Shown in pieces: positions 1 through 26,280 of a DNA stretch of 26,280 bases. How positions within the stretch are numbered: the first letter of the stretch is position 1; every line of letters starts with the position of its first letter. The DNA lies in the IMG/VR virus record IMGVR_UViG_3300022602_000364, positions 1 to 26,280 of that record; one strand, written 5' to 3'. The stretch comes from a virus. The translations under genes and the position numbers were made by a program. The notes under the pieces were generated by a model that was given only the letters and a program-made list of their open reading frames with translations, was not told the origin of the DNA and searched no databases.

Positions 1-757
1 CTCCACATTTGATAACGCAGCGAATCTGGCACCAAGCGCACTGGCTGAATTCGTTGCACGCTATGAAGGCACACGGCTGGGCAGGCAAGAACTGCATGGC
101 GAATTGCTAGAAGATGTTGACGGTGCCTTGTGGTCATACGCCGTCATCGAGAGCAGCAGAGTCGATTCATTACCGCATGACGTTGTTCGCCGCGTGGTAG
201 CGGTTGACCCAGCCATCACCAATAACGCTGATTCGGATGAGACAGGCATCATCGTGTGCAGCAGGGACAGCAACGGTCACGGTTACGTGGAGGCAGACCT
301 GTCAATGCGCGGCACACCAAACGATTGGGCCAAAGCAGTCATACAGGCATACGACGATTACCAATGCGATGCAATCATTGTCGAAACGAACCAAGGCGGC
401 GACATGGTGGCAAACACATTACGCACCATCAGGCAAGCGTTACCCATTAGGGAAGTTCACGCCAAGGTAGGTAAACGACTGCGTGCTGAACCGATCTCCT
501 CTCAATACGAGCAAGGCCGCGTGCATCATGTTGGCAATCTGCAAACGTTGGAAGATCAAATGACAACGTGGACGCCTGACGATCCAAAGTCGCCAGACAG
601 GTTGGATGCACTCGTTCACGGTCTAACGGATCTAATGAACAACGGAGGCGCAGAAGCATACTTACGCTCGTTGGCGGTATTATGCGGATGCGGTTACCCG
701 AATGTTCGGGGAGCAAGTTCTTGTGCATCATGCGGCGCACTCTTGGAAGTAGGATAA
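1..757 (+). CDS. terL: Terminase large subunit, C-terminal part (5' truncated by window edge)
   Basis: The frame is open from base 2, so the gene continues to the left of the window. The first visible residues (STFDNAANLAPSALAEF, then YEGTRLGRQELHGELLEDV) match the linker that follows the ATPase domain in phage large terminases. VVRRVVAVDPAITN then begins the RNase H-fold nuclease domain, with the first catalytic Asp in VAVDPA and a later acidic site in SPDRLDALVHGL. The protein would cut concatemeric DNA during packaging and work with the portal. The tail is unusual: it ends in a Cys-x-Cys, ten residues, Cys-x2-Cys arrangement (CGCGYPNVRG...CASCG), a possible zinc ribbon not needed for the nuclease. 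The stop codon lies directly against the portal ATG. An internal ATG at 104 is not the true start because homologous sequence extends upstream of it. Confidence 0.93.
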   Translation, partial: STFDNAANLAPSALAEFVARYEGTRLGRQELHGELLEDVDGALWSYAVIESSRVDSLPHDVVRRVVAVDPAITNNADSDETGIIVCSRDSNGHGYVEADLSMRGTPNDWAKAVIQAYDDYQCDAIIVETNQGGDMVANTLRTIRQALPIREVHAKVGKRLRAEPISSQYEQGRVHHVGNLQTLEDQMTTWTPDDPKSPDRLDALVHGLTDLMNNGGAEAYLRSLAVLCGCGYPNVRGASSCASCGALLEVG

Positions 758-3022
758 ATGGGCATCAGGACGCGACTCGCTAAGGCATTGAACCTGCCAG
801 CAGGAACGGTTACGCAAACCGAACAGCAGATTGCCGCTCAAGTTCCAAACAGCGGAACAACGGCAGAACCGCTTGATCGTAACCCAGCGGATCGTGTTGT
901 CCCATTCGCTCCAGGCGGACCACTTGTACCAGCGCTGATTAACGCACCGCGTGAAGATGGCCGCGCTCTACCAAGGCGTTACGAATTTCCTGTCGCATGG
1001 AACTTGCAGATCACCGAACAACGCACGGTGCCGTTCCGTTTGCTGCGTGACGTTGCTGACGGCAGCGACATAACAAGAAAATGCATTGAGGTTGTTAAGG
1101 CTTCCCTCGCTGGAATGGATTGGGACATCAGCCTTTCCCCAGATGCCACCGCACGTATTCAAGCAGACACAAGCGGCAAATCAACGTTGATCGCTGCCCG
1201 CCAAGCACGCCAACAACTCATGCCAGAAATTACTCGCTGTAAAGACTTCTGGGCCATGCCAGACCGCATTAACGGCCTTTCATTTCCTGAATGGGTCGCA
1301 ATGGCCGTTGAAGAAATGCTTGTCATTGACGCGCTCACCATTTACCCAAACATGAGCATTGCCGAAGATAACCTTCACTCGCTAGAAATCTTGGATGGCG
1401 CAACAATCAAACCGCTGTTGGACGACCGTGGCGGCAGACCTGTACCGCCGTACCCTGCCTATCAGCAAATATTGTGGGGATTTCCGCGTGGTGAGTTCAC
1501 TGCCAGTGCTGACGCGGATGGAGAGTTCACCGCCGACGATTTGATTTATGCACCACGCACGCGCCGCCCATTCACGCCGTACGGTTATTCAGCAGTTGAA
1601 CGTGCGCTGCCAATGATTGACCTGTATATGAAGCGACTCCAATGGCTGCGTACCGAATTCACTGATGGTGTTACTCCGTCGGTGTTCATTAAGACTGGTT
1701 CGACATACGGCGGCAACCCGCAACTGCTCGCTGGCTATGAGCGCGTGATGAACGATGATCTTGCTGGCAAGACCGAACAACGTATGCGTGCTCGCATGTT
1801 GGCAGAGGACATGGAGCCAGTGTTCCCTCCTTCACTTGATTCCAAATTCCGTCCAGAAATGGATGAGTATTTGGTGAAGCAAATCTGCGGCCATTTTGGT
1901 GTGCTGCCTACGCAAATTGGTTTCTCTCCCAAGGGCGGTTTGGGTGGCACTGGAATTCAAAAGGGTGAGCAACAAAGTGCTCAAATCATCGGCATTCAAC
2001 CTCTAACGCTTTGGTTGACTGATCTGCTCAATCAATTGTCGTATCGCTTCCTTAACATGCCGCGTGATCTAACGTTCCTGCTTGCGCCATCAACGGACGA
2101 CAACAACGTCCAAGAAGCGCAACAACTCCAAATGAAAATGGAGTCAGGGATGATTACGTTCAACGAAGCGCGAGCCGAACTTGGATTGCCGTTGTTCTCA
2201 TTCCCAGAGGCAGACATCCCAATGGTGCCTAACACTTGGGTGCCGCTTGCTGATGCCGAAGAAGCGTTGGCTGGTGGAGGTGTTGTGGTGCCGCATGATG
2301 ACCCAACAACGGAGACTCCTGCATCCTCGCCAGAGCGTGAAGATGAAAACGGCACCGACGACATGACCGAACCAGACAAAACAATCAGTCTGCAATCAAT
2401 TGAACTTGCCGCATTTGCCAATTGGACCAAAGGCAAGCGGAAGCGCGAATTTGTTTTTGAATTCCTTGACAGCGACAAAAGCAAATCATTGAACGCATTA
2501 GCGAAGCACGATCCGCAAGCAGCGCGTGAACTTGCTTTGGTTTTCAAGGCAGACAAGCCAACACAAAGCGATTCATTCAAGCCGCCAGCAGGCGTTAGAG
2601 CAGCAGCAAAGCGTGCCTTGGAATGGATTGCTGACGGTCATGCTGGTGACGGGTTCACTGACACTGGTCGTAAACGTGCCGCTGATCTAGCACGCGGAGC
2701 ATCCGTTAGCGCGGAGACCATTGGGCGCATGGTGAGTTTTTTTGCACGCCATGAACCTGACAAAAAGGCAAAGGGATTCAATTCGGGTGAAGATGGTTTC
2801 CCCTCGCCTGGCCGTGTCGCTTGGGATGCGTGGGGTGGTGACGCTGGAAAGTCTTGGTCCGAATCAGTGCATGAGCGGTTGAAGGCTGACGATGCTGATT
2901 TGATTAAGGCGGATGATGCCAGGGGGCGAGACATTGCCCCTGTCATTTCCAGGGGCCGAGGCGGTGACGGAACTGCAAGCGATATACGCTCAACGCCTAG
3001 CAGATTCCGTTGGCTCCGCTGA
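758..3022 (+). CDS. Portal protein with long C-terminal extension
   Basis: Portal rings sit at one capsid vertex and form the DNA channel. Roughly residues 60-520 look like an actinophage portal: VPFRLLRDVADGSDITRKCI near the start, a central region with LMIDLYMKRLQWLRTEFTDG-like helices, and QICGHFGVLPTQIGFS followed by GLGGTGIQKGEQQSAQ. At 754 residues it is much longer than common portals of 450-550. The extra part, about residues 607-705, is a compact module with motifs FKPPAGVRAAAKRALEW, VSAETIGRMVSFFARHE and FPSPGRVAWDAWGGD. I have seen similar modules attached to phage head proteins but cannot name the family with certainty. The start is the ATG immediately after the terminase stop. 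The last 110 bases overlap the next gene in another frame. Confidence 0.9.
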   Translation: MGIRTRLAKALNLPAGTVTQTEQQIAAQVPNSGTTAEPLDRNPADRVVPFAPGGPLVPALINAPREDGRALPRRYEFPVAWNLQITEQRTVPFRLLRDVADGSDITRKCIEVVKASLAGMDWDISLSPDATARIQADTSGKSTLIAARQARQQLMPEITRCKDFWAMPDRINGLSFPEWVAMAVEEMLVIDALTIYPNMSIAEDNLHSLEILDGATIKPLLDDRGGRPVPPYPAYQQILWGFPRGEFTASADADGEFTADDLIYAPRTRRPFTPYGYSAVERALPMIDLYMKRLQWLRTEFTDGVTPSVFIKTGSTYGGNPQLLAGYERVMNDDLAGKTEQRMRARMLAEDMEPVFPPSLDSKFRPEMDEYLVKQICGHFGVLPTQIGFSPKGGLGGTGIQKGEQQSAQIIGIQPLTLWLTDLLNQLSYRFLNMPRDLTFLLAPSTDDNNVQEAQQLQMKMESGMITFNEARAELGLPLFSFPEADIPMVPNTWVPLADAEEALAGGGVVVPHDDPTTETPASSPEREDENGTDDMTEPDKTISLQSIELAAFANWTKGKRKREFVFEFLDSDKSKSLNALAKHDPQAARELALVFKADKPTQSDSFKPPAGVRAAAKRALEWIADGHAGDGFTDTGRKRAADLARGASVSAETIGRMVSFFARHEPDKKAKGFNSGEDGFPSPGRVAWDAWGGDAGKSWSESVHERLKADDADLIKADDARGRDIAPVISRGRGGDGTASDIRSTPSRFRWLR

Positions 3023-4205
3023 CTTTGATTCGCTTGCCAGCAGGTTTGCTTCACAAATGCCAGACGACCCAACTGAATGGGTAAAGCAGAACGCACCGAA
3101 CGTTATTGGTGATGATGTTGCTGGCGTGCTGGAAGATTTGTATTACGAAGCGGCATGGGTTGGTAAAGCAACCGCATTGGCGTATCTGCCACAAGCGAGC
3201 AGAAAAGCAGCAAGCCCACTAACGTCGGCGGTTAATTGGGATAATTGGAAACCAGGCGATTCCGCTGCTGCCAAAAAGTTGATAGGAACAAAGAACGGTC
3301 AAGGTCTTAAGAACCTGCTCGACAACCGTTACGTGCGCATCAAGGGAATGAATGACACTCAATATCAGCGGCTTGGAAACATCCTTGGTCACGGCGTAAA
3401 GAAGGGCAACCCGCCAGCGGCTATCGCTCAAAGCATAAAGAAGCATTTTGGCGGTGACATGAATTGGGCTTTCATGGTTGCACGAACGGAAGTTGCTGCT
3501 GCTATGACGGCATCATCATTGGACACCTATCAAGGTGCAGGCGTAACGCAAGTCGCATGGGTAACGGCAGCCGATTGTGATTGCCAAATCTGCAATTCAT
3601 ACGCTGAGATGAGTCCAGTCGGCATTGATGATGGCTTTGGTGATCTTGATGGACCGCCTGGTCACCCAAATTGTTTGTGCGTTATTGAGCCTGTATTGGA
3701 TGACGGTTATCAACTGCCAGCGGCAGACAGCAGCGGCAATGAACTTGATGCTCATGCTTTGGATGCGGTCAATGCCGAAGGTGATGTGACACAAGCAGAT
3801 TCATACGCATCAGGCAAGGCAGCAACCGTTGATGCTGTTAAGGCTGACCGTAACGTTAGAAAGCAAGCGTTAGAGCGGTTGGAAAAAATACCAATGGTGG
3901 ACGATGAGCAAATTAATGTGCCTTGGCCTATCAAGAAGCAACCGAAACTTGATCCAGAGGTTTGGGAAGATTCCAAAATTAAAGCGGTTGAGATTACTGA
4001 ACTGTATGCCTCTCAAAAATATTTGAAGAAGCAGCGAGTCATTTGGTTTATCAATAATCCTGGCGCGATTGAGCCTGGGCGTAGAGCACTTGGAAACGTG
4101 TATGCTACGGATGGCTCTAACGTGATTGTGGATGGGCATCACCGACTCGCCGCTTATTGGCTGCTTGACGCGGAAGTGGCAAACGTTTGGTTCTTGGAGG
4201 AATAG
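2913..4205 (+). CDS. MuF-type minor head protein with C-terminal ParB-like domain
   Basis: The central region (about residues 180-262) shows the Mu F / SPP1 gp7 signature: ARTEVAAAMTASSL, then CDCQICNSYAE and PPGHPNCLCVIEP, a Cys/His cluster typical of the family. Such proteins are packaged in few copies next to the portal and sometimes carry effector domains. The C-terminus (about residues 345-430) is a separate domain: VEITELYASQKYLKK, then NVYATDGSNVIVDGHHRLAA. The DGHHRLAA motif is the hallmark of ParB/sulfiredoxin-fold domains. Fusion of MuF to a ParB-like tail is the layout of phage MuF effector proteins, so it may be delivered with the DNA; that role is inference. The start ATG follows AAGGCGG, and the sequence it encodes (TELQAIYAQRLADS) looks protein-like, so the long overlap with the portal gene appears real. 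The stop overlaps the next start. Confidence 0.85.
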   Translation: MMPGGETLPLSFPGAEAVTELQAIYAQRLADSVGSADFDSLASRFASQMPDDPTEWVKQNAPNVIGDDVAGVLEDLYYEAAWVGKATALAYLPQASRKAASPLTSAVNWDNWKPGDSAAAKKLIGTKNGQGLKNLLDNRYVRIKGMNDTQYQRLGNILGHGVKKGNPPAAIAQSIKKHFGGDMNWAFMVARTEVAAAMTASSLDTYQGAGVTQVAWVTAADCDCQICNSYAEMSPVGIDDGFGDLDGPPGHPNCLCVIEPVLDDGYQLPAADSSGNELDAHALDAVNAEGDVTQADSYASGKAATVDAVKADRNVRKQALERLEKIPMVDDEQINVPWPIKKQPKLDPEVWEDSKIKAVEITELYASQKYLKKQRVIWFINNPGAIEPGRRALGNVYATDGSNVIVDGHHRLAAYWLLDAEVANVWFLEE

Positions 4206-5389
4206 TGGCTGTTGACACCAGCGTTTTTGCGCGGATCATCAAGCAGGAAAAGCAGGCGGATGGAACGCTGCTTGTTACTGGCATTGCTACTGATGACACG
4301 TTGGATGTTGACCAGCAGATTTGTGATCCCAATTGGCTTGAGCAGGCAATGCCGCAATGGTTTGAGTACGGGAACATTCGTGAGCAACACAGCAACATTG
4401 CCGCTGGTGTAGCAACCCGCCTTGAACAAGACGGAAGCAAGCATGTCGTAACGGCTCGCGTGGTTGATCCAGGCTCGGTCAACAAAGTTGAGTTGGGTGT
4501 GCTTAAAGGTTTCAGCATTGGTATTCGTAACCCGCGAGTAATCAAAGATAAGGCCGCACCTGGCGGTCGAATTGTTGACGGCGAGATTGTGGAAGTTTCC
4601 TTGGTGGATCGTCCCGCCAATCCGTCGTGCATGTTGGAGTTAGCCAAGAGCGTCGGCGGCGTGTTGCAGCAGACGGAGACCCTGATTGAAAAGGATGCTG
4701 TTATGGAGCGTTGCTCAAAGTGCGGTAAGGCTTGTTCCGCCGATGATCTGAATGACCAGAAGATGTGCGCTGATTGTGTAGGCAAGGCCGCTGAGTCGTC
4801 CGAGGAATCGTCGATGCCTGCTGCTGAATCAAGCGAAGAATCGTCAGAGGAATCAAGCGAGGAATCGTCCGAAGAATCCAGTGCTGCCAAGGCACCAAAG
4901 GAAGAATCGTCACAGGAGATTGGCGAGGTTTCCGATTCCGTTATGGGGGAGGAGTCATCCCAGGAGGGCAACATTGGCGGCGTTGCTGGACGAGCCGCAG
5001 AAGCAAGCGAGGGTTCAGATAGTGAGGAAAGTCTTGGCGAAGAATCGGGCGAAGCGTCCGATGGTGGCGATAGCAATGCCACTCTCGCTGACACGCTTGC
5101 ACGAATTGAGTCAATGCTGACACAATTAATTTCAAGCAGCGATGCAACGGAGGAAACCGCTAAGAGCATCAAGTCAATTGATGAGCGGTTGTCAAAGGTT
5201 GAGAAGTCTGCTAAGCCCCACGGTCCTGCGCGCACCATCACTAAGTCTGCTGGCGTGTCGGAGGATGAAGCAATGCTAAAGGCAGCGCGTGCTGCCGAAT
5301 ACCGTGCCAAGGCTGCCGCAACCACAGATCGTTCCCTCGCCGAGGGTTATCTGTTGCTGGCATACGAAGCAGAATCCACCAACAAGTAA
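4205..5389 (+). CDS. Capsid maturation protease fused to scaffold-like region
   Basis: The N-terminal 145 residues are an HK97-type (U35) prohead protease. The probable triad is His62 in REQHS, Ser104 in LKGFSIGI and Glu130 in EIVEVSLVDRPANP. Residues 170-191 form a Cys-x2-Cys, fourteen residues, Cys-x2-Cys zinc knuckle (CSKCG...CADC). About residues 197-226 are Ser-Glu repeats, followed by an acidic disordered stretch and a C-terminal helical region (LADTLARIESMLTQLISSS, IKSIDERLSKVEKS), as expected of a scaffold delta domain. I chose GTG at 4205: it overlaps the MuF stop (TAGTG) and has GGAGG four bases upstream. A start at 4187 lies before that ribosome site. The 395-residue product would assemble and then process the procapsid. 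Its position before the capsid gene is canonical. Confidence 0.85.
   Translation: MAVDTSVFARIIKQEKQADGTLLVTGIATDDTLDVDQQICDPNWLEQAMPQWFEYGNIREQHSNIAAGVATRLEQDGSKHVVTARVVDPGSVNKVELGVLKGFSIGIRNPRVIKDKAAPGGRIVDGEIVEVSLVDRPANPSCMLELAKSVGGVLQQTETLIEKDAVMERCSKCGKACSADDLNDQKMCADCVGKAAESSEESSMPAAESSEESSEESSEESSEESSAAKAPKEESSQEIGEVSDSVMGEESSQEGNIGGVAGRAAEASEGSDSEESLGEESGEASDGGDSNATLADTLARIESMLTQLISSSDATEETAKSIKSIDERLSKVEKSAKPHGPARTITKSAGVSEDEAMLKAARAAEYRAKAAATTDRSLAEGYLLLAYEAESTNK
4793..4882 (+). repeat. Ser-Glu repeat tract inside the protease-scaffold gene
   Basis: Units reading S-S-E-E recur six or more times. Serine is written with mixed codons (TCG, TCC, TCA, AGC), so the DNA is not a simple perfect repeat and the pattern is held at protein level. 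It is a flexible acidic linker between the zinc knuckle and the helical scaffold part. Confidence 0.85.
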
Positions 5390-5400
5390 GGAAAACAATT

Positions 5401-7110
5401 ATGGCTCCGCAATTGCCCCGTGCTGAGGAGTTGTTCGGCAGCGATAACCCGCGTGATCTGGCAGCAAAGGCTGACGCTTTTAACGAAGCGACTGTTAAGT
5501 CGATGCAGGCTGGCGCTCGTGGCGATTTCGTTCCCGCCGTTCACATCCCTGGCGTTTCCGAGAATTCTCCCGTTAGCGCATTGGGCGCACTGGAGAAGGC
5601 TTTGTCCAACCCGTCCATCGCTAAGTCCATTGACGCTTCAACGCTGGCTTCATTGCAGACTCAGGTTCAGCAGCAGCGCGAAATCGTCAAGGACATCACC
5701 ATTGGTGACGGCCTGACCACTGGTTCCCCAATTGGAACTGGTCTGGTTCCGTTCGACCTGGAGGCTCCTGCCAAGTACCTTGCTCCTCGCCCGACTCCGC
5801 TGCGTAACAAGTTGCCGCGTGAAAAGGGACAGGGCACTGCCCGTCGCTTCAAGCGCATCACTGGCATTACTGGTTCGGGCACTGGTGGCGTTGGCTCGTT
5901 CCACCCAGGTATCAGCGAAACCACCCAGAACAACTTTGCTCCGAATGGTGCCAGCAACGCGCTGTACCTGAACCGTGGAGCAAAGATTTCGTACGCTGGC
6001 GACGACAAGATTGTTCCGTACTTTGCGTTCGGTCTGTCTGACAGCGTTTCGTTCGAGGCTCAATTCGCTGGCCAGGGTTTCCAGGACATTCGTGCGCTGT
6101 CTGCCCAGTCGCTGCTCTACTCATCCATGCTGATGGAGGAGCGGATGCTGCTCATGGGTCGCGGATCTAACACCTCGTACTTCGCGGGTGCATTGTCCGT
6201 CCCGACTGCAACCATCGCTAACGCTTCACCGAACGCTGGTGAGTCTGCTGTGACTGGTTACACCACGAACATCTGGGTCAAGGTCACTGCTGACGCTGGT
6301 GATTTTGGTGAGTCGGCATCGTCCACCATCGCTTCTGTTGCTGCCTCCGCAGGAACCGTTGCAGTGGTTACGATTTCCTCCGCAATCACGGGTGCACTTG
6401 GCTACCGCGTTTACGTTGGAACTGGTGCTTCCGCACCTGCTGATTCGGCCCTGTTCTATGCAGGCCGCACTGGGTCGCTGACCTTCCGCATCACTGGTGC
6501 TCTGCCGACCAGCGGAACGACTGTGGCTCACGCAGTCAGCACCGACACCTCTGCCTACTCAAATGGTTACGACGGCATCATGGCCTACGTGACTGGCTCG
6601 CAGGCTGGTTACACGAAGAACCTGAACAGCACGTTCAACGGTGTTAGCCCTGGTTCGGAGTTCCAGGCAGCGTTTGCTAGCCTTTACACCTCCGTTAAGG
6701 CCGATCCCGATGAGATCCTGTTCAACGGCACTGACCGTAAGAACCTGTCCGAGTTGCTGAAAAACTCGTCCAGCACCAACTACCGCCTCACTCTCCAGCA
6801 GGATGAGATTGGTAACGCGGTGGTCGGTTCTGTCATCACTGCAATCCAGAATGAGGTCACTGGCAAGGTTGTGCCGATGACCGTTCATCCCTGGATGCCG
6901 CAGGGCAACACGGCGATCCTGTCCTACTCGCTGCCGATTCCTGATTCACAGGTCAGCAACGTGTGGTCGGTGGTCAACGTGCAGGACTACATGGGCATTA
7001 ACTGGCCAGTCGTGGACTTCCAGTACCAGATGTCCTCGTACTGGCAAGGCACCTTCGTGTGCTACGCCCCCGCGTGGAACGGCTCCATCACTGGAATCGC
7101 TGTTTCCTAG
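5401..7110 (+). CDS. Major capsid protein, HK97 fold, with an inserted domain
   Basis: This is the first large gene after the protease-scaffold, has a good ribosome site (AAGGAAAAC before ATG) and the most GC-rich, selected-looking codons in the window, as expected for the most abundant virion protein. The N-terminal ~110 residues are helical (LGALEKALSNPSIAKSI, QTQVQQQREIVKDI) and may act as a delta-like segment. LVPFDLEAPAKYLAPRPTPL resembles the start of the mature fold in actinophage capsids. A beta-rich Ser/Thr/Ala stretch at about residues 265-385, including SASSTIASVAASAGTV and LGYRVYVGTG, interrupts the fold and looks like an Ig- or fibronectin-like surface domain. The fold resumes with NGYDGIMAYVTGSQAGY and ends with a typical C-terminal beta region. 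At 569 residues it is long for the family, which the insertion explains. Confidence 0.9.
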   Translation: MAPQLPRAEELFGSDNPRDLAAKADAFNEATVKSMQAGARGDFVPAVHIPGVSENSPVSALGALEKALSNPSIAKSIDASTLASLQTQVQQQREIVKDITIGDGLTTGSPIGTGLVPFDLEAPAKYLAPRPTPLRNKLPREKGQGTARRFKRITGITGSGTGGVGSFHPGISETTQNNFAPNGASNALYLNRGAKISYAGDDKIVPYFAFGLSDSVSFEAQFAGQGFQDIRALSAQSLLYSSMLMEERMLLMGRGSNTSYFAGALSVPTATIANASPNAGESAVTGYTTNIWVKVTADAGDFGESASSTIASVAASAGTVAVVTISSAITGALGYRVYVGTGASAPADSALFYAGRTGSLTFRITGALPTSGTTVAHAVSTDTSAYSNGYDGIMAYVTGSQAGYTKNLNSTFNGVSPGSEFQAAFASLYTSVKADPDEILFNGTDRKNLSELLKNSSSTNYRLTLQQDEIGNAVVGSVITAIQNEVTGKVVPMTVHPWMPQGNTAILSYSLPIPDSQVSNVWSVVNVQDYMGINWPVVDFQYQMSSYWQGTFVCYAPAWNGSITGIAVS

Positions 7111-7119
7111 CACCTGATT

Positions 7120-7181
7120 GTCTGCGGGGGAGGGGAAATCTAACCAAAGCCCGTCCCTTTGGTTACCTCTCCCTCGCAGAC
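7120..7181 (+). terminator. Long hairpin after the capsid gene (terminator or processing site)
   Basis: Bases 7120-7135 pair with 7166-7181 over 16 bp with only two G-U wobbles. Bases 7141-7149 (TAACCAAAG) pair perfectly with 7157-7165, leaving a 7-base loop CCCGTCC. The only flaw is a 5-base bulge (7136-7140). It begins nine bases after the capsid stop. There is no T-run behind it, so it could be a Rho-independent terminator of the tail-less type common in actinobacteria, a partial attenuator, or a stabilising 3' end for the capsid mRNA. It fits the need for far more capsid than downstream protein. Confidence 0.75.
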
Positions 7182-7202
7182 CTCAACGATTGGACGGATG
7201 TA

Positions 7203-7475
7203 ATGAAAAGAATGGTCGCTCCTAACGACACGATGCGTTCAGTTGAAATACAAGGCGCACGTACTGGTGCCAGCAAAACTTATTACTGGCAAAAGGATGG
7301 AACGGTCCATGTGAACTCAGAGCGTCACATTAAAGCGCTCAAGGAAGCAGGGTTCACGGAGGCAGGTATTGGCGGTGCCGCTTCTAACGGCGGATATGTT
7401 TGTAGCGGTTGCGGCTTCCATATGTGGTTCAAGACTTGTTCTAGATGCGGTGCGGAAGGCGTGAAGAATGGCTAA
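7203..7475 (+). CDS. Small zinc-ribbon protein
   Basis: The 90-residue product has an N-terminal half of mixed beta type (MRSVEIQGARTGASKTYYWQ, VHVNSERHIKALKEAGFTEA) and a C-terminal ribbon with YVCSGCGFHMWFKTCSRCGA: two Cys-x2-Cys pairs ten residues apart, a clear zinc-binding pattern. I chose ATG 7203 because the frame upstream runs back through the hairpin and into the capsid gene, where it is only a shadow. The stop overlaps the following start by 8 bases. Similar small proteins lie between capsid and neck genes in many actinophages; their role is unknown to me. A head-associated or assembly role is inferred from position only. Confidence 0.75.
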   Translation: MKRMVAPNDTMRSVEIQGARTGASKTYYWQKDGTVHVNSERHIKALKEAGFTEAGIGGAASNGGYVCSGCGFHMWFKTCSRCGAEGVKNG

Positions 7476-8358
7476 CGCAGTAACAACTACCTCGCCGTTA
7501 TTCTCCGTTCCGTATTTGACGATTGCGGAATACAAACAGGCACCGACAGCGGTCGATGTCGATGATTTGGTTGGTGGCGGTACTCAAGCCATTAACAATC
7601 AAGAATTGGCGAACGTTGTTGCTCGCGCTTCATCTTGGATTGATTCGTATTGCGGTCAGGTCTTAGGCGCGACTACAGACACGGAAGCGATGCGTGCCCG
7701 TGTTGACCGCAACGGGTTTTTAACAATTCACCCGCGCTTTTTCCCTATCGTGGAAGTGGTTTCCCTTTCATATGGCGTGCTGCCTAACAGCATTGCTCCC
7801 ATTGATGTTTCGACCGTTTGGATTGAGAACCAATCCATCGTTGTCCCGCTTACTGGAATCAACATGGCGTTCAGTAACGGACCAATTCAATTCAACGGTA
7901 ACTATTCCACCACGCAGGAATCATTTGTGTCCGTTACGTACGTCAACGGTTACGCAAACACAGTGCTTACTTCCAATGTCAGCGCATCCGCAACATCAAT
8001 TCCAGTTTCCGACTTGGCTGCTTTTCTACCTGGCGGTCAATTCGCTATTTACGACGGCTCAAACACTGAACTGTTGAACGTGGCATCCACGTTTACGCCA
8101 ACGTCAGGCGCAGGGAGCCTCCCAATCAGCACACAACTGGCATATGCTCACACAAGCGGAATTAGCGTCTCTACGTTGCCGCCAGCAATCAAGCAGGCAG
8201 CAATCTACGTAACGTCAGCCATTTTGAAGGCTCGTGGTAACGCAGCATTGGTGATGGGAAACATCACGCCTGGTGCGGTGCAAAACGCCAACCCTGGCGC
8301 AAACAATGACTTGATGGCCGCTTGGGACATTCTTAAGCCCTACCGCAGGATTCGTTAA
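7468..8358 (+). CDS. Head-tail adaptor (neck) protein
   Basis: Position directly after the capsid module and before the tail terminator and tube genes marks a head-tail joining protein. The N-terminal region (PYLTIAEYKQAPTAVDVDDL, NNQELANVVARASSWIDSYC) has the helical pattern of HK97 gp6-like adaptors. The C-terminus closes with LPPAIKQAAIYVTSAILKARG and WDILKPYRRIR, also typical. At 296 residues it is about twice the size of simple gp6 proteins. The extra length is a beta-rich stretch at about residues 95-235 (NVSASATSIPVSDLAAFLPG, then FAIYDGSNTELLNV). Such insertions are common in actinophage connectors. It overlaps the next ORF as TAATG. Confidence 0.7.
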   Translation: MANAVTTTSPLFSVPYLTIAEYKQAPTAVDVDDLVGGGTQAINNQELANVVARASSWIDSYCGQVLGATTDTEAMRARVDRNGFLTIHPRFFPIVEVVSLSYGVLPNSIAPIDVSTVWIENQSIVVPLTGINMAFSNGPIQFNGNYSTTQESFVSVTYVNGYANTVLTSNVSASATSIPVSDLAAFLPGGQFAIYDGSNTELLNVASTFTPTSGAGSLPISTQLAYAHTSGISVSTLPPAIKQAAIYVTSAILKARGNAALVMGNITPGAVQNANPGANNDLMAAWDILKPYRRIR

Positions 8359-8846
8359 TGAGTCGCGCCACAATCCGTGCAGCGGTCGTTGCTTTCTTTC
8401 AACCGCCAGCGGTCGCAGGATTAAACACCGTGTATTCTGCTTTCCCAAAGCGCATCACTGGACCAGACTTCCGTAACGGTCAGCCTGCTGGTACCGCTTC
8501 TGGTTGTGTTGGCGTTATTGACATTACTTCGTCAAGGGAAGAACGCATCGCTATTGGAGGAGCAACAAGCGGCAAAAAATGGGTGCATTACACCGTTGAT
8601 CTTCATTTGTTTTGCCATTCGATTGAATTGCACTCCGAAACTGCTATGGCGTTTTTTGATGGCGTGGTTGATGCTGTTAAAACCAAACTCCGATCCGACC
8701 GTTGGCTTAATGATTACCCAGCAATTTTTGAAGCAGGCGAACGAGAATTGATTGGTCGTTACGGTGAACCAAAAGTGTTAAACGATGGTGCTACAGAAAT
8801 TTGGGGTTCAATTACCTTTGAGGTTTCCGAAGTTATTACAACCTGA
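8358..8846 (+). CDS. Probable tail terminator (or head closure) protein
   Basis: The 162-residue product has alpha-beta character: an N-terminal helix (ATIRAAVVAFFQPP), a central strand region (KKWVHYTVDLHLFCHS) and a helix in FFDGVVDAVKTKLRSD, ending with a beta strand pair (ATEIWGSITFEVSEVI). This order matches tail terminator proteins of the lambda gpU type, which cap the tube and bind the neck. The location just before the small protein and the tube protein agrees. Sequence similarity is not strong enough to exclude a head-closure role. The start overlaps the adaptor stop, so translation is likely coupled. Confidence 0.55.
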   Translation: MSRATIRAAVVAFFQPPAVAGLNTVYSAFPKRITGPDFRNGQPAGTASGCVGVIDITSSREERIAIGGATSGKKWVHYTVDLHLFCHSIELHSETAMAFFDGVVDAVKTKLRSDRWLNDYPAIFEAGERELIGRYGEPKVLNDGATEIWGSITFEVSEVITT

Positions 8847-8859
8847 TTAGGATGAGCAC

Positions 8860-9078
8860 ATGGCAAAATTTGTTTCGATTGAAGCGCGGGAATACCCAAC
8901 ACTGGCATTCACGTTGGACGCTGGTGCCGTGGTAGATTTGCCTGCGGATACAAACGTGGCGGGGCTTGTAGCACAAAAGGATTTGCAAACTCCTGCTCCT
9001 GTAGCAGAACCAACACCAGCCGCTGATGCGGCACCCGCCGATGGAAAGGTGAGCGACAATGGCGCTTCCACGCAGTAG
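8860..9078 (+). CDS. Small Ala/Pro-rich protein of unknown function
   Basis: This 72-residue product has a structured N-terminal half (AKFVSIEAREYPTLAFTLDA, GAVVDLPADTNVAGLVAQKD) and an Ala/Pro-rich tail (PAPVAEPTPAADAAPADG). It has a plausible upstream site (TTAGGATG before CACATG) and overlaps the tube gene by 20 bases in another frame. I do not recognise a family. Short proteins of this shape, often unannotated, sit immediately before the tail tube gene in actinophages. Confidence 0.65.
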   Translation: MAKFVSIEAREYPTLAFTLDAGAVVDLPADTNVAGLVAQKDLQTPAPVAEPTPAADAAPADGKVSDNGASTQ

Positions 9079-10054
9079 GTCTTATTTGGGAATTGCCAAG
9101 GAGACTCGTCCCACTCCAGGTAGTTCCCCGACCGCAGTTGCAGCGACGGATTTCATTCCGTTTAGCACCATTACTCCTTTCGACAATGTGAAGTATCTGG
9201 AAGATAAGGGCTTCCGTGGTTCCATGGTTGATTTGTACGGCGAGATTCAAGGTCCGATCTATTCGGAGTTTGATCTAACTGGAGATGTGTACCCAGACAG
9301 CACTGGATATTTTTACGCTGGTGTTCTTGGAGATGTGACCGTTACTGGTTCTTCCGCTCCTTACACTCACGCAATCTCCACGCTGAATAGCCAGGCAACC
9401 AATGGTCAACCTGTTACGTGGACGTTGAGCGATTATTACGGTGAAGGCACCGCTTCTACTCGCCAGTTTGCTGGTACGCAGTTTGCAAGCATTGATACAA
9501 AATTCACCGCTGATGCCTTGCTGACCCACACCACCAAGGGAATGGGTTTCCAATCGGTTAGCGCATCAAACCCAACGCCGTCGTTCAGCACTGTTACTCC
9601 TGTTCCTGTTTGGGAAGGCGTGACCACGTTGAACAGCAGCGTTACTGCGGTTATTGCTGACGGCAATATCAACATTTCGCGTCCTGTCAGCCCGATTTTC
9701 ACGTTGACTGGTAATCAGAATCCGTATCAGTTGTTTGCTGGACCTGTCGATGCAAGCGGCGCTTTGTTGCTTGTTCTTGAGTCTGATGCTCAGTTGAACT
9801 ACTACCTGCAAAATACTCAGCCGACGTTGAACATTGCTTTCACCGCTGGAACTGGTGCAACTGCTACTGGCGTTACTTTCAACATGACTAAATGTGCGTT
9901 CACGGTTGCCAAGATTGAGCGCAGCAAGGATTATGTTGAATTGAACGTGACGTTCAAAGCGGTTTCTAACACAACTGATGCTGGCACTTCTGCTGGTTAC
10001 AGCCCGATCAAGGTCACTTTGAAGAACGCCAAGTCGAGCGGTACTTACGCCTAA
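9059..10054 (+). CDS. Major tail (tube) protein
   Basis: The 331-residue product is beta-rich and sits directly upstream of the chaperone pair, the standard place for the tail tube gene. The N-terminus (RSYLGIAKETRPTPGSSPTA) and the region VVDLYG-like GSMVDLYGEIQGPIYSEFD resemble actinophage tube proteins, whose subunits stack into hexameric rings around the tape measure. The C-terminal part (TFNMTKCAFTVAKIERSKDY, then VELNVTFKAVSN) contains the usual strands. The start is supported by GGAAAGGTGAG nine bases upstream. It overlaps the previous small gene. Confidence 0.85.
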   Translation: MALPRSRSYLGIAKETRPTPGSSPTAVAATDFIPFSTITPFDNVKYLEDKGFRGSMVDLYGEIQGPIYSEFDLTGDVYPDSTGYFYAGVLGDVTVTGSSAPYTHAISTLNSQATNGQPVTWTLSDYYGEGTASTRQFAGTQFASIDTKFTADALLTHTTKGMGFQSVSASNPTPSFSTVTPVPVWEGVTTLNSSVTAVIADGNINISRPVSPIFTLTGNQNPYQLFAGPVDASGALLLVLESDAQLNYYLQNTQPTLNIAFTAGTGATATGVTFNMTKCAFTVAKIERSKDYVELNVTFKAVSNTTDAGTSAGYSPIKVTLKNAKSSGTYA

Positions 10055-10073
10055 CAAATAGGAGGACGGAACA

Positions 10074-10460
10074 ATGGCTAGACATGAATTGCAAGGCGGA
10101 TGGGTGGAGTTGCGTAACCCGAGGGATGTTCCCGAAAAGTTGCGCCGCCCCATTCTGATGCGTTCGGCTTCAATGCAAAAGGCAGCGGCTGCTATTGCAG
10201 AAGTTGGCGTGGAGAACGCCGCTGATGTGATTACGGAAGATACGTTGGAATCAATGTTTGATTTTAACGATTTGGTTGTTGTTGCTTTGGTTTCGGAGTG
10301 GTCGTGGGGTTACCCAATTACCGTTGAAGGTCTTGGGGAACTTGCTGGCGGAACGTATGACCAGTTGAGAGAGTTGGTTTCTCCGATGGCAAGCGAGTTG
10401 ATGCCAAACTTTGAAACGAATCCTGATCCTGTTTCCCCTACCGAACCCTCCTCCGTATAA
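10074..10460 (+). CDS. Tail assembly chaperone, upstream part (lambda gpG-like)
   Basis: A 128-residue mainly helical protein between tube and tape-measure genes, the standard slot of the gpG chaperone. GGWVELRNPRDVPEKLRRPI at the start is characteristic of actinophage chaperones, followed by helices with AAAIAEVGVENAADVI and DFNDLVVVALVSEWSWGYPI. These proteins coat the tape measure during tail assembly and are not found in the mature virion. It has a good ribosome site (AGGAGG). The stop at 10458-10460 lies inside the region read in the -1 frame as the downstream part. Confidence 0.85.
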   Translation: MARHELQGGWVELRNPRDVPEKLRRPILMRSASMQKAAAAIAEVGVENAADVITEDTLESMFDFNDLVVVALVSEWSWGYPITVEGLGELAGGTYDQLRELVSPMASELMPNFETNPDPVSPTEPSSV

Positions 10461-10654
10461 GAAATGCGTTGGAGGGCGGTAAGTGGGATAACAGATACCC
10501 GCCTTCAATGGAACTTAGGGATTGGCAACTGGCAAAAAGTTTTGGTTGGACTAAGCAGCAGATAGATGAACAGCCTGCTGTTTGGTTAGACTGGATATTG
10601 CAGGTTGATGCGACGGCAACCGAGGTGCAAAACGAAAAGGCTGCGAAAGGTTAA
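10427..10654 (+). CDS. Tail assembly chaperone, downstream part (gpT-like, reached by -1 frameshift)
   Basis: The frame -1 relative to the upstream chaperone is open from 10427 (after a stop at 10424-10426) to 10654. It encodes a well-formed sequence: LEGGKWDNRYPPSMELRDWQ, then LAKSFGWTKQQIDEQPAVWL. That is the expected gpT part in actinophages. No good start codon or ribosome site precedes it; the earliest candidate is TTG at 10469, which would cut off FPYRTLLRIRNA. The -1 relation and lack of a start fit the conserved programmed frameshift at this locus in long-tailed phages. The fused product would be about 200 residues. Confidence 0.75.
   Translation, partial: SCFPYRTLLRIRNALEGGKWDNRYPPSMELRDWQLAKSFGWTKQQIDEQPAVWLDWILQVDATATEVQNEKAAKG
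10431..10442 (+). promoter_or_regulatory. Candidate -1 ribosomal slippage site
   Basis: Slippage must occur between 10427 and 10460. The best candidate is GTTTCCCCTA, read in the upstream frame as GTT TCC CCT. A Pro-tRNA on CCT (10437-10439) can re-pair on CCC (10436-10438). It is not a canonical X-XXY-YYZ heptamer in the zero frame, so the exact site is uncertain. Confidence 0.4.
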
Positions 10655-10659
10655 CCGCC

Positions 10660-11169
10660 GTGGGAATTGATGTTGCGAACAAGGTAATTGCTCGTAACAC
10701 AATTGAGAAAATGCACAGCATGGTGCTGAAAGCCGAAGCGGATACGATTGGTGTCGCTTTGGTTCGTGCTTCTTTAATTGTTGAAGCGGCTGCCAAAGAT
10801 GAATTGAGCAAGACTTCTCATCAATCAATTAAGCACACTGGTTTTGACGGAAGAACTAAGCACAGCAGAGTGCGCCTTACCAGAAAAGGCAATGCGAGCG
10901 CGGCAGATAGACAACATGCTGCCGATGGCGAACCGCCAATGCTGTTAACGGGTAATTTGCGGCGTTCCGTTGTAAGCGGGAAACCTGAGTTTCTTGGTTA
11001 TGGGCATTATTACGTGCAGGTTGGTCCGACTGCTGTTTACGGTCGTATACAGGAATTTCCTCGTTCTAATGGGGGTTATAACCATCCGTATATGAAGCCT
11101 GCTTTGGACAAAGTGCGTGGTCGTATTAAGAAAATTTATGAAGATGTCTGGAAAGAGTCGTTACGATGA
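10660..11169 (+). CDS. HK97 gp10-like neck/tail protein
   Basis: The 169-residue product begins with GTG at 10660 shortly after the chaperone stop. A long N-terminal helix pair (NTIEKMHSMVLKAEADTIG, VEAAAKDELSKTSHQSI) is followed by PPMLLTGNLRRSVVSGKPEF, a beta region with GHYYVQVGPTAVYGRIQEF, and the ending NHPYMKPALDKVRGRIKKIY. LLTGNLRRS, VGPTAVYGR and HPYMKPAL are the signature of the HK97 gp10 family, which usually joins tail to neck and usually lies before the tail terminator. Here it lies between chaperone and tape measure. The stop overlaps the tape measure start (ATGA). Confidence 0.75.
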   Translation: MGIDVANKVIARNTIEKMHSMVLKAEADTIGVALVRASLIVEAAAKDELSKTSHQSIKHTGFDGRTKHSRVRLTRKGNASAADRQHAADGEPPMLLTGNLRRSVVSGKPEFLGYGHYYVQVGPTAVYGRIQEFPRSNGGYNHPYMKPALDKVRGRIKKIYEDVWKESLR

Positions 11170-14100
11170 GCGACTTTCTGCCACCAGTTATTGTTGAACT
11201 TGTTGCTTCCGTTGAGGGTTTTAAGGCAGGCATAAAATCTGCCGAAGATTCGGTTGGCAAGTTTGAAAAATCCAGCAATGCATCGTTTAGCAAATTGCAA
11301 AAAGGTGCAATGACGGCTGGTTTGGTTTCTGGTGCTGCGCTTGTCGGCGCAGGCAAAATGATTATTGACGCTTATAACAATATGCAGCAAGCGAATACTC
11401 GCTTGGATCAGGCGTTAAAAAACACTGGCAATAACACAACGGCGATGAAGGAAAAGATTGCTGTTGCCGCTGACGGAATGGCGAAATACGGCTATTCGGG
11501 TTCCGAGGCTACAACTGCTATTGCAACTATGACTCAGATAACTGGGTCTAGTACCAAGGCTTTGAATTTAATGCAGACCGCTGCAAATCTTGCTGCTTAC
11601 AGGCACATTGATTTGTCCAAGGCTGCTTTGATGGTTGCACGGGCAAGTGAAGGCAACACTCGTGGTCTTGCCCAAATGGGTATTCAAGTCAATACAACTA
11701 CGGTAGGCCTGGTAACGCTAACCAAGGATCATCAGAAGTTGTCTGATGCTCAAGCCAGGTATCATTTGATGCTTTCTGCTGGTGCTGGTCTTTCCAAAAA
11801 TCACGCCAAGGCAATGCTGGAATTGGCTGCTGCACATGAAAAAGTTTCTAGAGCGCAACAAAAATTAACGGCGGATCAGAACGCTGGGCAAACAATTATT
11901 GATGCTTTGAACAAGAAAACAAAGGGTTACGCTGACGCTTCGGCAATGACGTTGAACGGTGCTATGCAAACCCTTGGCGCGACTGTTCAAAATTTGTTTG
12001 AAGGCATTGCTCAACAATTAACTCCAGCGTTTGAGTGGTTTACCAAGACAGTTCAAACCGTCACAAAGTATTTGGCTGAGCATCAGAGCCTTATGAAAAC
12101 TGTTGCCGCCGTAGTGGGCGGTGTTTTGGTTGGAGCGTTGGCGGTTGCAACTGCAATGATGATTTCTTTTGCTGCCGCTCAGATCGCGGCAACGTGGGAG
12201 ATCCTTGCGGTTATTGCCGCTATTGCTGCTTTGACGGCTGGCATCTTGTGGCTATGGAATAACGTTTCGTGGTTTAGAGATGGTGTTACTGCCGCTTGGA
12301 ACGGCATTAAAGATGTGACCGTAACGGTTTTCAATTTCATTAAGGATCACATTTCTCAAGTGTGGGAAGTCATCAAGGTTTTGTTTGAAATGACTCCCAT
12401 CGGTTTTGTCATTACGCATTTCAATACGCTTAAAGACATAACAGTTAACGTTTTTAATTTTGTTAAAACTGCCATTCAGGATGTGTGGAACTGGATGGCA
12501 GACATATTTAAATTGACTCCAATTGGTTTGGTTATAACCAATTGGAACGAATTGGTGAGCGTCACCGAAACGGTTTTCAATGATGTGAAAAATGCTATTC
12601 AAGTTGGCATCAATGCTGTTATCGGGTTTGCCAGCAAGGTTGGCGAGAGCATTGCAGCGGCTGTTAATTGGTATTTGTCTTTGCCAGGAAAGGTTCTTGG
12701 TGTTCTTAAGAACGCTGGGACATGGTTGTTTAACACTGGCAAGGACATGATTCAAGGTTTGCTTGATGGCGCTGGTTCGTTGTTGTCAAAGATTGGCGAT
12801 TTCTTTTTAAACAAATTGCCATCGTGGATTCAAGGTCCATTTAAGAGTGCGCTTGGTATTCAATCGCCATCCAAGGTGTTCTATAAGCATGGGCAGGACA
12901 TTCTTGAGGGTCTTATTCAAGGCATGAACGCCAAAAAGGATGGAGTTGTTAAATCGGTTAAAGACTGGTCTGCTGTTATTGATAATTCAGCGACTCCAAT
13001 TATTAATAGGTTTAATCAATCCGTTTCAAGCATTACTGATGTTTCTTTCCAAAGTTGGGGAACTCAGGCTATTGCTTCGTTTGATCAAATTGCAGCCTCA
13101 GTGAAACGTTTTGGTTCTGCGATTGATGCTGCCAAAGAGACTGGCAAGCAGGCTATTTCGGATTTCAAGGCTTTGGGTTCAGCGATTCAAACCGACATTA
13201 CGGATGCAATGAATCAGGCCAAGACTGCTTTGCAGAACGCTCAACAAGCGTTTGACCAATACAAGCAGTCAATTTCGCAGGGCATTACTTCGGGCAATCA
13301 ATTGTCCGATTCAGCGAATAATTACGTTAATGCTTTGAAGGCTGTTTCTGATGCTCAAAAACAGTTGGCTACGGATCAGGCGGCGCTTGTTTCTGACACG
13401 GCTGCTGGTAACAGCACGACTTCTGATTTGTCGAACATTGTTAGCGATCAGGCTGCCTTGGCTTTGGCGCAACAACAGCAAATTGGTTTTCTTGGTTTCT
13501 TGCAGCAAGGAACTAATACGGCTACTTCTTTCAGTCAGCAGATACAGAATTTGGTTAAGGCTGGCGCTTCCGCTTCTGTTATTCAGCAGATTACTCAATT
13601 GGGTGCTGCGACTGGTTCCCAAATTGTTGAGCAGTTGCTTTCGGGTGGTAAAGCAGCAATTCAGCAAGCAAACAGTTTGGTTGAGACTGTGCAGAACGTT
13701 TCGGATCAGGCTGGGCAAGTTGCAGCGCAAACGTTTTATCAAGGTGGCATTGATGCCGCTAATGCTTTCATTAACGGCATTAGCAGCATGATTGACCCGT
13801 TGCAAAAAATTCTTGATGGCATTGCCGCCAAATTGTCTGCCATTACTGGGCAGAATGTTAATGCTCCAGATTTGAGCAGCGGTTCTTCTGCTTCTGCTTC
13901 TGCTTCTAATGTTTCTTCTTCCATGCCTACGTATCAGGCGGGTGGGCAAACGCTTTTAGCAAACGCTATGGGTTTGACTATTGTGTTGCCTGGTAAGGCC
14001 GTTGGTGGACCCGTTCTTCCTAATCAGTCGTACGTAGTTGGAGAAAAGGGACCAGAAGTGTTTACACCGTCTGGTGCTGGCAACATCACTCCCAATCATC

Positions 14101-14198
14101 AGGTTGGCAATACGTTCAACGTAAACTTGAATTCGTCTGCTGATCCGCAAATGGTCGCTAGAGAAGTGGCTTGGCTTGTGAAGGTTGGGGTGCATTAA
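11166..14198 (+). CDS. Tape measure protein
   Basis: The largest gene of the window (1010 residues), with the expected order: N-terminal helices (AGIKSAEDSVGKFEKSSNAS), a hydrophobic membrane-type block at about residues 315-370 (LMKTVAAVVGGVLVGALAV, then IAATWEILAVIAAIAALTAG), a repeat region, long Gln/Ala-rich coiled coil (about 640-860), and the C-terminal signature VGEKGPEVFTPSGAG. A ~45-residue unit repeats at about residues 375-480: VTVFNFIKDHISQVWEVI, VNVFNFVKTAIQDVWNWM and VTETVFNDVKNAIQ, with TPIGFVITHFN and TPIGLVITNWN between them. Tape measures set tail length; about 0.15 nm per residue would give a tail of roughly 150 nm. Stop and next start overlap as TAATG. Confidence 0.92.
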   Translation: MSDFLPPVIVELVASVEGFKAGIKSAEDSVGKFEKSSNASFSKLQKGAMTAGLVSGAALVGAGKMIIDAYNNMQQANTRLDQALKNTGNNTTAMKEKIAVAADGMAKYGYSGSEATTAIATMTQITGSSTKALNLMQTAANLAAYRHIDLSKAALMVARASEGNTRGLAQMGIQVNTTTVGLVTLTKDHQKLSDAQARYHLMLSAGAGLSKNHAKAMLELAAAHEKVSRAQQKLTADQNAGQTIIDALNKKTKGYADASAMTLNGAMQTLGATVQNLFEGIAQQLTPAFEWFTKTVQTVTKYLAEHQSLMKTVAAVVGGVLVGALAVATAMMISFAAAQIAATWEILAVIAAIAALTAGILWLWNNVSWFRDGVTAAWNGIKDVTVTVFNFIKDHISQVWEVIKVLFEMTPIGFVITHFNTLKDITVNVFNFVKTAIQDVWNWMADIFKLTPIGLVITNWNELVSVTETVFNDVKNAIQVGINAVIGFASKVGESIAAAVNWYLSLPGKVLGVLKNAGTWLFNTGKDMIQGLLDGAGSLLSKIGDFFLNKLPSWIQGPFKSALGIQSPSKVFYKHGQDILEGLIQGMNAKKDGVVKSVKDWSAVIDNSATPIINRFNQSVSSITDVSFQSWGTQAIASFDQIAASVKRFGSAIDAAKETGKQAISDFKALGSAIQTDITDAMNQAKTALQNAQQAFDQYKQSISQGITSGNQLSDSANNYVNALKAVSDAQKQLATDQAALVSDTAAGNSTTSDLSNIVSDQAALALAQQQQIGFLGFLQQGTNTATSFSQQIQNLVKAGASASVIQQITQLGAATGSQIVEQLLSGGKAAIQQANSLVETVQNVSDQAGQVAAQTFYQGGIDAANAFINGISSMIDPLQKILDGIAAKLSAITGQNVNAPDLSSGSSASASASNVSSSMPTYQAGGQTLLANAMGLTIVLPGKAVGGPVLPNQSYVVGEKGPEVFTPSGAGNITPNHQVGNTFNVNLNSSADPQMVAREVAWLVKVGVH

Positions 14199-15052
14199 TG
14201 GCTACGCCTTCTGGTAATTATCAATTCAGTTTTAACGGTTGGTTGTTTGGTGGTCTTGGTCAAGGCGTGCAGATCACTTCCATTACTGGGCTTGAGGATT
14301 TGCCTACGTTGCGTGTGCAGGATGACACGCTTGGTTATTTGGATGGTCAGTTAACTGGTCGTGATTTCCTTAACGGTCGAACTATCACAATGAATCTTTT
14401 GATTCTTAATGATTCTGCCGCTTCTTTCCAGACTTATCTTGCTCAGTTGAAAACGTATTTGGCGATTCAGCAAACTGGAACAACTCCTTTGCTGTTTCAG
14501 TTGCCCAATAGAGGTGTGCAATTTATTAATGCGCGAGTTCGCAAGCGTGCTATAACAATTGATCCGAATTACACCTACGGTTACGCAACTGCTGCTATTG
14601 AATTTTTTTGCCCTGATCCGCGTATCTATGACAACGCCACAACCACGTTGACGCTTACTCCAAATCAGAACACTGGCCGCACGTACAACCGCGTATACAA
14701 CATGCTCTACACCACCAGCACTGGCGGTACAGGTAACGCTGCCTCGGCAACAAACAATGGCAATACCGCAACATGGCCCATATTCACCATTACTGGACCA
14801 TGCACCAACCCAACGATTACAAGCGGTGGCTCTGGTTTGTCTTTGGGTTTGACTATGAGCGCAGCGGATACGTTGGTAATTAATACGCAATATCGAAGCG
14901 TCACTTTGGATGGCTCACCAGCACGCAACGTGTTAAATAACGGTTCCACTTGGTTCGCTTTTGCACCTGGCACCACTACACTCTTGTTCAGTGCGGGTGG
15001 TTACAGCGGTACAACTCAACTTGTCGCCACATTTAATAACGCATACGTCTAG
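14198..15052 (+). CDS. Distal tail (Dit-like) protein
   Basis: This follows the tape measure with an overlapping TAATG, the standard place of the distal tail protein that forms the hub of the tail tip. The N-terminal half has the family pattern: TSITGLEDLPTLRVQDDTLG, then TGRDFLNGRTITMNLLIL, and FINARVRKRAITIDPNYTYG ending in IEFFCPDPRIYD. The C-terminal half (about residues 150-284) is a beta-rich Thr/Asn/Gly domain, ending with YRSVTLDGSPARNVLNNGST and FAPGTTTLLFSAGG, as in siphovirus tail components. I chose ATG 14198 over an in-frame TTG at 14171, which lies inside the tape measure gene. Confidence 0.8.
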   Translation: MATPSGNYQFSFNGWLFGGLGQGVQITSITGLEDLPTLRVQDDTLGYLDGQLTGRDFLNGRTITMNLLILNDSAASFQTYLAQLKTYLAIQQTGTTPLLFQLPNRGVQFINARVRKRAITIDPNYTYGYATAAIEFFCPDPRIYDNATTTLTLTPNQNTGRTYNRVYNMLYTTSTGGTGNAASATNNGNTATWPIFTITGPCTNPTITSGGSGLSLGLTMSAADTLVINTQYRSVTLDGSPARNVLNNGSTWFAFAPGTTTLLFSAGGYSGTTQLVATFNNAYV

Positions 15053-15060
15053 GAGTAGCA

Positions 15061-15780
15061 ATGGCTTTACGTACACCGCCACGATGGTTGCAGGCAGGCG
15101 TTCATACTGCTGAGGATGACCGTCTTTGGTTGACTTCCTTGATGGGTATTCAAGGTGTTGTTAACGTGCCTGGTTATTTGCCGCAGACTGCTGCTCCTTA
15201 CACTGGCGATTTGGCTGTTAATGCTGTAGCGACTCCGAGCATGAACGTTGTTATTTCCGCTGGTGCCGCTTACATCAAGGGAAGCATTGGTTCTTCTACC
15301 ACGCAAGGCATTTACCACGTTTATAACGATGCGCCTATCACTGCGAGTGTTGCAACCGCTCCAACATCCAATTCGCGGATTGATCTTGTTGTATTGCAGA
15401 TAACGGATGCTTCTTACGGTTCAACAACTTCTACGGTTGTTTACAACGTTATTAGTGGTACGGCATCTGCTTCGCCTGTAGCGCCTGCTACGCCTGCTTC
15501 ATCTATTGCGTTAGCGCAGATTCTTGTTGGCACAAACGTTACAAGCATTATTGGTTCGAACATTACTGATTTGCGTACTCGCACTGGGCCAGATGATTTG
15601 TTTGTGCAGTCTGCTGCTGTTGGTGATGACGCTTTAACAATCCAGGCATTGGCGGGTCAGACTGGTAACCTATTGAGCGTACGCAATGCTTCGGGCACTG
15701 TGGTTGGTGGTTTCACCGCTTCGGGTTCGCCTATTGGTGGCGGCGGGTATTCGGATATTTTCCTTTTGATGGGAGCCTAA
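15061..15780 (+). CDS. Minor tail / tail-tip protein
   Basis: The 239-residue product starts with RTPPRWLQAGVHTAEDDRLW, a motif I associate with actinophage minor tail proteins downstream of Dit. The rest is beta-rich: NVVISAGAAYIKGSIGSSTT, then NSRIDLVVLQITDASYG and SIALAQILVGTNV. It ends in SPIGGGGYSDIFLLMGA, a C-terminal motif common to fibre-like proteins. Ribosome site AGGAGTAGCA precedes ATG. It likely forms part of the tail tip or baseplate periphery. Receptor binding is possible but not shown. Confidence 0.65.
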   Translation: MALRTPPRWLQAGVHTAEDDRLWLTSLMGIQGVVNVPGYLPQTAAPYTGDLAVNAVATPSMNVVISAGAAYIKGSIGSSTTQGIYHVYNDAPITASVATAPTSNSRIDLVVLQITDASYGSTTSTVVYNVISGTASASPVAPATPASSIALAQILVGTNVTSIIGSNITDLRTRTGPDDLFVQSAAVGDDALTIQALAGQTGNLLSVRNASGTVVGGFTASGSPIGGGGYSDIFLLMGA

Positions 15781-15784
15781 GAGC

Positions 15785-16597
15785 ATGGCTGTTTACAAGA
15801 CTTTGGGCCAAGCGGTTGTTGGCACAACGCGCACGTTTTTTGCGGTGAGCAATAAGCAGGTGACTGCTTCGGTTGCGACTGTCACAACTACTGCTTCGCA
15901 TAGTTTTGCGCAGGGCGACATTGTTTCAATTGCTGGTGTTGACACTACGTTTGACGGTACGTGGGTTGTTGCTTCTGCACCTTCGGGCACCACGTTCACG
16001 TTTATGCCAACGGTTAACTCATCGGTTGCTTCTACTGCCGTGACTCCAAACGCTACTGTTTACCGCACGCATAACCTTGGCCCTTCGGTTGCTTCTGCTA
16101 GCAAGTTCAGCACTGGCGCTAACGCAATTATTACTACTGGTGCAGCGCATGGTTTTACGGTCAATGATTATGTTCGTGTCAATGTTGGTGACGCAAACGT
16201 TGACGGTTTGGTGAAGGTTATTTCCGCGCCTTCTACTACAACGTTTTCTTACGCTAAGACGGGTTCATCCGTTGCCACTACCGCCATTACGACTGGTGCT
16301 GTTGGTCGCGCTATTCCGTCTACGTGGACGCAGTTGTATACGCCTTCGACTGGTACGAACGCTGTTATTTCGTCTATTGATGTTGCTAACGGCACGGGTG
16401 TTGCGGCGCAGTACCGTATTGCTATTTCGGCTACGACTACGCCGACGCTTGCCGAAACGATTGTGTTTGATGCGACTGTTGCCGCGAACGATACGGTTTC
16501 GTTGGTGCTTGGTTTGGTGATGACTAGCGGTAAGTATTTGATGGTTAACGCCAACAGCCCTGAGATTACGTTTAGCGCGTTTGGTTCGGAGAACTAA
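15785..16597 (+). CDS. Tail fibre-type protein with two tandem beta repeats
   Basis: The 270-residue product carries two copies of one domain. Copy one (about residues 26-75) reads TASHSFAQGDIVSIAGVD then FDGTWVVASAPSGTTFTF. Copy two (about 112-160) reads TGAAHGFTVNDYVRVNVGD then VDGLVKVISAPSTTTFSY. The shared pattern (His-x-Phe, GD-x-V, aspartate-glycine, SAPS-x-TTF) resembles the small beta domain annotated in many phage fibres as FCCH-like. The C-terminal part (PSTWTQLYTPSTGTNAVI) is a separate beta domain. Its role is probably structural or adhesive at the tail tip. Confidence 0.65.
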   Translation: MAVYKTLGQAVVGTTRTFFAVSNKQVTASVATVTTTASHSFAQGDIVSIAGVDTTFDGTWVVASAPSGTTFTFMPTVNSSVASTAVTPNATVYRTHNLGPSVASASKFSTGANAIITTGAAHGFTVNDYVRVNVGDANVDGLVKVISAPSTTTFSYAKTGSSVATTAITTGAVGRAIPSTWTQLYTPSTGTNAVISSIDVANGTGVAAQYRIAISATTTPTLAETIVFDATVAANDTVSLVLGLVMTSGKYLMVNANSPEITFSAFGSEN

Positions 16598-16599
16598 TT

Positions 16600-17430
16600 A
16601 TGGCGGTCAGTAACCGTACGACTGGCCTACTTGCAGGCAAGTCTACGAATACGGCGTTGTCTGGTGGTACTCCCCGTGCAGTAGTAACGGCTACGACTGC
16701 TACGCCTTACCAGAACGGCACGAACACTGTTTATCGTTTTACTGTTTCTGGTTCGTTTACGTTGTCGTCTGGTGGTTACGCTGACGTTTTGCTTGTTGGC
16801 GGTGGCGGTGGCGGTGGTGCCCCGAACGGTAACAACGCGCAAGGTTTTGTTTCTGGCGGTGGAGGCGCTGGAGGTTATTTGTATCAGCAGAACATTTATA
16901 TTCCTGCTGGTACGTGGACGGTAACTATTGGCGCTGGCGGCACTGGCAACGCCACAAATGGTGGATATAGTTCTATTGGCGGCACGACTTCTTTGGCTGG
17001 AACTCAATGGACGTTGGCTGCGTTTGGCGGTACACCTGGTTTCTGCGGCAGTTTCGGCAGCGGTGGAAATAACACAAGTTATGCTCAAAGCGCTGGTTCG
17101 GGTGGCGGCGGTGGATGGGGCGGCATTGCAAACAATGGCAACATTAGTCTTACTAATCAAGGCAACGCTGGTGGTAATGGTGGCGTTCAAAATGGCACGC
17201 AAGGCGGCGGTGGTGGCGCTGGCGGCGCTGGCTCCAATCCATCAGGCGGCGCTGGTGTCTCTAACTCAATCACGGGAACAGCAGTTACTTATGCTGCTGG
17301 TGGCGCTGGCAGCGGCGCTGCGGGTGGAAATGCTACGGCTAATAGTGGCAACGGCGGCATAGGCGGCACTGGATATAGCGGTACTCCGCAGACTGGCGGT
17401 ACTGGCATTTTGGTTGTTTCCTTCTATTAG
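16600..17430 (+). CDS. Glycine-rich tail tip / fibre adhesin
   Basis: After an N-terminal segment (NRTTGLLAGKSTNTAL) and a beta strand region (TNTVYRFTVSGSFTLSSGGY), the protein becomes glycine-rich: ADVLLVGGGGGGGAPNG, then GGGGAGGYLYQQNIYIPAGT and later GGGGGWGG and GGGGAGGAG. It closes with TGGTGILVVSFY. This matches the glycine-rich domain of phage tail proteins, related in design to polyglycine-type adhesins such as T-even gp38. It is therefore a good receptor-binding candidate. Many GGT/GGC triplets make the DNA repetitive, but the frame is continuous. Confidence 0.75.
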   Translation: MAVSNRTTGLLAGKSTNTALSGGTPRAVVTATTATPYQNGTNTVYRFTVSGSFTLSSGGYADVLLVGGGGGGGAPNGNNAQGFVSGGGGAGGYLYQQNIYIPAGTWTVTIGAGGTGNATNGGYSSIGGTTSLAGTQWTLAAFGGTPGFCGSFGSGGNNTSYAQSAGSGGGGGWGGIANNGNISLTNQGNAGGNGGVQNGTQGGGGGAGGAGSNPSGGAGVSNSITGTAVTYAAGGAGSGAAGGNATANSGNGGIGGTGYSGTPQTGGTGILVVSFY

Positions 17431-17436
17431 GAAGTT

Positions 17437-17553
17437 ATGTGGCGTTCTACTGATTGCGATAAGTGCCACGGTGCTGGCGAATACGTGGATTTTGTAAAAG
17501 CGCCTGACGGCACTTCACATCGCATGATTGTGTTTTGCGATTGTCAGGAGTAA
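17437..17553 (+). CDS. 38-residue Cys-pair microprotein (DnaJ-type zinc motif)
   Basis: A short ORF fits exactly between the glycine-rich fibre gene and the next gene, with AGGAAGTT just upstream of ATG and its stop three bases before the following ATG. It encodes MWRSTDCDKCHGAGEYV, then a short linker and VFCDCQE. CDKCHGAG is the Cys-x2-Cys-x-Gly-x-Gly motif of the DnaJ zinc domain, and the closing Cys-x-Cys could complete one metal site. The tight packing supports that it is translated. Function unknown; a metal-binding or protein-binding role is inference. Confidence 0.65.
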   Translation: MWRSTDCDKCHGAGEYVDFVKAPDGTSHRMIVFCDCQE

Positions 17554-17556
17554 TCA

Positions 17557-17793
17557 ATGGGAATTGCGGATGCGCTTACAGAGCATGGATTAAACGCAGG
17601 CCGTCCTAAGTGCAAGATGTGTGACATTCTTCGAGTGTTAGATCCTGAGGATCGGGATGCTTTGGAAGAAGCGCTTGCGGATCAAAGAAATTTTTCCGCT
17701 CCTGTTATTAAAACGATTCTTGCTGCTGAGGGTTTTAGCATTTCGCGGGACACTATTGGCGATCATCGGCGCGGCGTTTGTAATCAGCGATGA
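17557..17793 (+). CDS. Small Cys-pair and helix-turn-helix-like protein
   Basis: The 78-residue product has a Cys-x2-Cys near the start (RPKCKMCDILRVLDPEDRD) and a helical C-terminal half: LEEALADQRNFSAPVIKTIL, then AAEGFSISRDTIGDHRRGVC. The last segment reads like a turn followed by a recognition helix (SRDTIGDHRRG), so DNA binding is plausible. Similar proteins occur next to phosphoesterase genes in actinophages. Its start follows a Cys-pair microprotein gene and its stop overlaps the phosphoesterase start (ATGA), so the two are probably coupled. Confidence 0.7.
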   Translation: MGIADALTEHGLNAGRPKCKMCDILRVLDPEDRDALEEALADQRNFSAPVIKTILAAEGFSISRDTIGDHRRGVCNQR

Positions 17794-18977
17794 GTATTCA
17801 AAATCGTTTGCGCGAATTGGCTAATGCTGGTTCGACTGTTTCTCAATCGAATAAGGTTCCGCAGGGTTGGGAATCTGGTGTTCGTTATGAACCAGATGGA
17901 ACTTCCGTTATTACAACTGGGCCAATGCCTGAAATTAACAATGACGATTATCAGATTCTTATTGAATCAATTGCGGGAAAAATACCTGATGGTTTTCGTG
18001 TTCGTTTAGCCGAGGCAAGGTTTGATCCTGCCGCGTGGCATCGGGATAACAATGACGATAAAGCCGTTACTAGACCAATTGTCCGTTATCGCTTTGTGAT
18101 TGAACCTGCGCCTAGAAAAGTTGCCGTGGATGATCTTCTGCGGGCAATAGGCGGTCGTAGAGCAGCGAAAACAAAGCGATCAAAGAAACATGCGGGGACG
18201 TATGCTGTCGCGGCAGGTGATCTGCAATTAGGTAAACCTGATGGTGATGGCAGTGAAGGAACTGTTAATAGATTTCTTGACGCGCATAGCCGTTCCATTG
18301 ACCGTTATTTGTTGTTGCGGGATAAAGGAACTGTTAACGACGTTTTGTTGCTGTGGGCAGGCGATTGCATTGAAGGAACAGAATCACAAGGCTCACGTTT
18401 GCTTGCTCGCCTTGATCTGACCATCACGGAACAAGTTCGTGTGTATCGCCGTTTGATGCTTGAACAGGTTCGCGCTTTTGCCGACATCGCAAACAAAGTA
18501 ACGGTTGCAGTTGTGCCTGGTAACCACGATGAAGCGAAACGAATTGGTGACCAGATGGCTACTCGTTATGACGATTCGTGGGCGATTGAAGGTGCTTCGC
18601 AGGTTGCTGATGTGATGAAAGCCGCTGAGTACAAGAACATTGATTGGGTGTTCCCTGGCTATGACGAACTTGATATTTGTTTGGATATATCGGGTACCAA
18701 AATTGGTTTGTTACACGGTCATCAAACCAAAGGCAAGATGGAATCTTGGTTGGGTGGTGCCGCTGTGCAGCGGAGAGCAATTGGAACGTCCGACGTAATT
18801 GTTAGCGGTCATTTTCATCATTTAAAAATTCAGCAACTTGGTCCAACTACGCATGTTCAATTACCAGCATTGGATGGCGGGAGTCTTTGGTGGCGGCACA
18901 TGGGTCGCCTTGATGCGCCTCCTGGAATGATTACGTTTGTTATTGATAACGGTTGGCGAGGCTTGGAGATATTGTGA
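17790..18977 (+). CDS. Calcineurin-like metallophosphoesterase
   Basis: The 395-residue protein carries all main motifs of the metallophosphoesterase superfamily: GDLQLGK at residue 143, WAGDCIEG near 190, PGNHDE with Asn245-His246, LHGHQTKG near 308 and SGHFHHLK with His341, His343 and His344. These residues hold two metal ions. The first 130 residues are a separate N-terminal region (DYQILIESIAGKIPDGFRV). Family members cleave phosphodiester or phosphomonoester bonds, including nucleic acid ends in phage and bacterial enzymes. The substrate here cannot be told. Location inside the tail operon, with a DNA-binding-like partner upstream, suggests a DNA-related job rather than a structural one. 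Confidence 0.85.
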   Translation: MSIQNRLRELANAGSTVSQSNKVPQGWESGVRYEPDGTSVITTGPMPEINNDDYQILIESIAGKIPDGFRVRLAEARFDPAAWHRDNNDDKAVTRPIVRYRFVIEPAPRKVAVDDLLRAIGGRRAAKTKRSKKHAGTYAVAAGDLQLGKPDGDGSEGTVNRFLDAHSRSIDRYLLLRDKGTVNDVLLLWAGDCIEGTESQGSRLLARLDLTITEQVRVYRRLMLEQVRAFADIANKVTVAVVPGNHDEAKRIGDQMATRYDDSWAIEGASQVADVMKAAEYKNIDWVFPGYDELDICLDISGTKIGLLHGHQTKGKMESWLGGAAVQRRAIGTSDVIVSGHFHHLKIQQLGPTTHVQLPALDGGSLWWRHMGRLDAPPGMITFVIDNGWRGLEIL

Positions 18978-19243
18978 TTGATCGAAGCATTGCTGATGAA
19001 GCAGGCAGGTTGATTACTGGTCCTCGTGCTGATGAATATGGCGGTCCGTTAGAGGGTATGGCCAAGGTTGCGGCATTGTGGTCCGCCTATCTCAATGTGA
19101 CTGTTACTGCTGCTGACGCCGCTAAGATGTTGTTGCTGATGAAGATTGGGCGTAGTCAATCCAGTTTTCGTCGGGATCATTTTGTGGACGGGATCGCGTA
19201 TCTGCTTATTGCGGAAGGAATTGACCGTGGCCGCAATGAATAA
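18974..19243 (+). CDS. DUF6378-like phage protein
   Basis: The 89-residue product reads DRSIADEAGRLITGPRADEY, then GGPLEGMAKVAALWSAYLNV, AADAAKMLLLMKIGRSQS and HFVDGIAYLLIAEG. The RADEYGxPLE, AALWSAYL and VDGIAYL motifs fit the DUF6378 group of small helical phage proteins, which I recall from actinophages and other phages. Start GTG 18974 overlaps the phosphoesterase stop (GTGA) and has GGAG five bases upstream; an earlier TTG at 18953 has no such site. Biochemical function is unknown to me. Confidence 0.7.
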   Translation: MIDRSIADEAGRLITGPRADEYGGPLEGMAKVAALWSAYLNVTVTAADAAKMLLLMKIGRSQSSFRRDHFVDGIAYLLIAEGIDRGRNE

Positions 19244-19430
19244 AGATTTGGTAGCGCGAATTCAATTTGGTGATTTGGTTGTGACGTTGACTGCTGGCGG
19301 GGCATCTTGGAATCCTGATGTTGCTCACGATTTGATTAGCCGCGTTAATCAATTGTGGAAAGAATCCATAAGCACGATGTTGGAATCTGGCGTGTTCAAT
19401 AACGATGACGAGGATTCTGACGATGAGTAA
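19227..19430 (+). CDS. Small protein with acidic tail, unknown function
   Basis: The 67-residue product reads MNKDLVARIQFGDLVVTL after a short lead, then NPDVAHDLISRVNQLWKESI and an acidic end NNDDEDSDDE. I chose GTG 19227 because AAGGA lies seven bases upstream; ATG 19236 is a weaker alternative. It overlaps the previous gene and the next start (ATGAGTAA). No family is recognised. The mixture of two strands and one amphipathic helix would suit a small partner protein. Confidence 0.55.
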   Translation: MAAMNKDLVARIQFGDLVVTLTAGGASWNPDVAHDLISRVNQLWKESISTMLESGVFNNDDEDSDDE

Positions 19431-20547
19431 TTATCGTTATCTGTTTGCTGATTTGCTGACGAATAAAATCAATGCTGAATTGCCGTTAAATTCGGTTACG
19501 TTTGGCAAGGAACTTAATACCGCTGGCCCTTTTAGCGGTCAAGTCATGTTGTCTGGGCTTCAATCCATTAATTACAACATTCAGGATTACACCACGCCAG
19601 GTAAAACGGCGGTTTATGTGGATCGTGACGGTGTAATTGTTTGGGGCGGGATTATTTGGTCACGTTCGTACGATTCAAATAGTCAGGAATTGACGTTCAC
19701 TGGCAAGGAATTTGAATCGTATTTTGAACGGCGCAGGATTAATTACGACTACAACGTAGCGGGTAGTAGTCAGGATCAATTGACCGTTGCCCAGAATTTG
19801 TTGAACACCGCTCAATCAGCAGCAAACGGAAACATTGGTGTGCAGATTGGAACGGAAACATCTGGCATCAACGTAAATAAGACTTGGCGTTTTTATGATT
19901 TAAAACCTGTTGCAGAAGCAATTAAAGAAATGGCGCAATCTGTAACTGGGTTTGATTGGAACATTGATTGCCAATACGACACCAGTTACAACATTACCAA
20001 GGTTATGCATCTTGATTATCCAAAGCGCGGCAAACAATATGTGTCTACCGATCCGTATGCGTTTGCGCTTGAATTTCCTGGCAATGTTCTTGATTATCAA
20101 TACCCCGAGGATTCAACAAGCACGGTAAATGCTTTGTACGGTGTTGGTGCTGGCAACAATGAAGCAAAAGTTATTGCTGCTAGTTCGTCCGCTTCTTTAG
20201 GCACCGCTACGCCTGTTACGGCTGCCGCTCAATTGGCTGCTGGTTGGCCTTTGCTTGAGGATCAAGTTTCTTACACCGATTACAACAACATAACGGCTCT
20301 AACAAATTTGACCACTGGTTATCTCAATGCGTGGTTTAACCCTGTTGTGGTTTGGACGGTACGTGTTTCTACTTCCGATCCTGTTCTTGGTTCGTACAAA
20401 TGCGGTGATGATTTCCGTATTCGTTTGCTTGACCCGCGTTTTCCATCTGGTCTGGATGTTGTGCGGCGATTGTCCAAATACGACGTAACAGTTGGCGATA
20501 ACAATAATCCTGAATATGTCACTCTCACTTTTGTTTACACACCGTAG
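19423..20547 (+). CDS. Tail protein, baseplate/hub-like
   Basis: The 374-residue product begins SNYRYLFADLLTNKINAELP, then GKELNTAGPFSGQVMLSG, TTPGKTAVYVDRDGVIVWGG and LTFTGKEFESYFERRRINYD. This is the typical start of actinophage minor tail proteins of the gp27/Gp37-like hub class, where the first domains form a beta hub around the tail tip. The C-terminal part includes PVVVWTVRVSTSDPVLGSYK and FRIRLLDPRFPSG. I chose ATG 19423 (overlapping the previous stop) over the earlier in-frame ATG 19405, which sits deeper in the previous gene. It lies after the non-structural cassette, resuming tail genes. Confidence 0.75.
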   Translation: MSNYRYLFADLLTNKINAELPLNSVTFGKELNTAGPFSGQVMLSGLQSINYNIQDYTTPGKTAVYVDRDGVIVWGGIIWSRSYDSNSQELTFTGKEFESYFERRRINYDYNVAGSSQDQLTVAQNLLNTAQSAANGNIGVQIGTETSGINVNKTWRFYDLKPVAEAIKEMAQSVTGFDWNIDCQYDTSYNITKVMHLDYPKRGKQYVSTDPYAFALEFPGNVLDYQYPEDSTSTVNALYGVGAGNNEAKVIAASSSASLGTATPVTAAAQLAAGWPLLEDQVSYTDYNNITALTNLTTGYLNAWFNPVVVWTVRVSTSDPVLGSYKCGDDFRIRLLDPRFPSGLDVVRRLSKYDVTVGDNNNPEYVTLTFVYTP

Positions 20548-20555
20548 GAAACGTT

Positions 20556-21230
20556 ATGGCTGTTATTAATTTGTCTCCAGCGTTGAAGGCAATGTTTGAC
20601 GCTTTGGATTCTCGTTTGCGGAAGATTGAAAACAGCACGGTGTTTAAGGCACCTGCCGTGCCTTCTGATCCAAGCAATCTCACCAATGGGCAGATTTGGT
20701 ATGACACGACTCAATTAAAGTTTGAAACATACGATAACGGAGTCACCCGACCTTTAGGTGAATTGAAGTATTACGGCAACTTTTATGACCTGACAACACA
20801 ATCTGCCGCAAACACAACAACCGCATATGTTGTAAACATTGGTAACACGGTCGCAGCCAACGGTGTTTCTATCGTGTCTGGTAATCAAATTACGGTTGCT
20901 TATTCTGGCGTGTGGAATCTTCAATTCAGTTTGCAGTTGTTGGGTTCGGATACGTCCCTTGACGATGTGCAGATTTGGTTGCGACAGAACGGTACTGACG
21001 TTCCTAATTCAACAACATATATTGCTGTACCAGCAAAGCATGGTTCTATTTCTGGCGCGGCTGTTGCTGCTTGGAACTTTTTTGCCACAATGAACGCTGG
21101 CGACTATCTGCAACTCATGTGGCAGACAGACTCAACCACGAACACTATTGCGTATCGTCCCGCTGGCACTACGCCAACTACGCCTGTTACGCCTTCTGTG
21201 ATCGTGACAATGAATCAAGTCGCTTGGTAA
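20556..21230 (+). CDS. Tail fibre protein with C1q/jelly-roll-like domain
   Basis: The N-terminus (AVINLSPALKAMFDALDSRL) is helical and probably trimerises or docks. SDPSNLTNGQIWYDTTQLKF is a common fibre linker motif. The C-terminal ~130 residues (YGNFYDLTTQSAANTTTAYV, NGVSIVSGNQITVAYSGVWN, LQFSLQLLGSDTSLDDVQIW, FATMNAGDYLQLMWQTDSTT) form the jelly-roll type domain widespread at fibre tips of aquatic phages, similar in layout to C1q/TNF folds. It is a likely receptor-binding or capping domain. It sits at the end of the tail module, just before lysis genes. Confidence 0.75.
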   Translation: MAVINLSPALKAMFDALDSRLRKIENSTVFKAPAVPSDPSNLTNGQIWYDTTQLKFETYDNGVTRPLGELKYYGNFYDLTTQSAANTTTAYVVNIGNTVAANGVSIVSGNQITVAYSGVWNLQFSLQLLGSDTSLDDVQIWLRQNGTDVPNSTTYIAVPAKHGSISGAAVAAWNFFATMNAGDYLQLMWQTDSTTNTIAYRPAGTTPTTPVTPSVIVTMNQVAW

Positions 21231-21272
21231 TATCAGTTAAACCGTGGCGGGCATACAGGAATAGGTGCGTCC

Positions 21273-21554
21273 GTGAATTGGTTAGGTACAGCGGCTAACG
21301 TCGCACAAATTTTTAGTGTTTTAGGGCCATTCATCGTGGTCCTGTTTTGGATCGCGGTACGAATCAACAAGAAACTGGATGTCATAGACAAGGAATCAAA
21401 GCCAAATGGCGGTTCATCCATGCGTGATGCCGTCAACATGATTCTCGCCAATCAACAAAAATTGGATGAGAGACTGGACAACGTAGAAAAGAACCTCGCA
21501 AACCTGCGCGGTTCTTACGATGAACACACACGGAGAACAAGGGGCACCTGGTAA
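21273..21554 (+). CDS. Single-span membrane protein, holin candidate
   Basis: The 93-residue product starts with GTG 21273, preceded by AGG seven bases upstream. It has one membrane segment near the N-terminus (about residues 8-29, VAQIFSVLGPFIVVLFWIAV), then a charged helical coiled-coil part (INKKLDVIDKES, ANQQKLDERLDNVEKNLANL). Single-span proteins with a charged cytoplasmic tail directly before a two-span protein and an endolysin are common in phage lysis cassettes. Holin or antiholin is therefore the best guess; a spanin-like or tail-anchored role cannot be excluded. Confidence 0.6.
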   Translation: MNWLGTAANVAQIFSVLGPFIVVLFWIAVRINKKLDVIDKESKPNGGSSMRDAVNMILANQQKLDERLDNVEKNLANLRGSYDEHTRRTRGTW

Positions 21555-21874
21555 TGAAAAACCTGTTTGCTGCTATTAACAAATGGCTTGTTGCTACACC
21601 GACTGGTCGTATTGTTCGGACGTTTTTGCTGACCGCTCTCGGTTTGGCATTGGCTGATTGGATTCAAAACGGCCAGATTGATTTCTCGCATTGGACTACG
21701 TGGGTGATTGTTCCTGCTGGCCCGCTGCTTGGCGTGGCGTACGACGCTCTCAGCAAGAATTTTCCACTGTTCGGTGTGGTTGCTGCTGACGTTGCTGTTA
21801 GCCCAAAAATTAATCCTGTTGTGCAGGAGGTTGTGGCCGAGGCCGCAGCAAATTCAACTCAGACAAAGAAGTAA
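21554..21874 (+). CDS. Two-span membrane protein, holin candidate
   Basis: The 106-residue product has two likely membrane segments, about residues 22-38 (RTFLLTALGLALADWI) and 49-66 (WTTWVIVPAGPLLGVAYDAL), and a charged C-terminus (INPVVQEVVAEAAANSTQT). This is the class II holin shape. The start overlaps the previous stop (TAATG). With the GH25 endolysin one gene downstream, a role in controlled opening of the membrane for lysis is probable. Confidence 0.6.
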   Translation: MKNLFAAINKWLVATPTGRIVRTFLLTALGLALADWIQNGQIDFSHWTTWVIVPAGPLLGVAYDALSKNFPLFGVVAADVAVSPKINPVVQEVVAEAAANSTQTKK

Positions 21875-21876
21875 TT

Positions 21877-22368
21877 ATGGAGATTGTCCCCGCCCACAAG
21901 CAGAAGTTTACTCATCGCTACATGGTGGTTTATCCCGATCATCAGCCGCGTGAGTCAGATCCGCATTACCGCGATTTCCACGAATATCGCCGTAGGCATG
22001 TGGCTAACGCTTTGTGTGATTTTGCTGCTGACAGGGGCGGGGACACCTCCGAGTGTGACTTAAACCATCCGTTAGAACTGCATCATGCTGTTATTGAATT
22101 TGCCATGCTTGGCAATTTGCAGGACATTGATGGTGACGGCGATTTGGATTTAGATCCAACGTCAGCGGTTGATTTGAAGATTCTTGCTGCTGATTACCCT
22201 GGCATTGATACGCCAGAAGAAGTTGGCGATTGGATTAACAGTGCCGACAATCTGGTTTTCTTGTGCCGTAAACACCACCGTGGCGCTGGCGGCGTTCATT
22301 CGGCGGCGTATGCTGATTACGTAGCCTCGCAATACGTCCGTGGCCTAATAACACCTTTGGAGAAATGA
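21877..22368 (+). CDS. HNH-like protein with an acidic Asp/Gly insert
   Basis: The two halves of an HNH metal-finger nuclease pattern are visible: PLELHHAVIEFA (about residue 66, His pair) and SADNLVFLCRKHHRGAGGVH (about residue 121, Asn then His pair). The first half is preceded by HVANALCDFAADRGGDTSEC. Between the halves lies LQDIDGDGDLDLDPTSAVDL, an Asp-x-Asp-x-Asp-Gly loop like that of EF-hand or dockerin calcium sites. It sits between the holin candidates and the endolysin; its stop overlaps the endolysin start. Activity is unproven; a non-catalytic structural role is possible. Confidence 0.6.
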   Translation: MEIVPAHKQKFTHRYMVVYPDHQPRESDPHYRDFHEYRRRHVANALCDFAADRGGDTSECDLNHPLELHHAVIEFAMLGNLQDIDGDGDLDLDPTSAVDLKILAADYPGIDTPEEVGDWINSADNLVFLCRKHHRGAGGVHSAAYADYVASQYVRGLITPLEK

Positions 22369-23021
22369 TGTCGGTCAGCATGAGTGTTTGGGGACCAGAT
22401 CTGTCTGGTTATCAATCGGGTGCAAACATTGCTCAGATTCAGCAAGACGGTGCTTCATTTGTTTTCTTGAAAGCAAGCGAGGGTGGAGCAACTGATCCTG
22501 CTTTTGCTGCTCATTGGAAGGCTGCTCGCACTAAGCCAACTCATTTGGTGCGCGGTGCCTATCATTACGGTCACACGGAAAATAATCCTGTTACGGAGGC
22601 GACTCATTTCGTCAATGTGGTTAAGACTGCTGGCGGATTCTATGAGGGTGATTTCGCTATTCTTGATATTGAGGATGTTTGCCCAGCGTCACACAAGGTG
22701 AACGCGGAGCAGAGCGCCAAGTGGTGCAAGGTGTGGCTTGACACGGTGTGCAAATTGACTGGTCTGCCTGTTAGCCGCGTGATTGTTTACACTGGCATGT
22801 GGTGGTGGGAACCGCGTGCGGGCAGTTCAACTTTGTGTGCGGATCATCCGTTGTGGTTGTCGGGATATTCGATTCAACCTCCTGCCATTGTTGGTTGGAA
22901 GTCGTGGACGTTCTGGCAATACACGGACGCTAAGCAGGTTCAAGGCGCTGGCAAGGTTGATGCGTCGGTGTTTAACGGCACTGTCGCGGCGTTGCACAAG
23001 TTGTCAGGTCTGCCCAGTTAG
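22365..23021 (+). CDS. Endolysin, GH25 muramidase
   Basis: The 218-residue product has the glycoside hydrolase family 25 layout. WGPDLSGYQSGANIAQIQQD opens the barrel with Asp12, FVFLKASEGGATDPAFAAHW follows, and FAILDIEDVCP holds the catalytic pair Asp101 and Glu103. Later elements RVIVYTGMWWWEPRA and SWTFWQYTDAKQVQG are typical of the family. These enzymes cut the N-acetylmuramic acid-N-acetylglucosamine bond of peptidoglycan. No signal peptide and no separate wall-binding domain are visible, so it would need a holin for export. ATG 22365 overlaps the previous stop (ATGA). Confidence 0.9.
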   Translation: MMSVSMSVWGPDLSGYQSGANIAQIQQDGASFVFLKASEGGATDPAFAAHWKAARTKPTHLVRGAYHYGHTENNPVTEATHFVNVVKTAGGFYEGDFAILDIEDVCPASHKVNAEQSAKWCKVWLDTVCKLTGLPVSRVIVYTGMWWWEPRAGSSTLCADHPLWLSGYSIQPPAIVGWKSWTFWQYTDAKQVQGAGKVDASVFNGTVAALHKLSGLPS

Positions 23022-23030
23022 CATTTGTAA

Positions 23031-24089
23031 GTGACCGTTTCGATTGCTTTCATAACTCACGATTTTTCTGCTAACAGCAATCCGCTTTTGCCTGGTGGGT
23101 GTGCTTATTACCGCCAGTTCTTGCCGATGCTTACTTTGCAATGCCCAAAACAAATGGGTTACCCAGCATGGACTGCTGAGGACGGTTTTGGTATTAACGC
23201 TGGCGGTAACAGAGCGGCGTTTGGTTTCAATGTTGTTGTTATGAAATTGATGATGGCTCGTAACACCGTTATTCAAATGAAAGCGGCTCAAGCAAATGGC
23301 CAGAAATTAGTTGTTGATGTTGATGACTGGTATGAGGATTTGCCCGAATCAAATCAAGCGCATCGTGTCACCGACCCAACAACAAACAAGGTCATAAACA
23401 GGGATCATTACAAAAACGTCATCATGCAGGCGGATCGCGTAACTGTTTCTACCGAGTTTTTGTTTAACAAATATTCGGAAATGCGCGACAACGTGTTTCA
23501 TGTTCCGAACACGCTTGATTTGTCGGTGTTCTCCCCTAGGTCTGTAATGAATCGCAAACCAATTGTTGGTTGGGTTGGTGGTATTCCGTGGCGCGGTGGT
23601 GACATTGAGTTGTTGCGTGCTTGGTTGCCTGATTTTCTTGAAGAGCACGATTTGATGTTTCATCATTCTGGTCACATGCCAGAGCATCAATCGTTTGCTG
23701 ATTTGGCTGGCATTGATCCGCTCCGCGTTACAACATCGAAGATGCTTCCATTGAATCAGTATTTTGTTGAATCGTTTTGCATGGACATTGGCATTGTTCC
23801 GTTGAATGACATTCCTTTTAATCACGCTAAATCGTGTTTGAAAGGTTTGGAGTATGTGGGTGCTGGTATTCCTTTTGTTGCTGATGCTCTGCCCGAATAT
23901 AGAGCGTTGAATTCTTATGGTGTTGGTCGTGTTGCTTCATCGCCAGAGGAATGGCGTGCGGAGATGACACACTTGTTGGATTACAAAACTCGTAAAAAGG
24001 ACGCTGCTATTAATAGAGCGCAAGTCAAAAAGCATTACACGATTGGGACTGTGACAGATAAATGGAAAGACGCCCTCACCGTTTGGTGA
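23031..24089 (+). CDS. Glycosyltransferase (GT-B, GT4-like)
   Basis: The 352-residue product opens with VSIAFITHDFSANSNPLLPG, then GCAYYRQFLPM. It contains VVDVDDWYEDLP, VTVSTEFLFNKYSEM, NVFHVPNTLDLSVFSPRS, and IVGWVGGIPWRGGDIELL, the usual GT-B C-terminal domain start. PLNDIPFNHAKSCLKGLEYV, with GAGIPFVADALPEYRALNSY, is the nucleotide-sugar-binding region. It probably transfers a sugar to a phage or host target. Glycosylated virion proteins are known in actinophages, and its neighbours are fibre genes, so virion decoration is a reasonable inference. The GTG start has no obvious ribosome site; the sequence from it already matches the family. Confidence 0.8.
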   Translation: MTVSIAFITHDFSANSNPLLPGGCAYYRQFLPMLTLQCPKQMGYPAWTAEDGFGINAGGNRAAFGFNVVVMKLMMARNTVIQMKAAQANGQKLVVDVDDWYEDLPESNQAHRVTDPTTNKVINRDHYKNVIMQADRVTVSTEFLFNKYSEMRDNVFHVPNTLDLSVFSPRSVMNRKPIVGWVGGIPWRGGDIELLRAWLPDFLEEHDLMFHHSGHMPEHQSFADLAGIDPLRVTTSKMLPLNQYFVESFCMDIGIVPLNDIPFNHAKSCLKGLEYVGAGIPFVADALPEYRALNSYGVGRVASSPEEWRAEMTHLLDYKTRKKDAAINRAQVKKHYTIGTVTDKWKDALTVW

Positions 24090-24094
24090 GAGCG
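24071..24094. terminator. Hairpin between convergent genes
   Basis: CGCCCTCACC (24071-24080) pairs with GGTGAGAGCG (24085-24094) around a GTTT loop with one internal mismatch. It overlaps the glycosyltransferase stop and lies where the minus-strand transglycosylase gene also ends, so it may serve both strands. No strong T-run follows it. Confidence 0.5.
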
Positions 24095-24114
24095 CCTTCC
24101 ATGTGTGTGTTGGT

Positions 24115-24480
24115 TTATGTTCCGTAACCGCAGTGTGTGCCGATCCAATTGTGCATACCGCCGTTTTGTATTGAGTGAACAAATACGAGGTCTTGCACCC
24201 AACGTGGTGCTTTGTTTGCGGTTTCGTAATTAGTCGCTTGTGCGACCCATTTGGCGTTTCCTCGCCATGTGAGAGTCAGGAATTGATATGCGCCTGATGC
24301 GCTGCTGCTGTGGTTCTTTGCTCTGTAGTTGTGGCGTGATTCGTGTTGTCTGATGCACTCGCCAAGTTTGCGAATCCAGGTTGGTGTGTGTGCCCATGCT
24401 GCTGAGCTTCCGCTGTCTCGGTAGATATTTGGTTGTGTTAATTGGTGGGACATTGGCGGCAATGAAAGTGGAATTAACAT
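24115..24480 (-). CDS. Rpf-like transglycosylase (second lysin candidate)
   Basis: This is the only convincing leftward gene. Translation of the minus strand gives IRKLGECIRQHESRHNYRAK, with the presumed catalytic Glu47, then SSSASGAYQFLTLTWRGNAK and APRWVQDLVFVHSIQNGGMH, ending WIGTHCGYGT. The CxRxHES, GAYQFLxxTW and late HCGYGT patterns match transglycosylase / resuscitation-promoting-factor domains, which cleave peptidoglycan. I chose ATG 24480 (121 residues, GGA shortly upstream). A longer frame reaches TTG 24582 but that codon sits in a likely -35 box. No clear signal peptide is seen. It could help lysis or local wall opening; opposite orientation suggests separate timing. Confidence 0.75.
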   Translation of the reverse strand: MLIPLSLPPMSHQLTQPNIYRDSGSSAAWAHTPTWIRKLGECIRQHESRHNYRAKNHSSSASGAYQFLTLTWRGNAKWVAQATNYETANKAPRWVQDLVFVHSIQNGGMHNWIGTHCGYGT

Positions 24481-24552
24481 TTGCGTCCAATCATTAGGGG
24501 ACAGAAACGGTGCGACACGGCGCACATGGTTTGGGAATCTCACCCAAACGGC

Positions 24553-24582
24553 ATTACGGAGTTTAGCATTGACCCATGTCAA
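24553..24582 (-). promoter_or_regulatory. Candidate leftward promoter for the transglycosylase gene
   Basis: On the minus strand a perfect TTGACA (plus 24577-24582) is followed after 18 bases by CGTAAT (plus 24553-24558). Transcription would start near 24545, leaving a leader of about 65 bases before ATG 24480. The -10 is only 4 of 6 to consensus. Confidence 0.4.
24569..24582. promoter_or_regulatory. Operator-like dyad
   Basis: TTGAC CCAT GTCAA is a perfect 5-bp inverted repeat with a 4-base spacer. It covers the proposed leftward -35 box and the ATG of the small rightward membrane peptide gene. A protein bound here could affect both directions; this is inference from symmetry alone. Confidence 0.3.
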
Positions 24583-24659
24583 TAACGTTAATTCTGGTTG
24601 GGTTATTTCTGATTGGTTTGATTACCTACATGATGGTGTTTGACCGATGGCCCGATTAA
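24576..24659 (+). CDS. 27-residue single-span membrane peptide
   Basis: A very short ORF encodes MSITLILVGLFLIGLITYMM followed by VFDRWPD. The first ~20 residues form one clear membrane helix and the tail carries charges. Its end overlaps the start of the WhiB gene by 13 bases, as in coupled phage genes. The ribosome site is weak (GGAG fourteen bases upstream). If real it could be a small lysis or membrane-modulating peptide. Chance ORFs of this size are common, but a clean hydrophobic helix is less so. Confidence 0.4.
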   Translation: MSITLILVGLFLIGLITYMMVFDRWPD

Positions 24660-24895
24660 TTAATTGGTTTGAGCAGGCGGCGTGTGTTGGTTTGGAACCT
24701 GATGTTTGGTTTCCAAATGAACAAGCGGATGCTGAAACACCGATCAGGGTTTGTTGTTCTTGTCCTGTCATGCTGCAATGTTTGGTTTATGCGGTGGAGA
24801 CGCGGCAGCGGCACGGTGTTTGGGGTGGTCAACGTATGGAAACGTATAGATCGAAAAACGTTGGTGTTAAACGGTTTGTTTTAAAAAGCCTTTAG
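24647..24895 (+). CDS. WhiB-family iron-sulfur transcription regulator
   Basis: The 82-residue protein shows the family pattern: AACVGLEPDVWFPNEQADAE (first Cys near residue 13), then VCCSCPVMLQC, which supplies Cys-x2-Cys-x5-Cys, and RQRHGVWGGQRME, which contains the GVWGG turn before a short basic tail. The four cysteines would hold a [4Fe-4S] cluster and the protein would bind the host sigma factor. WhiB proteins are restricted to actinobacteria and their phages, so this gene is the strongest host clue. Its last codons lie inside the terminator hairpin that follows. Confidence 0.9.
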   Translation: MARLINWFEQAACVGLEPDVWFPNEQADAETPIRVCCSCPVMLQCLVYAVETRQRHGVWGGQRMETYRSKNVGVKRFVLKSL

Positions 24896-24911
24896 TACCA
24901 ACGTTTTTTTT
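24854..24911 (+). terminator. Strong intrinsic terminator after whiB
   Basis: Bases 24854-24871 pair with 24891-24908 over 18 bp with only two G-U wobbles (core ACGTTGGTG with TACCAACGT). The loop is 19 bases, and a run of eight T (24904-24911) closes it. The A-rich 5' side could also terminate in the other direction. The stop codon of whiB is inside the 3' arm. Confidence 0.8.
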
Positions 24912-25027
24912 GATTTGTAAAAACCCTTTTAGTACCAACGACTTTTTGATTTTGCGTGTTTGGGGCGATCCCGCTGGGCGCATGATTTTGTGATTCCGAC
25001 ACGCCGAAAACCCTTTTAGTACCAACG
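24891..25027 (+). repeat. Three copies of a terminator-arm motif, each followed by T-run
   Basis: TTTTAGTACCAACG or near-identical sequence occurs at 24891-24903 (one T fewer), 24927-24940 and 25014-25027. Copies two and three share the longer CCCTTTTAGTACCAACG. Each copy is followed by a T-run (8, 5 and 7 T). Only the first has its own complementary left arm, so the others are duplicated terminator halves or a protein or RNA binding element. Confidence 0.8.
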
Positions 25028-25041
25028 GTTTTTTTGGGTGC

Positions 25042-25070
25042 TTGACCTATACGCCTGAAACGTGTAGATT
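25042..25070 (+). promoter_or_regulatory. Rightward sigma70/SigA-type promoter
   Basis: TTGACC (25042-25047), a spacer of 17 bases and TAGATT (25065-25070) make a good vegetative promoter. It stands just after the terminator repeats and would start transcription near 25077, driving the structured leader and the small rightward genes. The optimum spacing makes it more credible than scattered TTGAC matches elsewhere. Confidence 0.65.
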
Positions 25071-25090
25071 GGTAACTCCAAATTAAATAA

Positions 25091-25153
25091 CGTGCTCAGA
25101 TCAAGACCGACAGAGGATGCTCTGTCCCGAGAAGTCGGCCCCTGATTTGCACG
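25091..25153 (+). ncRNA. Candidate structured RNA at the promoter's 5' end
   Basis: About 14 bases after the expected transcription start, several stems nest: CGTGC (25091-25095) with GCACG (25149-25153); TCAG (25096-25099) with CTGA (25142-25145); CCG (25107-25109) with CGG (25136-25138); and ACAGAG (25110-25115) with CTCTGT (25120-25125) around a GATG loop. The nested order is what a leader RNA or riboswitch would show. I do not recognise a class, and stems of 4-6 bp can arise by chance. Confidence 0.4.
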
Positions 25154-25207
25154 CACTTGAAACTGAACAACTCAATAGAGGCAGAACACATCACACACGT
25201 TACGTGG

Positions 25208-25381
25208 ATGGCATCCGTAGTGCATTGGGCGCGGGATTGGTTGTCGGACATATTCGTGACTCGGAGATATCGCAACGCACGCGGCATAGCCGCTAGAGCG
25301 ACCGCTCAGTTGATTAGCAGATCATTGAAGTCGGGTGCATTTGTAGTAGATGGGTTGATTGGTGTGTGCGAACGGCTGTAG
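25208..25381 (+). CDS. Doubtful small ORF with HWARDWLS motif
   Basis: From ATG 25208 the frame encodes MASVVHWARDWLSDIFVTR, then AARATAQLISRSLKSGAFVV and ends GVCERL (57 residues). There is no ribosome site. A second short frame from GTG 25366 to 25437 encodes a 23-residue peptide containing AVAHWARDWLS, from the duplicated DNA. The repeated peptide motif hints at tandem small genes, but the match may only reflect duplicated noncoding DNA. Confidence 0.25.
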   Translation: MASVVHWARDWLSDIFVTRRYRNARGIAARATAQLISRSLKSGAFVVDGLIGVCERL

Positions 25382-25406
25382 CGCATTGGGCGCGGGATTG
25401 GCTGTC
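25217..25406 (+). repeat. 29-base direct repeat, two copies
   Basis: Bases 25217-25245 and 25378-25406 are identical except for two T/C differences. The shared core is GCATTGGGCGCGGGATTGG. The copies are 161 bases apart. Neither copy has symmetry. They may mark a duplicated small gene, a protein binding site or part of a structured RNA. Confidence 0.85.
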
Positions 25407-25514
25407 ACGCTGTAGCGCGAACGTAGCGCGGGAGTAGCAAGCACACATAGAAGTCGGGAGACCATCGGGGCATTTGCATTAACAGCGCACTGCGAAAAGG
25501 GCAGAGTTGAAGTG

Positions 25515-25700
25515 ATGATCTGTACCAGCAAAGAACAAGCAAAGCAAAGACCCCCGAATTATGAAGGCGAGTTTTGCTTGCGTCCTTGTATTGGGTCTGA
25601 CATACGAGTTAACAGTGACGATTGGGTAGTCGTATGTCGGGCGGAGTGCAATGGGCACCCACTGAGAAAGGGTAGAAACAAATGTCAGAAAACAGCATGA
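25515..25700 (+). CDS. Small Cys-rich protein, unknown
   Basis: The 61-residue product reads MICTSKEQAKQRPPNYEGEF, then CLRPCIGSDIRVNSDDW and VVVCRAECNGHPLRKGRN, with two Cys-x3-Cys pairs that could bind one metal ion. It could instead begin at GTG 25512. The ribosome site is modest (GAAG just before). Its end overlaps the following gene by 19 bases. I recognise no family. Confidence 0.5.
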   Translation: MICTSKEQAKQRPPNYEGEFCLRPCIGSDIRVNSDDWVVVCRAECNGHPLRKGRNKCQKTA

Positions 25701-26116
25701 CAGCAGAGTGCATCCGTGACAACGCACAAAGCATGGATGTTTACGCCGAGGGACTTGGTGTTCCTGCATACACGGCATTGGTAGAGGAGATCAAGATGTT
25801 GCGCGGTTGCATCGACAAAATCAATGTCGATCGTGCAAACGTAAAACACAAGATCAACCAATTGCAGGATTACGTGACACAAGCGCTGAACACGTATGCG
25901 ATTGATGTTGACACGGCATGCGATTTGGCCGAGATTGGTGGTTTCTCAATCACGGAGAAATCAAAGGTCACTTTGACAATTGAGGTTGATGTCAACCACC
26001 TCATTGGTAAGCGCAACAGCATTGATACGTCCTCATTCGATGTGGACGTTGATTGGTGTGAAGACCTCATGGGTGACTTTAAAATTGTTGGATGCGAGGT
26101 TGCCGCCATTGATTAA
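25682..26116 (+). CDS. Hypothetical helical protein, upstream of the ribozyme
   Basis: The 144-residue product has an N-terminal region (SMDVYAEGLGVPAYTALVEE), a coiled-coil helix (IKMLRGCIDKINVDRANVKH, KINQLQDYVTQALNTYA) and a C-terminal beta-rich acidic part (EKSKVTLTIEVDVNHLIGKR, SSFDVDVDWCEDLMGDF). Similar small coiled-coil plus beta proteins are common in actinophage early regions; no function is known to me. The ribosome site AAAGGGTAGAAACA resembles the one before the next gene (GAAGGGTAGAAAA), suggesting one regulatory style. The stop codon ends two bases before the hammerhead. Confidence 0.75.
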   Translation: MSENSMTAECIRDNAQSMDVYAEGLGVPAYTALVEEIKMLRGCIDKINVDRANVKHKINQLQDYVTQALNTYAIDVDTACDLAEIGGFSITEKSKVTLTIEVDVNHLIGKRNSIDTSSFDVDVDWCEDLMGDFKIVGCEVAAID

Positions 26117-26118
26117 CA

Positions 26119-26169
26119 GGACGAAACGCCGCGAGGCGTCCACGGTTAGATGACCGTGCTGATGAGTCC
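26119..26169 (+). ncRNA. Type II hammerhead self-cleaving ribozyme
   Basis: All core elements are present in type II order. GGAC (26119-26122) is the 5' strand of the open stem II. GAAA (26123-26126) is the conserved purine run. Stem III is CGCC (26127-26130) with GGCG (26135-26138), capped by GCGA, a GNRA loop; A26126 faces U26139. The cleavage triplet GUC ends at C26140. Stem I is CACGGT (26141-26146) with ACCGTG (26153-26158) around a 6-base loop. CTGATGA (26159-26165) is the conserved core, and GTCC (26166-26169) closes stem II. No core base deviates from the consensus. The expected cut is between 26140 and 26141, releasing the downstream mRNA with a 5' hydroxyl. Confidence 0.9.
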
Positions 26170-26174
26170 ATCAG
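26159..26174 (+). promoter_or_regulatory. Hairpin competing with the ribozyme core
   Basis: CTGATG (26159-26164) pairs perfectly with CATCAG (26169-26174) around an AGTC loop. This fold uses the catalytic CTGATG and part of stem II, so it excludes the active hammerhead. Confidence 0.5.
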
Positions 26175-26197
26175 TCAAATTATTGAAGGGTAGAAAA

Positions 26198-26280
26198 ATG
26201 CCTAAAAGGGATACAACTGGCATGAAGGTCGGAGATTCGGTCAAGGTGACGGAGGCCGACCTACGTACTGCACCGTGGCG
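26198..26280 (+). CDS. Start of a hypothetical protein (3' truncated by window edge)
   Basis: ATG at 26198 follows GAAGGG eight bases upstream and is open to the window end. It encodes MPKRDTTGMKVGDSVKVTEA followed by DLRTAPWR. The first 28 residues are too few for family assignment; the KVGDSVKVTEADL segment looks like the start of a small beta domain. It lies 57 bases after the hammerhead cut site, so its mRNA would begin with a processed 5' end if the ribozyme is active. Confidence 0.65.
   Translation, partial: MPKRDTTGMKVGDSVKVTEADLRTAPW

Follow-up and report, generated by a model that had tools for sequence, protein, structure and literature searches.

Towards the end of a phage contig, a short self-cleaving RNA motif lies between two genes, and the locus raises the question of what such a ribozyme does to the message that contains it. 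The window, that is, the whole stretch of DNA that was analysed, is the entire virus record IMGVR_UViG_3300022602_000364 (26,280 bases). It encodes a WhiB-like gene and a GH25 lysin, and the nearest relatives of its terminase are Arthrobacter phages; the window is thus considered a fragment of an actinophage-like tailed phage. Positions 26119-26169 of the plus strand form a complete type II hammerhead whose core is perfect; it begins 2 nt past a TAA stop codon and ends 28 nt ahead of the next ATG. The best explanation, with a probability of roughly 70%, is that this element acts as an mRNA-processing hammerhead whose own tail would refold the ribozyme after, or instead of, cleavage, as judged from sequence comparison and folding models.

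The components of the ribozyme and of its surroundings are listed in the table. All the conserved core positions (C3 U4 G5 A6 N7 G8 A9, G12 A13 A14, the A15.1-U16.1 pair and H17 at the cut) are present, loops close stems I and III, and stem II is open, as in type II. Folding 26117-26171 gives the hammerhead itself as the minimum-energy structure (-21.3 kcal/mol, z -2.84). The preliminary description of this DNA, made from the letters alone, had placed a complete type II hammerhead here, between two phage genes and positioned to split a bicistronic mRNA; the coordinates it gave are correct, the features are present in the sequence, and the flanking TAA (26114-26116) and ATG (26198) agree with that placement.

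Table. Features of the ribozyme locus in the window (positions are those of the 26,280-base record)
Feature	Position	Strand	Details
Upstream ORF	25682-26116	+	144 aa; TAA stop at 26114-26116
Stem II, 5' strand (GGAC)	26119-26122	+	Partner 26166-26169
Core GAA (G12 A13 A14) and A15.1	26123-26126	+	GAA at 26123-26125; A15.1 paired with U26139
Stem III hairpin	26126-26139	+	A26126-U26139 core pair and 4 bp (CGCC/GGCG); GCGA (GNRA) loop at 26131-26134
GUC triplet and predicted cut	26138-26141	+	Triplet at 26138-26140; predicted cut C26140/C26141, from sequence and known hammerhead chemistry
Stem I hairpin	26141-26158	+	6 bp, 26141-26146 with 26153-26158; loop UAGAUG at 26147-26152; would begin the downstream RNA
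Catalytic core CUGAUGA	26159-26165	+	From sequence
Stem II, 3' strand (GUCC)	26166-26169	+	From sequence and fold
Competing hairpin	26159-26174	+	Core CUGAUG 26159-26164 with tail CAUCAG 26169-26174; AGUC loop; incompatible with stem II and the active core
RBS-like GAAGGG	26185-26190	+	Precedes ATG 26198; within a GGGTAGAAA leader, a second copy of which precedes the ORF at 25682
Downstream ORF	26198-26280	+	ATG at 26198; 27 codons (83 nt) present before the contig ends

The Rfam model RF02276 (Hammerhead_II) matches 26119-26180 with 25.9 bits (E 0.0013, 151 nt searched). The preliminary description had proposed an Rfam search and regarded the lack of a hit above threshold as a refutation: the match is there, the gathering cut-off of 37 bits is not reached, and a search of the whole window at E<=1 does not return the hammerhead. 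The same whole-window search gave weak matches to the eukaryotic snoRNA/scaRNA families SCARNA7 and sn2903, which were rejected as far under their own cut-offs. In six related loci the RF02276 cut-off retrieves 3 of about 38 parsed type II motifs. Since it misses about nine in ten of such ribozymes, the low score is no evidence against the one in the window and is not taken as a refutation. Most of the type II class is in this way hidden by the cut-off, and the window element is assigned to type II by its anatomy rather than by the Rfam threshold. It shares the open stem II, the core and the A before stem II with RF02276 and with the type II hammerheads of Perreault et al. 2011 (PMC3088659); on the other hand, its stem II has 4 bp, whereas the Rfam model favours a short one.

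Relatives were collected with a pattern that specified the core plus three pairs of stem II, with stems I and III unconstrained, and that matched at least 119 viral stretches; further scans were added for N7=C and N7=A/G. The GAC/GTC selection in stem II favours 4-bp stems, and the fractions given below are valid for this class. When the 1.07 Mb of loci among the matches listed were parsed for hammerheads, 201 type II motifs were recovered; three randomised versions of this DNA, generated with a first-order Markov (dinucleotide) model, gave none, which excludes chance. The set of matches listed finally comprised 427 distinct type II motifs in 276 loci, mostly phage contigs. Type II had initially been called the rarer form, a view that is not supported: Perreault et al. 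2011 found bacterial type II to equal types I and III in frequency (PMC3088659), and, among the matches listed, the same loci carry 427 type II, 7 type III and 3 type I motifs, a ratio biased by the choice of loci that carry type II. Types III and I are very rare here, and near-identical type III hammerheads occur in three of the contigs.

Because the loci were fetched by the core and a 3-bp stem II alone, stems I and III provide an independent test of the fold. In 25 relatives of equal length, 97.6% of the cells are paired, compared with 28-42% when the partners are slid, and double-sided changes number 64 against 13.2 in shuffles. All six stem I pairs vary on both sides. The three-helix architecture is in this manner supported by covariation, with most of stem II dictated by the search pattern.

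The position of the ribozyme relative to the genes is equally regular. The upstream stop codon falls between -10 and +1 nt from stem II in 231 of 341 cases among the matches listed, and between -2 and +1 in 155. In the first set, again among the matches listed, 97/136 ribozymes have a stop at -10 to +1, against 2/96 to 5/124 at control positions moved by 250-400 nt (2-4%). Three offsets dominate: stop-CA-GGAC, as in the window, stop-GGAC, and a TAG whose G is common to stem II. Downstream, a start codon with an RBS lies within 90 nt in 370 of the 417 ribozymes concerned among the matches listed, with a median of 23 nt; shifted controls give about 40-46% and a flat distribution. Gene boundaries in the metagenomic contigs are computed, not annotated, and greedy longest-ORF calling produces many false antisense genes in GC-rich contigs; a frame-based test for stops and an RBS-based test for starts were used. 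The 279 upstream proteins among the matches listed fall into 235 families, mostly of unassigned function, so the ribozyme is not bound to one gene. The 144-aa product upstream of the window ribozyme has no match in Pfam or PHROG and no relatives among phage records, and a single weak relative in viral contigs. That unrelated genes by the hundred share this strict order of stop, ribozyme and RBS speaks for a role in mRNA processing at gene boundaries rather than in the regulation of particular genes.

The ribozymes form arrays on one strand, with up to 8-9 copies within a few kb. Two contigs, L069 and L080, are related to the window (amino acid identity of 54-55% for the glycosyltransferase, 48-50% for the tail protein and 38-42% for WhiB) and carry four and six ribozymes, respectively, after the WhiB region, including copies near-identical to the window ribozyme. 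The window contig stops 111 nt past its ribozyme and therefore probably holds only the first copy of an array. The L069 array has DUF932 and Rad52 genes as neighbours, in an early or recombination region.

Similar arrays are present in cultured phages. The Streptomyces phages Yara, phiRKBJ001, Wentworth, Lizz and Gibson each contain 3-7 type II hammerheads in the annotated early region; Lizz, Gibson and phiRKBJ001 have 4-7 copies, Lizz seven. In phiRKBJ001, Wentworth, Lizz and Gibson the ribozymes lie between annotated genes with the same stop-ribozyme-RBS layout as in the window, and the annotated starts follow 13-17 nt downstream in these four phages. At the BLAST-matched ribozyme sites of Yara, phiRKBJ001 and Wentworth there are no annotated features. 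The arrays of these cultured phages make the question approachable in infected cells. Across the five phages the ribozymes recur at apparently homologous gene boundaries, often with C, G or A at N7 and an RBS that begins 2-3 nt past stem II. A narrower pattern run on 257 billion bases of bacterial and archaeal genomes matched 27 stretches, many of them actinomycete, and the stop placement is shared by 9 of the 16 with a readable upstream frame. Six loci represent a separate type II set with stem I loops such as GGAATTGAGACC, found mostly on Pseudonocardiales chromosomes (Saccharopolyspora, Lentzea, Sciscionella) and in one Melainabacteria bin, and the majority of this set lacks an abutting upstream stop codon.

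The second regularity concerns the bases that follow the ribozyme. The final base of stem II and the next five read CAUCAG, the reverse complement of the core segment CUGAUG. In the leader of the window the competing fold is predicted at -23.9 kcal/mol, against -21.3 for the hammerhead, and the predicted minimum-energy fold of the full leader includes the competing hairpin. Stems I and III are common to both folds and the exchange is limited to stem II and the core. A hammerhead formed by the tail on the minus strand was ruled out by inspection, given that the minus strand reads CTGATGG and not CTGATGA.

Such a core-complementary tail is found in about 13% of the type II ribozymes among the matches listed, including that of the window, and for this reason cannot be their general mode of action. 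In 191 motifs, TCAG occurs 24 times at one exact tail position and at most three times at any other. A 6-mer complementary to CTGANG is present in 39 tails, compared with 1.19 expected and a maximum of 5 in 200 shuffles. The ribozymes with a core-complementary tail come from 37 contigs, and their stems are diverse, with 53 distinct sequences for stem I and 46 for stem III. The competing hairpin is predicted to be stabler than the hammerhead in 39/39 by a median of 2.8 kcal/mol, energies that leave out the tertiary contacts favouring the hammerhead.

The most specific evidence is the covariation of the tail with N7. Before the corresponding loci were fetched, the prediction was fixed that N7=C ribozymes would have a GTCAG tail. 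In the exact register, the pairs of N7 and tail partner are T-A in 24 cases, C-G in 10 and swapped A/G in none. In any register they are T-A 33, T-G 2, C-A 2 and C-G 21 (p 1.7e-11), and one ribozyme per contig still gives p 2.7e-9. The loci fetched after the prediction alone yield T-A 10, T-G 0, C-A 1 and C-G 16 (p 1.3e-6), and matched C-G and T-A versions stand side by side in three contigs. The core-complementary tail is absent from all 62 N7=A/G ribozymes counted. The window combines a tail complementary to CUGANG with N7 covariation across its family. A fold-based test of all tails found no excess (143, against 128-147 with swapped tails); this tail-swap control is considered insensitive because the cores are all alike, and shuffled tails do give an excess. 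A possible second class of competing tails, GACUC against a stem II of GAGUC (10 vs 4.1 and 6 vs 3.3), is inside the shuffle range and is not claimed.

The kind of ribozyme is already known. According to Perreault et al. 2011, type II hammerheads form arrays flanking prophage genes and carry a pseudoknot between loop I and the tail, which with at least 4 bp is a majority feature and not a universal one (PMC3088659). The window element has in common with those ribozymes the intergenic position in phages or prophages, copies that flank single genes, and the proposed processing of long transcripts. It differs from them in its core-complementary tail, its Rfam score under the cut-off and a pseudoknot that is at most weak (PMC3088659). 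No pseudoknot of at least 4 bp is found in the window, where at most 3 bp lie outside stem II (possibly GAU 26149-26151 with AUC 26170-26172). Across the motifs, pseudoknots of at least 4 bp number 29 against 14.3 with permuted tails, a modest excess, and they are rarer with a core-complementary tail (5% vs 18%). The HHphage hammerhead of haloviruses HF1/HF2 likewise lies 13 nt upstream of the start codon of a phage gene, but it has a halophile core variant and is mentioned without a core-complementary tail in the consulted text (PMC3088659). The phrase "stop codon" does not occur in that paper, and the passages searched describe no core-complementary tail (PMC3088659). A literature search, with preprints and subscription papers mostly outside its coverage, found neither the stop-codon rule nor the core-tail covariation. 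The role of hammerheads in bacteria and phages is treated as open both by Perreault et al. 2011 (PMC3088659) and in a 2017 review (PMC6155905). The stop/RBS placement rule and the covariation of core and tail are the additions to the known kind. Compared with the preliminary description, what is new is the array context, the finding that stops generally adjoin stem II closely, and the hairpin at 26159-26174 that competes with the ribozyme.

As regards cleavage, its timing and its effects on mRNA stability and translation, the following course may be envisaged. The ribozyme would cut the polycistronic phage RNA right after the stop codon and part the upstream from the downstream message. Each new end would bear a hairpin, since the closed hairpins of stems III and I flank the cut: the upstream mRNA would finish with stop-CA-GGACGAAAC-hairpin (stem III), and the downstream mRNA would begin with the stem I hairpin and a 5'-OH end. 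From the topology, a closed hairpin on both new ends should be obtained only with the type II permutation. The order of synthesis favours the hammerhead first, because stem II closes before CAUCAG is complete. Then, as the tail emerges, the core would refold as CUGAUG/CAUCAG adjacent to stem I, and stem II and the active site would be lost. This refolding would free the two mRNAs, block religation and make the cut irreversible. Alternatively, the tail would shut off molecules that are still uncut. The tail is supported by covariation and predicts a specific, easily testable behaviour.

A comparable case is that of the Avsunviroidae viroids, whose hammerheads act while the RNA is being transcribed and are afterwards masked by a stable alternative fold. 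The likeness proposed for the window, by analogy, is a catalytic core that would be transiently active and then paired in a stabler fold. The viroid ribozymes differ in having another permutation, in belonging to a circular RNA replicon instead of a phage mRNA, and in being masked by distant regions rather than by six adjacent bases.

The foremost alternative is that the tail hairpin switches off the precursor in a manner coupled to translation. Ribosomes that terminate at the UAA, which lies 2 nt ahead of stem II, would cover GGAC and GAAA, the core and tail would pair and the mRNA would stay whole; without ribosomes the hammerhead would cut. The stop codons do adjoin stem II, and the competing hairpin is stabler than the hammerhead and leaves stems I and III unharmed. 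However, tighter stop abutment would be expected in tailed ribozymes, and stops at -2 to +1 are seen in 16/38 tailed and 139/303 untailed ones; moreover, the compact intergenic regions of phages could alone put a ribozyme beside a stop. This alternative is held with low confidence. A broader proposal treats phage type II hammerheads as bistable mRNA switches that cut co-transcriptionally unless the tail captures the core, with termination at the abutting stop deciding between the two. It is speculative; if true, mRNA cleavage would respond to the translation of the upstream gene.

Plain constitutive processing, in which cutting is the ribozyme's sole activity and the CAUCAG tail is a functionless product of shared descent, is doubtful. 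Such a tail is missing from most type II ribozymes, and Perreault et al. 2011 showed that comparable arrays are cleaved both in vitro and in E. coli (PMC3088659). Nevertheless, the tail is kept across many different stem I and stem III sequences and contigs, and it tracks N7, the sole unconstrained position of the core; shared descent by itself does not account for this. That CUGAUG-AGUC-CAUCAG is a protein-bound DNA palindrome, either an operator or a recombination site, instead of an RNA hairpin is very improbable. It is a perfect inverted repeat at the DNA level too, and a palindrome would likewise covary, but one arm is the catalytic core, under constraint at the RNA level, the copies sit between stop and RBS within arrays and not at promoters, and the spacing differs by a few bases, which hairpins tolerate better than dimer sites. 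A decayed or chance hammerhead-like sequence, inactive and scoring under the Rfam cut-off, can be practically dismissed in view of the perfect core, the parser's silence on randomised sequence, the covarying stems and the near-identical copies in L069 and L080.

Some minor features of the region complete the picture of the locus. A AAGGGTAGAAA-type leader before the ATG is common to the genes of the ribozyme region, at 25670 and 26188 of the window and in the L069 and L080 arrays; in L080 an ATG follows GGGTAG within 12 nt in 9 of 14 cases. Many structural genes have AGGA-type sites instead of these leaders. Downstream of the WhiB gene, TAGTACCAACG is present in three direct copies, at 24893, 24930 and 25017, with no further copies in the window. 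Each is embedded in CTTT(T)AGTACCAACG and followed by a T-rich run, and the triple copies could be a repeated operator or a terminator-like site. The approximately 800 bp from WhiB to the first gene of the ribozyme region (24896-25681) show scant convincing coding potential, and GCATTGGGCGCGGGATTGG is repeated within them, near 25223 and 25383.
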